Shown here: positions 1 to 64,000 of the stretch, one piece after another
How the letters are laid out: each line of letters begins with the position of its first letter
Numbering within the stretch: position 1 is the first letter of the stretch
NCBI GenBank assembly: GCA_030748575.1
Contig: JASMLR010000010.1
Span: 1-64,000 of the forward strand
Direction: 5' to 3'
From: Phycisphaerales bacterium
Lineage (GTDB): Bacteria > Planctomycetota > Phycisphaerae > Phycisphaerales > SM1A02
DNA: 64,000 nucleotides
Notes under the pieces: model-generated
What the model was told of the DNA's origin: nothing
The model's database searches: none
The model's input: only the letters and a program-made list of their open reading frames with translations
Translations under genes and position numbers: made by a program

Positions 1-23
1 ACACAGCAGGTCCTGGCATATGA

Positions 24-53
24 CAGGGCCGCAGTCCGAAGACTGCGGCCCTG
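24..53 (-). terminator. Perfect 13-bp hairpin (CAGGGCCGCAGTC-CGAA-GACTGCGGCCCTG) downstream of the minus-strand PEP-CTERM-like gene
   Basis: Perfect inverted repeat with CGAA tetraloop just past the stop codon; no clear U tract. Confidence 0.6.
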
Positions 54-77
54 AATCAAGACAGTTGAACGGATGGA

Positions 78-770
78 TCAGCGTCGGCGTCGGCGGCCTG
101 CGAATCCGGCCACACCAAGAAGGGCCAACGCGGCCGGTGCGGGAATGACGCCGCCCTCGATGACGATCGCATCGATGAAGAGTGCTTCGCTGCCGGAGTT
201 GCTCGCGAAGTAGATCTCCAAGGCGCCGCCAGCGACCTCGCCGGTGACCTCGAACCATGAGCCAGCGGCTGCCTCAAGTGCCGCGCCGCCGTCGTCGGTG
301 CCGCCGATACTCAGCAGTTCGACGCCGCCGAAGAAGACCTGGACGTAGTCGGCGTCTTCGTATCCGGTGTCCGCAATGAACAAGGCGAGCGAGACGGACG
401 TGGCGTCGGCAAAGTCGGCACTCGAGAGCGACATGATGCCATCGGTATCCGACATCTGATAGCCCTGGTCGCCGTCGTAGAACGCGCCGACGCTGCCGGT
501 GTAGTTCGTGACGCCCACGTAGTCGCCATCGGTCAGGCCGACACTCGCTGGGTCAAAGGGGATATAGCCCGCGTCCATGCCGTCGACATCGACCCACGCT
601 TCTCCAGCGTTGTTCACAAGATCATGCGCGACATTGGCATCGCCGGTGTCGTAGTACTTGCCGCCGAGGGCGTCGGTGTTCTCAAAGCTGTTGCTATAGA
701 GCACGTCGCCGAGTGCGCCAGCACTCAGGCCCAACAGCGCGGTCGTCGCGACCATCGTTGTGACTCGCAT
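78..770 (-). CDS. Secreted protein with PEP-CTERM-like C-terminal sorting signal
   Basis: Signal peptide MRVTTMVATTALLGLSAGALG; C-terminus IPAPAALALLGVAGFAGRRRRR (PAP motif, hydrophobic helix, Arg cluster). Start moved to ATG at 770. Confidence 0.75.
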   Translation of the reverse strand: MRVTTMVATTALLGLSAGALGDVLYSNSFENTDALGGKYYDTGDANVAHDLVNNAGEAWVDVDGMDAGYIPFDPASVGLTDGDYVGVTNYTGSVGAFYDGDQGYQMSDTDGIMSLSSADFADATSVSLALFIADTGYEDADYVQVFFGGVELLSIGGTDDGGAALEAAAGSWFEVTGEVAGGALEIYFASNSGSEALFIDAIVIEGGVIPAPAALALLGVAGFAGRRRRR

Positions 771-1137
771 AGATCCTTCTCCTCGCTCCTTGCACGGCGG
801 GTTTCCAGTTCCGCCAGCAGCATCTCGGCTCACGCCCACCCACGGTTCAGCCCGATGCGTCCGGGCTACCAACCAGAGGTGTTCACAGGCACTGTAAACG
901 ACTGTGACGCTGGTGCAACCGGGAAATTGCGGTTTTTCCGGGCCGTCGCAGCAATTGGCGAGGCCGATCGTAAAGCGGTGCTGTGCAGAGAGATACCGTG
1001 GCAGAGGGGGTGTTGTCGCGGCCGCCTCGTATGCCCAGGCCCCCTGAGTTCACACCCGTTGGGGCTTGGGGCCCGGTTGGGTGGTGGTGGTGGGGTGCGG
1101 CCGGCCGCCGGAGGTCAGGCCAACACGGAGGCCCTCT

Positions 1138-1185
1138 GGCTCAGGGGCCCCCCGGCTCAGGGGCCCCCCGGCTCAGAGGCCGCCC
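1138..1185. repeat. Short tandem repeat, unit GGCTCAGGGGCCCCCC (two perfect 16-bp copies plus one degenerate)
   Basis: Copies at 1138-1153 and 1154-1169, degenerate copy from 1170. Confidence 0.75.
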
Positions 1186-1523
1186 CGCGGGGGAGACTGG
1201 TATAGGCGCGGCAAAATCGAGGTTTGGCGGGGGCCATCACTTCAAAAGGGGTGTGGGGGGTGCCACCGGCCCCTGCACGTGGCCGCTGGGCCACTGGCCC
1301 CCCGGCTACCGCCCCCCGGGCCGCGGCCCGGGATCCTCGGCCAATCTGGCAGGCCCCTGCGGGGGTTTCCAGGCGATCGGCGGACGAAAACCGGTCATTT
1401 TCCACCCGGGAAGGGCCTGATTTCGGCACGCGGCTTGCTCCTCTTGAGGGACCCCGCCCCGGATCCTCCGGAGGCGGGAGGGGGCTGCGGGCAGCAGCCG
1501 GTAGCTCAGGAAGGAACATACCT

Positions 1524-3437
1524 ATGTCAAAGATCATTGGAATCGACCTCGGCACCACGAACTCATGCGTGGCCGTCATGGAAGGCGATCAGCCGAAGGT
1601 TCTCATCAACTCGTCGGGCAACCGAACCACGCCCAGCGTGATCGGATTCACCGACAAGGGCGATCGGCTCGTTGGCGAGCCCGCCCGACACCAGCAGGTC
1701 ACCAACCCCAAGAACACCGTCTTCTCCATCAAGCGTTTCATGGGTCGTCGTCACGGCGAAGTCCAGAGCGAGGAGAAGATCGTCCCGTACGAAGTGACCG
1801 GCGGCGCGGACGAACTGGTCAAGGTCAAGGTTGGTGCCGACGGCAAGGAGTACACGCCGCCGGAAGTCTCGGCCATGCTGCTGCGTGAGCTCAAGCGGAT
1901 TGCTGAGGAGTACCTCGGCGAGTCCGTCGACAGCGCAGTCATCACCGTGCCCGCCTACTTCAACGACGCCCAGCGGCAGGCGACCAAGGACGCCGGTGAG
2001 ATTGCCGGCCTCAAGGTCGAGCGAATCATCAACGAGCCGACGGCAGCCGCGCTGGCCTACGGCCTTGAGAAGAAGACCAACACCAAGATCGTTGTCTTCG
2101 ACCTCGGTGGCGGCACGTTCGACGTGTCCATCCTCGACATCGGAGACGGCGTGTTTGAGGTGCTCTCCACCAGTGGCGATGGCCACCTCGGCGGCGACGA
2201 CTTCGATCAGGTCGTCATCGACTTCCTGGCCGAAGAGTTCCGCAAGACCGACGGCATCGACATTCGGTCCGATGCCATGGCCTTGCAGCGGCTCAAGGAG
2301 GCCGCCGAGAAGGCCAAGTGCGAACTCTCCCAGCAACTCGAGACCAACGTCAACCTGCCCTTCATCACCGCCGACCAGAATGGGCCGAAGCACCTGCAAG
2401 TGACCGTCACCCGCGCCAAGTTCGAAGAGCTTGCCGCGAGCCTCTTCAAACGGCTCGAAGGGCCGTGTCAGACAGCCCTCAAGGATGCTGGCCTCGCTGC
2501 CGGCGACGTCAGCGACGTCGTCATGGTTGGCGGGTCGACCCGCATCCCCAAGGTGCAGGAGATCGCCAAGTCGCTCTTCGGAACGGCTGAACTCGACAAG
2601 TCGATCAACCCGGACGAAGTCGTCGCGATCGGCGCCGCCATTCAGGGCGGCGTGCTGCAGGGCGACGTCAAGGACGTGCTCCTGCTGGATGTCACGCCCC
2701 TGAGCCTGGGTGTCGAGACGCTCGGCGGCCTCATGACGCGGCTCATCGAGAAGAACACCACCATTCCCACGTCCCGCAAGGAGACCTTCTCCACCGCGAC
2801 GGACAATCAGACGAGCGTGACCATTCAGGTGCTTCAGGGCGAGCGTGAGTTCGCCAAGGACAACCGAACGCTCGGCAAGTTCGATCTCACCGACATTCCG
2901 TCGGCGCCACGCGGCATGCCGCAGATCGAGGTGGAGTTCGCGATTGACGCCAACGGCATTCTCAAGGTCTCCGCGACCGACAAGGCGACGGGCAAGAGCC
3001 AGAACATCGAGATCACGGGTTCTTCGGGTATGTCGAAGGACGAGATCGAGAGCATGAAGGCCGATGCCGAATCGCACGCAGCGGAAGATCAGGCCAAGCG
3101 TGAGGTGATCGAGCTCAAGAACCAGGCCGAGCAGATTGTCTATGCCACTCGCAAGCAACTCGAGGAGCACGGCGACAAAGTGAGCGCGGAAGCCCGCGGC
3201 AACATCGAGTCGGCCATCAGCAACCTCGAGGAGAAGGTCAAAGGCGAGGACAAGGCCGCCATTGAAGCCGCCCTCAACCAGGTCAATACCGCAGCGCAGG
3301 AACTCGGCAAGGCCGCCTATGAGGCCGCCTCCGCCGAACAGCCTGCGGACGGCGAGTGCTGCGGCGACGAGTCATGCAAGAGCGGCGACGATGTCATCGA
3401 CGCTGAGTACGAAGTTCGCGACGACAACAACGCCTGA
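1524..3437 (+). CDS. dnaK: Chaperone protein DnaK (Hsp70)
   Basis: [21 protein letters not shown] start; [25 protein letters not shown]-terminus [10 protein letters not shown]. Upstream ORF extension from 1224 is not Hsp70-like. Confidence 0.97.
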
Positions 3438-3479
3438 GTTCTCCTCTCCTCTCCACTCCTCAGGCGACCCGGGGCGATG

Positions 3480-3506
3480 CGGGGCCGAGTCCATGACTCG
3501 GCCCCG
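3480..3506 (+). terminator. Hairpin terminator after dnaK
   Basis: GGGGCCGAGTC-CAT-GACTCGGCCCC, 11-bp perfect stem. Confidence 0.7.
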
Positions 3507-3566
3507 TGTTGTGCGCTGGCCCCGGGCGCTCTAGGGCCTGCCCGAGAACCCGTTACTATCGCCCGA

Positions 3567-4931
3567 ATGACGACCACACTCGACGCTTCCGGCGTGATCT
3601 CAGCAGATCACATTGAATCACTCCGTTCGGCCCTCGCTGGCGACCCCGCCTATCGCCTCGCGCGAAACGCAGTCACGAAGGTGGGCGCCGATGAAGCGGC
3701 GCTCAATCGAGAGGTTGTAGCGGGCACGGACTGGACCTTCAGCACCTGGCTCGATGACTGGTCGGTGACCAACCAGAGGAAGTCGGGCCGATGTTGGATG
3801 TTTGCGGCATTGAATCTCTTTCGCGCCGGTGTGATGAAGCGGCTCAATGTCAAGAAGTTCGAGTTCAGCCAGAACTTCACGCTCTTCTGGGACAAGTTTG
3901 AACGGGCCAACTGGTTTCTCGAGTGCATCATCAAGACGGCGGCGAGGGAACTCGATGACCGGCATGTGGCGTTTCTGCTGGACTATCCCATTGACGATGG
4001 TGGTCAATGGAACATGTTCGTCAATCTGGTGCGGCGGCACGGTCTGGTTCCGAAGGACCTCATGCCAGAGACGCAGTCTTCATCCAATACGGCGCGTATG
4101 AATGCGGTGCTCAAGGGCTTCCTGCGGCGATTCGCCGGCGATCTACGCGGCGCGATGGCCGGGGGCGCATCGGCGGACGAGGCTCGACAGCTCAAGGACG
4201 CGCAGTTGTCGACGATCTGGCGCGTGCTCTGCACCCATCTTGGAGAGCCGCCGGCTTCGTTCCTCTGGCAGTACAACGACAAGGATCGAGAGTTCCACCG
4301 GGAAGGCATGATGACGCCTGTGGAGTTCGCCGAGCGGTACGTCGACCTTCCCCTGGCCGACTATGTCTGTCTGGTACACGATCCGCGGCCGGAGCATCCG
4401 TTTGGACAGACCTACACCGTTGAGTTCCTTGGCAACATTGTCGGCGGCGAGCAGGTTGTGTATCTCAACGTGGACACGGACACCATGAAGCGGGCTGCCA
4501 TTGAGACGCTTGAGGGCGGCGAGCCTGTGTGGTTTGGATGCGACGTTGGGAAGCAGTTCCAACGGCAGGTCGGTCTGTGGGATGCGGAGTTGTTCGACTA
4601 TGCCGGTCTCTATGGACTGCCGGAAGGCATGGACAAGGCCGCGAGGTTGCACCTTCATCACACGGCGATGACGCATGCCATGCTGTTCACAGGCGTGGAT
4701 GTACTCGATGGCCAGGCGCGGCGGTGGCGGGTCGAGAATTCATGGGGTGATGATGGTGTGGGTCGCAAGGGCTTCCAACTCATGAACGACAACTGGTTCG
4801 ATGAGTATGTGTTCGAGATTGCTGCGCATCGCTCTCGGCTGCCCGCCGATCTGCAGGCGGCGCTCGATGTTCCGCCGATGGTGCTCCCTCCATGGGATCC
4901 GATGGGGGCTTTGGCCCGAATTCAGGGGTGA
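3567..4931 (+). CDS. pepC: C1-family peptidase, aminopeptidase C / bleomycin hydrolase-like
   Basis: NQRKSGRCWMFAALN catalytic Cys motif, HAMLFTGV His motif, WRVENSWGDD Asn motif. Confidence 0.9.
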   Translation: MTTTLDASGVISADHIESLRSALAGDPAYRLARNAVTKVGADEAALNREVVAGTDWTFSTWLDDWSVTNQRKSGRCWMFAALNLFRAGVMKRLNVKKFEFSQNFTLFWDKFERANWFLECIIKTAARELDDRHVAFLLDYPIDDGGQWNMFVNLVRRHGLVPKDLMPETQSSSNTARMNAVLKGFLRRFAGDLRGAMAGGASADEARQLKDAQLSTIWRVLCTHLGEPPASFLWQYNDKDREFHREGMMTPVEFAERYVDLPLADYVCLVHDPRPEHPFGQTYTVEFLGNIVGGEQVVYLNVDTDTMKRAAIETLEGGEPVWFGCDVGKQFQRQVGLWDAELFDYAGLYGLPEGMDKAARLHLHHTAMTHAMLFTGVDVLDGQARRWRVENSWGDDGVGRKGFQLMNDNWFDEYVFEIAAHRSRLPADLQAALDVPPMVLPPWDPMGALARIQG

Positions 4932-5018
4932 AACGCACGCTCTGCACTTGCGGGGCCGGGCGATTCGACCATACTGGTGTCCTGTGGGTTGGACCTGCCG
5001 GGGAAGAGGAGCCTCGTT

Positions 5019-7286
5019 GTGCGAACACTGTGCACCGTAAGTCTGTTGTCTGTCACATCGGCTGCTGTTGCGGTCCCGATGCCGCGTCCGTCCGATTTGG
5101 CGGGCCTGCAGGTGGTGGAGGTTGACGTTCCGGATGAGGCGGCCGTTGAACTGCTGCTCACGCAGGGTCTGGACGGTCTCGCGTGCCGGCCCGCCCCCGG
5201 GGTCGGGCCGTGGGTCGTTGGCGCGGATGACATCGCACTGCTGGATGCACTCGGGCTGGAACACGACGTAGTCATCGAGGATCTGGAGGCTCATCAGGAA
5301 GCCAGGAACGATGCGAGACGCGCCGCACGGGCGGCAGCGCGGGGGCTTGACACGTTCTACTCCGACTTTCGGACGTACGACGAGTATCAGACGCGGATGG
5401 ATCAGTTTCTGATCGACCACGCTGACATTGCTACAGGGGTCTCGCTGGGACAGAGCCACCAGGGTCGGGACATTCGGGGGGTCGTCATCAATGTCGATGG
5501 AAGCGACAAGCCCGCTGTGCTTTTCAACGGGTGCCAGCACGCACGCGAGTGGATTTCGCCGCCGACCACCTGGTACATCGCCGACACGCTGGCCGACAAC
5601 TATGGGACCGATCCCCAGATCACGGCGCTGCTCGACCGGGTGGAAGTCATCGTGATTCCGATCGTCAATCCTGATGGCTACGAGCACACCTACGAGGCAG
5701 GCGGCTACCGATTCTGGCGCAAGAACCGGCGGGACAACGGTGGTTCGTGCGCAGGTGTGGATCTCAACCGAAACTGGTCGAGCGACTGGAACGGCGGCGA
5801 GAGCACCAGTACGGACCCCTGCAGCGATGTCTATGTCGGCCCGGCGTCGATGAGTGAGCCGGAGGTGCAGGCACTGGCCAACTTCTGCCTTGATCACGGC
5901 GACATTCGGGCGCAGATCGACTTTCACTCCTATTCGCAGCTCATTCTGGAGCCTCGCGGCTACACCACGGCGCCTCCACCGGACTGGGACGAATTGCACG
6001 CCGTCGGCGGCGAGATGGCTGATGCCATTCAGTCAGTACACGGCTTGAACTACACGCACGACAATCCATGCAACATTCTGTATTGCGCCAGCGGGACGCT
6101 GATCGACTGGCCCTACGACACGTATGGTGCCGCGTCCTACTGCATCGAGCTTCGCCCATCCTCGGGGAGTGGTGATGGCTTCGACCCTCCGCCAAGCGAG
6201 ATCATTCCCTGCGCCGAGGAGAACTTTCAGGCTGCGTTGTCGCTGATCGATCATGTCGGTGTGCCGATGTCGATCTCCTTGCCGGGCGGAACGCCGCCGG
6301 TCGTCTCCACGACGGAGCCGACGAGCTTTGCTGTGACCATTTCAGCTGGCGCCCAGAACCCCGACGCGTCGACCGCTACGCTGCACCACCGTGGCAGTGG
6401 TGGGGCGTTTGCGACGACGGCGCTCGCGCACAACGACGGTGAGGCGTACACCGCGACATTGCCGACCTTCACGTGCGCCCAGTCGCCCGAGTACTACGTT
6501 TCGGTCGAAAGCGTCTCCGGATCCATGGTGGCCTATCCCATTGGGGCACCACTGGAACTGCTGACATCGGACGTTGCGTCATCGCTGGAGGTGGCGTTTG
6601 ATGACAACGGCGAGACTGACCCGGGGTGGACGGTGTCCGGCACCGCAACGGACGGGCATTGGGATCGCGGCGTACCCGCCGGAGGTGATCGAGGCGATCC
6701 ACCTGCGGACGCGGACGGCAGCGGCCAGTGCTGGTTGACCGACAATGTCGCGGGCAATAGCGACGTCGACGGGGGCGCGACGGTACTCACGTCCCCAGTC
6801 TGGATGGCGTCAGGTGACCTCTGGTCACTCTCCTACTCGCGCTGGTTCAGCAACGACTATGGCGCGTCGCCGAACGAGGATGTGATGCGCGTCGAGTGGT
6901 CTGAAGTGGGCAGCAGCACCTGGAATCTTCTTGAGCAGGTCGGCCCGACCGGTGCTTCCGGGGGGTGGGAGCACGTTGCGTTCGATCTTGATGCAGCCGG
7001 TCTGGTGGGGGTGGACGCTTTCCAGATCCGCTTTGTTGCCGAGGACGCGGGCAGCGGCTCGGTGGTCGAGGCGGCCATCGACGCGGTCCACCTGAGTCGG
7101 ATCGAGTGCATTGACGATGATCCGTGCCCGGGCGATGTAGACGGGAATGGGGAGGTGGGCGTGGATGATGTGCTCGCCGTCATCGGGGCGTTCGGAACCA
7201 ACGACCCCGCGGGAGACCTCGATGGTGACGGCATCGTCGACGTCAACGATATCCTGCTGGTCATCGCCGCCTTCGGCCCCTGCTAA
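5019..7286 (+). CDS. Secreted M14 zinc carboxypeptidase with C-terminal dockerin-like repeats
   Basis: NGCQHAREWISP (HxxE zinc motif), IVNPDGYEHTYE, LNRNWSSDW; tail DVDGNGEVGVDDVLAVIGAFG...DLDGDGIVDVNDILLVIAAFGPC. GTG start at 5019 has upstream GAGGAG; ORF opens at 4977. Confidence 0.9.
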   Translation: MRTLCTVSLLSVTSAAVAVPMPRPSDLAGLQVVEVDVPDEAAVELLLTQGLDGLACRPAPGVGPWVVGADDIALLDALGLEHDVVIEDLEAHQEARNDARRAARAAARGLDTFYSDFRTYDEYQTRMDQFLIDHADIATGVSLGQSHQGRDIRGVVINVDGSDKPAVLFNGCQHAREWISPPTTWYIADTLADNYGTDPQITALLDRVEVIVIPIVNPDGYEHTYEAGGYRFWRKNRRDNGGSCAGVDLNRNWSSDWNGGESTSTDPCSDVYVGPASMSEPEVQALANFCLDHGDIRAQIDFHSYSQLILEPRGYTTAPPPDWDELHAVGGEMADAIQSVHGLNYTHDNPCNILYCASGTLIDWPYDTYGAASYCIELRPSSGSGDGFDPPPSEIIPCAEENFQAALSLIDHVGVPMSISLPGGTPPVVSTTEPTSFAVTISAGAQNPDASTATLHHRGSGGAFATTALAHNDGEAYTATLPTFTCAQSPEYYVSVESVSGSMVAYPIGAPLELLTSDVASSLEVAFDDNGETDPGWTVSGTATDGHWDRGVPAGGDRGDPPADADGSGQCWLTDNVAGNSDVDGGATVLTSPVWMASGDLWSLSYSRWFSNDYGASPNEDVMRVEWSEVGSSTWNLLEQVGPTGASGGWEHVAFDLDAAGLVGVDAFQIRFVAEDAGSGSVVEAAIDAVHLSRIECIDDDPCPGDVDGNGEVGVDDVLAVIGAFGTNDPAGDLDGDGIVDVNDILLVIAAFGPC

Positions 7287-7289
7287 CCG

Positions 7290-7383
7290 ACCGCCGGTCA
7301 CTTTATGTGCTTGTCGCCCAACGACTTACAAAAACGCAAAAACATAAGTTGTGCTGTAGCAACGAGATAAAGTGACCGGCGGT
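7290..7383. mobile_element. MITE-like or structured 94-bp element with perfect 17-bp terminal inverted repeats
   Basis: ACCGCCGGTCACTTTAT (7290-7306) and ATAAAGTGACCGGCGGT (7367-7383); AT-rich interior including ACAAAAACGCAAAAACATAAG. Confidence 0.5.
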
Positions 7384-7391
7384 TCCGATTG

Positions 7392-8147
7392 ATGGCAGTG
7401 CGATTGTCGATCATCCTGATTTGCAAGGACGAGGCCTCCCGGATCCGGGAGACGCTGGAGGCCGTTCGCTTTGCCGACGAGGTGGTCGTGGTCGATTCCG
7501 GCAGCACCGACGGCACCCCTGAGATCGCCGCGGCCATTGCGGACCGTGTGGTGGTCACGGAGGACTGGCCCGGATTCGGCCCGCAGAAGAACAGAGCGCT
7601 CGATGCTGCGACCGGTGACTGGGTGCTTTCGATTGATGCGGACGAATTGGTGTCGCAGTCGCTGCGGGATGAGATTCTGTCCGCCATCGAGGCCGGCACG
7701 CATGACGCCTGGCGTGTGCCCAGACTTACCACGTTCCTCGGTCGTGAGATTCGCCACAGCGGGTGGTGGCCGGACTACGTGTTGCGGTTGTTTCGAAGAG
7801 GAGCGGCTCGGTTCTCGAACGATCTCGTCCACGAACGCGTCGTGTTCGAAGGCTCGGTTGGCACGCTCCGAAACCACCTTCAACACAGCGGTGAAGATGA
7901 CGCCGCATCCCTCCGCGAGAAGTCGATTCGATACGCAACGGCCGCGGCCGCGTCCCTGCACGCCGACGGTCGGTCGGGCGGCCCCTGCATCGCCGCGGCG
8001 AAGGCTGCTGCAGCGTTTCTGAAAAACTATGTTGTGCGGCGTGGGTTTCTGGACGGCCGAGCCGGCTGGGTGATCGCCATCACGGCTGCAGCCGGGAAGT
8101 GGAGGCGTTACATGCGCCTCGCGGAACTGAATCGAGGCGATGCGTGA
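7392..8147 (+). CDS. Glycosyltransferase family 2 (LPS core type)
   Basis: LSIILICKDEASRIRETLEAVRFADEVVVVDSGSTDGT; WVLSIDADELVS. Confidence 0.9.
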   Translation: MAVRLSIILICKDEASRIRETLEAVRFADEVVVVDSGSTDGTPEIAAAIADRVVVTEDWPGFGPQKNRALDAATGDWVLSIDADELVSQSLRDEILSAIEAGTHDAWRVPRLTTFLGREIRHSGWWPDYVLRLFRRGAARFSNDLVHERVVFEGSVGTLRNHLQHSGEDDAASLREKSIRYATAAAASLHADGRSGGPCIAAAKAAAAFLKNYVVRRGFLDGRAGWVIAITAAAGKWRRYMRLAELNRGDA

Positions 8148-9205
8148 CCGGGCCCATTCTGCAGATCAATACGGAGCCCGGCTGGCGGGGAGGCGAGCAG
8201 CAGACGCTGCATCTGGCGCAAGGCCTGGCCGAGTCCGCGGCAGTCGTGGTCGTCGGACTCGAGTCCGGCGCGTTGATCCGTCGGGCCGCGGCGGCCGGCC
8301 TTGAGACTGCAACCGTGCCTACCGATCGTGGGCTCCGTGGTGTGCGCGCCCTCCGGAGTCTGGTCAGGTCGCTGCAGCCCGAGATCGTGCACGCTCATGC
8401 CAGCAAGTCGCACCAACTTGCGAGGATGGCCGGGGTGGGCTCGGGCGCGTCGCTTGTGGTGACGCGGCGGGTTGCCTTTCCCTTGAAGCGTGGCCCGGTC
8501 GCCAGGTGGAAGTATGTTCGGGGCGTCGCCGCGTATGGAGCAATCTCACAGGCTGTTCGCCGCGAACTGATGGCCGGAGGCGTACCCGCGGATCGCATCG
8601 CCGTCATTCCCAGCGCGGAGGACTTTGCTGCAATCGACGCGGCGGATCCGGCCGATCTCAGCGAACTCGGACTTCCGGACGGCGCCTTCTGCGTGTTGCA
8701 TGCCGGGGCGCTCACCGCCGAGAAGAACCACGAGTTGTTGTTCGCCGCCTGGCCTGACATCAAGGCGCGGCACCCGAGGGCTCATCTGCTCATTGCCGGC
8801 GCCGGAAGCCGGGAGGCTGAACTCAAGCGGCTGGCCGCGTCGCTGTCGCTTGCAGACATCCACTGGCTCGGATTCCGCAGTGACATTCACTCGGTGATCA
8901 AGCAGGCTGATCTCTTTCTCAATACTTCACGCTCAGAGGGTCTGTGCTCAAGCCTCATTCAGGTTCGCCGGTGCGGCGTGCCGATTGTTGCAACTGCGGT
9001 TGGCGGTGTGCCTGAGGTGGTTGAGGACGAGGTGAGCGGTCTGCTCATTCAGTCTGACGACGCCTCGGGCCTGGCAAGTGCAGCATGCCGCGTCATCGAG
9101 GACCGAGACATGATGACGATTCGCACGCACGTGTCGAGCGATATGGACCGATTCACCGTTGCGCACATGGTGGCGGGGTATCGCGACCTCTACGCCCAAC
9201 TGTGA
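8144..9205 (+). CDS. Glycosyltransferase family 4-like
   Basis: GWRGGEQQTLHLAQGLAE; VLHAGALTAEKNHELLFAAWP; TSRSEGLCSSLIQVRRCGVPIVATAVGGVPEVV. GTG start overlaps the previous stop. Confidence 0.88.
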   Translation: MTGPILQINTEPGWRGGEQQTLHLAQGLAESAAVVVVGLESGALIRRAAAAGLETATVPTDRGLRGVRALRSLVRSLQPEIVHAHASKSHQLARMAGVGSGASLVVTRRVAFPLKRGPVARWKYVRGVAAYGAISQAVRRELMAGGVPADRIAVIPSAEDFAAIDAADPADLSELGLPDGAFCVLHAGALTAEKNHELLFAAWPDIKARHPRAHLLIAGAGSREAELKRLAASLSLADIHWLGFRSDIHSVIKQADLFLNTSRSEGLCSSLIQVRRCGVPIVATAVGGVPEVVEDEVSGLLIQSDDASGLASAACRVIEDRDMMTIRTHVSSDMDRFTVAHMVAGYRDLYAQL

Positions 9206-9391
9206 CCTCAAGAGGACCTGCCCCACACAACGCGTATCTCACTCGGCCTCCCTGTGAACGTGTACATGCCCGATTCACCGCTTTGCACATGGTGGCGGAG
9301 TATCGCGATCTTCACGCCCAACTCAGCGCTCAATAGGACTTGGCCCACACAACGCGTTTCTCACTCGGCTTCCCTGTGAAAATGCACGTGC
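9148..9391. repeat. Diverged tandem duplication, two 122-bp units (9148-9269 and 9270-9391)
   Basis: Constant 122-nt offset; about 20 mismatches by hand count; spans the convergent 3' ends of the GT4-like gene and proS. Confidence 0.9.
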
Positions 9392-10850
9392 CCGGTTCGC
9401 CGCCGGAGCAGGGGATGCAGCGAACGGTGACGCCCATCTCGTCGTTGATCCGGTCTTCGACCGCCTCATCCCCGCAGAAGTGCGCCCACGCGAATCCACC
9501 GTGGGGGGGTGTGGGTTCGCCCTCCGGCGCGGCGAAGTACTCGCGGAACTCCGCTTCTGAGTCGATCTCGCACGTGTTCGCATCGCGGAAGGCGGCCGCC
9601 TGCTCGTAGAGGGTCGCCTGAATCTCTTCAAGAATCTCGTGGGCACGCGAAACGAAGGCTGTGCGGTCCACAGACTCCTTGTCCTTGTGTCCCTTGTCTC
9701 GGCGGGCCATGAAGACGCTGTCTCCGGCCATGTCGCGTTCGCCGACCTCCAACCGAATGGGCACGCCGCGGCGCACCCACTGCCAGTTCTTCTCCCCACC
9801 GCGAAGATCCCTCGTGTCGATCTCCACTTCGATGTGTCGGCCGTGGAATGGAATCACGCGGAGGTCGTCTGCAATCTTCCGGCAATAGTTGAGAACGGCT
9901 TCGGGGTCCTGGGCTCGCCCGGTCATCGGCAGGATGACGACATGGGCTGGGGCCAGCCGCGGCGGAAGCCGAAGCCCGTCATCGTCGCCATGGGTCATGA
10001 CCATGGCCCCGACGAGGCGTGTCGACACGCCCCAGGAAGTGGTCCAGCAATGCTCCAGCCTTCCCTCTTCGCTCTGGTAGGTGATGTCCTGCGCTTTGGC
10101 AAAGTTCTGCCCGAGGAAGTGTGATGTACCGGCCTGAAGCGCCTTGCGGTCCTGCATCATGGCCTCGATGCACAACGTGCGGACCGCCCCGGGGAATCGC
10201 TCTCCAGCCGTCTTCTCGCCCGTGATGACCGGCATCGCCATCCAGTTCTCGGCGAAATCGGCGTAGACGTCGAGCATCCGCTCCGTCTCCTCCATCGCCT
10301 CTTCCGGTGTGGCGTGGGCGGTGTGCCCCTCCTGCCAGAGAAACTCGCTCGTTCGCAGGAAGAGCCGTGTCCGCATCTCCCACCGCACGACATTGGCCCA
10401 TTGATTGATCAACAGCGGCAGATCGCGGTACGACTCAATCCAGCGGCTGAAGGCATCCCCGATGATGGTCTCACTTGTGGGCCGCACGATGAGCGGCTCT
10501 TCAAGTTCGCCGGCTGGCACGAGCCCGCCATCCGGTCCTGCTTCAAGCCGGTGGTGAGTGACCACCGCGCACTCTTTGGCGAAGCCGTCGACGTGCTCGG
10601 CTTCCTTCTCAAGAAACCGCTTGGGAATGAATAGCGGGAAGTAGGCATTGCGGTGCCCGGTCGCCTTGAACATGCCGTCGAGGACGCGCTGGTAGTTCTC
10701 CCAGAGCGCGCAGCCCCACGGCTTGATGACCATGCAGCCACGCACGGCGGATGTCTCCGCAAGATCAGCGCGGCGGACGACCTGCTGATACCACTCCGGG
10801 TAGTTTTCGGCCCTGGTGGGGGTGATTGCCGTCTTTGCCTTGGTGGCCAT
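9330..10850 (-). CDS. proS: Proline--tRNA ligase, eukaryote/archaea-like type
   Basis: ENYPEWYQQVVRRADLAETSAVRGCMVIKPWGCALWE; VRPTSETIIGDAFSRWI; terminal Tyr (VVWAKSY). Start at ATG 10850. Confidence 0.95.
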   Translation of the reverse strand: MATKAKTAITPTRAENYPEWYQQVVRRADLAETSAVRGCMVIKPWGCALWENYQRVLDGMFKATGHRNAYFPLFIPKRFLEKEAEHVDGFAKECAVVTHHRLEAGPDGGLVPAGELEEPLIVRPTSETIIGDAFSRWIESYRDLPLLINQWANVVRWEMRTRLFLRTSEFLWQEGHTAHATPEEAMEETERMLDVYADFAENWMAMPVITGEKTAGERFPGAVRTLCIEAMMQDRKALQAGTSHFLGQNFAKAQDITYQSEEGRLEHCWTTSWGVSTRLVGAMVMTHGDDDGLRLPPRLAPAHVVILPMTGRAQDPEAVLNYCRKIADDLRVIPFHGRHIEVEIDTRDLRGGEKNWQWVRRGVPIRLEVGERDMAGDSVFMARRDKGHKDKESVDRTAFVSRAHEILEEIQATLYEQAAAFRDANTCEIDSEAEFREYFAAPEGEPTPPHGGFAWAHFCGDEAVEDRINDEMGVTVRCIPCSGGEPGTCIFTGKPSEKRVVWAKSY

Positions 10851-11071
10851 GGCGGGCAGGATAGAGGATTCACCTCCCGGGCCGCCTTCCCGCGAGGGTC
10901 GCGCATGTGTCATGTGCGGTCGCGGCGGCGAAGGTGCTTTGCCCGGGCCATTCGGTCCGGCGCCGCGACCGACGCTTCTTGGCAGCACGGGCAGCTCGCG
11001 CGCCGTCCCTGTACGCCGCCATCGCGCAGGCTCGTCCCGTGGCCTCATTCCACGTGCCGTAGAATTCGGGC

Positions 11072-12004
11072 GTGAATACAACGGCCATCCCACGCTGGAG
11101 CGTCCCGGGCGCCATGCTCTCGGACATCAAGATCGCGCATAGCGTGTTCGCCATGCCCTTTGCGCTGCTGGGCGGCGCGATGGCGGCGTGGCCTCCGCCC
11201 GGGAGCGGCCTCGAGCCTGTTGCGGGGCAGCGTCTCGTTTGGATCGCGGTGCTGGTTGTCGCAGCCATGGTGGCTGCGCGAACGGCGGCCATGCTGTCAA
11301 ACCGATTGCTCGACCGTGGCATCGACGCAAGGAATCCGCGCACCGCTGGCCGGCCGCTGGCCGCGGGTTCGGCCTCGGCGGCCGCCTATGGATGGGGGCT
11401 TGCGGTCTCCGCAGCGGCGGTGGTGGCGATCGCCAGTGTGTTCTGGTGGGCGTTCAGCAATCCGTGGCCCGTGATGTTGTCGCTTCCGGTGCTGGCATGG
11501 ATCTGCGCGTACGGCTTGTTCAAGCGGTTCTCCTCGCTCTGCCACATCTGGCTTGGCGCCTCGCTGGCCATCAGCGTTCCCGCGGCAGCCGTGGCGGTCG
11601 ATCCGTCCGCCGTCGCATCCAACGCCAGCGTCTGGCTGCTGGCCGGCATGGTGCTCTGCTGGGTCGCCGGTTTCGATGTGATCTATGCGCTGCAGGACGT
11701 GGAGGTCGATCGCGCAGAGGGCCTGCACTCCATGCCGGCCAGACTCGGCGCGGCCGGAGCGGTGGCCGTGAGCCGAAGCCTGCACGTGGCGGCGGTGCTG
11801 CTCCTTCTGATCGTTTGGACCGTCGACGTTCGCTTCGGTGGCGTGTTCCTGGCAGGCGTATGTGTGGTTACCACACTTCTGGTGATTGAGCATGCCACAC
11901 TCAAGTCGTGGGGGACGTCCAGAATGGCTGTCACGTTCTTCACCCTCAACGGGATCGTGGCGTGCGTGCTGGGGGCCGCGGGGATCGCTGACCTCGTGAT
12001 GTAA
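11072..12004 (+). CDS. UbiA-family prenyltransferase (4-hydroxybenzoate polyprenyltransferase-like)
   Basis: DIKIAHSVFAMPFALLGG; RTAAMLSNRLLDRGIDARNPRTAGRPL; GFDVIYALQDVEVDRAEGLHSMPARLG. Confidence 0.9.
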   Translation: MNTTAIPRWSVPGAMLSDIKIAHSVFAMPFALLGGAMAAWPPPGSGLEPVAGQRLVWIAVLVVAAMVAARTAAMLSNRLLDRGIDARNPRTAGRPLAAGSASAAAYGWGLAVSAAAVVAIASVFWWAFSNPWPVMLSLPVLAWICAYGLFKRFSSLCHIWLGASLAISVPAAAVAVDPSAVASNASVWLLAGMVLCWVAGFDVIYALQDVEVDRAEGLHSMPARLGAAGAVAVSRSLHVAAVLLLLIVWTVDVRFGGVFLAGVCVVTTLLVIEHATLKSWGTSRMAVTFFTLNGIVACVLGAAGIADLVM

Positions 12005-12007
12005 GGG

Positions 12008-12038
12008 GCTCCGAGGGCCGGAAATAGCACCTCGGAGC
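12008..12038 (+). terminator. Hairpin terminator after the UbiA-family gene
   Basis: GCTCCGAGG ... CCTCGGAGC perfect 9-bp stem. Confidence 0.6.
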
Positions 12039-12104
12039 AATGACGGCTTGCGTTGGGGAGTGAGTGAAGTACGCTTGGGGTCCCGCGTGGTGCGGGTGAA
12101 CGCC

Positions 12105-13037
12105 ATGCATCGAAGAATGAGCACATGGATCGGATTGGCGGCGGTTGCGGCCGCCTGGAGCACGCCGGCTGAGGCGGGCGATGTTGAGGACATTGTGCAT
12201 GTCATCGTGATGGCAGGCCAGTCCAACATGGTCGGCGGCGCATCCGTTGAGGATGTGGACCCTGTCCTTCAGCCGTGGATCGAGGAAATGCCCGCGGTCC
12301 CCTATCGGCAGTGGCTCAATGGCAGCGAACACGGCCAAGATGCGTGGGACGCGCACCTGCAACCTCGCGCCATCCACTTCGGTCCGGAGATGGCGTTCAC
12401 GCATCGGCTGGCGGAGGCAAGGCCGAACCACCAGATCGCCATTATCAAGATGGCGCAGAACGGGACCAATCTGGGCTGCACCTGGCATCCGGATGGATGC
12501 GGGCACCACCTCTATCAGATGCTCAAGAACATCACGCTGTATTGGATCGAGGACCTGGAACGCGACGGGATCGAGGCGAGGCTCGCGGGGTTTGTATGGG
12601 TCCAAGGCGAAGCAGACTCCACCGCTGCGTGGGCGGCCGCGTCGTACTACGAGAATCTCAGGGATCTGGTCGAGACGCTGCGAATCGATCTGCACCGGCC
12701 GGAGTTGCCATTTGTCGCGGTCCGCGTGCATCCGCGGGACATCGACTATGCCTACAACCCGGAAGTCCGGGCGGCCATGCGGACACTCTCCGTGGAGGAT
12801 CCATGGGTGGACAGTGTGGGCATCAGTGATCTTGCGCTGCGGGACGATGACATTCACCTGGCCGCCGACAGCATGGTGCATGCGGGCATTCGGGCCGCCG
12901 ACTCGTTTCTGGCCATCGGCTGCCTGGATACCGTCGAAGAGGCGCCGGACTGCTGGGGAGATTTCGACGGCGACGAGGACCTCGGCGTACCGGACATTCT
13001 TGAGTTGCTGTCGGCATGGGGGCCCTGTGGGCCATGA
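12105..13037 (+). CDS. Secreted SGNH/sialate O-acetylesterase-like carbohydrate esterase with partial dockerin-like tail
   Basis: VIVMAGQSNMVGGA (GQSN block), FVWVQGEADS, DDDIHLAADSMVHAG; tail DCWGDFDGDEDLGVPDILELLSAWGPCGP. Confidence 0.85.
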   Translation: MHRRMSTWIGLAAVAAAWSTPAEAGDVEDIVHVIVMAGQSNMVGGASVEDVDPVLQPWIEEMPAVPYRQWLNGSEHGQDAWDAHLQPRAIHFGPEMAFTHRLAEARPNHQIAIIKMAQNGTNLGCTWHPDGCGHHLYQMLKNITLYWIEDLERDGIEARLAGFVWVQGEADSTAAWAAASYYENLRDLVETLRIDLHRPELPFVAVRVHPRDIDYAYNPEVRAAMRTLSVEDPWVDSVGISDLALRDDDIHLAADSMVHAGIRAADSFLAIGCLDTVEEAPDCWGDFDGDEDLGVPDILELLSAWGPCGP

Positions 13038-14077
13038 TGATGCGTCGTCTCATGCTGTTCGCGTCCGTTGTGACTGCCGCCGCGCAGGCCGACTCGATCG
13101 ACCTGGTGCTTCTCGCCGGAGACGGCAACGTGGGCCGCATTGGGCAGACCTTCGCCACGCCTCCGCAGCACACCGAATCGATCGTGCCGCAGCCGACCGT
13201 ATTGCTGCGAAGTGCTGTTGACGGGGTGGATGATGTCACCGAGTGGGTTCAGGCGGCGCCGCAAGGCGTTGAGTTCGGCATCGAGATGAGTCTGGCCCAC
13301 ACGCTGGCTGCCTTCCACCCGGACCGTACGTTCGGGATCATGCGGTACGCGGTGAGCGACGCCTCCATGGCCTGCGATTGGCAGCCCGGCGACTGTGGAT
13401 CGGCGGTGCTCCAGAGCATGCTGGACCGTGTGGACGTATGGGCAGGCGAACTGGTGGCGAGCGGGCACGAGGTGCGTCTGGCAGGCGTGGTCTTCGTGCA
13501 TGGACAAACTGACTCCATCGATCAGGCCGCAGCCGACGCCTACGCTGGCAACCTCGGCCTCCTGTCGGCTGCGATCCGGGACGCCTTCGGCAACCCTGAC
13601 CTTCCGTTCGTGTTCGGGATTCCCCCGATGAGCGGCGACTGGACGACCACGGTCGGCCGCGGCGTTGATGACCATGCCCGCGGGGATGACAAGGTTGCCT
13701 CGGTCAACCTCACGACGGGCCGGTCCGAAGATGGCCTGTTCCGGGAAACCGGACTGGTCGCCGCTGGTATCGCGCTGGGCGATGCACTCCTGGGCCGGGA
13801 TCCGCTCGACCAGGCGGTCTACTCCGCGAACTGCCCGCAGGACCTGCTGCCCAACGGGGTCGTGGATGTGGCGGACCTTCTCTATCTGATGAGTAGTTGG
13901 GGCCCGTGCGGCCGCTGCCGGTATGACTTCAACATGGACGGGCTCATCAACGTGGATGATCTGTTGGTGGTCATCGGGGCATGGGGGACGCCCGATGCCG
14001 ACGTCACGGGCGACGGCTTTACGGACGTCAATGACATGCTTGCCGTCATTGGTGCTTGGGGTCCCTGCGAGCGCTGA
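13034..14077 (+). CDS. Paralogous SGNH-like protein, catalytic motifs degenerate, with dockerin-like tail
   Basis: Same layout as upstream gene but LVLLAGDGNVGRIG and FVHGQTDS; tail DFNMDGLINVDDLLVVIGAWG...DVTGDGFTDVNDMLAVIGAWGPCER. ATG overlaps previous TGA. Confidence 0.8.
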   Translation: MMMRRLMLFASVVTAAAQADSIDLVLLAGDGNVGRIGQTFATPPQHTESIVPQPTVLLRSAVDGVDDVTEWVQAAPQGVEFGIEMSLAHTLAAFHPDRTFGIMRYAVSDASMACDWQPGDCGSAVLQSMLDRVDVWAGELVASGHEVRLAGVVFVHGQTDSIDQAAADAYAGNLGLLSAAIRDAFGNPDLPFVFGIPPMSGDWTTTVGRGVDDHARGDDKVASVNLTTGRSEDGLFRETGLVAAGIALGDALLGRDPLDQAVYSANCPQDLLPNGVVDVADLLYLMSSWGPCGRCRYDFNMDGLINVDDLLVVIGAWGTPDADVTGDGFTDVNDMLAVIGAWGPCER

Positions 14078-15052
14078 TCAGGCAACCCGCGGCTGCGCCA
14101 CAAGAATGGATGCGTTCGGGCCCAGCTCGACCGACGCCTGTTCCATCGCTGCCGGAAGCAGCGCCGTGCTGCCCACCTGCAGGCGTGCTGCGCCGCCGGG
14201 TCCGGTGGCATGGGCCGTGCCGCTGAGGCACATGAGCACCATGGGTGCCCGACCAAGATCGGACCGCCAGTTGGTTGCCTCCACCGTGTCCACCCGTCGC
14301 ATCACGAACCAGGGCGTGTCGGCAAGCAGTGTCTCCGCGAGACCTTCGCAGGCGGGCGGGGGTTGGACCTCATCGGGCGGAGGCGTATCAAAGTCGATGC
14401 ATGCGAGCGACTCGGGCACGTGCATCGCGCGTCCGGTTCGGCCCCAGTCCCACAATCGAAAGGTCGTGTCGCTCGTCGTTTGCACCTCGGCGACCAGCAC
14501 ACCCGTGCCGAGTGCATGGCAGGTGCCGCTGGGCAACGTGTGGCAGGCGCCGACCTGTGCGGCTCGCCACTGGAGGCACTCGGTCAGCGTGCCTGCATCG
14601 AGGGCTGCCTGCATCGAGGCCGCGGTCGTACCCGGTTCCACGCCGGCCCAGATCCGGCTGCCCGGATCCGCGTCCATGATGACCCAGGCTTCGCTCTTGA
14701 GAAACGCGTCGGGGTGGGTGGCGGCCCACTGTTCATCCGGATGCACCTGCACAGAGAGGTTGTCGCATGCGTCGAGAAACTTGATCAACAGGGGGAATCG
14801 GTGCTCGGCGCTGAGTGCGGCATCGCCCATCAACGCGTCGTGGTGGGTTTCGACCAGCGTGCGGAGGCTGACCCCTTCCAACGGGCCGCTCGAAACGACG
14901 CTCGTGGGCCCATCGCCAGGCAGGTCGGCGATTTCCCAGGATTCACCCACGGCCTCACCCTCGGGGAGGGTCTTGCCAAGTGCCTCCAGACGTCGACCGC
15001 CCCAGACCTTCGGGACCAGGATGGGCGTGAACTGCAGTGGGGCGTCGAGCAT
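14078..15052 (-). CDS. manA: Class I mannose-6-phosphate isomerase-like
   Basis: PKVWGGRRLEALGKTLPEGEAVGESWEIAD; LSVQVHPDEQWA; CHALGTGVLVAEVQTTSDTTFRLWDWGR. Confidence 0.9.
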   Translation of the reverse strand: MLDAPLQFTPILVPKVWGGRRLEALGKTLPEGEAVGESWEIADLPGDGPTSVVSSGPLEGVSLRTLVETHHDALMGDAALSAEHRFPLLIKFLDACDNLSVQVHPDEQWAATHPDAFLKSEAWVIMDADPGSRIWAGVEPGTTAASMQAALDAGTLTECLQWRAAQVGACHTLPSGTCHALGTGVLVAEVQTTSDTTFRLWDWGRTGRAMHVPESLACIDFDTPPPDEVQPPPACEGLAETLLADTPWFVMRRVDTVEATNWRSDLGRAPMVLMCLSGTAHATGPGGAARLQVGSTALLPAAMEQASVELGPNASILVAQPRVA

Positions 15053-15095
15053 GGCACATCCTTGCGTCGAAGTCGAGAGTGCGTAGCATAGAGGT

Positions 15096-15497
15096 GTGAT
15101 ACGCCCGTGCTCGATTCTGGCAGTGCTGACGTGTTCGCTCGATGTCTCGGGCGGCGTGGTCTTGCACATGCCGCCTCCGCCGAGCCGTCCGGCTTCGGCG
15201 GCTGCCGTCACGCCGCTGCAGCGGTTCGCGGTCGGGGAGCCGGCGAAGGACCGGGCGGGCCGCGTCATTCTGCAGCAGGTGACGTCTTCACCGCGTGTGG
15301 GAAACGGCTGGGGCGGATACGGCCGGGGGGGATACGGATGGGGCGGATACGGGTGGGGTGGATACGGCTGGGGCTGGGGCGGATGGGGACCGATGGTCGT
15401 CGTCGACTGCTGTCACCCATGCAGGCCGGTGCGGCCGGTCTGCGATTCGAGGCCCCGCGGCATGGTGTTCGGGTCCGGGCTCATGGCAGCCTGGTGA
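15096..15497 (+). CDS. Small Gly/Tyr/Trp-rich secreted protein
   Basis: N-terminal hydrophobic stretch; GNGWGGYGRGGYGWGGYGWGGYGWGWGGWG low-complexity region followed by VVVDCCHPCRP. Confidence 0.55.
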   Translation: MIRPCSILAVLTCSLDVSGGVVLHMPPPPSRPASAAAVTPLQRFAVGEPAKDRAGRVILQQVTSSPRVGNGWGGYGRGGYGWGGYGWGGYGWGWGGWGPMVVVDCCHPCRPVRPVCDSRPRGMVFGSGLMAAW

Positions 15498-15503
15498 ATC
15501 GAT

Positions 15504-15989
15504 TCAGATCCGCATACCCGTGCACTCGACCTCAAAGATCACCTGTCCATCCTTGAGGCCCTGCGCCTGGCAGGCGAACCGCCGACGCTGAAACTTCTTT
15601 TCAACCGCAAGCAGCACAAGCGTGTCCCCGGGCTCGGCGCTTCCGCGGAACACGCCATGCTCGACGCGGGTGAATCCAAGGAACCCGTCGAACTGCAGGT
15701 TGTCCGCCTCCAGGCGGTACTTGTACAGGACGCTGCTGAGTTGGGCGGCCGCTTCAATCATCATGACGCCGGGGAGCAGCGGGCGGCCCGGAATATGCCC
15801 CGGCACCCAGAACTCGTCATCGCGGAGCGTCTTGACGCCTATCGCGTGCTTGGCGGGCGGGTCGATCCACACCACGCGGTCCAGTTGCCGCATGTCTCCC
15901 GACTGCGGAAGCAACTCGTCCAGCCGGTCCGGAGGTACGTGTACGTGTGAGAGATCGTGGCCGGCAATGTCAAACAGAGGATCTGCCAT
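15504..15989 (-). CDS. FabZ/FabA-like beta-hydroxyacyl-ACP dehydratase (hot-dog fold)
   Basis: FWVPGHIPGRPLLPGVMMIEAAAQLSS. Confidence 0.85.
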   Translation of the reverse strand: MADPLFDIAGHDLSHVHVPPDRLDELLPQSGDMRQLDRVVWIDPPAKHAIGVKTLRDDEFWVPGHIPGRPLLPGVMMIEAAAQLSSVLYKYRLEADNLQFDGFLGFTRVEHGVFRGSAEPGDTLVLLAVEKKFQRRRFACQAQGLKDGQVIFEVECTGMRI

Positions 15990-16057
15990 CGGGCCGGACA
16001 CGATACCGCCATTGGGTGCGGGGCGGCGAGGGATGCCGCGGAGCCCGAAAAATCACA

Positions 16058-16097
16058 CAACCACCGGCGCCCGATCGAAGTCGGGGGCCGGTGGTTG
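16058..16097 (-). terminator. Intrinsic terminator of the histone-H1-like gene
   Basis: CAACCACCGGCGCCCGA/TCGGGGGCCGGTGGTTG (17-bp stem, 1 mismatch); on the minus strand followed by TGTGATTTTTCGG. Confidence 0.8.
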
Positions 16098-16123
16098 CAT
16101 CAAGGCACACGCTGGGCGGCTGG

Positions 16124-16300
16124 TCAGCCGTCCCGCATGGACAGGACTTCCTTGCGGACCTCCTGCGCAGCGTTCTTGATGTCCTGCATGGCCTTGCGGA
16201 CCCGCGTGCCTGCGGCCTTGTTGCCACCAGCGCACTTTGCGACATCGTCGGCTGTTGCCTCGATGAGATTCTTCAGGTTTTCGTACGACTGCATCGACAT
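16124..16300 (-). CDS. Histone H1-like (Hc1-type) small nucleoid protein
   Basis: MSMQSYENLKNLIEATADDVAKCAGGNKAAGTRVRKAMQDIKNAAQEVRKEVLSMRDG; GNKAAGTRVRKAMQDIK resembles bacterial Hc1-like proteins. Confidence 0.75.
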   Translation of the reverse strand: MSMQSYENLKNLIEATADDVAKCAGGNKAAGTRVRKAMQDIKNAAQEVRKEVLSMRDG

Positions 16301-16466
16301 GACGTCCTCCGCCTTGCCCCTTTGGGCTCGCAAGGCCCACCCGCACGCCGGGAGGCCTGGACCCATCACTGGCGACAGTATCGGTCATCGCCCCCCGATT
16401 CCCTCGGTTTTGGGCATGTAGCGGCCCATTCGGGCCCTTTGTTCGGGTGCTGTTCGGTGTCCCGGG

Positions 16467-17903
16467 TCAGATTCCGGGGTCGACAGCGGCCTGAATGAGG
16501 CGTCCCCACCGATCCCGCACCGTCTGCCCGACCCGTCGGCTGAACTGTTCGACCTGCTCCGGGCAGGTTCCGACATAGCGGCTGGGGTCCAGAACGCCCT
16601 CCAGATCGATGCCCTCGAAGAGCGGGTCGCCGGCAAGCCGCGTGAGCAGATCATTCTCGCCGCCGGACTTGACGATTTCGGCGGCCGCCACCGCGTGCCG
16701 GCGGACCGCTTCGTGGGCCTCTTGCCGGTCGGCGCCCCGCTTGACGGCGGCCATCATGATGTCCTCGGTCGCCATGAACGGGAGTTCTGCGCGAAGCCTG
16801 GCCTCGACGATGGCCGGGCGGACGATCAGCCCGTCCGCGACGTTTCGCAGCACATCCAGCGTGCCGTCGAGGGCAAGAAAGGCCTCCGGCAGGACGAGCC
16901 GCCGGTTTGAGGAGTCGTCCAGTGTCCGTTCGAGCCACTGCACCGAGGCCGTCTGGAGCGGCGCACCTGCAAGGGTCATGACCATCCGGGCCATGCCGCA
17001 CGCCCGCTCGCACCGCATCGGGTTGCGTTTGTAGGCCATGGCGCTGGAGCCGATCTGATCCTTCTCGAACGGCTCTTCCAGTTCCTTGACGCCGGCGAGC
17101 AGGCGAATGTCCGTGCAGCACTTGTGGACCGCGGCGGCAATGGTCGCCAGCGTGCCGAGGATCTGGGCGTCCACGACCCTCGGGTAGGTTTGCCCGGTCA
17201 CGGGGAACCGGGCGTCCGGATCCCAGCCCATCCGCTCCGTGACCATGCGATCAAGTTGCTCCACCTTGTCGGCATCGCCATCGAAGAGCGTCATGAAGGA
17301 TGCCTGCGATCCGGTTGCGCCTCGCACGCCTCGGAACCGGAGCCTCTTCAGTCTGTACTCGAGGTCCTCCAGGCCAAGCCAGAGATCCTGCGCCCAGGTT
17401 GCAGCCCTTCGCCCGACGGTCACCGGCTGGGCCGGCTGGTAGTGCGTCGCGCCAAGCGTTGGAAGAGACTTCCACGTTTCCGCGAAACTGCACAACGCCA
17501 GAATGACGCCGGCGGTCTTGGCCGCGATCAACTCCATCGCTTCCCGCATCATGACCAGTTCGGTGTTGCAGTTGACGAACTGGCTGGTGGCGCCCAGGTG
17601 GATGATGCCTCTGGCCTCGGGGATCACGTCCCCCCAGGCGTGGACGTGGGCCATGACGTCGTGTCGAAGTTTCCGCTCATAGGCCTTGGCGGCATCCAGA
17701 TCGATGTCGTCCAGATGCAATCGCATGGCCTCGAGCTGCGCATTGGAGATGTCCAGTCCGAGGGCCTGTTCTGACTGGGCCAGCGCCAGCCACAGCCGCC
17801 TCCACGTGCGAAATCTCCGCCCGTCGGACCAGATTGCCTGCATGGCGGGGGAGGCGTACCGCGTCGAGAGCGGTGATCGGTACCGGTCGGCTTCAGTGCT
17901 CAA
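16467..17903 (-). CDS. purB: Adenylosuccinate lyase
   Basis: RYASPAMQAIWS; IIHLGATSQFVNCNTELVMMREAM; IGSSAMAYKRNPMRCE. Confidence 0.95.
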   Translation of the reverse strand: MSTEADRYRSPLSTRYASPAMQAIWSDGRRFRTWRRLWLALAQSEQALGLDISNAQLEAMRLHLDDIDLDAAKAYERKLRHDVMAHVHAWGDVIPEARGIIHLGATSQFVNCNTELVMMREAMELIAAKTAGVILALCSFAETWKSLPTLGATHYQPAQPVTVGRRAATWAQDLWLGLEDLEYRLKRLRFRGVRGATGSQASFMTLFDGDADKVEQLDRMVTERMGWDPDARFPVTGQTYPRVVDAQILGTLATIAAAVHKCCTDIRLLAGVKELEEPFEKDQIGSSAMAYKRNPMRCERACGMARMVMTLAGAPLQTASVQWLERTLDDSSNRRLVLPEAFLALDGTLDVLRNVADGLIVRPAIVEARLRAELPFMATEDIMMAAVKRGADRQEAHEAVRRHAVAAAEIVKSGGENDLLTRLAGDPLFEGIDLEGVLDPSRYVGTCPEQVEQFSRRVGQTVRDRWGRLIQAAVDPGI

Positions 17904-17941
17904 GCGTGCATGGTATCGCCGGCTGCGTATCCTCGACTCCC

Positions 17942-18874
17942 ATGTGGGCCGCAGGCACAGTACGAGCGGTGGCGAGGGTCGCTGGCCACTGCGCGGTCTG
18001 GGCAGGCCTGTTCGCCGCCGGCTGCGTGGTGCAATTCATGGTGCTCTCCGGCGGCTCGATCAGACCCTGGCCGATCGGCGCGGCCTTCCTTCTGACCATT
18101 GGGACGTACCTGCTGGACCGGGTCGGCCCCTGGCCGGCCATTCCGGACCGCGCCGACGTGATGTCTGTACCGGAGCGGGTGCGGTTCCTTCGCAGACGTG
18201 TGCCGCGGGTTCGGCTGCTGGCAGGGGTCGTGCTTGCCGCGGCCGTGACACTGCTGCTGGCCCGCGAGCCGCTGCTGGCCCTGCTGGTTCCGGCGAGCGT
18301 CCTTGGTCTGGTGGTGTACGCCCACACGCCCGACGGGTGGCGGCTGAAGGACCGCCTGCTCGTCAAGAACGTCGCGGTGGCGGCGAGCATGACGGCGATG
18401 GCTGTGGTGCTGGTCTGGCTGGTCGATCGCCCGCCGCCGGCGCAGGCAGCGCTGGCGGTGATTCCCGTCTTTCTGACGGCCACCGCTGCCGCCGTGTTGT
18501 GTGATCTTGACGACGCCGCGGCCGATGCCCGGCGGGGGACACGAACGCTGCCCAACGTGTTCGGGCCGGCCGCTGCATGGTGGGCGGCCGGGTTTCTGAT
18601 CGTCGCGGCGGCGGCGGTGTTGGTCGTGCTGGCCTGCCTCGGGGTCATGCCGTGGCGGGCGGCGGGTCCCATGGCGGCGGCGCCGGCAGTGGTCGTGGGC
18701 TTGCTGCTTGCTTTCCGGCCGCGGCGGGTTCGAGACCTTGTCGATGTTGCGTTCCCGCTTGCGATGCTGTGCGCGGCGATGCTGTCAGGATCCGACGCGG
18801 TGCTCGGTTCCCGCGAGGACTCTCCGCAGGTTCGAGCGGTGCCTCCAGAGCACCAGCAGGGCAATCACCACTGA
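17942..18874 (+). CDS. UbiA-superfamily-like integral membrane protein
   Basis: Multiple TM segments; LKDRLLVKNVAVAASMT; LCDLDDAAADARRGTRTLPNVFG Asp-rich motif. Confidence 0.7.
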   Translation: MWAAGTVRAVARVAGHCAVWAGLFAAGCVVQFMVLSGGSIRPWPIGAAFLLTIGTYLLDRVGPWPAIPDRADVMSVPERVRFLRRRVPRVRLLAGVVLAAAVTLLLAREPLLALLVPASVLGLVVYAHTPDGWRLKDRLLVKNVAVAASMTAMAVVLVWLVDRPPPAQAALAVIPVFLTATAAAVLCDLDDAAADARRGTRTLPNVFGPAAAWWAAGFLIVAAAAVLVVLACLGVMPWRAAGPMAAAPAVVVGLLLAFRPRRVRDLVDVAFPLAMLCAAMLSGSDAVLGSREDSPQVRAVPPEHQQGNHH

Positions 18875-19453
18875 GGCGGCAATGGCGGGTGTTCTTCGTG
18901 ACCACACGTCGCCGGCTGGATCGGCCACGGACGCGGTGAGCATCAGGGTGATGGTTGCCGCGGGCAGAACGACGGCGGCGACCATGCTGGCGAGCGACAC
19001 CATGCGGGTGGCCAGGACCACGAGCACCCAGACGCCAAAGGCAATCAACACCGGCCCGCCGAGTGTCGGCCAGATCGCAAGAAGCCCGCCAAAGGCAGTC
19101 GCAACACCTTTGCCCCCACGAAAGCGGAGGAAGATCGAGGCCATGTGGCCCGCGAGCGCCGCAACGGCAACGCCCAACCACCACCAACTCTCTGAAGCGG
19201 CCACGCTGATGGCGGGCCGGCCCACCAGGTCGTGCGCCATGCCGGCCGCGAAGACGGGCGCAGCGCCCTTGGATACGTCCAGAAGAAAGCACAGCAGGCC
19301 GAGCCGCCGGCCCAGGACCCGCCCGACATTGGTTGCGCCGACGTTGCCCGAGCCATGCGCCGTGATATCGACGCCCCTGGACCGGGCAATGATCACGCCG
19401 AACGGAATGGACCCGATCAGGTAGGCCGCCACGATGAAAAGCGGCCAGGTCAT
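18785..19453 (-). CDS. plsY: Glycerol-3-phosphate acyltransferase PlsY
   Basis: AYLIGSIPFGVIIARSRGVDITAHGSGNVGATNVGRVLG; FRGGKGVATAFG. Confidence 0.95.
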   Translation of the reverse strand: MTWPLFIVAAYLIGSIPFGVIIARSRGVDITAHGSGNVGATNVGRVLGRRLGLLCFLLDVSKGAAPVFAAGMAHDLVGRPAISVAASESWWWLGVAVAALAGHMASIFLRFRGGKGVATAFGGLLAIWPTLGGPVLIAFGVWVLVVLATRMVSLASMVAAVVLPAATITLMLTASVADPAGDVWSRRTPAIAASVVIALLVLWRHRSNLRRVLAGTEHRVGS

Positions 19454-20823
19454 GCGTCTTCAGCCCGCACCGCACCCTTCGATCGGGGCAGCCACGCAGC
19501 CAGCAGCCCCAGGACCAGGAGTTGAGAGGTGCTTCCGCTGAGAATGAGTGAATCAAAGACGTTGGCGACCATCCACGACACCACGATTCCGAAGCCGACC
19601 AGCGCAATTGGCTGCGATGCCATCCGGCGGACTTCCGCGGCCAGGCCGGAGCCGAGCGTCCCCAGCATCAGTGCCAGGCCAATCAGGCCCGTGGTGGCCG
19701 AAACAAAGAGCCATGAGTTGTGGGCGTGTTTGTGGTCTGCCTCGACCCGCCGATATCCATCTTCCAGTCGATCAGTGTTGGTGAATTCCGGATGCGCTTC
19801 GAACGCGTGCCACAGGCCACCGAGGCCGATTCCACAGAGGGGCCGCTTCTGTACGGACTCGATGGTCGCCTTCCACACTTCAACGCGGTAGGTCACGCTT
19901 CGCTTGATGAGCGGCTTATCCGCGAACCGCTCGGCGCTGCCGAGATCATCCATGGCGAGTTGAATACGGTTGCGGACGGGTGTCGTGGCCGCCCCGTCCA
20001 AGGCCAGATCATCGATCAGCAGTCCGACGGACACGCCGAACGTCAGGGCGGTTGCGACGAGCAGGACCTTCACGCGTGCGCGAGGAATCACGCAGAGGGC
20101 GACGACCATGATCACCGCGGGCCCGACCGTGGCTGCAACCATGCTTCCGCGATTCAGCATGAGCAGCAGCCCGAGTGCGGCCAGCGCCGCCCCAGCGACG
20201 TGCCACACGGCGGTCCGCCCCCGCCGCTCCGCGATCGGCCAGGCAATGTGGGCAATGAATGCTGCAGCAATCAACAGGCCTCCCGGGTTCGGGGCGACCC
20301 AGCCGTAGTACAGGCTCGGCTTGGCCGGCGCGAAGCCAGGGATGCCGACTGCTTGCGCGATCTGGATGAGATTGACAATCGCCACCCCGATCAGAAACGC
20401 CATCACGACACGGCGAAGGTGCAGCAGGACCGGAAAGAGGCTGATCGGGATGAGGAACGAGCGGAAAGCCCTGAGTTCCTCAAGGCCCCAATCCGGGGCG
20501 GGTGACCAGGCGAGGCTCAGGCAGGTCCAGATGCCCCAGGCGGAGATGAACCAGGTGATGGGCATGCTGAAGATCGGTCCCCAGGCGGCGCGGACGCCTC
20601 CAAACAGCACGCGGGCGATGCTCCAGATCACAAGCAGTACGAGTGCTACGTCCTTCGCCCACGGGATCATGAGCAGCGGAAGGAAGAACGCCCAGGCCAC
20701 CGCAAGCGCCATATGAACGCGATGGCCGAACGGGTCGGCCGCGGCAGCGAGCCGCAGGACGTCCGCGCCGGTGGACTGAGCGCGTCGCTCAGTCATGGCG
20801 GGTGGGTTGGTCGCATCGGACAT
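19450..20823 (-). CDS. O-antigen ligase/polymerase-like membrane protein
   Basis: About 12 hydrophobic segments; periplasmic-loop-like HKHAHNSWLFVSATTGLIGLALMLG. Confidence 0.82.
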   Translation of the reverse strand: MSDATNPPAMTERRAQSTGADVLRLAAAADPFGHRVHMALAVAWAFFLPLLMIPWAKDVALVLLVIWSIARVLFGGVRAAWGPIFSMPITWFISAWGIWTCLSLAWSPAPDWGLEELRAFRSFLIPISLFPVLLHLRRVVMAFLIGVAIVNLIQIAQAVGIPGFAPAKPSLYYGWVAPNPGGLLIAAAFIAHIAWPIAERRGRTAVWHVAGAALAALGLLLMLNRGSMVAATVGPAVIMVVALCVIPRARVKVLLVATALTFGVSVGLLIDDLALDGAATTPVRNRIQLAMDDLGSAERFADKPLIKRSVTYRVEVWKATIESVQKRPLCGIGLGGLWHAFEAHPEFTNTDRLEDGYRRVEADHKHAHNSWLFVSATTGLIGLALMLGTLGSGLAAEVRRMASQPIALVGFGIVVSWMVANVFDSLILSGSTSQLLVLGLLAAWLPRSKGAVRAEDA

Positions 20824-20832
20824 CGCGGAATG

Positions 20833-21843
20833 CTACCGGGTTGGGCTTGCGGCGAGCCGCTCGATGGCGTGCAGCACATCGCCTTCCGCGATGCGGTCGA
20901 TGCCGCAGGCCGATGCATGCCGGTCGGCCATCAGGTCCTTGGGAAGAAATGGCTCTGAGAGCAGCCGAACCTCGGCCGCGGCGGGCGTCACGGTCCACCG
21001 ATGGTCTGTGGGTCCAAAGAGCGATACGACGGGCGTACCCAGCGCGGTGGCGATGTGCCGAGGGCCCGTGTCGTTGGAGACCACAACCTGTGCGCCGGCC
21101 ACGCATCCCTTGAGCGCCGAAAGCGACCCCCCGAGGGCGGCGAGGTCAATGGTGGGACCCGTGCAGCCGCGAGCCACGGCTGCCGTCAGGTCGCGTTCAC
21201 CTGGCGCACCTGCGATGACCGTTGTCCAGCCGTGCCGGGCGTGCGCTGTGTTGGCGACGCCAGCAAAGCGTTCCACAGGCCACCGTTTGTCGACCCTGTT
21301 GGCCCCTGGAATCAGGAGGAGATAGGCCGGCTCGGGCTGCACCAACTCGGCGGCTGCGGCGGCATCTTCGTCGGTGACGACCAGCCGGGGCGGCGGTGGG
21401 GCGGCGGTCCCCACGAGCGCGGCGTACCAGTCGATCGTCGAGACCGGAACGCTGCGGTCCGGCTGCGGTACAGGATCGGTCAGGAGCCAACGCCTTCGGT
21501 CGCGGGCGTACCCGACGCGGCGGCGGCTCCGGCTGCACCAGGCTGCCGCGGCCGTGCGAAAGCTTCCGGGAAGCACCAGCACGGCGTCAGGCGCCGTGGA
21601 GGCGATGACCCGCCCTGCCCGGCAGGGACCGCCCATTCCGCGGGGGTCCAACCGCACGATGTGGTCGACCGTTGGAAGGCCTGCCAGAAGCGCCTTCATG
21701 CCGTGACGCACACCAACGGTGATGTGCCCATCGTCGGGCATGGCCTCCCGAAGCAGGTGAAGCGCGGGCGTTGCCATGCAGACATCACCGATCCAGGTCG
21801 GCATGATCACCGTGACGCGGTGCTGCGCAGACCAGTTGATCAT
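20833..21843 (-). CDS. Glycosyltransferase family 9 (heptosyltransferase-like)
   Basis: VIMPTWIGDVCMATPALHLLREAMP; VSNDTGPRHIATALGTPVVSLFGPTDHRWT. Confidence 0.92.
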   Translation of the reverse strand: MINWSAQHRVTVIMPTWIGDVCMATPALHLLREAMPDDGHITVGVRHGMKALLAGLPTVDHIVRLDPRGMGGPCRAGRVIASTAPDAVLVLPGSFRTAAAAWCSRSRRRVGYARDRRRWLLTDPVPQPDRSVPVSTIDWYAALVGTAAPPPPRLVVTDEDAAAAAELVQPEPAYLLLIPGANRVDKRWPVERFAGVANTAHARHGWTTVIAGAPGERDLTAAVARGCTGPTIDLAALGGSLSALKGCVAGAQVVVSNDTGPRHIATALGTPVVSLFGPTDHRWTVTPAAAEVRLLSEPFLPKDLMADRHASACGIDRIAEGDVLHAIERLAASPTR

Positions 21844-22382
21844 GTGGATGCCCGCTCCAGAATGTGCGCCGCGGCAGCCGTGATGTCTGGAAGGATGACC
21901 TGTGCTTCAGAGCCGACATCCGACCTGGCCAGCAGGATCGTGCGGCACCCCGCGGCGTGACCGGCCTGGATGTCCCGTTCCTGATCGCCAACGACCCACG
22001 AGGAAGCCAGCACGAGTCCGTGCCGGTCGGCTGCTTCAAGCACCATGCCGGGGGCGGGCTTTCTCCATGGGTGTTCGCGGGTGTACTCAGGCACCACGCC
22101 CGTTGGGTGATAGGGGCACCAGAGCCAGTCAAGCACCGGGACCTCACCCAGCAGTTCCTGAGTTCGCCGGTGTACGGCCTGCACATCATCTTCGCCGTAT
22201 CGCCCGCGGGCCACGCCACCCTGGTTTGTGATCACGACCAGCGGCCAGCCCGCAGCGTGCAGCCGCGCCAACGCCGCTTTGGTTCCCGGCATGAGGGACA
22301 CGCCGGAGGGATCGCCAAGGTCGCCGTCGTTGACGATGATCGTGTTGTCGCGGTCGAGGAAGACGGCCGGCGTTCCGCTCAT
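21840..22382 (-). CDS. gmhB: HAD-IIIA phosphatase, D-glycero-D-manno-heptose-1,7-bisphosphate phosphatase-like
   Basis: PAVFLDRDNTIIVNDGDLGDP; VVITNQGGVARGRY; SWVVGDQERDIQAGHAAG. Confidence 0.88.
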   Translation of the reverse strand: MSGTPAVFLDRDNTIIVNDGDLGDPSGVSLMPGTKAALARLHAAGWPLVVITNQGGVARGRYGEDDVQAVHRRTQELLGEVPVLDWLWCPYHPTGVVPEYTREHPWRKPAPGMVLEAADRHGLVLASSWVVGDQERDIQAGHAAGCRTILLARSDVGSEAQVILPDITAAAAHILERAST

Positions 22383-23122
22383 CGCGTCATCTCCGTCGGG
22401 CGAATCTCGAGGTCGCTGACGCAGACGTGCGGTGGTGATTCGACGGCATAACACACAGCTTCTGCGATGTCGTCTGCCGTGAGCGGGGCGGCCATGGAGT
22501 CGTAGTATTGCTGTGTGCCCTCGCGTGTGCGCTCGTCTCGAATGCTCGAGATGAGATCGGTGGTCACCGCGCCGGGCGCGATCGTCGTCACGCGAATCGG
22601 GGGACCGCCACGCTTCATGTCAGCTGCGAGCTCGGCGCGCAGCCCCGCGCCAATCGCGTCCAGCGCCGCCTTGGATGCCGAGTACACGGCCGCGGCGGGA
22701 AAGGGGTGGCGGCCGGCGACCGATGAAATGTTGACGATGTGTCCGGCGCCGCGCCTTCGCATTCCGGGCAGCGCGGCATGGATCATCTGCAGCGGGCCGA
22801 ACACATTGGTGTCGAGCGTGTCCCGCCACGCATCGAGCGACGCGTCGGTCATGGGGGCGATCGGCATGATGCCCGCGTTGTTGACGAGTACCGAGACACC
22901 GCCAAACTGCTCGGCCGCGGCGTCGGCGGATCGGCCGACGTCCGGGTCCCGGATGTCACCGACGTGCAGGACGCACTCGCCGTTCAACGCCTCTGCCGTC
23001 GACTCCAAAGCGTCCCGCCGTCTTCCGACCAGCACCACGGCCGCTCCGATGTCCGCCAGACGCACCGCGACCGCACGTCCTATTCCGCTTCCTGCTCCCG
23101 TCACGATTGCCACGTGGGCCAT
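22379..23122 (-). CDS. Short-chain dehydrogenase/reductase
   Basis: VAIVTGAGSGIGRAVAVRL; LVNNAGIMPI; NISSVAG...YSASKAAL. Confidence 0.93.
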   Translation of the reverse strand: MAHVAIVTGAGSGIGRAVAVRLADIGAAVVLVGRRRDALESTAEALNGECVLHVGDIRDPDVGRSADAAAEQFGGVSVLVNNAGIMPIAPMTDASLDAWRDTLDTNVFGPLQMIHAALPGMRRRGAGHIVNISSVAGRHPFPAAAVYSASKAALDAIGAGLRAELAADMKRGGPPIRVTTIAPGAVTTDLISSIRDERTREGTQQYYDSMAAPLTADDIAEAVCYAVESPPHVCVSDLEIRPTEMTR

Positions 23123-23174
23123 GGCTTGTCCTCCATGCCGCGTCCGTCGCGGACCGCCGGGGTATCGTACGTGC

Positions 23175-24692
23175 ATGGCCGTCACCAACTCGACCGATCG
23201 CACCGAATCAGACCTCGTGGCCGCCCGCCGCGCCAAACTGGCGCGGTGGCGGGAAGATCTCGGGCTCAAGCCCTTCGGCGGCCGCGTCGATGGGCTCATC
23301 CCTCTGGCTCAGGCGCGGGCCGCATTTGATGCCGGTGCCGCAGACGCCATGGACGCCGAGACGCCCCCCGCCGAGGATCCCCGCCCACGGGCCATCGTGG
23401 CCGGTCGCGTCGTGCAGCACCGCGCGATGGGGAAGCTGTGCTTCATGGTGCTCCGGGACGAGTCCGGCGATCTTCAGATCTCATGTTCCAAGGCGGACCT
23501 TGAGCAGGCGATGTTCAAACTTGCGTCCAAAGTTGACTACGGCGACATCGTGGTTGCCTCGGGTCCGATCGGTCGCACCAAGCGTGGAGAGATCTGCGTG
23601 TGGGCGGACCGCTTTGAGGTCCACTGCAAGTCGCTCGCTCCACCACCTGAGAAGTTTCACGGCCTGACGGATGCGGAGCAGCGATACCGCAGGCGATACG
23701 TCGATATGTACATGAACCCGGAGACCATGGAGACCTTCCATCGCCGCAGCGAAATCGTCTCGGCGATCCGGCGATTCATGGAGGACCGGGGGTTTCTGGA
23801 AGTTGAGACGCCCATGATGCAGCCGGTGGCGGGCGGCGCGGCGGCACGGCCGTTCACAACGCACCACAACGCGCTGGATATTGAGCTCTTTCTACGCATC
23901 GCACCAGAGCTGTATCTCAAGCGGCTGCTCGTCGGGGGGATGCGAAAGGTCTTTGAGATCAACCGCAACTTCCGCAACGAGGGCATCGATCGGCGGCACA
24001 ATCCGGAATTCACCATGATGGAGGCCTATCAGGCATTTGGTGACTGCGAGTCGGTTCTGGAATTGACCGAGTCGCTGATTCGATCGCTGGCCGGCGGTGT
24101 CGTGGCGTGGGACGGATTGGAGATCGACTACGGCCGCCCGTTCGACCGTGTCACGTACACCGAACTGTTCCAGCGAACCCACGGATGCGATGTCTCCGAC
24201 GAGGCCGCGGTGCGAGCGCTGGCGGTGTCGAAGAACCTTGAGGAAGCCGCAACACGCGATCACTGGCTTCTCGTGGAGGCGATGTTCGACGAAGCGGAAG
24301 ATGCCATCGATCCGGCACGGCCGACCTTTGTCACCGACTTCCCGGCGCCGCTCTCACCGTTGTCGAGGCCTCGGGAGGATGACCCGAACTTTGCATGGCG
24401 GGCCGAACTCTTTGTCGCGGGGATGGAACTGGGCAACTTCTACACAGAGTTGAATGATCCCGATGTCCAGCGGCAGCGATTCACCGAGCAGCTTGCCGGG
24501 ATCAATGACGAGGAAGCGGCGTTCCGCACGCTCGACGAGGACTTTCTGGAAGCGCTTCATGTGGGCATGCCGCCGGCCGGAGGTATGGGAATCGGTATCG
24601 ACCGAATCGTCATGTTGATGACGGGCGAGCGGAGCATCCGCGACGTCGTGCTGTTCCCACTTCTGAAGCCCGAGCAGGGAGACGCGCCGTGA
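23175..24692 (+). CDS. lysS: Lysine--tRNA ligase, class II
   Basis: FRNEGIDRRHNPEFTMMEAYQAFGD; AGGMGIGIDRIVMLMTGERSIRDVVLFPLLKP. Confidence 0.96.
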   Translation: MAVTNSTDRTESDLVAARRAKLARWREDLGLKPFGGRVDGLIPLAQARAAFDAGAADAMDAETPPAEDPRPRAIVAGRVVQHRAMGKLCFMVLRDESGDLQISCSKADLEQAMFKLASKVDYGDIVVASGPIGRTKRGEICVWADRFEVHCKSLAPPPEKFHGLTDAEQRYRRRYVDMYMNPETMETFHRRSEIVSAIRRFMEDRGFLEVETPMMQPVAGGAAARPFTTHHNALDIELFLRIAPELYLKRLLVGGMRKVFEINRNFRNEGIDRRHNPEFTMMEAYQAFGDCESVLELTESLIRSLAGGVVAWDGLEIDYGRPFDRVTYTELFQRTHGCDVSDEAAVRALAVSKNLEEAATRDHWLLVEAMFDEAEDAIDPARPTFVTDFPAPLSPLSRPREDDPNFAWRAELFVAGMELGNFYTELNDPDVQRQRFTEQLAGINDEEAAFRTLDEDFLEALHVGMPPAGGMGIGIDRIVMLMTGERSIRDVVLFPLLKPEQGDAP

Positions 24693-26122
24693 TCCGCCTG
24701 GTGATGGTGCTCGCCGTGGCAGCGGTCGCGACCGCCGCGGATGTCGACGACTGGTACAAGGTCAGCCTGAACGGCGTGCACGCCGGTTGGGGGCATGTGA
24801 CCGAACGCATCAGCGGCGACGTGCGGACGATGACGTCCACCGAGTCCATTTCGATCGGCCGCGGTGCGGCAGAAGTGACCGTTGTGGCAACAACGGTCTG
24901 GGTGGACCATGTCGATGGAACGCCCGTGTCGATGACGTGGACGCAGGAGATGGGCGACCAGCCGGTCGAAACCGTCTGGAGGTTTCGGGACGATGAGATC
25001 GACATCCGGACAACACAGGATGGCCGGGTCAACCGCTCTACGAGAGCGGCACCTTCCGAGCCGTGGTTGACGCCCGCAGCGGCCCAGGAGGAATTGGCGC
25101 GGCGGGCCGCCGCAGGCGAGACACGGATGTCCTGGCGAACGATGGTGCCGGATCTCGGCGCCACGGCCGTTCTGCAGCGGATGGAATTCCTCGGCGAGCA
25201 GACCGAGACGCTGGCGGGTCAGGCGGGGGCGTTGTCACGATGGAAGGTGACCATCGAGGGGTTGCCCGTTGCGATGGAGACGGCCTTCTCGTCGAGTTGG
25301 CGTCCCGTGATCAACACCCTGCGGGCGCCGTTCGGGGACATCCGATCGGTGTTGTCGACCCGCGCGGAGGCGACGGCCGCCCTCGGTGGTCCGCCACCGG
25401 AACTCTTCGTGTCCCTGTTTGTAGAGCCCTCCTCCGGGACGATCGACCGGCAACTGGAGGCGACCCGAGCCTTCATGCGTCTTCGGACCCGCGACGGCGA
25501 GCCTCTGGACCTGCCTTCGAGTGGCGCGCAGACCATTGCAGGGGCCCGGGACGGCGCCGTACTTCTTCAGGTGAATGCCAGTGGCGGGCAGCCGCCGGTA
25601 CGCCCGGTGGACATGCACGCATGCCTGGCCCCATCCGGCATGATCGACGCCGGCGATGAGGCCATCAGGCGGTTTGCCTCGCAAGCGGTCGCCGATGTGC
25701 CTCAGGACGCTGCCTCCAGGGCCGAGGCGCTGCGTGAGGCGGTCCACTCGTGGATCTCCACCAAGGGCCTGACGACTGCGTTCGCATCTGCGTCAGAGAC
25801 GGTTCGGAAGCGGACCGGCGACTGCTCTGAGCACGGCGTTCTGCTGGCCGCGGCGCTTCGCGCCGAGGGCATTCCTTCCCGCGTGGCCACAGGCCTCGTC
25901 TGGATGGGGGCGTTGGATGCATTCGGGTGGCACATGTGGACGCAGGCGTTCATCGATGGGGCGTGGGTTGATCTGGATGCCACGCTGCCCACCCCGTTTT
26001 CCGTCGGGCACATCCTCGTTGCAACGTCGACCTTGCAGGACGGTGACGGCCAGCGGCAACTCACCGGTCTCCTGACGTTGCTGGGCAATCTGGAGGTCGA
26101 CATCATTCGGGTCGATCGGTGA
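24689..26122 (+). CDS. Transglutaminase-like domain protein
   Basis: KRTGDCSEHGVLLAAALRAEGIPSRVATGLVW...FGWHMWTQAFIDGAWVDLDATL (Cys-His-Asp layout); hydrophobic N-terminus. Confidence 0.85.
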   Translation: MIRLVMVLAVAAVATAADVDDWYKVSLNGVHAGWGHVTERISGDVRTMTSTESISIGRGAAEVTVVATTVWVDHVDGTPVSMTWTQEMGDQPVETVWRFRDDEIDIRTTQDGRVNRSTRAAPSEPWLTPAAAQEELARRAAAGETRMSWRTMVPDLGATAVLQRMEFLGEQTETLAGQAGALSRWKVTIEGLPVAMETAFSSSWRPVINTLRAPFGDIRSVLSTRAEATAALGGPPPELFVSLFVEPSSGTIDRQLEATRAFMRLRTRDGEPLDLPSSGAQTIAGARDGAVLLQVNASGGQPPVRPVDMHACLAPSGMIDAGDEAIRRFASQAVADVPQDAASRAEALREAVHSWISTKGLTTAFASASETVRKRTGDCSEHGVLLAAALRAEGIPSRVATGLVWMGALDAFGWHMWTQAFIDGAWVDLDATLPTPFSVGHILVATSTLQDGDGQRQLTGLLTLLGNLEVDIIRVDR

Positions 26123-26988
26123 ACGGCGTTCCGGAGAGGCCGGCCGCGGGGCACAAGGGCATGTTTGGAATGGTTACCGTCGTCGGCGGGCAGGACGGCG
26201 TAGAAGACGTCATGATCGGCGCGCCCGCGCTCGCCGCAGAGGCGGCGCTGCGGAGCGGATGCGGACGTGTTCTCGTCGTGTCGCCCCGGTCGGTGCTCTC
26301 CCATGTGCTCGCGTGCTGCCCGTCGGCCACCGGGCGACCGCTGCCCGGCGATGCAGCCGGGGCTGTGGCGACGGTGCAAGCGGTGCAGGCCTCGGTTCAG
26401 AGCGTTGCCGCGGGGCCGGGCCTCGGGCGAGGGGAAGCGGCTCGAGCATTGGTCGCCACGCTGTTGGAGCGGCCGGGGCCGCCGCTGGTGCTGGATGCGG
26501 ATGCCCTGCACGTTTTCGCTGACCGCTGCATGCCCGCGGCGAGAGAAGGCGTGGTGCTGACACCGCACCCTGGCGAGTTTGCGGCGCTTGCGACTGCCTT
26601 CGGGGTGCCGGCGGCGGGCGATGATCGGGAAGCCCGCGAATCAGCGGCGGGGGCGCTGGCGGCCGCGACCCGCTGCATCGTTGTACTCAAGGGGCATGGA
26701 ACGGTGGTTGCCGGCCCGGGCGGCCGCGTCTGGGTGTGCCCGCTCGGGGGTGTGGAACTGGCCGTTCCGGGAAGCGGAGACGTGCTGACTGGTGTGACCG
26801 CGGGGGTGCTGGCGCAGCAGGTGGCGGCCGGCTGCCTGGATGCGTTTGCCGCCGCATGTGCTGCGGTGACCGCGCATGCCAGGGCGGGGGCGTCCTGGCG
26901 GCGTGAGCACGGAGATCGAGGCATGCTGGCGCGAGAACTCGCCGATCGCATTCCTCAGGCTGTAGGCTTCACTGATGGCGAGGTTTGA
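26119..26988 (+). CDS. nnrD: ADP/ATP-dependent NAD(P)H-hydrate dehydratase domain protein
   Basis: GHKGMFGMVTVVGG; LDADALHVF; VLTPHPGEFAAL; VLKGHGTVVAGPGG; VPGSGDVLTGVTAG. Confidence 0.9.
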   Translation: MNGVPERPAAGHKGMFGMVTVVGGQDGVEDVMIGAPALAAEAALRSGCGRVLVVSPRSVLSHVLACCPSATGRPLPGDAAGAVATVQAVQASVQSVAAGPGLGRGEAARALVATLLERPGPPLVLDADALHVFADRCMPAAREGVVLTPHPGEFAALATAFGVPAAGDDREARESAAGALAAATRCIVVLKGHGTVVAGPGGRVWVCPLGGVELAVPGSGDVLTGVTAGVLAQQVAAGCLDAFAAACAAVTAHARAGASWRREHGDRGMLARELADRIPQAVGFTDGEV

Positions 26989-27853
26989 ACCGGGACACAC
27001 GTTGCACGCTGAACGCTTCCTGTTGGTCAACCCCCAACTGGGAACGAGCCGTGGCGGCGCGCCCTACCTTCGCTGCCTGCTCCGCAATGCGGACGGGCAG
27101 GTGGCTGGGCGGTGCTGGTCCTTCGATGCGTCCCGGCTGGAGGGGCTCCAGCGGGATCCGGTCGTGGAAGTGGACGGGGAGGTTGTTGAGTTTCAGGGAG
27201 CGCCCCAGGTCAACATCGAGACGATCGACGCCGTGCGGGTGGATGCGGCGACCATGCGAGGTCTGCTGCCCACAGCGCCCGGCGATCCGGTTGCCATGTT
27301 TCGTGAGGTTTGCGGACTGCTGCAAGGTCTGACCGATCCGGGCCTCCGGGCGCTTGCCGAGGCGATCCTCGACGATGAGCCACTCATGCAGCGGTTTCGG
27401 GAGGCGCCTGCGGGCGTGCGCAAACACCATGCCTGCATTGGCGGGCTCATGCAGCACACGCTTCAGATCATGCGGATCGTCGACGCGGTCGTCGCGACCT
27501 ACAAGGGCGACGATGTTCACCTGAACCGGGACCTCGTCATGCTTGGCGCGTTTCTGCACGATATTGGCAAGACCGAAGAACTCAGTTGGGGTGGCACGTT
27601 CACCTACACCCGCGACGGCGATCTCGTCGGGCACATCGTTCGCGGGGCGATCATGCTGGAGGAGAAGGTTGCAGAAGCGGCGATGGCGGGCGGCGAACCG
27701 CTGGACGGGGACCTGCTGCTGCAGCTTCAACATCTCATTCTGAGCCATCATGAGCGGCGCGAGTACGGGGCTGCCAAGCCTCCCATGACGCCGGAAGCGC
27801 ACGTGCTGTGTATGGCGGATCGACTCGACGCGACCCTGCATCTGGTCGATTGA
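26975..27853 (+). CDS. HD-domain 3'-5' exoribonuclease YhaM-like (OB + HD)
   Basis: GQVAGRCWSFD OB-type region; HHACIGGLMQHTLQIMRI...MLGAFLHDIGKTEEL...HHERREYGAAKPP. Confidence 0.83.
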   Translation: MARFEPGHTLHAERFLLVNPQLGTSRGGAPYLRCLLRNADGQVAGRCWSFDASRLEGLQRDPVVEVDGEVVEFQGAPQVNIETIDAVRVDAATMRGLLPTAPGDPVAMFREVCGLLQGLTDPGLRALAEAILDDEPLMQRFREAPAGVRKHHACIGGLMQHTLQIMRIVDAVVATYKGDDVHLNRDLVMLGAFLHDIGKTEELSWGGTFTYTRDGDLVGHIVRGAIMLEEKVAEAAMAGGEPLDGDLLLQLQHLILSHHERREYGAAKPPMTPEAHVLCMADRLDATLHLVD

Positions 27854-27887
27854 GTTCATCGTCGGCGTGTCGGTACACTGCCGGGTC

Positions 27888-28619
27888 ATGTCCACCACAC
27901 CATCCATTCTTGTCGGCATTCCCGTCTACAACGAGGAAGCGACCGTCGCAGCCGTACTGGACGAGGTTCGGCACTATGCCCCGCGCATTCTGGTCGTCGA
28001 CGATGGGTCGACTGACGAAACGCCGCGGCTGCTTGCCTCGCAACCGGTCGATGTCGTTCGTCACCCCACCAATCGGGGCTATGGACGCGCGATGCAGGAG
28101 ATGTTGCAGCGAGCGGACCACGACGGCTTTGACTGGCTCATCACCATGGACTGCGACAAGCAGCACGAGCCGGCGGCGATTCCGGAGTTCGTGTCGTTGA
28201 TTGGGCGGGACGACAGCGACGTGATCTCAGGGAGCAGATACCTGTCCATGTCCGACGCGGACGATGTGCCGCCGCTGGAGCGGCGGTCGATCAACGTGGC
28301 GATGACTTCAATCCTCAACGACAAACTGGGGCTGTCCATCACCGATGCATTCTGCGGTTTCAAGGCCTATCGGTGCGCGGCCTGCCGCGATCTGACGCTT
28401 GATGTTGACGGCTACGACTTTCCGATGCAGTTCTGGGTCCAGGCCGTCCATCATGGGCTTCGCATCTCGGAGACGCCCGTTCGTTTGATCTACAACGACC
28501 CCAACCGTTCCTTCGGGGGGCCGCTGGATGATCCGGACAATCGCCGCGCGGTCTACGAGCGGACGCTGCGCCGAGAACTCATCAGATGCGGATCCAGGGA
28601 TGCGCTCTGCCGGGTGTAG
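27888..28619 (+). CDS. Glycosyltransferase family 2 (dolichol-phosphate mannosyltransferase-like)
   Basis: ILVGIPVYNEEATVAAVLDEVRHYAPRILVVDDGSTDETP; WLITMDCDKQHEP. Confidence 0.92.
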   Translation: MSTTPSILVGIPVYNEEATVAAVLDEVRHYAPRILVVDDGSTDETPRLLASQPVDVVRHPTNRGYGRAMQEMLQRADHDGFDWLITMDCDKQHEPAAIPEFVSLIGRDDSDVISGSRYLSMSDADDVPPLERRSINVAMTSILNDKLGLSITDAFCGFKAYRCAACRDLTLDVDGYDFPMQFWVQAVHHGLRISETPVRLIYNDPNRSFGGPLDDPDNRRAVYERTLRRELIRCGSRDALCRV

Positions 28620-29859
28620 GGTCGAGACGGCGGGGCTGTGGGCCGCAGCGGAGCCGAGTGTGGCCGGTGACGCGGCGGCTCGGGGGATGTTGGGCCTGCC
28701 CGAGGACCGCCCCCTCATCGTGACCGGGCACGCCCCGCACGTGCCCCACCCCGGTCTGCTTGCCAAGTACATCGCCGCGCGGTCGCTGGCGGATCGATGC
28801 GGCGGCGTGCTCGTCAATCTTGTGATCGACACCGGGACCGACCATCTGGCGCGGCTCGACGTGCCGGTACGCAGCAAGGGCGGGCTGCTTTCGGCTGCAT
28901 CGGTCGCGATGGCGGATGAGCGCGACGGTGTGGTGGCCACGCGGGCCGCTGCGGAGGTGCGGCCGCTGGCCGTTCCGGCCGCCGCCACGCCCGAAGTCCG
29001 CGATGCCCTCACCGATGTGTGGTCCGCATGGACGCAGGCGGAGGGTTCGACGGCAGCCGCGCAGGCAGGGGACATGATCGAGCGGCTGCTGTCGCCCCGC
29101 GTTGGCGCCTTCCGCAGCACGTACGCGTCAACCCTGCTTTCAACGCCTCGGGGCGCCCAACTGCTGGACGCCGCCCGGGCCGATCCTCAAGGGTGCGTGG
29201 ACGCGTACAACGCCGCAGCGCGGGCGTCCGGAGGCCGCGTTCGAGTGCTTGACCCACATGAGATGCCGTTCTGGGCTGTCAACGCCGCGGGAGTTCGCCG
29301 GCGGGCGAGCGACGCGGACCTCGGTGGAAGCGACACACTCATGCCGACGGCGCTGGTGACGACGGCCATTGTTCGCTGCAGCCTTGCCGACGTGTTTGTG
29401 CATGGAACGGGGGGGTGGGCCTATGACCGCGTCATGGAACCGTGGGTGCGGGACTGGCTGGGATGGAGCCCGGCCCCGGCGGTCATGGTGACGGCCACGC
29501 TGCCACTGGCGGGTGATCTGGCCGATGCTTCGCTTCGGGCGGCCCGGCAGGCACGGCACGATCCCGCCGGCTCGGCTGGCGTGTCGGAGATGAAGCGGTC
29601 CTGGCTGCGGAAGATCGAATCGCTGCCTCGGGGGGGTGGGGCCCGCCGCGAGGCATTCAGGCAGATGCACGATGCGCTCAAGGCTGCCTCGAATCCGTCG
29701 ATGGTGCGGGGCGCGTCGAGGGCGGCGGCGGCCGCCCGGCGGCGGGACTGGCCCTTCCTCTTCTACGCGTGCGAGGATCTCGACGCGATGGAAGCCGCCG
29801 TCAACGCAGCCGCAGACCCGCGTCGGTCCACCGCCGGCGGACCGTGTCCTCGTCGCTGA
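28600..29859 (+). CDS. Conserved-looking protein of unknown function
   Basis: Long ORF; PLIVTGHAPHVPHPGLLAKYIAARSLADRCGGVLVNLVIDTGTDH and LMPTALVTTAIVRCSLADVFVHGTGGWAYDRVMEPW blocks; start overlaps the upstream GT2 stop. Confidence 0.7.
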   Translation: MRSAGCRVETAGLWAAAEPSVAGDAAARGMLGLPEDRPLIVTGHAPHVPHPGLLAKYIAARSLADRCGGVLVNLVIDTGTDHLARLDVPVRSKGGLLSAASVAMADERDGVVATRAAAEVRPLAVPAAATPEVRDALTDVWSAWTQAEGSTAAAQAGDMIERLLSPRVGAFRSTYASTLLSTPRGAQLLDAARADPQGCVDAYNAAARASGGRVRVLDPHEMPFWAVNAAGVRRRASDADLGGSDTLMPTALVTTAIVRCSLADVFVHGTGGWAYDRVMEPWVRDWLGWSPAPAVMVTATLPLAGDLADASLRAARQARHDPAGSAGVSEMKRSWLRKIESLPRGGGARREAFRQMHDALKAASNPSMVRGASRAAAAARRRDWPFLFYACEDLDAMEAAVNAAADPRRSTAGGPCPRR

Positions 29860-31093
29860 CCTCGATGCGAATGCCGTCGACGGTGGTGGCGCGTTTCCAC
29901 TGCCCTTCGGGGGAAAACCGCACGGAACTGGGCAGGCCGTCCCGGCCGGACCAGATCCAGCAGAGGTCGTCGCGGTCGGATGCATCCCGGCGAATGGTCG
30001 CGCGGGGCGTCATGGTGCTGTCATCCCAGGTGTGCCACGCCGCCCGCGGCACCGCTGCGGGGGGGATGAGGTCCCGGACGAACCACCGGAGCGCCCGAGG
30101 GAGCCACGGCGATTCCGGATGCAGGGTCCACGTATCGCGGGTGCCATGGGCGTCGTCCTGTCTGATGACGAGCAACTGGCCGCGGGGGTGGGACACGGTG
30201 GGGGGCTCGCGAATGGCGATTTCTTCGCTTCCGGTTCGCTGCTTCCCCTGGGTCCGCGTGGTGGAGTCCACCCAGGACTCACGGGCCAGATCCCAACTGA
30301 CCCAGCACCGCTGGACTCGATCCACATACGTGTCGGCGTCTTCGGCGAATCGCAGGTGCGTGACGACGAGCAGTCCCTCTTCCTGCTCGGCGGTGCTGGC
30401 TGGCCCGGGCGTTGTGCGGACGGCCGCGCGGGGGGCGATGCTCGCAGTCAGGGTGCCATAGGCCACTTCACGGTCGGCCTTGCCGTTCGGGTCGTACACC
30501 CGCAGGATGTGGCTCCGGCCGTCCAGCGACCGGAGCGTCTGCGGATCGAGCCCGTCCAGGGCGGCCTGGCCGACGCGGAGGTCGGCTTCCAATTGGGGCC
30601 GCCCATCGACGCGGTCGATGAGGCGGGCGCTCGTAAGGGCTTGCTGTAGAAGTGGTTGCGTGGAATCGGCCGCCTCGGGGGTCGTGACCGCGCCGATGAG
30701 GAGGCAGTGGCCGAGGGCCTGCGGGGCCGCCAGCCAGCCAAGTCTGGCCTGCCGGCCGCTCGCCGCCGTGTGGGTCAACCACGTGACGGCAGCAGGCCGG
30801 TCTCCGAGCAGCACCGGTTCCACGACCGCCGTCGCGGACGTTTCCGGGGGCAGACGCGAGGCAAGTGCCGCCCTCAGGCAGGCTTCCGGGTCGGGCTCGT
30901 CCAGCTCGATCGACTCAATCTTGAGGCTCCAGGAGGGGGTCGATCCCCGCTCGCGGATGAGAAAGGCCGCGCCAGCGTCTCCCGGTCGCTGAACGAGCTC
31001 GCCCCTGGGCACCGACATGGTGACTCCAAGTTCGTCGCTGACCAGCAGCGTTCCGGGCGAGAGCAGCATCGTGAGCAGGAGGGGAACCAGCAT
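29801..31093 (-). CDS. Hypothetical secreted protein
   Basis: N-terminal signal MLVPLLLTMLLSPGTLLV; uninterrupted 430-aa ORF. Confidence 0.7.
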   Translation of the reverse strand: MLVPLLLTMLLSPGTLLVSDELGVTMSVPRGELVQRPGDAGAAFLIRERGSTPSWSLKIESIELDEPDPEACLRAALASRLPPETSATAVVEPVLLGDRPAAVTWLTHTAASGRQARLGWLAAPQALGHCLLIGAVTTPEAADSTQPLLQQALTSARLIDRVDGRPQLEADLRVGQAALDGLDPQTLRSLDGRSHILRVYDPNGKADREVAYGTLTASIAPRAAVRTTPGPASTAEQEEGLLVVTHLRFAEDADTYVDRVQRCWVSWDLARESWVDSTTRTQGKQRTGSEEIAIREPPTVSHPRGQLLVIRQDDAHGTRDTWTLHPESPWLPRALRWFVRDLIPPAAVPRAAWHTWDDSTMTPRATIRRDASDRDDLCWIWSGRDGLPSSVRFSPEGQWKRATTVDGIRIEVSDEDTVRRRWTDAGLRLR

Positions 31094-31148
31094 GTGTGGG
31101 ACTCTACTACGCGAGCGTCCGGAAGGTGGCTGAGGGGGTCTGGTGGCC

Positions 31149-31176
31149 TTGACATGCAGCCGGGGGACCCTATCAT
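31149..31176 (+). promoter_or_regulatory. Sigma70-type promoter for the ribosomal protein cluster
   Basis: TTGACA (31149-31154), 16-nt spacer, TATCAT (31171-31176), about 100 nt upstream of rpsJ. Confidence 0.75.
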
Positions 31177-31188
31177 CGTCGTTTCGCG

Positions 31189-31206
31189 CTCGGTCGGTGG
31201 ACCGAG
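31189..31206 (+). promoter_or_regulatory. Leader hairpin upstream of rpsJ
   Basis: CTCGGTC-GGTG-GACCGAG, 7-bp stem, tetraloop. Confidence 0.5.
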
Positions 31207-31275
31207 TTTGCGTGCTTTGTATCGCTGTTGATGGAGTTTCAGGTTCCCCGGCGCGGGTGCCAGAGTGATTGAACG

Positions 31276-31575
31276 ATGAAGATTCGTATCCGAATGGAAG
31301 CCTACGACCACCAGGCGCTCGATGCGTCTGCGAAGGAGATCGTCGATCACGCCAAGCGAACGGGCGCGCGGGTCAGTGGTCCGGTACCGCTGCCGACACG
31401 TCGCGAGGTCTACACCGTCAACCGTTCCACGTTTGTCAACAAGAAGAGCCGTGAGCAGTTCGAGATTCGTACGCACAAGCGAATCATCGACATCTCCGAG
31501 CCGAGCCCCAACACGATCGACGCGCTCAACCGTCTCGTCGTGCCGGCGGGCGTATTTGTGAAAATCAAGGCCTGA
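31276..31575 (+). CDS. rpsJ: 30S ribosomal protein S10
   Basis: [47 protein letters not shown]. Confidence 0.98.
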
Positions 31576-31594
31576 GCAGGACGGAAGCAGAACG

Positions 31595-32266
31595 ATGACA
31601 CGGGCACTGATTGGAACAAAGGTGGGCATGACCAGATGGTTCATGGAGGACGGCACGAACGTCCCCGTGACCGTGCTGGAAGTCGGTCCCTGCGTCGTGA
31701 CTCAGGTGAAGACCACAGAAACCGACGGCTACGATGCGGTTCAACTCGGGCATGGCGACGTGAAGGCTCGTCGCAGCACGATGCCCGTCATCGGACACGA
31801 CCATCGCGCCGGGAGCGGGCCGCTTCGAACGCACCGCGAGATTCGCGGTGAGACGGATGCTGCACTTGGTGACACGCTCGACGTCTCCATCTTTGAAGAC
31901 GCGAAGTTCGTGGACGTGCTCGGGACGAGCAAAGGCAAGGGCTTCCAGGGCGGCATGAAGCGGCACAACTTCCGAGGCCTCGAGGCCTCGCACGGCGTGA
32001 AGCGTCGTCACCGGTCTCCCGGGTCCATCAATGGTCATGCGACCAACCTCGGAACCGGGCCGAAGATCAAAAAGGGCAAGCGGATGGCTGGCCACATGGG
32101 CCACGTCTCCGTCACCAGTCGATCGATGCCCGTCGTGTCGATCGATGCGGATCGAAATCTCATCATGGTGCAGGGCACCGTGCCCGGACCGGTCGGTGGA
32201 TCGGTTCTGGTGCGTGATGCTGTCCGCCTCAACAAACAGAAAGCGAAGGTTGCCAAGGCGGGCTGA
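31595..32266 (+). CDS. rplC: 50S ribosomal protein L3
   Basis: LIGTKVGMTRWFMEDGTNVPVTVLE; GKGFQGGMKRHNFRG. Confidence 0.97.
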   Translation: MTRALIGTKVGMTRWFMEDGTNVPVTVLEVGPCVVTQVKTTETDGYDAVQLGHGDVKARRSTMPVIGHDHRAGSGPLRTHREIRGETDAALGDTLDVSIFEDAKFVDVLGTSKGKGFQGGMKRHNFRGLEASHGVKRRHRSPGSINGHATNLGTGPKIKKGKRMAGHMGHVSVTSRSMPVVSIDADRNLIMVQGTVPGPVGGSVLVRDAVRLNKQKAKVAKAG

Positions 32267-32451
32267 AGCTCGCTGAAACGGCTCAGGCCGAACACGACAA
32301 CCCGAATCGGAACGCCGAGTCGCAGTTCTACCTCCCACCCCCGAAGGCCCGTCATCGGGAACCACGGGTGGGACCATCTGAAAGGATGGTTCGAAGCATG
32401 GCGAGGAGAGCCAGGCGCAAACGGTCCTCAGGACCACAGGTGTAGAGAACG
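32267..32451 (+). promoter_or_regulatory. 185-nt structured spacer upstream of rplD, candidate cis-regulatory RNA
   Basis: TCCCACCC...GGGTGGGA (32333-32373), ACCATC-TGAAAG-GATGGT (32373-32390), GGTCC-TCA-GGACC (32423-32435). Confidence 0.45.
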
Positions 32452-33102
32452 ATGATTGATCTTCCCGTACTCAACAAATCGGGCAAGCAGGTTGACACCC
32501 TTGCCATCGACGAAACCGCACTCGGAAACGAGGTGCGCCCCGACCTGCTGAAGCAGGCCTACGTCATGTATCACGCGAACCGTCGTCAGGGCTCCGCCCG
32601 GACGAAGAGTCGTGGCATGGTGGAAGGCTCGACTCGCAAGTTGTACCGCCAGAAGGGGACCGGCAACGCTCGCGTTGGCAATGCCCGCACGGTCGTTCGC
32701 AAGGGTGGTGGTGTGGCCTTCGCAAAGACCAAGACCACTGAGACCTTCCGCAAGAAGATGCCCAAGGCCATGCGGCGTCTGGCGAATCGAAATGCCCTGC
32801 TCGCGAAACTGGTTGACGGCGAGGTCAAGTGCATCGACGCCCTGGACTTCGACGTCCCTCGCACCAAGGACATGAAGAAGGTTCTTGCCTCGTGCGGTGT
32901 GGACCGCACGTGCCTCGTTGCCCTGGACGAGGAGAACCGCAACGCAGCCATGTCCGCCCGCAACCTCGCGGACGTGGACATCATCCGCATCGACCAGCTC
33001 AATGCGTTCGAAATGCTCAATCACCGGTACCTGCTCGTGGACCGCGCTTCACTCGAGGCGTGGCTCGCTGCGGATGCCTCTGCAGATCAGGAGGCCGCGT
33101 GA
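32452..33102 (+). CDS. rplD: 50S ribosomal protein L4
   Basis: YRQKGTGNARVGNARTVVRKGGGVAFAK; synteny. Confidence 0.95.
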   Translation: MIDLPVLNKSGKQVDTLAIDETALGNEVRPDLLKQAYVMYHANRRQGSARTKSRGMVEGSTRKLYRQKGTGNARVGNARTVVRKGGGVAFAKTKTTETFRKKMPKAMRRLANRNALLAKLVDGEVKCIDALDFDVPRTKDMKKVLASCGVDRTCLVALDEENRNAAMSARNLADVDIIRIDQLNAFEMLNHRYLLVDRASLEAWLAADASADQEAA

Positions 33103-33380
33103 TGCGAAACACAGACGTCATCCGTCGCCCGATCGTGACTGAAAAGTCAACATGGGAGGCCTCTGAGCACAATCGGTACGCCTTCGAGGTCGATCGTTCT
33201 GCCAGTAAGCCGGACGTTCGCACCGCGGTGCAGGAACTCTACGGCGTTCGCGTGCTGGAAGTCGCCATTCAGAACCGTAAGGGCCAGAGCCGACGCAACA
33301 AGTTCGGCTACTGGAAGACGAGCGACATCAAGCGGGCCATTGTGAAAATCCATCCGGAGGACCGCATCGAGCTCATCTGA
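33102..33380 (+). CDS. rplW: 50S ribosomal protein L23
   Basis: VIRRPIVTEKSTWEASEHNRYAFEVDRSASKPDVRTAVQELYGV. Confidence 0.95.
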   Translation: MRNTDVIRRPIVTEKSTWEASEHNRYAFEVDRSASKPDVRTAVQELYGVRVLEVAIQNRKGQSRRNKFGYWKTSDIKRAIVKIHPEDRIELI

Positions 33381-33399
33381 GGCTCGTCAGGACAGAACC

Positions 33400-34254
33400 A
33401 TGCCGATTCGAAAGTACAAGCCAACAACGCCTGGCCGACGCAATGCCTCGGTGAACACGCACGCTGAAGTGACCAAGCGTTCACCCGAGAAGTCCCTTCT
33501 GCGTCCCCTCTCCAAGAAGGGTGGCCGCAACAATCAGGGCAAGATCACCGTGCAGGGACGCGGCGGCGGTCACAAGCGACGGTACCGCGTGATCGACTTC
33601 AAGCGGACCAAGGACGACATGCCAGCGACGGTGGTCGGGATCGAGTACGACCCCAATCGCTCCTGCCATATCGCGCTTGTGGAGTATGAAGACGGCACTC
33701 GCCGCTACATCCTGGCGCCGGTCGGCATCAAGCCTGGCGACACGGTCCTCAGCAGCGGGTCGCAGATTGAGCCGAACGTCGGCTGCTGCATGCCGATCGA
33801 GTTCATCCCCACCGGTCTGACGCTCCACGCCGTGGAGTTTGAGCCGGGCAAGGGCGCCCGAATCTGCCGCTCAGCCGGTGTGGGCGCGAGGCTGACCAAT
33901 AAGGAAGGCCGCTGGGCGACGCTGGTGCTCCCCTCGGGCGAACTCCGACAGGTATCGATCAACTGCCGGGCGACCATCGGGCAGGTTGGGAACACCGACC
34001 ACCAGCTCGTCAAGCTCGGCAAGGCCGGTCGCAACCGGTGGCTTGGACGCCGCCCGAAGGTTCGCGGCGTGGCGATGAGTCACCATGACCATCCGCTCGG
34101 CGGTGGTGAGGGACGCAGCAAGGGCGGTCGTGAGCCGGCCAGCGCGTCTGGAACGAAGTCCAAGGGTGGACGCACAAGGCAGCGACGCAAGGCGTCCAAT
34201 GCCCGCATCCTGCGTCGCCGCAAGAGCCGTCGTTACGGCCAGTTGAAGCTCTGA
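33400..34254 (+). CDS. rplB: 50S ribosomal protein L2
   Basis: [57 protein letters not shown]. Confidence 0.98.
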
Positions 34255-34267
34255 CGGAGATATAGAG

Positions 34268-34552
34268 ATGGGACGCTCACTCAAGAAGGGCCCGTTCGTA
34301 GACGAGAAGCTCTACAACAAGGTCATGGCGCAGTCTGAAGGCGGCGCCAAGCGGCCGATTCGCACATGGGCTCGCGCCTGCACGATTGTGCCGGAGTTTG
34401 TGGGACACACCTTCCAGGTGCACAACGGCCGATCGTTCAATGACGTCTTTGTGACTGAGGACATGGTCGGGCACAAGCTCGGCGAGTTCTCCATCACGCG
34501 GATGTTCCGTGGCCATACGAACAAGAAGGAGGGCCTGAAGTCCGGTCGGTGA
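34268..34552 (+). CDS. rpsS: 30S ribosomal protein S19
   Basis: [47 protein letters not shown]. Confidence 0.98.
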
Positions 34553-34576
34553 TCCGACTCGGCAAGGCATTCCACC

Positions 34577-34909
34577 ATGAAGCATCAAGCAAGCCACAGA
34601 TTCGCACGCATCGCGCCCCGCAAGGCGCGGCTTGTTGCGGATCTCATTCGTGGGCTCCGCGTCGACGACGCGATGAATGAGCTCGAATTCTCCAAGAAGC
34701 GGGCCGCCTGGTATCTGAAGGCGGTTCTCAAGAGCGCGATCGCCAACGCCGAGGAGCGGGACGCGGACGTCTCAAACCTGGTGGTCTGTGAGTCCCGCGT
34801 GGACGAGGGACCGACGATCAAGCGATTTCAACCGAAGGATCGTGGCCGGGCGCATCCAATCCGCAAGCGGACCAGCCATCTTCACATCGTGCTGGACGAG
34901 AGGAACTGA
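34577..34909 (+). CDS. rplV: 50S ribosomal protein L22
   Basis: ARIAPRKARLVADLIRGLRVDDAMNELEFSKKRAAWYLKAVLKSAIANAE. Confidence 0.97.
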   Translation: MKHQASHRFARIAPRKARLVADLIRGLRVDDAMNELEFSKKRAAWYLKAVLKSAIANAEERDADVSNLVVCESRVDEGPTIKRFQPKDRGRAHPIRKRTSHLHIVLDERN

Positions 34910-34912
34910 TCG

Positions 34913-35617
34913 ATGGGACAGAAGGTTCACCCATTCGGATTTCGTGTAGGCATCACTGAGGCGCACAAGTCGCGGTGGTATGCCCCGAAGGCGCTCTTTG
35001 CCGAACTGCTCGTGGAAGATCACAAGATCCGCGAGTTCGTCGACAAGCGGCTCAACAGGACGCCGCCATTCGCCGCCGTTTCGGACATCTATCTCGAACG
35101 CACCCGTGAAGAACTCACCGTCATCGTCAAGACGGCCCGGCCCGGTCTGGTGATCGGCCCGAAGGGCGTCGAGATCGAGAAGCTGACGAGCGATCTTCAG
35201 TTGATGACCGGCCGAAAGGTGTCGGTCAAGACGGTCGAGATCCGCAGCCCTGACACAGACGCGACGCTTGTCGCTGAAGCGATCGCTGAGCAGATGAAGA
35301 AGCGGTCCAACTTCCGCCGCCTGCTCAAGCAGCGGTGCGAGTCAGCGATGCAGGCCGGCGCCAAGGGTGTTCGTATTCAGGTCTCTGGCCGGCTCGGCGG
35401 CGCAGAGATGTCCCGCAAGTTCGTGACCCGTGAGGGGTCCATTCCGTTGTCGACGCTGCAGGCCAATGTCGACTACGCCAGCGTTACGAGTTTCACCACC
35501 TACGGCGCCATCGGCGTCAAGGTCTGGATCTACAAGGGCATGTTCACCGACGCCGAAGAGGATCAAACCGAATCCAAGGCTGCAGGTGCCCGTGCACGAG
35601 CGAGAGGTCGCCGCTGA
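34913..35617 (+). CDS. rpsC: 30S ribosomal protein S3
   Basis: MGQKVHPFGFRVGITEAHKSRWYA; KH motif VIGPKGVEIEKL. Confidence 0.98.
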   Translation: MGQKVHPFGFRVGITEAHKSRWYAPKALFAELLVEDHKIREFVDKRLNRTPPFAAVSDIYLERTREELTVIVKTARPGLVIGPKGVEIEKLTSDLQLMTGRKVSVKTVEIRSPDTDATLVAEAIAEQMKKRSNFRRLLKQRCESAMQAGAKGVRIQVSGRLGGAEMSRKFVTREGSIPLSTLQANVDYASVTSFTTYGAIGVKVWIYKGMFTDAEEDQTESKAAGARARARGRR

Positions 35618-35646
35618 GCCCTGCTCAGTAGTGAGGAGAACGTCCG

Positions 35647-36066
35647 ATGCCACGGATGCCCAAACGAGTCAAGTTCCGCAAGCAGATGCGCGGCAAGTTG
35701 CAGACCAAGGCTGGTCGCGGCAACTACGTCGCCTTCGGAGAGTATGGGCTTCAGGCCCTCGAGCCGCACTGGATCAGTGCCAGGCAGATCGAGGCCGGGC
35801 GTATTGCGGCCCAGCACTTCCTGCGGCGTGAAGGCAAGGTCACGATCCGAATCTTTCCCGACAAGCCCATCTCCAAGAAGCCGCTCGAAACGCGGATGGG
35901 GAAAGGCAAGGCGGATGTCGACTACTGGGCCGCGCGGGTTCGCGCCGGCACGGTGCTGTTCGAGATTTCGGGCGTTCCCGAGGATATGGCGAGGGCCGCA
36001 ATGGCCCGCGTCGCACGCAAGATGCCGATTCGTTGCCGCTTTGTCGGCAAGAGGCTTTCGGTCTGA
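35647..36066 (+). CDS. rplP: 50S ribosomal protein L16
   Basis: [54 protein letters not shown]. Confidence 0.98.
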
Positions 36067-36084
36067 CCTGGAGGCGATGAGAAG

Positions 36085-36291
36085 ATGACACCCAACGAAG
36101 TCAGAAAACTCGGGGACGATGAGATCGACATCGAGGTCGCAAGCCTCCGTCGTCGCCTCTTCGACCTTCGGTGCCAACTGGTTACCGAGAAGATTCAGCA
36201 CACATCGCAGTTCGGCGACGTCAAGCGTGACATCGCCCGCCTGCTGACCGAAAAACGTGCCCGGCAGATCGCCGCGGCCGGAGGCGAATGA
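36085..36291 (+). CDS. rpmC: 50S ribosomal protein L29
   Basis: LRRRLFDLRCQLVTEKIQHTSQFGDVKRDIARLLT; synteny. Confidence 0.95.
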   Translation: MTPNEVRKLGDDEIDIEVASLRRRLFDLRCQLVTEKIQHTSQFGDVKRDIARLLTEKRARQIAAAGGE

Positions 36292-36292
36292 C

Positions 36293-36577
36293 GTGAGCCA
36301 CCTCAAGGACATCAGTGTTTCCGACAACGCGTTGCGGCGTATCGGCGTCGTTTCGGCGGCAAAGCGTGACAAGACGTGCCGCGTCTCCATCGACTTCCTG
36401 TCGCGGCATCCCAAGTACGGCAAGTACACCCGCCAGCGAACGGTGTTGCACGTCCACGACGAGGACAACGCCGCCAAGGTCGGTGACCGCGTCGAGATTG
36501 CAGAGTGCCGCCCCATCTCCAAGACCAAGTCGTGGGTCCTGCTTCGAGTCGTCGAGCAGGCTCCCGCAGCCGAGTGA
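36293..36577 (+). CDS. rpsQ: 30S ribosomal protein S17
   Basis: GTG start; [66 protein letters not shown]. Confidence 0.95.
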
Positions 36578-36602
36578 ACCTCCTGGAACAGGACACAGAA
36601 CG

Positions 36603-36986
36603 ATGATCCAAAAGGAATCCAGAGTCGAGGTCGCGGACAACAGCGGCGCCAAGATCGTGAGCGTGATTGGTGTGCTGGGTGGTACAACCGCTCGGGGCCG
36701 TCACTCTCGACGAACCGCCGGTGTGGGCGATCAAGTCGTCTGCTCGGTGAAGAAGTCGCTTCCGAACTCGGCCGTCAAGCAGGGCGACATTGTTCGCGCT
36801 GTCATCGTCCGGACGAAGTATCCGACCCGCCGCAAGGACGGGTCCTACGTGCGGTTCGATTCGAACGCGTGCGTGCTCATCAAGGAAGGCAACCCCGCCG
36901 GGACCCGAATCTTCGGTGCGGTTGCCCGTGAACTCCGCGAGAAGAACTTCATGAAGATCGTCTCGCTCGCTTCGGAGGTGATCTGA
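36603..36986 (+). CDS. rplN: 50S ribosomal protein L14
   Basis: [27 protein letters not shown]; internal start in ORF 36315..36986. Confidence 0.97.
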
Positions 36987-36988
36987 CC

Positions 36989-37324
36989 ATGGCCAGACAC
37001 GTACGCAAAGGTGACTCGGTCGTCGTCACGGCCGGCAATGATCGCGGCAAGGTCGGCGAGATTCTCCGGGTCATCCCCGACGAGAATCGGGTCGTGGTGC
37101 AGGGTGTGAACATTCGAGTTCGCCACCTCAAGCCGACCCAGCAGAACCCCAAGGGCGGCCTTCTCCGCAAAGAGATGCCGATCCATATCAGCAATGTCAG
37201 CCCGGTCGTCGAAGGCCGTGGCAGCCGCGTGCGGTTTGAGACGCGGGAAGACGGATCGAAGGTCCGAGTTGCGGTTCGCGGCGACAAGGAGCTTTCGGTG
37301 CTGCGAGGGCCCAGGCAGGGCTGA
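36989..37324 (+). CDS. rplX: 50S ribosomal protein L24
   Basis: KGDSVVVTAGNDRGKVGEILRVIPDENRVVVQGVNIRVRHLKPTQQNPKGG. Confidence 0.97.
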   Translation: MARHVRKGDSVVVTAGNDRGKVGEILRVIPDENRVVVQGVNIRVRHLKPTQQNPKGGLLRKEMPIHISNVSPVVEGRGSRVRFETREDGSKVRVAVRGDKELSVLRGPRQG

Positions 37325-37346
37325 GCCCCGCGAGGAGTGATTGAAG

Positions 37347-37928
37347 ATGGTTGCCGAAACAAAAACAGCACCGAGGCTCAGGCAGCAGTACGAGGACGTC
37401 GTCGTTCCGAAGCTGCGTGAAGAGTTCTCGCTGAAGAATCCGAATGAGATGCCTCGCTTGAGCAAGGTCCTCGTCAACAGCGGCGTGGGTCGCTTCCTCG
37501 AGAATCAGAAGCTCAAGCCGGAGATTCGTGACACGGTCATTGACACGCTCACGACCATCACGGGCCAGAAGCCCATCATGGTGATGGCCAAGCGGTCTGT
37601 CGCAAACTTCAAGGTTCGTGAAGGCGCACCTTCGGCGTTTGTCGTGACGCTTCGCAGTGACCGAATGTGGCACTTCGTCGATCGGCTCATGAATCTGGCA
37701 ATGCCCCGAATCAAGGACTTCCGGGGCGTGAAAGACACGGCGTTCGATCAGGCCGGCAATTACTCGCTGGGCCTCACCGAGCAGGCCGTGTGGCCTGAAA
37801 TCAACATGGCCCGCGTGAGTTTCACGCACGGCATGAACATCAACATCTGCTTTGAGCAGTCCAGCCCGGAGATGAGCCGCTTCATCCTCCGCGAGCTCGG
37901 AATGCCGTTCGCTCGGAAGGACGACTGA
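37347..37928 (+). CDS. rplE: 50S ribosomal protein L5
   Basis: [37 protein letters not shown]. Confidence 0.97.
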
Positions 37929-37930
37929 AC

Positions 37931-38116
37931 ATGGCCAGCAAGCGCGTATTTGCCAGAATGAACAAGGAACCGAAGTTCTCGACCCGCAAGCGAAACCGGT
38001 GTCTTCTCACCGGCCGCAGCCGCGGTGTCTACAGGAAGTTCGGCGTCAGCCGGATCATGCTCCGCCAGCTCGCGCTGGAGGGGAAGATTCCGGGAATGCG
38101 CAAGGCCAGTTGGTGA
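37931..38116 (+). CDS. rpsN: 30S ribosomal protein S14, short form lacking zinc-binding cysteines
   Basis: [50 protein letters not shown]. Confidence 0.95.
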
Positions 38117-38164
38117 GGAACGGTTTGGTGAGGTACAGGGCCCGCGGGCCTCTGGAGTGATTCA

Positions 38165-38563
38165 ATGTCGCAACAAGATCTGACAGCCGACATGTTGACC
38201 CGAATTCGAAACGCCGTGCGCAATCATGCGCCCGAGGTCATCTGTCTTGATAATCGTCTCAACCGGGGTGTTGCCCAGGTCCTCCAGGACGAGGGCTACA
38301 TCGATGGCTGGGACACCGAGCAGGTTGGTGCCCGGACGCATCTTCGGGTGCGTCTGAAGTACGGACCGCGTGGCGAAGACATCATCCGGGAGATTCGCAA
38401 GGTGTCCAAGCCCGGATGTCGTGTGTACGCGGGTGTCTCGGACATTCCGCGGCCAATGCAGGGCCTGGGGACGGCAATCGTCTCCACGAGCTCGGGTGTG
38501 ATGAGCGATCGACGCGCTCGCGTCGAGCGGGTTGGCGGCGAAGTTGTCGCCATCGTGAACTGA
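38165..38563 (+). CDS. rpsH: 30S ribosomal protein S8
   Basis: DMLTRIRNAVRNHAPEV; GLGTAIVSTSSGVMSDRRAR. Confidence 0.97.
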   Translation: MSQQDLTADMLTRIRNAVRNHAPEVICLDNRLNRGVAQVLQDEGYIDGWDTEQVGARTHLRVRLKYGPRGEDIIREIRKVSKPGCRVYAGVSDIPRPMQGLGTAIVSTSSGVMSDRRARVERVGGEVVAIVN

Positions 38564-38583
38564 GCGTGGTGAGGTAGGTACCA

Positions 38584-39144
38584 ATGTCCCGAATCGGCAA
38601 GAAACCAATCGAAGTACCTGGCGGCGTGAAGGTCGATGTGAAGGCGAGTGATCGTCGAATCGACATCAGCGGCCCGAAGGGCTCACTCGAGTACACATGG
38701 CACGACGACGTCGACGTGGCATGGGACGAGGAAGCCAAGGCGATCACGTGCTGTATTCGGGACGAGCGTGGGGGTGATCGATCCGCTCGCGCCCAGTGGG
38801 GCACGACCCGAAGCCGGATCCAGAACATGGTGACCGGCGTCGCGCAGGGCTACACGAAGGTGCTCAACATCGTCGGTGTCGGTTGGAATGCCAAGCCGAT
38901 GGGCAAGACGTTGCAACTGAATGTCGGCTACTGCCACCCGGTCGATCTGGCGCCTCCGGCAGGCGTCGAGTTTGCGGTCGATGGTGGTACCAAGATCACC
39001 ATTTCCGGGCCAGACAAGCACGCGGTCGGCCAGTTTGCGGCCAACGTACGCGATCAACGCCGCCCTGAGCCGTACAACGGCAAGGGCATCATCTATCAGG
39101 GCGAAACCATCATTCGCAAGCAGGGCAAGGTGTTCGGAGCCTGA
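38584..39144 (+). CDS. rplF: 50S ribosomal protein L6
   Basis: [54 protein letters not shown]. Confidence 0.97.
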
Positions 39145-39169
39145 TCCTTCCTACGAGGGAGCACACGTC

Positions 39170-39529
39170 ATGAAAAGAAACGTACAGCGAATCAAACGCC
39201 GAGTTCGCCGCAAGAAGGGCCTTCGCAGCCGCCTCATGGGCAGCCCGGATCGCCCTCGGCTGACGGTGTTCCGTAGCGCCAAGCACATCTACGCTCAGGT
39301 CATCGACGACCTCAGCGGCAAGACGCTGGCTGCAGCATCCACGACAGAGAAAGCGACCAGTGGAAGTGGGGGCAACATTGCTGCCGCGGCCGAGGTCGGT
39401 AAACGGATCGGAGAACGAGCGGCGGCGGCTGGCGTCAGCACGGTCGTGTTCGATCGAAACGGTTTCAAGTATCACGGTCGGGTCAAGGGCCTGGCCGACG
39501 GTGCCCGCGAGGGCGGGTTGAAGTTCTGA
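39170..39529 (+). CDS. rplR: 50S ribosomal protein L18
   Basis: [59 protein letters not shown]. Confidence 0.97.
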
Positions 39530-39559
39530 GCCGGGTTCCCGGCAGGCAGGTACACGTCA

Positions 39560-40177
39560 ATGGCTGAATTTCTCGAAGGATCAGGTGGAATCGAGTCGAC
39601 CACGGTCGGCGTCTTCCGCACGGCGGCGACCGTCAAGGGTGGCCGGCGGTTCAGTTTCTCGTCTCTGGTGGTCGTGGGTGACCGCAACGGTCGCGTCGGT
39701 GCCGGATACGGCAAGGCGAACCAGGTGCCGCCCGCCATTGAGAAGGCGCAGAAGATCGCGAAGCGCAACATGCGTCCGTATCCCATGCAGGGTCGGACGA
39801 TTCCCCATCAGGTTGAGGGTCGCTTCGGTGCATGCAGCGTTCGGCTTGTGCCGGCCTCGCCCGGTACGGGTGTTATCGCCGGTGCTTCGGTCCGCGCCGT
39901 GCTTGAAATGTTCGGCCTGCAGGATTGCCTGACCAAGTCATTCGGGTCCAACAACCCCAAGAACCTGGTCAAGGCGGTCATCGACGGTCTGTCCAAGTTG
40001 CAGAGCAAGGAAGATGTCGAGCGGCTCCGGGGCGTCACGCTCGGGAACACCGCCGTTGAAGACATGATCGCTCGTGGCTCGGCGTTCGTTGCAACGCCAG
40101 CCGCTGAGGATGGCAGCGAAGATTCTGACGAGCAGAGTGCTCAGGACCAGGCACCCCAGGAGCGCCCCGCCGAGTGA
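39560..40177 (+). CDS. rpsE: 30S ribosomal protein S5 with acidic C-terminal tail
   Basis: RRFSFSSLVVVGDRNGRVGAGYGKANQVPPAIEKA; GTGVIAGASVRAVLEMFGLQDCLTKSFGSNNPKNLVKA. Confidence 0.97.
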   Translation: MAEFLEGSGGIESTTVGVFRTAATVKGGRRFSFSSLVVVGDRNGRVGAGYGKANQVPPAIEKAQKIAKRNMRPYPMQGRTIPHQVEGRFGACSVRLVPASPGTGVIAGASVRAVLEMFGLQDCLTKSFGSNNPKNLVKAVIDGLSKLQSKEDVERLRGVTLGNTAVEDMIARGSAFVATPAAEDGSEDSDEQSAQDQAPQERPAE

Positions 40178-40210
40178 TGCCCTTAGGGCACCTCGAGGAG
40201 ATCCAGTCCC

Positions 40211-40774
40211 ATGATGATCCATGAAATCACGTCCAAGGCCGGCAAGTACAAGAGCCGCAAGCGTATCGGGCGAGGGCCCGGCAGCGGTCATGGCAAAACG
40301 TCTGGCCGCGGTCATAAGGGCGCAGGCTCAAGAAGTGGCAACCGACGTCGGGCCTACTTTGAAGGTGGCCAGATGACCTGGGCTCGCCGCATGCCGAAGC
40401 GCGGCTTCACAAACGTCCAGTTCCGGACCGAGTATCACATTGTCAACCTCAAGACCATCTCCGAGCGATTCGCTGACGGCGATGCCGTGACGGCCGAGAC
40501 CTTGAAATCCAAGGGGCTCATTCGAGACACGAAGAAGCCGGTCAAGATTCTCGGTGAGGGCGAACTGTCCGTGAAGCTTGATGTGACGGCGAACAAGCTG
40601 TCCAAGTCAGCCGAGGCCAAGATCACCGCGGCCGGCGGCACGGTCACGGTGGTGGAACTCAAGAAGTGGACCCGCGACGCCTCCGCTCCCAAGAAGACCA
40701 AGGCCGCCAAGGCGGAAACGCCGGCAGCCCCCGCGAATGAACCAGCGTCCGACACGGATGGAACTGACGACTGA
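40211..40774 (+). CDS. rplO: 50S ribosomal protein L15
   Basis: KRIGRGPGSGHGKTSGRGHKGAGSRSG; FEGGQMTWARRMPKRGFTN. Confidence 0.97.
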   Translation: MMIHEITSKAGKYKSRKRIGRGPGSGHGKTSGRGHKGAGSRSGNRRRAYFEGGQMTWARRMPKRGFTNVQFRTEYHIVNLKTISERFADGDAVTAETLKSKGLIRDTKKPVKILGEGELSVKLDVTANKLSKSAEAKITAAGGTVTVVELKKWTRDASAPKKTKAAKAETPAAPANEPASDTDGTDD

Positions 40775-40814
40775 TCTCAACCGACGCTTTGCGTCACAGG
40801 AAAGTTGACCCGGC

Positions 40815-42227
40815 ATGCTCAACGCCGTTCTCAACATCTTCAGGATTCCCGAGCTTCGCAACCGTGTGCTCTTCACGCTTGCGATGATCGCGATCTATCG
40901 CATCGGGTTCTGGATTCCGCTCGTGGGTGTCGATCAGACGCAACTCGAGGAGCTTGCCCGCCAGTCGGCCACTGAGGCGACGGGCTTTGGGAAGCTGCTG
41001 GAGTACGTGTCCGTCTTCTCCGGCGGTTCGTTCAAGCAGTCGACGATCTTCGGTCTGGGCATCATGCCGTACATCACGGCATCGATCATCTTCCAACTCC
41101 TTCAGTCAGCGGTCCCGCGTTTGCAGGAGTTGAAGAAGGAAGGGGCCAGCGGTCAGCAGAAGATCACCGAGTGGACGCGGTACGCCACGATCGCAATGTG
41201 CGTGATTCAGGGCTTCATGTGGATGAAGTTCCTTCAGGGCCAAGGGTTGGTTCAGCCCCAGTTCAGAACGCAGACCGGCATTCTCGTCTTCTACTTCGGT
41301 GGACTGACGGCATTGACGGCGGGCAGCGTGTTCCTGATGTGGCTGGGTGAGCAGATCGACAAGTACGGCATCGGCAACGGTGTGTCGCTCATTCTGACCG
41401 CGGGCATCGTCTCGCAAATGCCGATGGCGATTGGATGGCTTGCCAACAATGTCGACTTCTCCCTTCAGAGTGGAGAGGGTGGCGTGGGCGTTCTCGGCAT
41501 ACTCTTCCTGATCATTGCCTTTGTCATCGTTGTCGCAGGGTCGATTCTGATCACCGTTGCGCAGCGACGCATACCGATCCAACAGGCCAGGCACACACGA
41601 GGACGGAGGACCTACGGCGGGCAGAAGCACTATCTGCCGTTGCGGGTCAACCACGCGGGCGTGATGCCGATCATTTTCGCCTCGTCACTCCTGATTTTCC
41701 CGTCGTCCTTCCTCGGCTATCTGGCGACGTCGGTGTCTCAGGACTCACCGGACTGGTGGCAGAGCATTGTGTTCTTCATGAACCGGAACTTCCAGTTCGG
41801 CGAGTATCCGTACATCGTTTGTGAAATCATCCTGATCTACTTCTTCAGCTACTTCTGGACCACCGTGGTGTTCAGCCCGGACGACATGGCCCAGCAGTTG
41901 CGAGAGAACGGCAGCTTCATTCCGGGCCTGCGGCCCGGTCCGCGGACTGCCGAGTACCTCGAGACCGTGGTCGAGCGAATCACCTACGTCGGCGCCGGCT
42001 TCCTGGCGATCATCGCCGTGATCCCGTCGATGGTTGCTCGGTACATGGATATTCCGTTCTTCGTGTCGAGCTTCCTGGGCGGAACCGGGTTGCTCATTGT
42101 CGTGAGCGTGGGGCTGGACCTCATTCAGAGGATTGAGGCCAATCTTCTCATGCGCAACTACGCAGGATTCATCACGGGCGCAGATGCGTCCAGAAGAGGG
42201 GGCGGATCGTCGCCCTCGGGTTCATAG
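40815..42227 (+). CDS. secY: Protein translocase subunit SecY
   Basis: IPELRNRVLFTLAMIAIYRIGFWIPLVGVD; GIMPYITASIIFQLL; LRVNHAGVMPIIFASSLL. Confidence 0.98.
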   Translation: MLNAVLNIFRIPELRNRVLFTLAMIAIYRIGFWIPLVGVDQTQLEELARQSATEATGFGKLLEYVSVFSGGSFKQSTIFGLGIMPYITASIIFQLLQSAVPRLQELKKEGASGQQKITEWTRYATIAMCVIQGFMWMKFLQGQGLVQPQFRTQTGILVFYFGGLTALTAGSVFLMWLGEQIDKYGIGNGVSLILTAGIVSQMPMAIGWLANNVDFSLQSGEGGVGVLGILFLIIAFVIVVAGSILITVAQRRIPIQQARHTRGRRTYGGQKHYLPLRVNHAGVMPIIFASSLLIFPSSFLGYLATSVSQDSPDWWQSIVFFMNRNFQFGEYPYIVCEIILIYFFSYFWTTVVFSPDDMAQQLRENGSFIPGLRPGPRTAEYLETVVERITYVGAGFLAIIAVIPSMVARYMDIPFFVSSFLGGTGLLIVVSVGLDLIQRIEANLLMRNYAGFITGADASRRGGGSSPSGS

Positions 42228-42248
42228 GAGGTCCGCAGGGACGCACGT

Positions 42249-42464
42249 ATGGCCAAGGAGGAAAAGATCGTCCTCGACGCCGTCGTCACCGAGGCGCTGC
42301 CCGACACCAGGTTCATGGTTGAACTTGAGAACGGCCAGAAGATCCTCGCGTACATCAGCGGTCGAATGCGGAAGTTCTACATCCGCATTCTTCCCGGAGA
42401 CACCGTCAAGGTCGAGATCAGTCCGTACGACATGACCAAGGGCCGCATCGTCTATCGCCAGTAG
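42249..42464 (+). CDS. infA: Translation initiation factor IF-1
   Basis: [71 protein letters not shown]. Confidence 0.98.
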
Positions 42465-42482
42465 GACCTGGAGCAGAGCATC

Positions 42483-42599
42483 ATGAAAGTCAAAAGCAGC
42501 ATCAAGAGGCGTACGCAGGATTGTCAGATCGTGATCCGAAAGGGTCGGCGGTACGTCATCAACAAGAAGAACCCCCGCCTTAAGCAGCGGCAGGGCTGA
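42483..42599 (+). CDS. rpmJ: 50S ribosomal protein L36, form lacking most zinc-ligand cysteines (not in ORF track)
   Basis: [38 protein letters not shown], between infA and rpsM. Confidence 0.95.
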
Positions 42600-42621
42600 A
42601 CGAGTTCACGGAGCGAGACAC

Positions 42622-42999
42622 ATGCCACGTATTGCAGGCATCGATATTCCAGAGAAGAAGAAGGTTCGGTACGCCCTCCGGTACATCCACGGAATCGGCC
42701 CGAGGTTCGCGGACGACATCCTCGAGCAGGCCGGCGTGAATCCCGACACACGTGCCGCGGACCTGACCGAAGCCGAAGTGGTTGCGATCGCAGGACTCGT
42801 TGACGACAACTACATCGTCGAGGGTGCGCTCCGCCGCCAGGTGGCTCAGAACATTCAGCGGTTGCGGGATATTCGCAGCTACAGAGGTGACCGGCACCGC
42901 CGCGGACTTCCCGTTCGAGGGCAGCGGACCAAGTGCAACGCGCGAACTCGCAAGGGCAAGAAGCGGACGGTCGCAGGCAAGAAGGGCGTCAAGGCCTGA
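42622..42999 (+). CDS. rpsM: 30S ribosomal protein S13
   Basis: [58 protein letters not shown]. Confidence 0.98.
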
Positions 43000-43053
43000 C
43001 CTTGAGTTGAGACGAAAGAGGATCTGTCCGGCTACCGCCCGGAGAAAGCACCC

Positions 43054-43425
43054 ATGGCAAAGAAGAAAGTCAGAAAGAACATCGGCAAGGCGATCGTCCA
43101 TGTGACGGCCTCCTTCAACAACACGATCATCACGTTCACGGATCTCAGCGGCGAAACGCTCTGTTGGGATTCGGCCGGGACGGTCGGGTTCAAGGGCGCC
43201 CGCAAGGCCACACCGTTCGCAGCGACACGCGCGGCGGAGCGGTCTGCCTCCAAGGCAAAGCGTATGGGTGTCCGTGAGGTGGAAGTCCGCGTCAAGGGGC
43301 CGGGTGGCGGGCGTGAGTCCGCGATCACCGGCCTCGACCACGCCGGTCTCACCGTGACCGCCGTCGAGGATCACACGCCGATTCCGCACAATGGATGTCG
43401 GCCAAGAAAGCAACGCCGCTGCTGA
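43054..43425 (+). CDS. rpsK: 30S ribosomal protein S11
   Basis: [39 protein letters not shown]. Confidence 0.98.
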
Positions 43426-43567
43426 GCGGCTGGATCGAGCCGGCCCCACGTAGGGGCCACCCGGCTCGGGCGCAGAAGGGGATCGTCTCCATGCAGTGGA
43501 GAGACGGTCTACCGAGAACCCCGAATCGGTTTCCATCAGGAAGTACCACTGCGATCTGGAGTGTCCC
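43426..43567 (+). promoter_or_regulatory. 142-nt structured spacer upstream of rpoA, candidate cis-regulatory RNA
   Basis: Nested AGCCGG..CCGGCT around GGCCCC-ACGTA-GGGGCC (43438-43466); second helix CGTCTC...GAGACG. Confidence 0.4.
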
Positions 43568-44593
43568 ATGCACGTTCGATGGAGAGGTCTGGAACTGCCC
43601 GCCAAGGTCGATGTCGACCCGGCTTCACGTACTGACTCGTTTGCTCGCTTTACCGTCGAGCCGCTTGAGCGCGGCTTCGGGACGACGATTGGCAACAGCC
43701 TGCGTCGCATTCTGCTGAGCAGCATTGAGGGCGCCGCCATCACGACCGTCTCGGTCGGTGGGGTGGAGCATGAGTTCACCACGATTTCGGGCATGAAGGA
43801 AGACGTCACCGACCTCCTGCTGAACCTCAAGGGCATGGTGGTCGCAGTCGACAGTGACGAGGACGGGCCTCGCACCATGAAGCTTCACGCCAGCGGCCCG
43901 GGATCGGTCACTGCTGATCTCATTGAAGCCGATCCGGCCATCCGCATTCTGAACCCGGAGCACCTGATCGCCACGCTGACCGACGCGGTTGATCTCGACA
44001 TCACGATGTCCGTCAGCCGGGGCCGGGGCTACTCGCCGGCGACCGACCGCCACGTGCGAAGCGCCGACGAGCAGGTCATCGGCGAGATTCAGGTCGATGC
44101 CATTTACAGCCCGGTCCTGCGAGTTCGTTTCCGTGTCGAGGACACACGCGTCGGCCAGAAGACGAACTTCGACCGGCTGGTTCTCGACGTGTGGACCGAT
44201 GGAACGGTCACGCCGGAGATGGCGCTGACCGAGGCAGCCAAGATCCTGCGGAAGCACCTCAATCCGTTCGTTCAGGTCGAAGAGCCCGGCGACGTGCGGA
44301 TTTCCGAGCATGCAGCGGCTGCCGCAGCCGTCGATGACGACCTGATCAAGAAGCTGAACATGACTGCGGCGGATTTGGATTTGACCGTTCGCTCAAACAA
44401 CTGCCTGGAGTCGGCACAGATCGCAACCGTTGCAGACCTTGTGACGCGAAGCGAAGCCGAACTGCTCGCGCTGCGGTCCTTTGGAAAGACGTCGCTTCGC
44501 GAGGTCGTCAAGAAACTGGAAGATATGGGTCTGACGCTCGGAATGCGTCTGCCCGAGGGCTATGAGGCCCCGGAGTCGGCCTACACCGGCTGA
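43568..44593 (+). CDS. rpoA: DNA-directed RNA polymerase subunit alpha
   Basis: FTVEPLERGFGTTIGNSLRRILLSSIEGAAITTVSVGGVEHEF; C-terminal domain LALRSFGKTSLREVVKKLEDMGLTLGM. Confidence 0.98.
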   Translation: MHVRWRGLELPAKVDVDPASRTDSFARFTVEPLERGFGTTIGNSLRRILLSSIEGAAITTVSVGGVEHEFTTISGMKEDVTDLLLNLKGMVVAVDSDEDGPRTMKLHASGPGSVTADLIEADPAIRILNPEHLIATLTDAVDLDITMSVSRGRGYSPATDRHVRSADEQVIGEIQVDAIYSPVLRVRFRVEDTRVGQKTNFDRLVLDVWTDGTVTPEMALTEAAKILRKHLNPFVQVEEPGDVRISEHAAAAAAVDDDLIKKLNMTAADLDLTVRSNNCLESAQIATVADLVTRSEAELLALRSFGKTSLREVVKKLEDMGLTLGMRLPEGYEAPESAYTG

Positions 44594-44650
44594 GCGAATA
44601 CAGACACCCGAACCCTGCCGTGAGGCAAGGTGACGGTGAGGAGATGAGTC

Positions 44651-45403
44651 ATGCGGAATCGCATCCAAGGCAAGCAACTCAGTCGCGATAGTGAACATCG
44701 CCGCGCCATGTTGCGCAATCTGGCCGCCGGGCTCTTTGAGCACGGCCAGGTTGAGACGACGATGCCCAAGGCAAAGGCAGTCCAGCCTTTCATCGAGAAG
44801 ATCATCACGGCTGCCAAGAAGGGCGGTCTCAATGCCAGACGGCAGATTGAGGCAAGGCTGAACGATCGGAAGATCCACGCCTGGGTCGCCGACCCGAACG
44901 TACCGGACTCCCGCAAGGAGAACGCCTGGTTCGACCTTCCGGACGCGTCGGACATTGAGTTCAACCGGTATGGCGAACTGCGCAAGGCGCCCCGCCTGGT
45001 GCAGCACATCATGACGGCAGTGGCAGACCGCTTCCGCGACCGTGACGGCGGCTACACCCGCATTGTGCGGACGGGCCGCCACCGGCTCGGTGACGGTGGC
45101 GACATCGTCGTGTTGCAACTCGTCGGCGAAGAAGAGGGTGCCCAGATTGGTGGAGGCACCTCGACGCGGCGAAAGCAGGCAGATCGCCGGACGGCGTTTG
45201 CGGCCTCGCTCCGCAAGGACCAGCCGGCGGAGGGCGAAGCAGACGAGCCCATCGAGGCGGAGGCCGAAGTCGCCGCCGACGAGGGCGTCCAGGAAGCCGC
45301 CGCCGATGCGCCCGAGACTGGCGTCGATACCGCGGCCGAGTCCAGCGAAGCGACCACTGACGACGCCGAGAAGACCGAGGGCGGCGAGGCGTCCGAAGGC
45401 TGA
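44651..45403 (+). CDS. rplQ: 50S ribosomal protein L17 with long acidic C-terminal extension
   Basis: MRNRIQGKQLSRDSEHRRAMLRNLAAGLFEHGQVETTMPKAKAVQPFIEKIITAAKKG; Ala/Glu-rich tail. Confidence 0.96.
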   Translation: MRNRIQGKQLSRDSEHRRAMLRNLAAGLFEHGQVETTMPKAKAVQPFIEKIITAAKKGGLNARRQIEARLNDRKIHAWVADPNVPDSRKENAWFDLPDASDIEFNRYGELRKAPRLVQHIMTAVADRFRDRDGGYTRIVRTGRHRLGDGGDIVVLQLVGEEEGAQIGGGTSTRRKQADRRTAFAASLRKDQPAEGEADEPIEAEAEVAADEGVQEAAADAPETGVDTAAESSEATTDDAEKTEGGEASEG

Positions 45404-45440
45404 AGCGCTTCGAGCCCCCCCCGAGCATTGTTGACTTCTG

Positions 45441-45470
45441 CGCGCCCGCTCCCTCCCCGGGGCGGGCGTG
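45441..45470 (+). terminator. Hairpin terminator after rplQ
   Basis: CGCCCGC ... GCGGGCG stem about 40 nt after the stop; weak T tract. Confidence 0.5.
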
Positions 45471-45517
45471 CTGCATTCTTGAGCGGGATCGGCCCGGGCC
45501 ACCCTGCGGCGGCGGCG

Positions 45518-46372
45518 TCAGCCCTCGGTCCAGCGTGCCCGCATCGTGGCGACTTCATCTGGCGAGAAGAAGTGCCGGGTGACCGGCGCGTTGTAGAGCC
45601 GGTCCAGCAGGCTGCGGGGGATGGTCAGGTGCTGCTTGAACGCCCGGTATTGGCTGGCGTACTTCTTGGTGCTGCCAACGTTGCTCCGGGGGAGGGGCGG
45701 CATGTCCACGCCAAGAAAGGTGGAGAGCGCCTCCTGTTTGCCTTCGTCCGGGAGATCCGTCCGCATGATGAGCAGGGACCAGTGATCCGAGGGAATGATC
45801 GTCCACCGTCGAGCCGTGTCAAAGGGTGAAGCGAAGACGTCGATGCCCGTGGTGTCTTCGATCTCGGTCTGAAACCAGGTGAGCGGTTCGTCGTGCTCAA
45901 ACACCCGGTGAAAGCCGTCAATCAGGTTCTCGGCGGAGACCCGCTCGTGGGCGGCTCGCATGCCCCAGATGTCATCCAGGTGCTGGAAGTACGACGAGAC
46001 ATTCCGCGCAAGCGGGTCGCGGACCATCGTGACCACCCTGGAAGCCAGTCGCGGCTCGACAATCCGGTCATAGAGCATGGCCCCGAAGTGGTGCCGGTCC
46101 CCATAGCGGTTCGACTTCCGTCGCGATTCGTCGATGATGCCTGCCTTGTGCTGCAGGTTTCGCCGAGTCCACCAGTGCGACTGGAACACGCGAATCCCCT
46201 CCATCGCCTCCAGGGCGTCGCGAACGGAACTGGAGCCCACCTTTCCCATCTGATGGAGCAGCACGAGTTCGTCACGGCTGGCGACGGCCCGGTCAAGGAT
46301 GCGTTGGTCACGGATCCTGTGCCGCCAGGCTCGGATGCGTCGTCGGAGTGGTTTCTTGATCGTCTTCTGCAC
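45518..46372 (-). CDS. Putative sulfotransferase/capsular polysaccharide synthesis-like protein
   Basis: LVLLHQMGKVGSSSVRDALEAM (PAPS-loop-like); VVTMVRDPLARNVSSYFQ. ORF runs to 46744 through tandem repeats, so GTG near 46372 is the more likely start. Confidence 0.72.
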   Translation of the reverse strand: MQKTIKKPLRRRIRAWRHRIRDQRILDRAVASRDELVLLHQMGKVGSSSVRDALEAMEGIRVFQSHWWTRRNLQHKAGIIDESRRKSNRYGDRHHFGAMLYDRIVEPRLASRVVTMVRDPLARNVSSYFQHLDDIWGMRAAHERVSAENLIDGFHRVFEHDEPLTWFQTEIEDTTGIDVFASPFDTARRWTIIPSDHWSLLIMRTDLPDEGKQEALSTFLGVDMPPLPRSNVGSTKKYASQYRAFKQHLTIPRSLLDRLYNAPVTRHFFSPDEVATMRARWTEG

Positions 46373-46490
46373 GTGTGGTTGGCTCCGGGCTGCGCGACGA
46401 TATCTGATCGTGGGCGGCGCCGCCCGAGACGGGAGAAGGGGGGCTCCGCCTGAGCATCCCGCGGGGTTTGGCGGCCCCACGGATCGGCAG

Positions 46491-46608
46491 GGCACAGGCC
46501 CGCCGGCCCGTCCCAAGTAAGGCACAGGCCCGCCGGCCCGTCCCAAGTAAGGCACAGGCCCGCCGGCCCGTCCCAAGTAAGGCACAGGCCCGCCGGCCCG
46601 TCCCAAGT
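46491..46608. repeat. Tandem array, about 3.9 copies of a 30-bp unit GGCACAGGCCCGCCGGCCCGTCCCAAGTAA
   Basis: Identical units at 46491, 46521, 46551 and a 28-nt copy at 46581. Confidence 0.97.
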
Positions 46609-46625
46609 TCCGTATCCTGCCTCCC

Positions 46626-47606
46626 ATGCTTGCGGAACTGGACACCATCGAGGGCGAGGCGCTACAGGCCCTCGCCGACGCCTCCGACAGCCCCGCGATC
46701 GAAGCGTGGCGGATCGAGTGGCTCGGCACCAAGGGCCGGCTCAAGGGCCTGATGGGCCGGATGAAGGACGTTGAGCCCGGCGATCGGCCCGCCTTTGGTC
46801 AGCGGGTGAATGCGCTCAAACAGTCGCTCAATGCGGCGTTCGAGCAGCGGCAGGCTGCCAGCAGCAAGGCCGCCTCGGGGCCGCCCATGGACGTCACGGA
46901 GCCCGGCGAGCCGATGGGGCTCGGGCGGCGGCACATCATCAGCCGGACGATTGCCGAGATTCTGGAAGTCTTCGCCCGGATGGGCTTTGAGCCCGCGACG
47001 GGACCCGAGGTCGAAGACGAGTGGCACAACTTCACCGCGCTCAACGTGCCGGAAGATCACCCGGCGCGAGCCCCCATCGACAACTTCTATCTGGAAGGCG
47101 GCGGCATGCTTCGCTCGCAGACGTCGACCGTCCAGATTCGTGTGCTGGAGCAGACACCTCCTCCTGTTCGCATCGTTGCGGCGGGTCGGGTGTACCGACC
47201 CGACACGCACGACGCCACGCACTACAGCATGTTTCACCAGGTCGAGGGGCTGTACGTTGACCGGGGCGTCACGCTGGTCGATCTCAAGGCCACCTTGCTC
47301 GGATTTGCGCACGCCTACTTCGGCGAGGCTGCCGAGGTTCGCATGCGACCGAGTTACTTCCCGTTCACCGAGCCGTCGGCCGAGGTGGACATGAAGATGC
47401 GCATCAAGGATCGATGGCAGTGGGTGGAACTCGGGGGATGTGGCATGGTCGACCCCAACGTCCTGACGGCGGTGGGCGTCGATCCCGAAGAATTCACGGG
47501 CTTTGCGTTTGGCCTTGGCGTCGAGCGGATCGCGATGCGGAAATACGGTATCGCCGACATCCGCTGGCTCTACGAGAACGACGCCCGCTTTCTCAGACAG
47601 TTCTAG
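46626..47606 (+). CDS. pheS: Phenylalanine--tRNA ligase alpha subunit
   Basis: HIISRTIAEILEVFARMGFEPATGPEVEDEWHNFTALNVPEDHPAR; MFHQVEGLYVD; GLGVERIAMRKYGIADIRWLYENDARFL. Confidence 0.97.
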   Translation: MLAELDTIEGEALQALADASDSPAIEAWRIEWLGTKGRLKGLMGRMKDVEPGDRPAFGQRVNALKQSLNAAFEQRQAASSKAASGPPMDVTEPGEPMGLGRRHIISRTIAEILEVFARMGFEPATGPEVEDEWHNFTALNVPEDHPARAPIDNFYLEGGGMLRSQTSTVQIRVLEQTPPPVRIVAAGRVYRPDTHDATHYSMFHQVEGLYVDRGVTLVDLKATLLGFAHAYFGEAAEVRMRPSYFPFTEPSAEVDMKMRIKDRWQWVELGGCGMVDPNVLTAVGVDPEEFTGFAFGLGVERIAMRKYGIADIRWLYENDARFLRQF

Positions 47607-47627
47607 ATTCGTGGAGCGTACTCACCA

Positions 47628-48212
47628 ATGATGCAGTTCGAGAGTATGGAGCCTGCTTCTCTGGAGTCCCCATATGCTCAGGTGCAGCCCGTGCCGCAGT
47701 GGGTTGGCGTTGTGTCCATCGTCATAGGCATTCTGGGCCTGCTCTGCTGGGGTGGGTCGGCGGCGATGACCATCGCGGCGTCGAGCATGCAGGGCATGAT
47801 GGAGGGCGCCCCGCAGCTGTCCGCTGCCCATAGAACCTTCGAGTTCGCGGTGTCCATCGCAGGGGTGGTGCTGGGCCTCTGGCTGATCGCTGCGGGTTCC
47901 GGGATCGCCTCCGGGAGGCCATGGGGACGGCGCGGTGTGCGACTCTGGGGCATCGTCAGGCTCGCCGTCGCCATCGTGGGCTTGCTCGGTGCGCTGTATT
48001 GGATCGATGAAGTCGTCGCTGCCTCGGAGTACGCGCTGGCGCAACAGGCGGCGGAGGCTGCCGACGCTGGCGCCACGCATGCCGAGTCGCCGGAGATCAC
48101 CGCGGACGCGTTGTCGGCAATTACGATTGTGTTTGCCTTCATGCAGACGGTCGCTATCAGCATCTGGCCGATTGTGGTGCTTGTCGTCACACGAAAGCGA
48201 TGTGGAACGTGA
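47628..48212 (+). CDS. Hypothetical membrane protein
   Basis: Four hydrophobic segments, e.g. WVGVVSIVIGILGLLCWGGSAAM. Confidence 0.65.
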   Translation: MMQFESMEPASLESPYAQVQPVPQWVGVVSIVIGILGLLCWGGSAAMTIAASSMQGMMEGAPQLSAAHRTFEFAVSIAGVVLGLWLIAAGSGIASGRPWGRRGVRLWGIVRLAVAIVGLLGALYWIDEVVAASEYALAQQAAEAADAGATHAESPEITADALSAITIVFAFMQTVAISIWPIVVLVVTRKRCGT

Positions 48213-49531
48213 GCGGTGTGAAGCCTTATCTTGAGACGCTCGAGTGGCGGGGCATGCTCCACCAGACAACGGCCGATGAGCCGCTCAAGGCTTGGCTCGC
48301 CGGTGGAATGCGGACTGCCTACTGCGGCTGGGATCCAACGGCCGACAGTCTGACGATCGGCAACCTTGTCCCGATCATGCTGCTCGGGCACTGGCAGCGG
48401 TGCGGTCACCGTCCGGTCGTGCTCTGCGGAGGCGGAACCGGATTGATTGGCGATCCTTCCGGCAAGGATGCCGAGCGGTCCCTGCAGTCACGGGAGCAGG
48501 TGACCGCCAACGTGGCGGCGCTGAAACGAATCTTCTCCCGAGTGATTGCCTTTGACTCCGGGGCCGCCAATGACGCGATGCTTGTCGACAACGCGGATTG
48601 GTTGTGTGACCTTCGCTACATTGACGTCCTTCGTGATGTCGGCAAGCACTTCTCCGTCAACGCGATGATTCAGAAGGACTCGGTTCGGGATCGCCTGCAC
48701 AACCGGGAGCAGGGCATCTCCTACACGGAGTTCTCGTACATGCTGCTTCAGGCCTACGACTTCCTGCATCTGCGGCAAGCCTGCGACTGCACCGTGCAGA
48801 TTGCCGGGTCGGATCAGTACGGCAACATCGTCGGAGGCATCGACCTGATTCGCCGCGAGATGCAGGGCCGGCCCGAAGAGGAGCCTCGCGGATTTGGAAT
48901 CACCGCGCCGCTGATCACCAAGGCCGACGGATCGAAGTTTGGCAAGACTGAGTCCGGCGCCGTCTGGCTGACGGCGGATCGAACCAGCCCCTGGGCCTTC
49001 CATCAGTTCTGGCGGAATGCCTCGGATGCCGATGTTGGTCGGTTCCTTCGGTTCTTCACCTTCCTGGACCGTTCAACGATTGAAGACATCGAGCGGCGGC
49101 ATGAAGCTGCGCCGCACGAGCGGCTTGCCCAGCAGACGCTGGCGGCCGAGGTCACGCGCATGATGCACGGAGAGGACGAACTTGCCAGCGTGGAGGCTGC
49201 GGCTGCGGCCCTCTTCTCCGGCAGCATTCGATCGCTGGATGACGCGATGCTCGATGCAGTCTTTGCCGACGTCCCGGCAAGCGACCACGCTCGGAGTCTG
49301 CTGGAAGGAGCGGGGACTCCGCTGCTCGAACTGCTTGCCCAAACCGGACTGGCCAAGTCCAAGCGGGAGGCTCGGGCGTTTCTCTCAGACGGCAGCATCT
49401 CGATCAACGGAGACAAAGTCGCCGGCGACGAGGCGTTGGACCGCCAACTGACCCAGCGTGATTTGCTGCACGGCCGCGCGATCCTGCTTCGGCGCGGCCG
49501 CAAGGCGTGGCACTGCACACGCTGGTCCTGA
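48200..49531 (+). CDS. tyrS: Tyrosine--tRNA ligase
   Basis: CGWDPTADSLTIGNLVPIMLLGHWQRCGHRPVVLCGGGTGLIGDPSGKD; VQIAGSDQYGNI; KADGSKFGKTESGAVW; S4-like C-terminus. Confidence 0.96.
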   Translation: MWNVSGVKPYLETLEWRGMLHQTTADEPLKAWLAGGMRTAYCGWDPTADSLTIGNLVPIMLLGHWQRCGHRPVVLCGGGTGLIGDPSGKDAERSLQSREQVTANVAALKRIFSRVIAFDSGAANDAMLVDNADWLCDLRYIDVLRDVGKHFSVNAMIQKDSVRDRLHNREQGISYTEFSYMLLQAYDFLHLRQACDCTVQIAGSDQYGNIVGGIDLIRREMQGRPEEEPRGFGITAPLITKADGSKFGKTESGAVWLTADRTSPWAFHQFWRNASDADVGRFLRFFTFLDRSTIEDIERRHEAAPHERLAQQTLAAEVTRMMHGEDELASVEAAAAALFSGSIRSLDDAMLDAVFADVPASDHARSLLEGAGTPLLELLAQTGLAKSKREARAFLSDGSISINGDKVAGDEALDRQLTQRDLLHGRAILLRRGRKAWHCTRWS

Positions 49532-49552
49532 GATGCTCTGCAGGCTCCCGGC

Positions 49553-50566
49553 CTATTCGACGCTCCGGATGACCAGATCGACCATCGGATGCGGATCGTC
49601 CTTCAGTGAGCCGGCGATCGGAGTGGCCTCGCCGCTCGTTCGAACGATGGCGAAGAAGGACACCGCCTTCTGTTCAAGCTGACGCTCTTTGTCGCGGGTG
49701 CTCAGGTGGACCACGGCAATGACCTGTGCTTTGCCTGCCTCTACTTCCGCGATCGCATCGGGTGAGGCTTCAATGTCCACGTCGGCGAGCAGGGGGCTGG
49801 CCAGTTCGACGTGATACAGCCCGAAGTCTTCCGGCGACGAGACGACCTGCACCCGAACCTTCGGCACGGTCGCGCGGCGTTGCCTGGCCACCAGCTGGAA
49901 CGACACTCGGGCGGTGGGAGGGTCGATGGTCGCCGAGCCTCCGACTCGGACGGAGTCCGGAAGTTGAAGCGCCCCATCGACGGTATGGAGCACGCCCGGC
50001 TCGAGCCGAAGCACGTCGCGGGGATCAACAATGGCGTCCACGACGAGTCGGTCGGGCAGCTCGTGTACCAAGCTGCGGGGGACGGTAACCGACACCTCGG
50101 TGGGCGCAATCGAGACGTCCTGAACCGTCGACGTCGTCTGGATGTCCGCCCGTGTGACCGCCGTTCGGGTGACGAACTCCGTGACATCCACGGAGAACCG
50201 TGGCGGTTCGACCGAAAGGATGGACACGCCTGTGTCCCGCATGGCATCGAGGGCCTGAATTCGGTCCGCGAGATCGTCGATCTCCTGCCGCCCGTGCTCG
50301 GCGGGAAGTGGCACCGTCAGCGGGGCGCTTGTGAGCAGCCCGCGGGCCTCTCTGACGGCGATCGCCGGCCCTTCGAGCATGACCGTCACGGGAATCTGAT
50401 CCGGAGACACCTGGAACCGATCACCCGCCGAGTCGCTCGCGACGGTGAAGTCCAGCCGCCCTGCCACCGTCTCGACCTGCCGCGTCTTGGCCGCGGCCAG
50501 GATCCAGATGAGAAGGGTGACGATGGTGACGACCACATAGGTGCCGGACTGGCGAGGAAGGCTCAT
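49553..50566 (-). CDS. YbbR/CdaR-like protein
   Basis: Single N-terminal TM followed by beta-rich repeats (VTVMLEGPA, VSVTVPRSLV); overlaps the cdaA end. Confidence 0.72.
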   Translation of the reverse strand: MSLPRQSGTYVVVTIVTLLIWILAAAKTRQVETVAGRLDFTVASDSAGDRFQVSPDQIPVTVMLEGPAIAVREARGLLTSAPLTVPLPAEHGRQEIDDLADRIQALDAMRDTGVSILSVEPPRFSVDVTEFVTRTAVTRADIQTTSTVQDVSIAPTEVSVTVPRSLVHELPDRLVVDAIVDPRDVLRLEPGVLHTVDGALQLPDSVRVGGSATIDPPTARVSFQLVARQRRATVPKVRVQVVSSPEDFGLYHVELASPLLADVDIEASPDAIAEVEAGKAQVIAVVHLSTRDKERQLEQKAVSFFAIVRTSGEATPIAGSLKDDPHPMVDLVIRSVE

Positions 50567-51375
50567 GCTGGTGCCCCTTCGCCATCAGGAGCGGGGTCGG
50601 CAGGGTCCCGATCCCGCAGGTACCACGCCAGCCGCGTTGCGAGTTGTTCGACGGCAATCGGCGTCTCCAGGTGGGAGCCTTCTGCAATGCTGATGGTGCC
50701 GGTCTCTTCGCTGACCACAATGACGATGCAGTCAGACTCCTCCGAAAGCCCGACGGCCGCTCGATGCCGCGACCCATAGTGTCCGGGAAGGGTGCCGTCA
50801 TCGGCCAGCGGAAACTGCACGCCCGCAGCCAGCACGCGTTCCCCTCGAATCACCACGCCGAGGTCGTGCAGCGGGCTGTTGGGCCAGAAGATGGACTCAA
50901 GAAGTTGGGGGTTCAGTTTGGCGTCAAGGGGTTGCCCGCCCTCAATGAGGCTGCCAAGTCGGATGCTCCGCTCCACTGCAATGATCGCGCCGAACTGGCT
51001 ACGGCTCAGAAAGGCGACCGCTTCTGAGATGGCGTCCAGGCGGGTGTCGCTTGTGTCGCCTCGGCCAGGTCGCAGCAGCCGAGCCTGCCCGATCCGCATG
51101 GCGGCCTGACGCAGTTCCGGCTGAAAGATGACGATCAGCAGGACCGCCACGATGCCCACGAAGTAGTTGACGATGAAATTCAGTCGCGCGAATCGCTCGG
51201 TTCCAAGGCCCAGCAGTTGGAGCAGGACGAATGCGACGAGCAGTACCGCGAATCCCTTGACGATCCCGGCGCCGCGTGTTCCTCTCAGGAATCGGACGGT
51301 GCCGTAGACCACGATCCAGATCACCGCCAATTCAATCAGCAGTTCCAGAAGGTCGATGCTGAATATGGATGGCAC
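50563..51375 (-). CDS. cdaA: Diadenylate cyclase CdaA (c-di-AMP synthase)
   Basis: Three N-terminal TMs; VIFQPELRQAAMRIG; FWPNSPLHDLGVVIRGERVLAAGVQFPL; GSRHRAAVGLSEESD. Confidence 0.9.
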   Translation of the reverse strand: MPSIFSIDLLELLIELAVIWIVVYGTVRFLRGTRGAGIVKGFAVLLVAFVLLQLLGLGTERFARLNFIVNYFVGIVAVLLIVIFQPELRQAAMRIGQARLLRPGRGDTSDTRLDAISEAVAFLSRSQFGAIIAVERSIRLGSLIEGGQPLDAKLNPQLLESIFWPNSPLHDLGVVIRGERVLAAGVQFPLADDGTLPGHYGSRHRAAVGLSEESDCIVIVVSEETGTISIAEGSHLETPIAVEQLATRLAWYLRDRDPADPAPDGEGAPA

Positions 51376-51456
51376 CGGTGCAGCGTCCTGCGTGGAGGGG
51401 AAAGAGGCTCTCCGCGAGTATACTTGCCCACTCAGTCCCGATCAGCGAGTTCAGGT

Positions 51457-51972
51457 ATGGCAGGCGTAGACGGCAGATATCAGGTAGCACGGTCCACGGG
51501 GCGGTGCGCGTCGAGCGGCGAGGCGTTGCAGCCCGGGGATGCCTGCATTGCAGCGTTGTGCGAAGATCCGGAGAGCGACGGATTCGCCCGTCTGGACTAC
51601 TCGGTCGCCGCCTGGGATGCGGGCGCTCGTCCCGAGGGCCTGTTCAGCTTCTGGCGCACCACCATCCCGGAACCAAAGGCCCAGACCCGCGTTCTGGTTG
51701 AAGACGATGTGCTGCTGGATCTTCTGGACCGGCTTGACGGGGAGGCGCAACCTCGCCGAAGAGCCTTTCGATTCGTCATTGCATTGGTGCTGCTTCGCAA
51801 GCGGCTGGTCAAGTTCGATCGCCGTGAAGAGGCGCAGGAAGGCGTGATCTGGCATCTGAGCGGTCGTGGCGATTCGTCGGCGACCTGGACTGTGCTGGAC
51901 CCGGCACTCGACGACGACGACATCGTCGATCTGCACGAGCAACTCGGTGAAGTGCTTCAAGGCGAGTTGTAG
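51457..51972 (+). CDS. Hypothetical protein
   Basis: Divergent from cdaA; LFSFWRTTIPEPKAQTRVLVEDDVLLDLLDRLDG; translationally coupled to the downstream gene. Confidence 0.65.
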   Translation: MAGVDGRYQVARSTGRCASSGEALQPGDACIAALCEDPESDGFARLDYSVAAWDAGARPEGLFSFWRTTIPEPKAQTRVLVEDDVLLDLLDRLDGEAQPRRRAFRFVIALVLLRKRLVKFDRREEAQEGVIWHLSGRGDSSATWTVLDPALDDDDIVDLHEQLGEVLQGEL

Positions 51973-52741
51973 ACGATGGCTGGCCCTCGGCGCGTCCCTG
52001 CTGGTGGCGGCCTGCGCCGCGCCGGCCCCGAGAGGCGACGCTGCGGCAGACTGGCGGGCCACCTGGGATGCTTCCGTGGCAGGCCTGGAGCGGCTGCGGC
52101 TGCAGGGCCAGATACAGGTCCAGTGGAAGGACGCCGACGGATCGCATCGTGAGCAGGGCGATCTGGACGCCATCCTGGATGGGGACGCGCGATCGTCACT
52201 CCGCGTGACCAAGTTCGGGGACGTCATGATGTGGATTGGAGTGACGCCGGATCAGGCGTGGGTCTTTGACATGACGTCCGATCCAACCACGCTGACCGTT
52301 GGTGTGCCGGGGGCTGCGGAAGGTCAGCCAATGCTGCCCCCATCGGTGTTGCGTCTGGTGTTGGCACTCGACCCATGGCCCTCCGGCACGATCCGGACCG
52401 TCGATGACTCCGGCAATGTCGTCCTGGAAGGACAGGTTTCCGGCGGTTCGTTTCGGGCGAGGTTGGACGCGGGCACCTTGCGGCCGATCGACGTGCGGTT
52501 TCACAGGGACGACGTCGGGACCGTGACAGGCACGCATCGATGGACGACCGGTGAGGTTCGCATCGCGCCACGTGTCCGGGTGCTGGCCCGGGTGGTCGAC
52601 GTGTCGGCGGGTGACACCCTCCTCAAGTTTCGGACCTCCCGTGGGCAGGTGCTCTCCGCCGACGACATAGCTCGCCTCGCAGGCGTGTGGTTCGACGTCG
52701 ATCGCATTGCGGCGCATCTGAAGCCGGAACTGATCCAGTGA
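51947..52741 (+). CDS. Putative lipoprotein
   Basis: VKCFKASCRRWLALGASLLVAACAAP with lipobox LVAAC; GTG start overlaps the previous gene. Confidence 0.7.
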   Translation: MKCFKASCRRWLALGASLLVAACAAPAPRGDAAADWRATWDASVAGLERLRLQGQIQVQWKDADGSHREQGDLDAILDGDARSSLRVTKFGDVMMWIGVTPDQAWVFDMTSDPTTLTVGVPGAAEGQPMLPPSVLRLVLALDPWPSGTIRTVDDSGNVVLEGQVSGGSFRARLDAGTLRPIDVRFHRDDVGTVTGTHRWTTGEVRIAPRVRVLARVVDVSAGDTLLKFRTSRGQVLSADDIARLAGVWFDVDRIAAHLKPELIQ

Positions 52742-54147
52742 TGGAGACCCTGATCGCGGTGACCATGGCGGCTTCGCCCGCGTTCTGGTTCGTCTCGCCG
52801 CCCGACGCATCCACGCCCGTGGACGACTTGTGCCTGGTCGGCTCGCCGGCCGACGAGGACGCCTACACGGTGCTGCGTGGGCTGAGCCGTGCGCCGCAGG
52901 CCATGGCGTGGTCGGGAACCTCGGTCTGGATCGTGTCGGGATCGGGTGGAGATCGGCCGTCCCTGCTCGCGCTTCGCGCGGATTGGGACGCGGGCCTTGA
53001 CACCTGGGCCACGCGGCCGCTCGAAGGTTTCAGCCGCGTCCCCCCGGTTCCGGGGCCGGCGCCGATTGCAGCGTTGGTGGCAGGGAGTTTCGGGCCCACC
53101 CTCGCGCTGGAAGCCGGGGGGGAACGTGGGGGGGAAGCTGGAGGGGAAGGCGGAGGTGGGGTGTACTCGCTGCGGGGCGGGCAGTGGAGGGCTCGGCCCC
53201 GGCCGCCGCTGGAGCCCGCGGAGCGGATCATCCTGGCTGCTGCGCAGGAGGATGCAGTCGTGCTGTGCGTTGGGGGGCAGCGGCCTGCGGCGGTGCTTCG
53301 GAGCGAACACGAGACCGCCGCCTGGACCCGCACCGCACTTGAACTCCCGGATGGCGAGGCCACGGACCTCGCGTTTCACAACGGGACCCCCGTGCTTGGC
53401 ATTCAAACGGGTCCCGACGAGCGGACCTTCGGGTACGTGCAGGGCGGCGCGTTTGCGCCCTGGGCCGTTGTGGCGGATGTGCCGCCGGCCGCCTCGGTCG
53501 TGGCAACGAGCGGTGGCCTGGGGGTGCTGGACGTCTCCGCCGAACTCGTGCGGCTCAAGGCTGTGGACGCCCACGCATCGGCGGCGTGGGTGCCTCTGAG
53601 ACGCGCGTCCCGAGTGAGCGCCGAACTCTGGTCCCTCCTTGTGATTGGGGCCATTGGCATCGTGGTGGTGCTGGTCATCGTGATGGGACGCAGGGCGAAC
53701 GCCGTTCCTGAGGGGACGCGTCCGGCACCCCTCGCCCGCCGCATGATTGCGGTTGGGCTGGACCTGGTGCCGGGATTGCTGGCGTGCGTGGTGGTGTTTG
53801 GCGCGGGATCGGTGGAAGTCATGGCGGCGCTGGTTTCGGGCCCGCTCCCGGCGACCATTCCACTGCTGCTGCTTCTGGCCGGCGTGACCGTTGTCTGGGG
53901 GACCGTCTGGGAGTGGTGCGCCGGGCAGACGCCAGGCAAGCGGTTGACCCGTTTGCGTGTTCTCACTGCAGGCGAGGGCGGCTTGCGAGGGTGGCAGGTG
54001 GTGCTGCGAAATGTGCTGAAGGGCATCGTGGTGTTGGCCCCTCCGCTGGCCGTGCTGGTGCTGTTGACGCCGCTGAACCAGTCGCCGGGAGACATTCTGG
54101 CGAGGACCATCGTGGTGGATGACCGCGGGGGCCCGCCTGCAGGCTGA
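52741..54147 (+). CDS. RDD-family membrane protein with large N-terminal region
   Basis: ARRMIAVGLDLVPGLLACVVVFG...WEWCAGQTPGKRLTRLRVLTAGEGGLRGWQVVLRNVLKGI. Confidence 0.78.
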   Translation: METLIAVTMAASPAFWFVSPPDASTPVDDLCLVGSPADEDAYTVLRGLSRAPQAMAWSGTSVWIVSGSGGDRPSLLALRADWDAGLDTWATRPLEGFSRVPPVPGPAPIAALVAGSFGPTLALEAGGERGGEAGGEGGGGVYSLRGGQWRARPRPPLEPAERIILAAAQEDAVVLCVGGQRPAAVLRSEHETAAWTRTALELPDGEATDLAFHNGTPVLGIQTGPDERTFGYVQGGAFAPWAVVADVPPAASVVATSGGLGVLDVSAELVRLKAVDAHASAAWVPLRRASRVSAELWSLLVIGAIGIVVVLVIVMGRRANAVPEGTRPAPLARRMIAVGLDLVPGLLACVVVFGAGSVEVMAALVSGPLPATIPLLLLLAGVTVVWGTVWEWCAGQTPGKRLTRLRVLTAGEGGLRGWQVVLRNVLKGIVVLAPPLAVLVLLTPLNQSPGDILARTIVVDDRGGPPAG

Positions 54148-54243
54148 GCCGCTGGGCCTTCGCCGCATTCCTCAATGGGAACCCGCCGGACGTCCGATAT
54201 GACCGTTGAGCGGACGAATGGAATCGTCCGTCAGGAGTGATGG

Positions 54244-55623
54244 ATGGTCGATGGATTGATTCGCCGCGGCGCGGCCGCGGCGATACCTCAAGACGCTGGT
54301 GGACAGACGCTCGGCGAAGAAGCAGAAGTGCTTCACGTCGCCGCGGGGGCATCGAACGGCGGATGGTGTCTGGATGCGGATGCTGCGGCCGAGCGGCTGC
54401 GGCAGGGCGGCATTGCCGTCGTGGTCCTGCACGCCGGGCCCTCGGAAGAGACGGCCACGCTTCGCCGCGCGGTACACGATGGGGATCCGCTCGCGGTCAT
54501 CGTTTCCACGAGGGCATTCGGGGCGGCTTCCGGGCCCCCTCGACGCGATGACCCGGCGGTGGAGCGGGCGGTTGCATGGGGCCGATCCAGGCATGCTGCC
54601 CGGCTGGACATGTTGATCCGACGGCAGGGCGGCGCGCCGGCGGGCGAGTTTGCGTGCCGAAGCCATGATGAGTTGGTGGGTGGAGGTGAGGCCATGTCTG
54701 GCTTCCGCAGCCGCCTTCGCCAGGTGGCAGAGCACGATGTGCCGACCCTGATACACGGCGCCTGCGGCACCCCGCTGGAACCCGCTGCGCGATGGCTGCA
54801 CGTCTCAAGCCAGCGAGGCGACGGCCCGTTTGTGCCTGTGGACTGCCGCGCAGATCCCGAGCCCCAACTTCTGGTTCGCATTTTCGGGCACGTCGCCAAC
54901 GCCTTCCCGGGGGCCGATGCCGCCGGACCTTCTGCCGTGGCACTGGCAAGCGGTGGCACGCTGGTGCTCGACGGCGTGGAGCACGCGAGCAGTCGGGTTC
55001 AGCTTCGTATTGTCGAGTTGATTCGGGACCGTTCCTGGCGGCCGATCGGGGCCAAGGCTGCCAACGCTTCGAACGTCCGCGTGGTGGTCGTGCTGAGGCA
55101 GCCTCCGCTTCAGGCATTGGTCGGCGGGGATCTTCAGCGAGATCTGATGGAACTGGTTTCCGGTCATGTCGTTCGGATGCCGACTCTGGCAGACCGCGCC
55201 GAAGACGTGCCGGATCTGGTCCGCCACCACGTGACCCAGGCGTCCCTTCGGCTCGGCCGGCCCAAACCGCACATGGATGATGACACCCTGGCGCTGCTGA
55301 GCCGCGGACGGTGGGTGGGCCACGATCGAGAACTGGAACTTCTCTGTGAGCGAATCGTTCTTCACGGCGCTGCTGGCCGCGTGGAGGCAGAGGCGATTGC
55401 GGGGTGGGTGCTGACGGGTGGTCAGGCGGCCGATGGGAGCCAACTTGTCTGCGATGGCGGGCACACGTTGGAGGACCTTGAACGGACGGCGATTCTCGCC
55501 ACGCTTCGTCACTTCAAGGGGCATCGGCGGCGGAGCGCTGCGGCCCTGGGCATCGGTGTTCGGACGCTGGGGTTGAAGCTTCGCCGGTGGAAGGACGCAG
55601 CGATCGTGCCGGAGACCATCTGA
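54244..55623 (+). CDS. Degenerate sigma54-activator (NtrC-like) protein with C-terminal Fis-type HTH
   Basis: GGTLVLDGVEHASSRVQLRIVELIRD; DVPDLVRHHVTQASLRLG; HTLEDLERTAILATLRHFKGHRRRSAAALGIGVRTLGLKLRRWKD. Confidence 0.78.
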   Translation: MVDGLIRRGAAAAIPQDAGGQTLGEEAEVLHVAAGASNGGWCLDADAAAERLRQGGIAVVVLHAGPSEETATLRRAVHDGDPLAVIVSTRAFGAASGPPRRDDPAVERAVAWGRSRHAARLDMLIRRQGGAPAGEFACRSHDELVGGGEAMSGFRSRLRQVAEHDVPTLIHGACGTPLEPAARWLHVSSQRGDGPFVPVDCRADPEPQLLVRIFGHVANAFPGADAAGPSAVALASGGTLVLDGVEHASSRVQLRIVELIRDRSWRPIGAKAANASNVRVVVVLRQPPLQALVGGDLQRDLMELVSGHVVRMPTLADRAEDVPDLVRHHVTQASLRLGRPKPHMDDDTLALLSRGRWVGHDRELELLCERIVLHGAAGRVEAEAIAGWVLTGGQAADGSQLVCDGGHTLEDLERTAILATLRHFKGHRRRSAAALGIGVRTLGLKLRRWKDAAIVPETI

Positions 55624-55631
55624 CGGCGTCG

Positions 55632-56732
55632 TCAGGATGCGCGTCGGAAGGTGGCTCGTTGCACCATCAGTTGCAGCGTCTGGCAGATGAGGTCGACGTC
55701 TCTTCGGGTCAGGTCCGGGTGCATGGGCAGGGCGATGGCGCGGCCTGCCACGGAGGCGGCAACCGGGCAGCTCTCGCTGCAGGCCGGATCCCAGGCTGTT
55801 GGGAGATGGTGCAGGCCGGCGGCCGCGTGAATGTCGTGCCGCTGCATGCCGCGAATGATCTCGTCCCGATCAGACGAGGCAAAGGTCTCATCGAGGCGAA
55901 CGATGTATCTCGACCAGGATGAAGATGTGTCGGTTGTGATGGCCGGCAGCAGGAGTTCCGGCATGGCTGCCAGGCCGATCGTGTACTGCTCGGCGGCGGC
56001 GGCGCAGGCCTGCGCAATCGTCGGGAGCCGCTTCATCTGGGCAAGGGCAAGCGCTGCGGCCAACGGGGGCATGGCGTCCGCTCGCTGCGGACTTCGGCAC
56101 TGAGCATACGTGGCCGGGCGGCACCGATCTGCGAGACTCCGGTCATCGGTGACGATGACCGCGCCCTCGCCGCCGGACACGACGCTCCGCCGCGAGAAGT
56201 CGAGCACCGCAGCGCGGCCGAGGGATCCGGCGGGACCGCCGCCGCACCGGCTGCCGATGCGGGTCCCGACATACTCAATGAGCGGCACTTCCTTCTGGGC
56301 GCAGGCTGTGGCGATGTCGGGAAGCGTCGATCCCCAGCCATCGCCGTGAGGCATGATGACGGCGGCGGTATCCGACGTGAGCGCATCGGCCAACGCTTCC
56401 GTTGTGGGAAGCAGGGTTCCCGGATCGCACTCGGCGAACCGGGGTGTGAGACCAAGCCGAGCCAGCGCACGAAGGCAGGCCGGCTCGCCGAGGGCTGGCA
56501 GGATGACCTCGCGTCCGGGCGACACGCCGGCAGCATGCAGGAGCGTGGGCAAGGCCTGCTCAGAGGATGCCAGCGCGATGCCATACGTGCGGCCCGCGGC
56601 CTCCGCGACCAGCGACTCAAGTGAGGACGGAAACACCGCGTCCCCCGAGCCGGCGACCCGCATGGCCTGCATGACCGCTTGCGCATCGCCTCTGGTGATG
56701 ACCGGATTGCTCAAAGGGATGTCGGATGGCAC
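55632..56732 (-). CDS. DegT/DnrJ/EryC1/StrS-like protein lacking expected PLP residues
   Basis: IPLSNPVITRGDAQAVMQAM; VILPALGEPACLRALARLGLTPRFAECDP; GSLGRAAVLDFSRRSVVSGGEGAVIVTDD. Confidence 0.75.
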   Translation of the reverse strand: MPSDIPLSNPVITRGDAQAVMQAMRVAGSGDAVFPSSLESLVAEAAGRTYGIALASSEQALPTLLHAAGVSPGREVILPALGEPACLRALARLGLTPRFAECDPGTLLPTTEALADALTSDTAAVIMPHGDGWGSTLPDIATACAQKEVPLIEYVGTRIGSRCGGGPAGSLGRAAVLDFSRRSVVSGGEGAVIVTDDRSLADRCRPATYAQCRSPQRADAMPPLAAALALAQMKRLPTIAQACAAAAEQYTIGLAAMPELLLPAITTDTSSSWSRYIVRLDETFASSDRDEIIRGMQRHDIHAAAGLHHLPTAWDPACSESCPVAASVAGRAIALPMHPDLTRRDVDLICQTLQLMVQRATFRRAS

Positions 56733-56759
56733 GGGATCTCTCCAGGGCCCGGCGGGGCG

Positions 56760-58235
56760 TCAGTGGGCTGGTCGCAACAGCGAGGCGACGACGTCGTCCA
56801 CCACACCTGAGTGTCGAACGGCGAGCCATGCGGCCTGGGTTCGCACCGCTTCCGACGCCTGGCTTCCGGTTGCGATCAGTTGCAGATTGGAAACGTCTGA
56901 CGGGTCAAGCGTGGCTCCATCACGCGCCAGCACGAGCAGCGCGAGGGTGTCGGGGGCGGCTATACCGATTCGGTGAATGGCTGCCACGGTGCCGGCGAGT
57001 TCCGGAGCGGGCGCCTGAAGCAGGGCCAGCAGCAGCAACTGCTGCTCGGTGCCATCATCCTCCGCAGTTGCAAGTCGCTCGCGGAACCGATCGGGGGCCC
57101 GCTCAAGAAGTGCCTGTGCGGCAGCGACACCGCTGGCGGACATCGGGCTCTGAAGCCCGGCTTCCACAGCCTGGTCAATTACGCGGTCGAGCAGTCGGGG
57201 CGCGAGCTCCTCCGGCCAATCCTCCGAGGCGTCGACCGCCCAGGTGATCGTCCGGCGGTGTCCGGCATCGATCAGTCGCTCCAGCGCCGGCCCGGCCGTT
57301 CCGGGGCCGGCCGCCAGGGCCGACGCGGCATCGGCCATGGGCGCGAGCAGGTCGTCCTGATCCATCAGCGGGCGAATGGCATCCGGTGGATCCGTCTCCG
57401 TCATGAGCAGCAGCAGCGCGAGATCGACCTGGTGGCGTCGTCGGGTGGCCGCCCGATACTCGGTGGCGAACGCGTCACCGGCGCCAGGGGCGTTCGCTTC
57501 GAGCAGCGTCAGCAGCGCAAACCGTCGGAGCCCCGGTGAGGTTTCAGTCTTGAGGCACGCCCAGGCAAGTCGTGTGGCGGCCTCACTGGGAAACCGGCGG
57601 GCCTGCTCCAGCGCGGCGAAGACGGTCGCCTGCGTCAATTCGGCGTCCGGTGTGGCGCGGAGGCGGACCGCCAACGCCTCCATGGACGCGGGACGGCCGA
57701 GGTGCGCCTGAAGCGCGGCGAGGGTTGCTTCGGCAGGCGTCTCCGGCTCCACGTCGACGGCGGCCAGTTCGGCTGGCGCAACGGGCTCGCTGGCCCGCAG
57801 GAGTCCTGCGAAAATGGCAAGCCGAGCCTCCGGCGTGTGCGCGCGTTCGAGCAGCGCTCGCAAGTCGCTCGCGCGGACGCGATCGTCTGCAATCGCCAGT
57901 TGGATGGCAATCTCTGCAGCCTCCGGCTCTGCCGCCTTGAGCCGATCCGGCGTCAGTACGCCGTCGGGGTCGAGTTCCGCCAGACCCAGCAATGCATGGA
58001 TCTGTGTGGCCGAATCATCGACCCCCAGGAGCGACACCAGCAGCGGTTCAAGCCGTGGGTCTCGAAGCGCTCGCAGCGCCGAGAGCCGCATGAGGTGCCC
58101 GTTCCCCGGCTGGGGCGAGATGGCCAGATCCAGTTCGTGGTGGACGGCCGCATCACGCGGGCTGCCCCATGAGGCGACAGCCCAGGAGCCCCATGCGAGG
58201 ATCGACAACGACACAAAGACTACCCAGCGCGGCAT
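56760..58235 (-). CDS. Alpha-helical HEAT-like repeat protein with N-terminal TM/signal
   Basis: MPRWVVFVSLSILAWGSWAVASW; repeated helical units such as LRALRDPRLEPLLVSLLGVDDSATQIHALLGLAEL. Confidence 0.6.
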   Translation of the reverse strand: MPRWVVFVSLSILAWGSWAVASWGSPRDAAVHHELDLAISPQPGNGHLMRLSALRALRDPRLEPLLVSLLGVDDSATQIHALLGLAELDPDGVLTPDRLKAAEPEAAEIAIQLAIADDRVRASDLRALLERAHTPEARLAIFAGLLRASEPVAPAELAAVDVEPETPAEATLAALQAHLGRPASMEALAVRLRATPDAELTQATVFAALEQARRFPSEAATRLAWACLKTETSPGLRRFALLTLLEANAPGAGDAFATEYRAATRRRHQVDLALLLLMTETDPPDAIRPLMDQDDLLAPMADAASALAAGPGTAGPALERLIDAGHRRTITWAVDASEDWPEELAPRLLDRVIDQAVEAGLQSPMSASGVAAAQALLERAPDRFRERLATAEDDGTEQQLLLLALLQAPAPELAGTVAAIHRIGIAAPDTLALLVLARDGATLDPSDVSNLQLIATGSQASEAVRTQAAWLAVRHSGVVDDVVASLLRPAH

Positions 58236-58298
58236 GGGCCTCAGTCTACCACGCCATGGTCCAACCGCCGAGGGGAGTCTCTGGCACCCAGAGGTGTT

Positions 58299-59639
58299 TC
58301 AGCCGGCCGTGGCGGCTCTTCGGCGGATGCGGTCACTCACGTGCGTCAGCGGAATGCTGCACCCATCGAGGTCGATGGTCGTGCCGCTGGCCAGGGCGGT
58401 GTGGGTCCGTTTGACCGCCGCATGGACGGAGGAGTGCGTACTTCTCCCAAGCGCCCGGGCGATGTCGGGGTAGCTCGCGGGCGTGCACTCACGCGCGAGC
58501 ACGGCCATCAGCCCTCGGGCGGTCGCCAGTCTGGCGGTGCGGCTGCGACCGGTGAGGTCGCCGCGTGCGATGCCCATCGTGGTGCATGTCGCTTCGAGCA
58601 ATGATGCCAGCGTGATGGGACGCCCGTCGGTCGAGGCCGTGTGCCCCATGGCTCTGCGGACGTCGGCGTCGTCAATCGCGACCTCGCCACCTCGGATCGT
58701 TCGCACGGCGCCGACGCGGGCGAGGAGCCCCTGGATTTCCCGAACGCCGGAGCACTGCCCGACGATCACGTCCATCGCCCGCGCTGTGATCGTCAGCCCT
58801 CGCTGCATCGCCAGCCGGTGGGTGATGTTGCGTCGCGTGTCCGGGCCGGGAGGATCCACGCCAGCGAGCATGCCGCTGGTGCAACGGCTCGCCAGCGCTT
58901 TGTTGAACCGCTTGATGACGTCAGGAGGTGCGTCGGATGCGAGCACCATGCGAGCACCGGTCAAACGCATGGCATCGAGCGTGTGCAGGATCTCGTCCTG
59001 CGTGCGGGTCTTCCCGGCCACGAAGTGCACGTCATCGATCGCGAGCAGTTGCAGCTTGCGCATCGTGTTCCGAAACCGCTCCAACTGATTGTGTCGCACG
59101 GCCTGAATGTACTGATTCGTGAAGTCCTCACCGGTCATGTACCGCATGGGCTCGCCGGGATGTTTCGCCTTGAATCGTCGGCACAGGCCCTGAAGAAGGT
59201 GCGTCTTGCCCACGCCGCACTCGCCATGAATGAAGAGTGGCGACATGTGGGCTGCCTCTGCGCCATCCACCATCGCCATGGTCGCCGTCCATGCAAGCTG
59301 GTTGCACGGGCCCACCACCATGTCATCCAGGGCCAGCAGCCGGCGTCCCGGGCGTGGGGCGACCTTGGCTGAGGCCTGCGCAGGCTCGCCGGCCGCGGCC
59401 GACTCGGTTGGCTCGGCCGGCTCAAGGACGTAGATGTCCGTCGACCGACCTCCACTGGACGCCGCGACGTCCTGCAGGTCGCTGCCGTATCGACGTTCGA
59501 TCCAGTCGGCCTGAAATCGGGACGCAGCACCAACCCGAAGCACGCCTTCTTCGACGGTGATTGAGGCGTCGGCAAACCACATGCGGTACGGCGTCGGGCC
59601 GATCTGGGATTGGAGTCGGGCAGTGAGCGTGTCGGTCAC
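58299..59639 (-). CDS. dnaA: Chromosomal replication initiator protein DnaA, divergent domain IV
   Basis: PLFIHGECGVGKTHLLQGLCRRFK; LLAIDDVHFVAGKTRTQDEILHTLDAM; ARALGRSTHSSVHAAVKRTH. Confidence 0.92.
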   Translation of the reverse strand: MTDTLTARLQSQIGPTPYRMWFADASITVEEGVLRVGAASRFQADWIERRYGSDLQDVAASSGGRSTDIYVLEPAEPTESAAAGEPAQASAKVAPRPGRRLLALDDMVVGPCNQLAWTATMAMVDGAEAAHMSPLFIHGECGVGKTHLLQGLCRRFKAKHPGEPMRYMTGEDFTNQYIQAVRHNQLERFRNTMRKLQLLAIDDVHFVAGKTRTQDEILHTLDAMRLTGARMVLASDAPPDVIKRFNKALASRCTSGMLAGVDPPGPDTRRNITHRLAMQRGLTITARAMDVIVGQCSGVREIQGLLARVGAVRTIRGGEVAIDDADVRRAMGHTASTDGRPITLASLLEATCTTMGIARGDLTGRSRTARLATARGLMAVLARECTPASYPDIARALGRSTHSSVHAAVKRTHTALASGTTIDLDGCSIPLTHVSDRIRRRAATAG

Positions 59640-60078
59640 GAGTCGTTCACCAGCGGTCGGGTCCTGCGGGCGCCACCCCCGTTCTGGAGAAGGGGGCTTG
59701 AGGACGTCGGGCCGGCTGACACCACACTGCCGTTCAGGAACCGATCGCGCACCCACGGATCAGGTCGTCGTGGATCGCCGCGTGGCTTCGGCCGCAGTAC
59801 CGATGCGGGCAGATCGTCCTCGCATCGGGAAAAGTGTGATTCAAGCGGTCCGTCATCCCCGCTCCTCCCCGCGGCCATCCGGGCTGCGAGTGGAGGTCCA
59901 TCCTTGGACGCGGGGCACTGTACAAGTGCGTGCGAGCGTCTACAAGGGGCCGATCGCTGTGCAAGGGCGGCACGCACGCGATTGTGTCTGGATGCAAGGC
60001 AAACGAGAGCCGGAGAAAACTTTCATCCACCGCAGTCGGTCGGGAATGTCAACGGCCGGTGGACAGCGTGGGTCGCGC

Positions 60079-60966
60079 TCACTCCCCTTGCACTTCGCGG
60101 GTCGAGCGGATAACGGCCTGCTGTGTCGCGCGGGTTGTGAATCCGATCGCCCGGTAGAGCTTGAGCGCAGGGTCGTTGCGCGAATCGACCGCCAAGCGCA
60201 GGGTTGTGACGCCCCGGCGGGCGAGCCGGCGCATGGCGTCCCGGAGGATTGCCCGGCCCAGTCCGAGGCCGCGGTACGCGGGCGTCAGCCCCAGATACGC
60301 GAGGTCTCCCATGTGACTGGCGCCGCACGTGCAAAGGACGCATCCGATGGTCTCGTCCCGCAGCCGCACAGCCAGCCAGAGCTCGTCATGGACGACGCCA
60401 CCCGCGCGGTGCCCGCTGATGATGTCGCGGGTGTTTCGGAGCCCGCAGAGCCCCGGGCAGTCCCGGGTCTGTTCATAGGTGGCATCCAGCGTCTGAACCA
60501 GCATGTCGTCGGTCGTCGTTACCAGCGAGATGCCCGGGGGCAGGTCCGCGGCGGCGGGTCGCTTCGGCACCGCGCACGTCATCGTGTGCAGGATCGTCAG
60601 TGACTGGAAGCCTGCGGCCTGGAACGCTGCGAGCGATGGGGCGTCCTCCGGCCGCAGCAGGCCCTGCAGGAGGTCAATGTCACGGCAGCCACGGGCCGCG
60701 GCTTGAATGACGGTGGCGACGGCGTTTGGGGGGACCTGCGGCGAGGGCTGTGTGGCCAGCACCGTCGCGGTGCGGCCGGGAGCCGGCACCAGGAGGGCGG
60801 CCGCCACCAGGCCACCCTTGGGCCGCTCAAGGCCGTGGAGCCCGCCTGTACCCAACTGGCCGGCCCGCAGCCGCTCCAGAAGGGGGCGCGGCCGCACGCC
60901 TGACGGGAAGAGACACCGCAGCGCTTCTTCGTACCGTTCCGGCGGGACAACCATGGGGGTGAGCAT
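60079..60966 (-). CDS. GNAT-family N-acetyltransferase
   Basis: MGDLAYLGLTPAYRGLGLGRAILRDAMRRLARRGVTTLRLAVDSRNDPALKLYRAIGF. Confidence 0.88.
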   Translation of the reverse strand: MLTPMVVPPERYEEALRCLFPSGVRPRPLLERLRAGQLGTGGLHGLERPKGGLVAAALLVPAPGRTATVLATQPSPQVPPNAVATVIQAAARGCRDIDLLQGLLRPEDAPSLAAFQAAGFQSLTILHTMTCAVPKRPAAADLPPGISLVTTTDDMLVQTLDATYEQTRDCPGLCGLRNTRDIISGHRAGGVVHDELWLAVRLRDETIGCVLCTCGASHMGDLAYLGLTPAYRGLGLGRAILRDAMRRLARRGVTTLRLAVDSRNDPALKLYRAIGFTTRATQQAVIRSTREVQGE

Positions 60967-61194
60967 ACGGGGGGCTCCAGATGCGTCGGGTGCTACACTA
61001 CCCCCTTCTGTCGCGGCCCGGCGGGTGGTGATGGAACCCCTGGAATGGAACGCACTGGCGCGCCGGGGGGCCTTGTGGGGGAGCCTTGCGGGTGCGCGAC
61101 GCTCCGTTGTGCCGCGTTCCCGAACAGTGTGTCCCCCGAACGGGGGGCCTGGGAGCGGCCCTGACCCGGACCGCTGCAAAGGAGTGTGGTGCTC

Positions 61195-61812
61195 ATGCGT
61201 CGCTCAAACCTCTGTCTCCTGCTGATGACGTTGATGCTTGCCGCGACCGTGCAGCAGGTGTCGGCCTACCCGCGACCGGCCCGGGGCACCGCTCGGCCGG
61301 AAGTGACGTTTCAGCCGGGACCACTTCGAATGTTCGTCGATGCGGACGGGACCCGGTATTGGTATCTCGTGTACGACGTCGTCAATACGAGTGGGGAAGA
61401 TCGAACGTGGGCGCCGTCGTCGGTCCTGTACACGGATAAGGGCGAGATTCGCCGCGATGGCGAGGGCGTCTCGCATCAGGCCCGCAAGGCCATCATGGAC
61501 CATGTCGGAGATCCGCTCATTGAGCCAAAGGTGGCCATCATCGGCGTGTTGCGTCAGGGGACCGGTCACGCCCGGCGAGGCATGCTGGTCTGGCCGGCGG
61601 GCACCAAGCACGTCAACGAACTCCGCATCTTTGTGGAGGGGATCAGCCCCGAGACGGCCATCGTGCCGCACCCCGGCACGGGCGACCCGGTGACGCTTCG
61701 CAAGAACCTGTACCTGCACTACCTCGTGGGGGGAGAAGCGGCCGCTCGCGGGGACCAGGCCATCGATCTGCACCCGAGCTACACAGCCGAAGAGCACTGG
61801 ATTTTCCGGTAG
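61195..61812 (+). CDS. Hypothetical secreted protein
   Basis: Signal peptide MRRSNLCLLLMTLMLAATVQQVSAYP; RYWYLVYDVVNTSGEDRTWAPS. Confidence 0.7.
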   Translation: MRRSNLCLLLMTLMLAATVQQVSAYPRPARGTARPEVTFQPGPLRMFVDADGTRYWYLVYDVVNTSGEDRTWAPSSVLYTDKGEIRRDGEGVSHQARKAIMDHVGDPLIEPKVAIIGVLRQGTGHARRGMLVWPAGTKHVNELRIFVEGISPETAIVPHPGTGDPVTLRKNLYLHYLVGGEAAARGDQAIDLHPSYTAEEHWIFR

Positions 61813-61826
61813 CACCTGCCCAGGGA

Positions 61827-61846
61827 GCGCCGCCAGGGAGCGGCGC
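61827..61846 (+). terminator. Hairpin after the secreted-protein gene
   Basis: GCGCCGC-CAGGGA-GCGGCGC, 7-bp perfect stem. Confidence 0.5.
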
Positions 61847-62011
61847 CTCTCAGCCCCCCGGGGAGGCCTGACGGCTATGCCCGGGCGTTCCGAGGAGGAT
61901 TTGAGGCGTTCAGCGGCCGCTGGAGGGGGAGCGAGCAAGGCGGCTTCGGGGGGTGCGGCGGGAAACCGCTTCTGATACCATGCACGGCTCGACACGCTCA
62001 GGAGGTGTTTT

Positions 62012-62293
62012 GTGGCACATAAGAAGGGCCAGGGGTCCAGCAAGAATGGTCGCGACTCAAACCCGCAGTTTCGCGGCGTGAAGCTCTATGGCGGCCAGTA
62101 CGCCAAGGCCGGCTCGATCATCGTCCGTCAGTGCGGCACCCACTTTCATCCCGGGTACCTCGTGTCCCGAGGTCGCGACGACACCCTGTATGCACGTCAG
62201 GCCGGAACCGTGCAGTTCCGAGGCCGCCACATCGACATCGTTCCGGCGGATCCGAACACGCCTCGATACACGGCGGTTGAGAAAGCCTGCTGA
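62012..62293 (+). CDS. rpmA: 50S ribosomal protein L27
   Basis: [50 protein letters not shown] start. Confidence 0.97.
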
Positions 62294-62343
62294 CCAGGCC
62301 CGCCGCTTTGTGAGACCATCCACGCGGACGCTTCGGCGTCCGC

Positions 62344-63405
62344 GTGTTCCATGCTGCCCGGCGTGCATCTGAGGATCGCTTCTTGCTTGTCGACCGCTGC
62401 ACAATCTTTGTCCGCTCTGGAAAGGGTGGGAATGGCTGCGTCAGCCTGAGACGGGAGAAGTACCGCCCCAAGGGCGGTCCCGACGGTGGCAACGGTGGCC
62501 GCGGCGGCGATGTCATTCTGGTCGGCGACGCAGGCCTCTCGACGCTCCTGTCGCTGACGCCGCGTCCGCACTATCGGGCCCGCAATGGGCAGCCCGGTCT
62601 GGGCTCGTCCATGCACGGTCCCAACGCCGACGACCTGCTCGTCCCCGTGCCGCTGGGCACGATGGCGGTGGACCGCGCGTCCGGCGACCTGCTGGCGGAG
62701 ATCACGGAAGACGGTCAACGCGTGACGGTGGCCCGCGGCGGTGCTGGCGGGTACGGAAACGAACACTTCAAGTCGGCGACCAACCAGACGCCGCGTGAGG
62801 CGACGCCGGGGGCGGCCTGGGAAGAGCGGACCCTTGATCTGGAATTGAAACTGCTGGCCGACGTGGGACTCGTTGGTCTGCCCAATGCCGGCAAGTCCAC
62901 GCTGCTTGCGGCGGTGTCGGCGGCGCGGCCGAAGGTGGCCGACTATCCCTTCACGACCAAGTCGCCGCACCTGGGCATTGCAGAACTTCCGGGCGATCGC
63001 CGGCTGGTCATCGCGGACCTTCCCGGGCTCATCGAAGGTGCAGCCAGCGGGGCGGGCATGGGCCACGACTTCCTTCGGCATGTCGAGCGGACCGGCGTGC
63101 TGCTGCATGTCCTGGACGCGATGCCCATCGACGGGACGAGCCCGCTGGAGAACTGGTCGCGGATTCGAAGCGAACTCGAAGCGTTTGGAGATGTACTCGC
63201 GGACAAGCCCGAGTTGATCCTGCTCAACAAGTGTGACTTGATCGATGACGAATCCACCGCGGCCATCGTCGCGGAACTCGCCGCCGAAACCGGCCGCACA
63301 ATTCTTCCGGGATCCGGTGTGACCGGCGAAGGCGTGCAGGCGCTTCTGGAGGCCGTCTGGACTGCGCGTGGAGGCGGGCAGGCCGAGGCCGGCTGGCGCG
63401 GCTAA
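62344..63405 (+). CDS. obg: GTPase Obg/CgtA (start uncertain; possible TTG at 62383)
   Basis: VRSGKGGNGCVSLRREKYRPKGGPDGGNGGRGGDVIL; GLPNAGKSTLLAAVSAARPKVADYPFTT; ADLPGLIEGA. Confidence 0.96.
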   Translation: MFHAARRASEDRFLLVDRCTIFVRSGKGGNGCVSLRREKYRPKGGPDGGNGGRGGDVILVGDAGLSTLLSLTPRPHYRARNGQPGLGSSMHGPNADDLLVPVPLGTMAVDRASGDLLAEITEDGQRVTVARGGAGGYGNEHFKSATNQTPREATPGAAWEERTLDLELKLLADVGLVGLPNAGKSTLLAAVSAARPKVADYPFTTKSPHLGIAELPGDRRLVIADLPGLIEGAASGAGMGHDFLRHVERTGVLLHVLDAMPIDGTSPLENWSRIRSELEAFGDVLADKPELILLNKCDLIDDESTAAIVAELAAETGRTILPGSGVTGEGVQALLEAVWTARGGGQAEAGWRG

Positions 63406-63566
63406 CGGAAACATTCTCTGAATCAGGGGCAATGCGTCGCGCGGTGGCGCGTTGGAGTGCTGAATTGGGGGCCATCGTGTAAGGGTTGGCGTTCTTCGGA
63501 ACACCACGGATTGCCGTTGTGGCGGTCATGGTGCGCTCCCTCAACCATCGAAAGGACAACACTTCC

Positions 63567-64000
63567 ATGCTTCTGACAACAACACTGGCAACGTGCGTGC
63601 TCCTTGCAACACCTGAGACATTCAACTTCGACTTTGAAGGTGGCCCCATGTCCGCGTGGGCAGCCTCGGTCATCGAGTCGGCTCCCGGGACCAACATGGT
63701 CATGACGGAGGATGCGGCGAGGATCAACCTCCCGCCCATGCATCTCAAAGATGTGTCGGTGTCGACGCTCATGAGCGTCTTTGACGCCCTGACGCCTCAC
63801 ACGAGTTGTTTGGAGGTGGAGCAGGATGGTGGGCAGGTCTGGGTGATGAACTCCACTCCCGTCGATCAGCGGAGGATCTTGCGGCATGCGGACGAGGTCA
63901 AGCTCGGGACGAGCGTGTGCTCGATCCCCGACGCCTTCCGAGTGGCCGATGGCCCCGAGAGGCTGATTGAAGCGGTGCGAACCGTATGCGCCCTGGACGG
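63567..64000 (+). CDS. Secreted protein, truncated by window end (not in ORF track)
   Basis: ATG at 63567 opens MLLTTTLATCVLLATPETFNFDFEGGPMSAWAASVIESAPGTNMVMTEDAARINLPPMHLKDVSVSTLMSVFDALTPHTSC with no stop before 64000; STN-like LKDVSVSTLMSVFDAL. Confidence 0.6.
   Translation, partial: MLLTTTLATCVLLATPETFNFDFEGGPMSAWAASVIESAPGTNMVMTEDAARINLPPMHLKDVSVSTLMSVFDALTPHTSCLEVEQDGGQVWVMNSTPVDQRRILRHADEVKLGTSVCSIPDAFRVADGPERLIEAVRTVCALD

Follow-up and report, generated by a model that had tools for sequence, protein, structure and literature searches.

The palindrome at positions 7285–7388 of the window, the 64,000-nt stretch of Phycisphaerales DNA analysed here, is very probably one copy of a REPIN-like, non-autonomous repeat family that is mobilised in trans by the one RAYT (a Y1/HUH transposase) encoded in the genome. 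This reading draws jointly on the repetition of the element, its extragenic placement beside the ends of genes, an orthologous locus that lacks it, its linkage and co-distribution with the RAYT, the co-variation of its hairpins, and the lack of target duplication.

Sequence, fold, and position of the palindrome

The first-pass annotation had described a 94-bp block with perfect 17-bp inverted termini, and both of its coordinates proved correct, with ACCGCCGGTCACTTTAT at 7290–7306 and its exact reverse complement at 7367–7383. The imperfect palindrome that it had seen continuing inward consists of 39-nt arms, 74% complementary, around a 16-nt centre, and the interior is indeed unlike the window in composition, with a G+C content of 45% inside versus 65% for the window. 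As the annotation had also stated, the block lies between a stop codon (TAA, 7284–7286) and the next ATG (7392–7394), 8 bp before the glycosyltransferase start. The palindrome at 7290–7383 is the sole perfect inverted repeat of at least 17 bp with a spacer of at most 100 nt in the window, no such repeat arose in any of 10 shuffles, and its occurrence is far above chance expectation. Folded as RNA the block has a z-score of -7.0, and folded as single-stranded DNA one of -6.2. Comparison of copies extended the 94-bp block to a full unit of about 104 bp, with the consensus AACTGACCG...CGGTCAGTT; the tips of the window copy are partly decayed, with AACC for AACT on the left and TCCGA on the right. 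The features of the locus are as follows.

7285–7388, unstranded: putative REPIN-like element, full unit (end conservation over 17 copies; alignment; covariance-model match 7285–7388)
7289–7299, + strand: left terminal hairpin GACCG-C-CGGTC, centred at 7294, 8 nt before TTTAT (hairpin co-variation between lineages)
7302–7328, + strand: left inner putative recognition block TTTAT..CTTGT....CAA..ACTTA (conserved among copies and lineages)
7345–7371, - strand: right inner putative recognition block, inverted (inverted-repeat alignment; end conservation among copies)
7374–7384, - strand: right terminal hairpin, repeating the left one in inverted orientation, outermost pair G-T (inverted repeat; co-variation)
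4977–7286, + strand: M14 zinc carboxypeptidase ending in a dockerin-like tail; the TAA stop at 7284–7286 touches the element tip (Pfam PF00246)
7392–8147, + strand: family-2 glycosyltransferase, with ATG 7392 supported by the G007 orthologue (Pfam PF00535)

The duplicated, dockerin-like C-terminal tail of the carboxypeptidase (window 7130–7286) recurs at many loci of the genus, and dockerin-like tails also adjoin other element copies (C22a).

A dispersed repeat family in the host genome

Searching the block against its own genome (G000; 2.38 Mb in 85 contigs) revealed 18–20 dispersed extragenic copies at 17 sites, supporting the earlier suggestion of a non-autonomous mobile element. The copies share a core of 86–87 bp with near-invariant ends, and the 34 ends of 17 aligned copies yielded the consensus AACTGACCG-CCGGTCACTTTAT-CTCCTTGTNNNACAANNACTTA. 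Conservation in these 17 copies drops off beyond AAC, which sets the unit length. Tandem or rearranged copies were found at C44:181437-181645, C33:242968-243200, and C2:67955-68075; at L030 (C2:66455-69467), two tandem beta-eliminating-lyase (tryptophanase-like) genes enclose a rearranged copy. We found no target-site duplication at the copies, and the extended complementarity of the element flanks was not significant. Insertion into pre-existing solo hairpins was rejected, because TGACCGSCGGTCA is almost confined to the elements. An exact 19-mer scan of GTDB contigs hit one Phycisphaerales MAG only, which matches G002, plus single matches in unrelated Clostridia and Alteromonas relatives that we take to be chance.

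Two species, those of G000 and G002, have in common a 317-bp stretch of 97% identity (C22:293198 onward, L002/L009, in G000; JASMKH010000001.1, L025, in G002), compared with about 70% for other DNA between members of the genus. The stretch begins at the left end of the element and crosses it into a dockerin-type gene, the left flanks are unrelated, and both loci lie near contig ends. Possible explanations are a recent transfer or rearrangement involving the element and, alternatively, cross-binning of a contig.

Neighbouring genes were framed with Pfam where possible, and 18 gene 3' ends were found to adjoin copies. Ten of these stop at the element's own TGA (consensus AAC-TGA), six have their stop in the 15 bp that precede the core, and two run on into the element. 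The Pfam domains of the RuvX, M20, and S9 neighbours extend to within 2 residues of the protein end, indicating that at these genes the native stop is where the element lies. Of the 12 ends whose frames enter the element, a category defined after the data were seen, 10 are in the TGA frame versus one third expected (p = 5e-4); over all 18 ends the p value is 0.04. The window copy is an exception, since its gene stops with TAA at 7284–7286 and not at the element's TGA. GTAG REPs reportedly show a similar habit, their termini often providing a TAG stop codon (PMC3733652).

Orthologous sites in the genus

Comparison of orthologous intergenic regions identified a site without the element in G007, a member of the same genus, where the gene order M14 peptidase, GT2, GT4 is preserved and the intergenic stretch measures 64 nt. 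It is not an exact empty site, because the intergenic sequences are too diverged for the junctions to be read; G007 has element copies at other places according to the covariance model. Downstream of the peptidase, G001 and G002 have GT4 but no GT2 and no element, and the 3' flanks of the peptidase in G003 and G005 also lack the element. The G007 locus likewise has no obvious Shine-Dalgarno sequence, so its absence in the window is not caused by the element.

These comparisons bear on whether the palindrome is a local regulatory hairpin of this operon, that is, a terminator, attenuator, or anti-RBS structure controlling the glycosyltransferase. Its intergenic position and a very stable predicted fold ending 8 bp before the ATG would suit such a role; however, the element recurs at 17 sites next to functionally unrelated genes and is missing from the same gene order in G007, which makes a dedicated regulatory function very unlikely. 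The first-pass annotation had itself reserved the local-hairpin reading for an element present once and conserved with its flanking genes, whereas the element is multi-copy and the flanking genes occur without it in G007. A side effect of the 18-bp hairpin on expression of the downstream glycosyltransferase is possible.

Linkage to a single RAYT gene

One Y1/HUH transposase gene (PF01797) was detected in G000, at C33:55714-56052 between two element copies, and the chance that 18 randomly placed copies would flank the PF01797 gene in this way is about 5e-6. The protein carries the motifs NHWH and YIHWNP, of the HUH and Y---NP type, and its putative catalytic tyrosine is Tyr121 in the 214-aa form. 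Its best structural relative by sequence profile is 4er8, a complex of E. coli TnpA_REP with a REP hairpin (E = 7e-11), which is also the best match by fold of the predicted RAYT model (moderate confidence, pLDDT 74.5). The NCBIfam model REP_Tyr_transpos scores it at 65.5 bits, below its cut-off of 80, a shortfall that counts against the REPIN-like reading. The RAYT has the same two neighbours in G000 and G095, an AcrB-type gene on one side and an S9 peptidase gene on the other, and this synteny in two genera is as expected under vertical inheritance.

The alternative that the element derives from a DDE insertion sequence, as a MITE or as a relic, would account for a short unit with inverted termini and dispersed copies. 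Against it, target-site duplications are absent, a search of G000 for an rve-type integrase (the DDE family scanned, covering an IS3/IS21/IS481-type parent) found none, and the hairpin ends are linked to a Y1 gene, which leaves this origin highly improbable. Of the earlier labels, MITE-like element and non-autonomous IS relic, the non-autonomous mobile part stands, while the IS relic is contradicted by the lack of target duplication and of an rve integrase and by a RAYT that is Y1/HUH and not DDE.

Distribution of RAYT and element across the family

A RAYT protein search of 151 genomes of the bacterial family identified the closest relatives in G095 (49% identical) and G137 (42%). The covariance model of the element matched 9 of 181 family genomes, comprising seven of the nine in the window's genus together with G095 and G137, so that the two genomes outside the genus that carry the element are those with the closest RAYT relatives. 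The G095 match is partly by construction, as four G095 copies were in the training alignment; the G137 match is independent of training and weak. G095 has about five copies, one of them just upstream of the RAYT. In G137 there are more than 30 matching places, with copies on both sides of the RAYT; at its loci L111–L118, the RAYT relative occurs with clustered TTGACTC-GAGTCAA palindromes, often in tandem arrays. G086 and G145, congeners of G137, gave no match to the G137 element.

Other members of the window's genus have weaker-scoring copies with no detected RAYT of this clade, several of these assemblies being incomplete, and the REPIN-like reading therefore needs either RAYT loss or incomplete assemblies. 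In G001, of the same genus, a RAYT 36% identical to that of G000 (L045/L056, G001:C25) has AAAGGGGTCAGG repeats on its flanks. Inverted repeats of other sequences likewise flank most of the remaining RAYT genes in the family (loci L050–L076), many of the AAAGGGGTCAGG or GGGACAGT type, so that one bacterial family holds many separate RAYT-repeat pairs.

Hairpin co-variation and independence of the arms

When the arms were anchored on TTTAT, the hairpin centre fell 8 nt upstream in all lineages. The stem is GACCG/CGGTC in G000, GACCCG/CGGGTC in G095, and TTGACTC/GAGTCAA in G137, with changes on both sides of the stem at pairs 1, 2, 4, 5, and 6; the G095 change can equally be one inserted base pair. 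In total, 80% of cells pair, versus a shuffle mean of 66% and maximum of 73%, the shuffle figure being no probability because the rows are related; sliding the partners lowers pairing to 48% or less. The co-variation argument rests on the between-lineage changes. We also evaluated one long co-evolving hairpin and rejected it, as left-right pairing over arm positions 13–27 is no better within a copy than between copies, and the centre gives a weak signal at most (p about 0.05). Co-variation likewise lent no support (p = 0.89) to an additional hairpin within each arm (CTTGT...ACAAG). Without mutual compensation, the left and right arms in G000 behave as two independent putative binding sites rather than as one functional long hairpin.

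A structured small RNA or riboswitch family, the former also raised in the first-pass annotation, would fit the strong fold predicted on either strand but is scarcely credible, since Rfam returned only sub-threshold chance matches, the arms vary independently, with compensation confined to a weak signal at the centre, and a common RNA function at 17 unrelated loci, beside functionally unrelated genes, is unlikely.

Proposed mechanism

Y1/HUH enzymes such as those of IS200/IS605 and TnpA_REP act on hairpin ends in single-stranded DNA, and their joining reaction leaves no target duplication. A RAYT would be expected to join ends in the same manner, in agreement with the lack of duplications at the copies. 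We infer transposition by the G000 RAYT, the cleavage position, and current activity. The REPIN-like unit would comprise two inverted recognition arms, each with a terminal hairpin and an inner TTTAT...CTTGT..ACAA..ACTTA block. A single-stranded copy of the element would fold, and the RAYT would bind its terminal hairpins, as proposed from IS200/IS605 and E. coli TnpA_REP. The enzyme would then cut beside the hairpins through a phosphotyrosine link and may join the excised piece to another single-stranded target, which would not be duplicated. Copies at gene 3' ends would survive best, aided by the TGA stop in each tip.

The lineages may, somewhat doubtfully, represent a distinct tag-less REPIN class, in which the RAYT has stayed at a single syntenic locus (AcrB-RAYT-S9 peptidase) across two genera and its cognate terminal hairpin is rewritten pair by pair at constant geometry. 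If so, hairpin specificity would be separable from tag recognition, with TTTAT replacing GTAG. G000, G095, and G137 offer three related RAYT-hairpin pairs with compensatory differences, a natural set for tests of RAYT recognition, and the genus members with weaker-scoring copies and no detected RAYT are usable for studying the fate of repeats after RAYT loss.

Comparison with known systems

The family resembles REPIN/REP-RAYT systems (PMC2817692, Nunvar 2010; PMC3116915, Bertels & Rainey 2011) in being short and extragenic, with two inverted hairpin-bearing repeats and a spacer, and in its single-copy RAYT flanked by the repeat (on both sides in G000 and G137, on one side in G095). The lineage-specific hairpin sequences with pairing kept, and the location at gene 3' ends, are further likenesses to REP-RAYT systems. 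Two further points speak against the REPIN-like reading. Unlike canonical GTAG REPs, the family has no GT[AG]G tag (0 of 32 hairpins), with TTTAT at a fixed distance instead, and 18–20 copies are few for a REPIN population, which numbers hundreds. The arms are also longer here.

In lacking the tag, the family is nearest to the published TIR repeats of TIRYT genes, or TIRtrons (PMC3733652, Di Nocera 2013), in which the repeats that flank a tyrosine transposase bear no relation to GTAG REPs, some being self-complementary and some moderately abundant. It differs from them in that whole palindromic units flank the gene and the GGGGWSAS motif is absent from the consensus, a motif present in only some TIRs (PMC3733652). 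The G001 RAYT with its AAAGGGGTCAGG repeats is of the classical TIR type. Most TIRYTs belong to TnpA_REP subclass 2.1, where no REP-like sequences were found (PMC6006769, Quentin et al.); the G000 RAYT resembles this subclass in length and partly in motifs, as compared by description with Table 1 of that paper. No paper on REP repeats in Phycisphaer* turned up in the literature collection searched. The present family extends RAYT-linked repeat populations to Phycisphaerales with one that has no GTAG tag. The Y1/HUH fold, the hairpin ends, and the lack of target duplication are shared with IS200/IS605 elements, unlike which the transposase here is single-copy and not spread as near-identical copies. 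The element is most likely a new family of a known kind, REPIN-like and RAYT-linked, and neither an RNA gene nor an element of a new kind.
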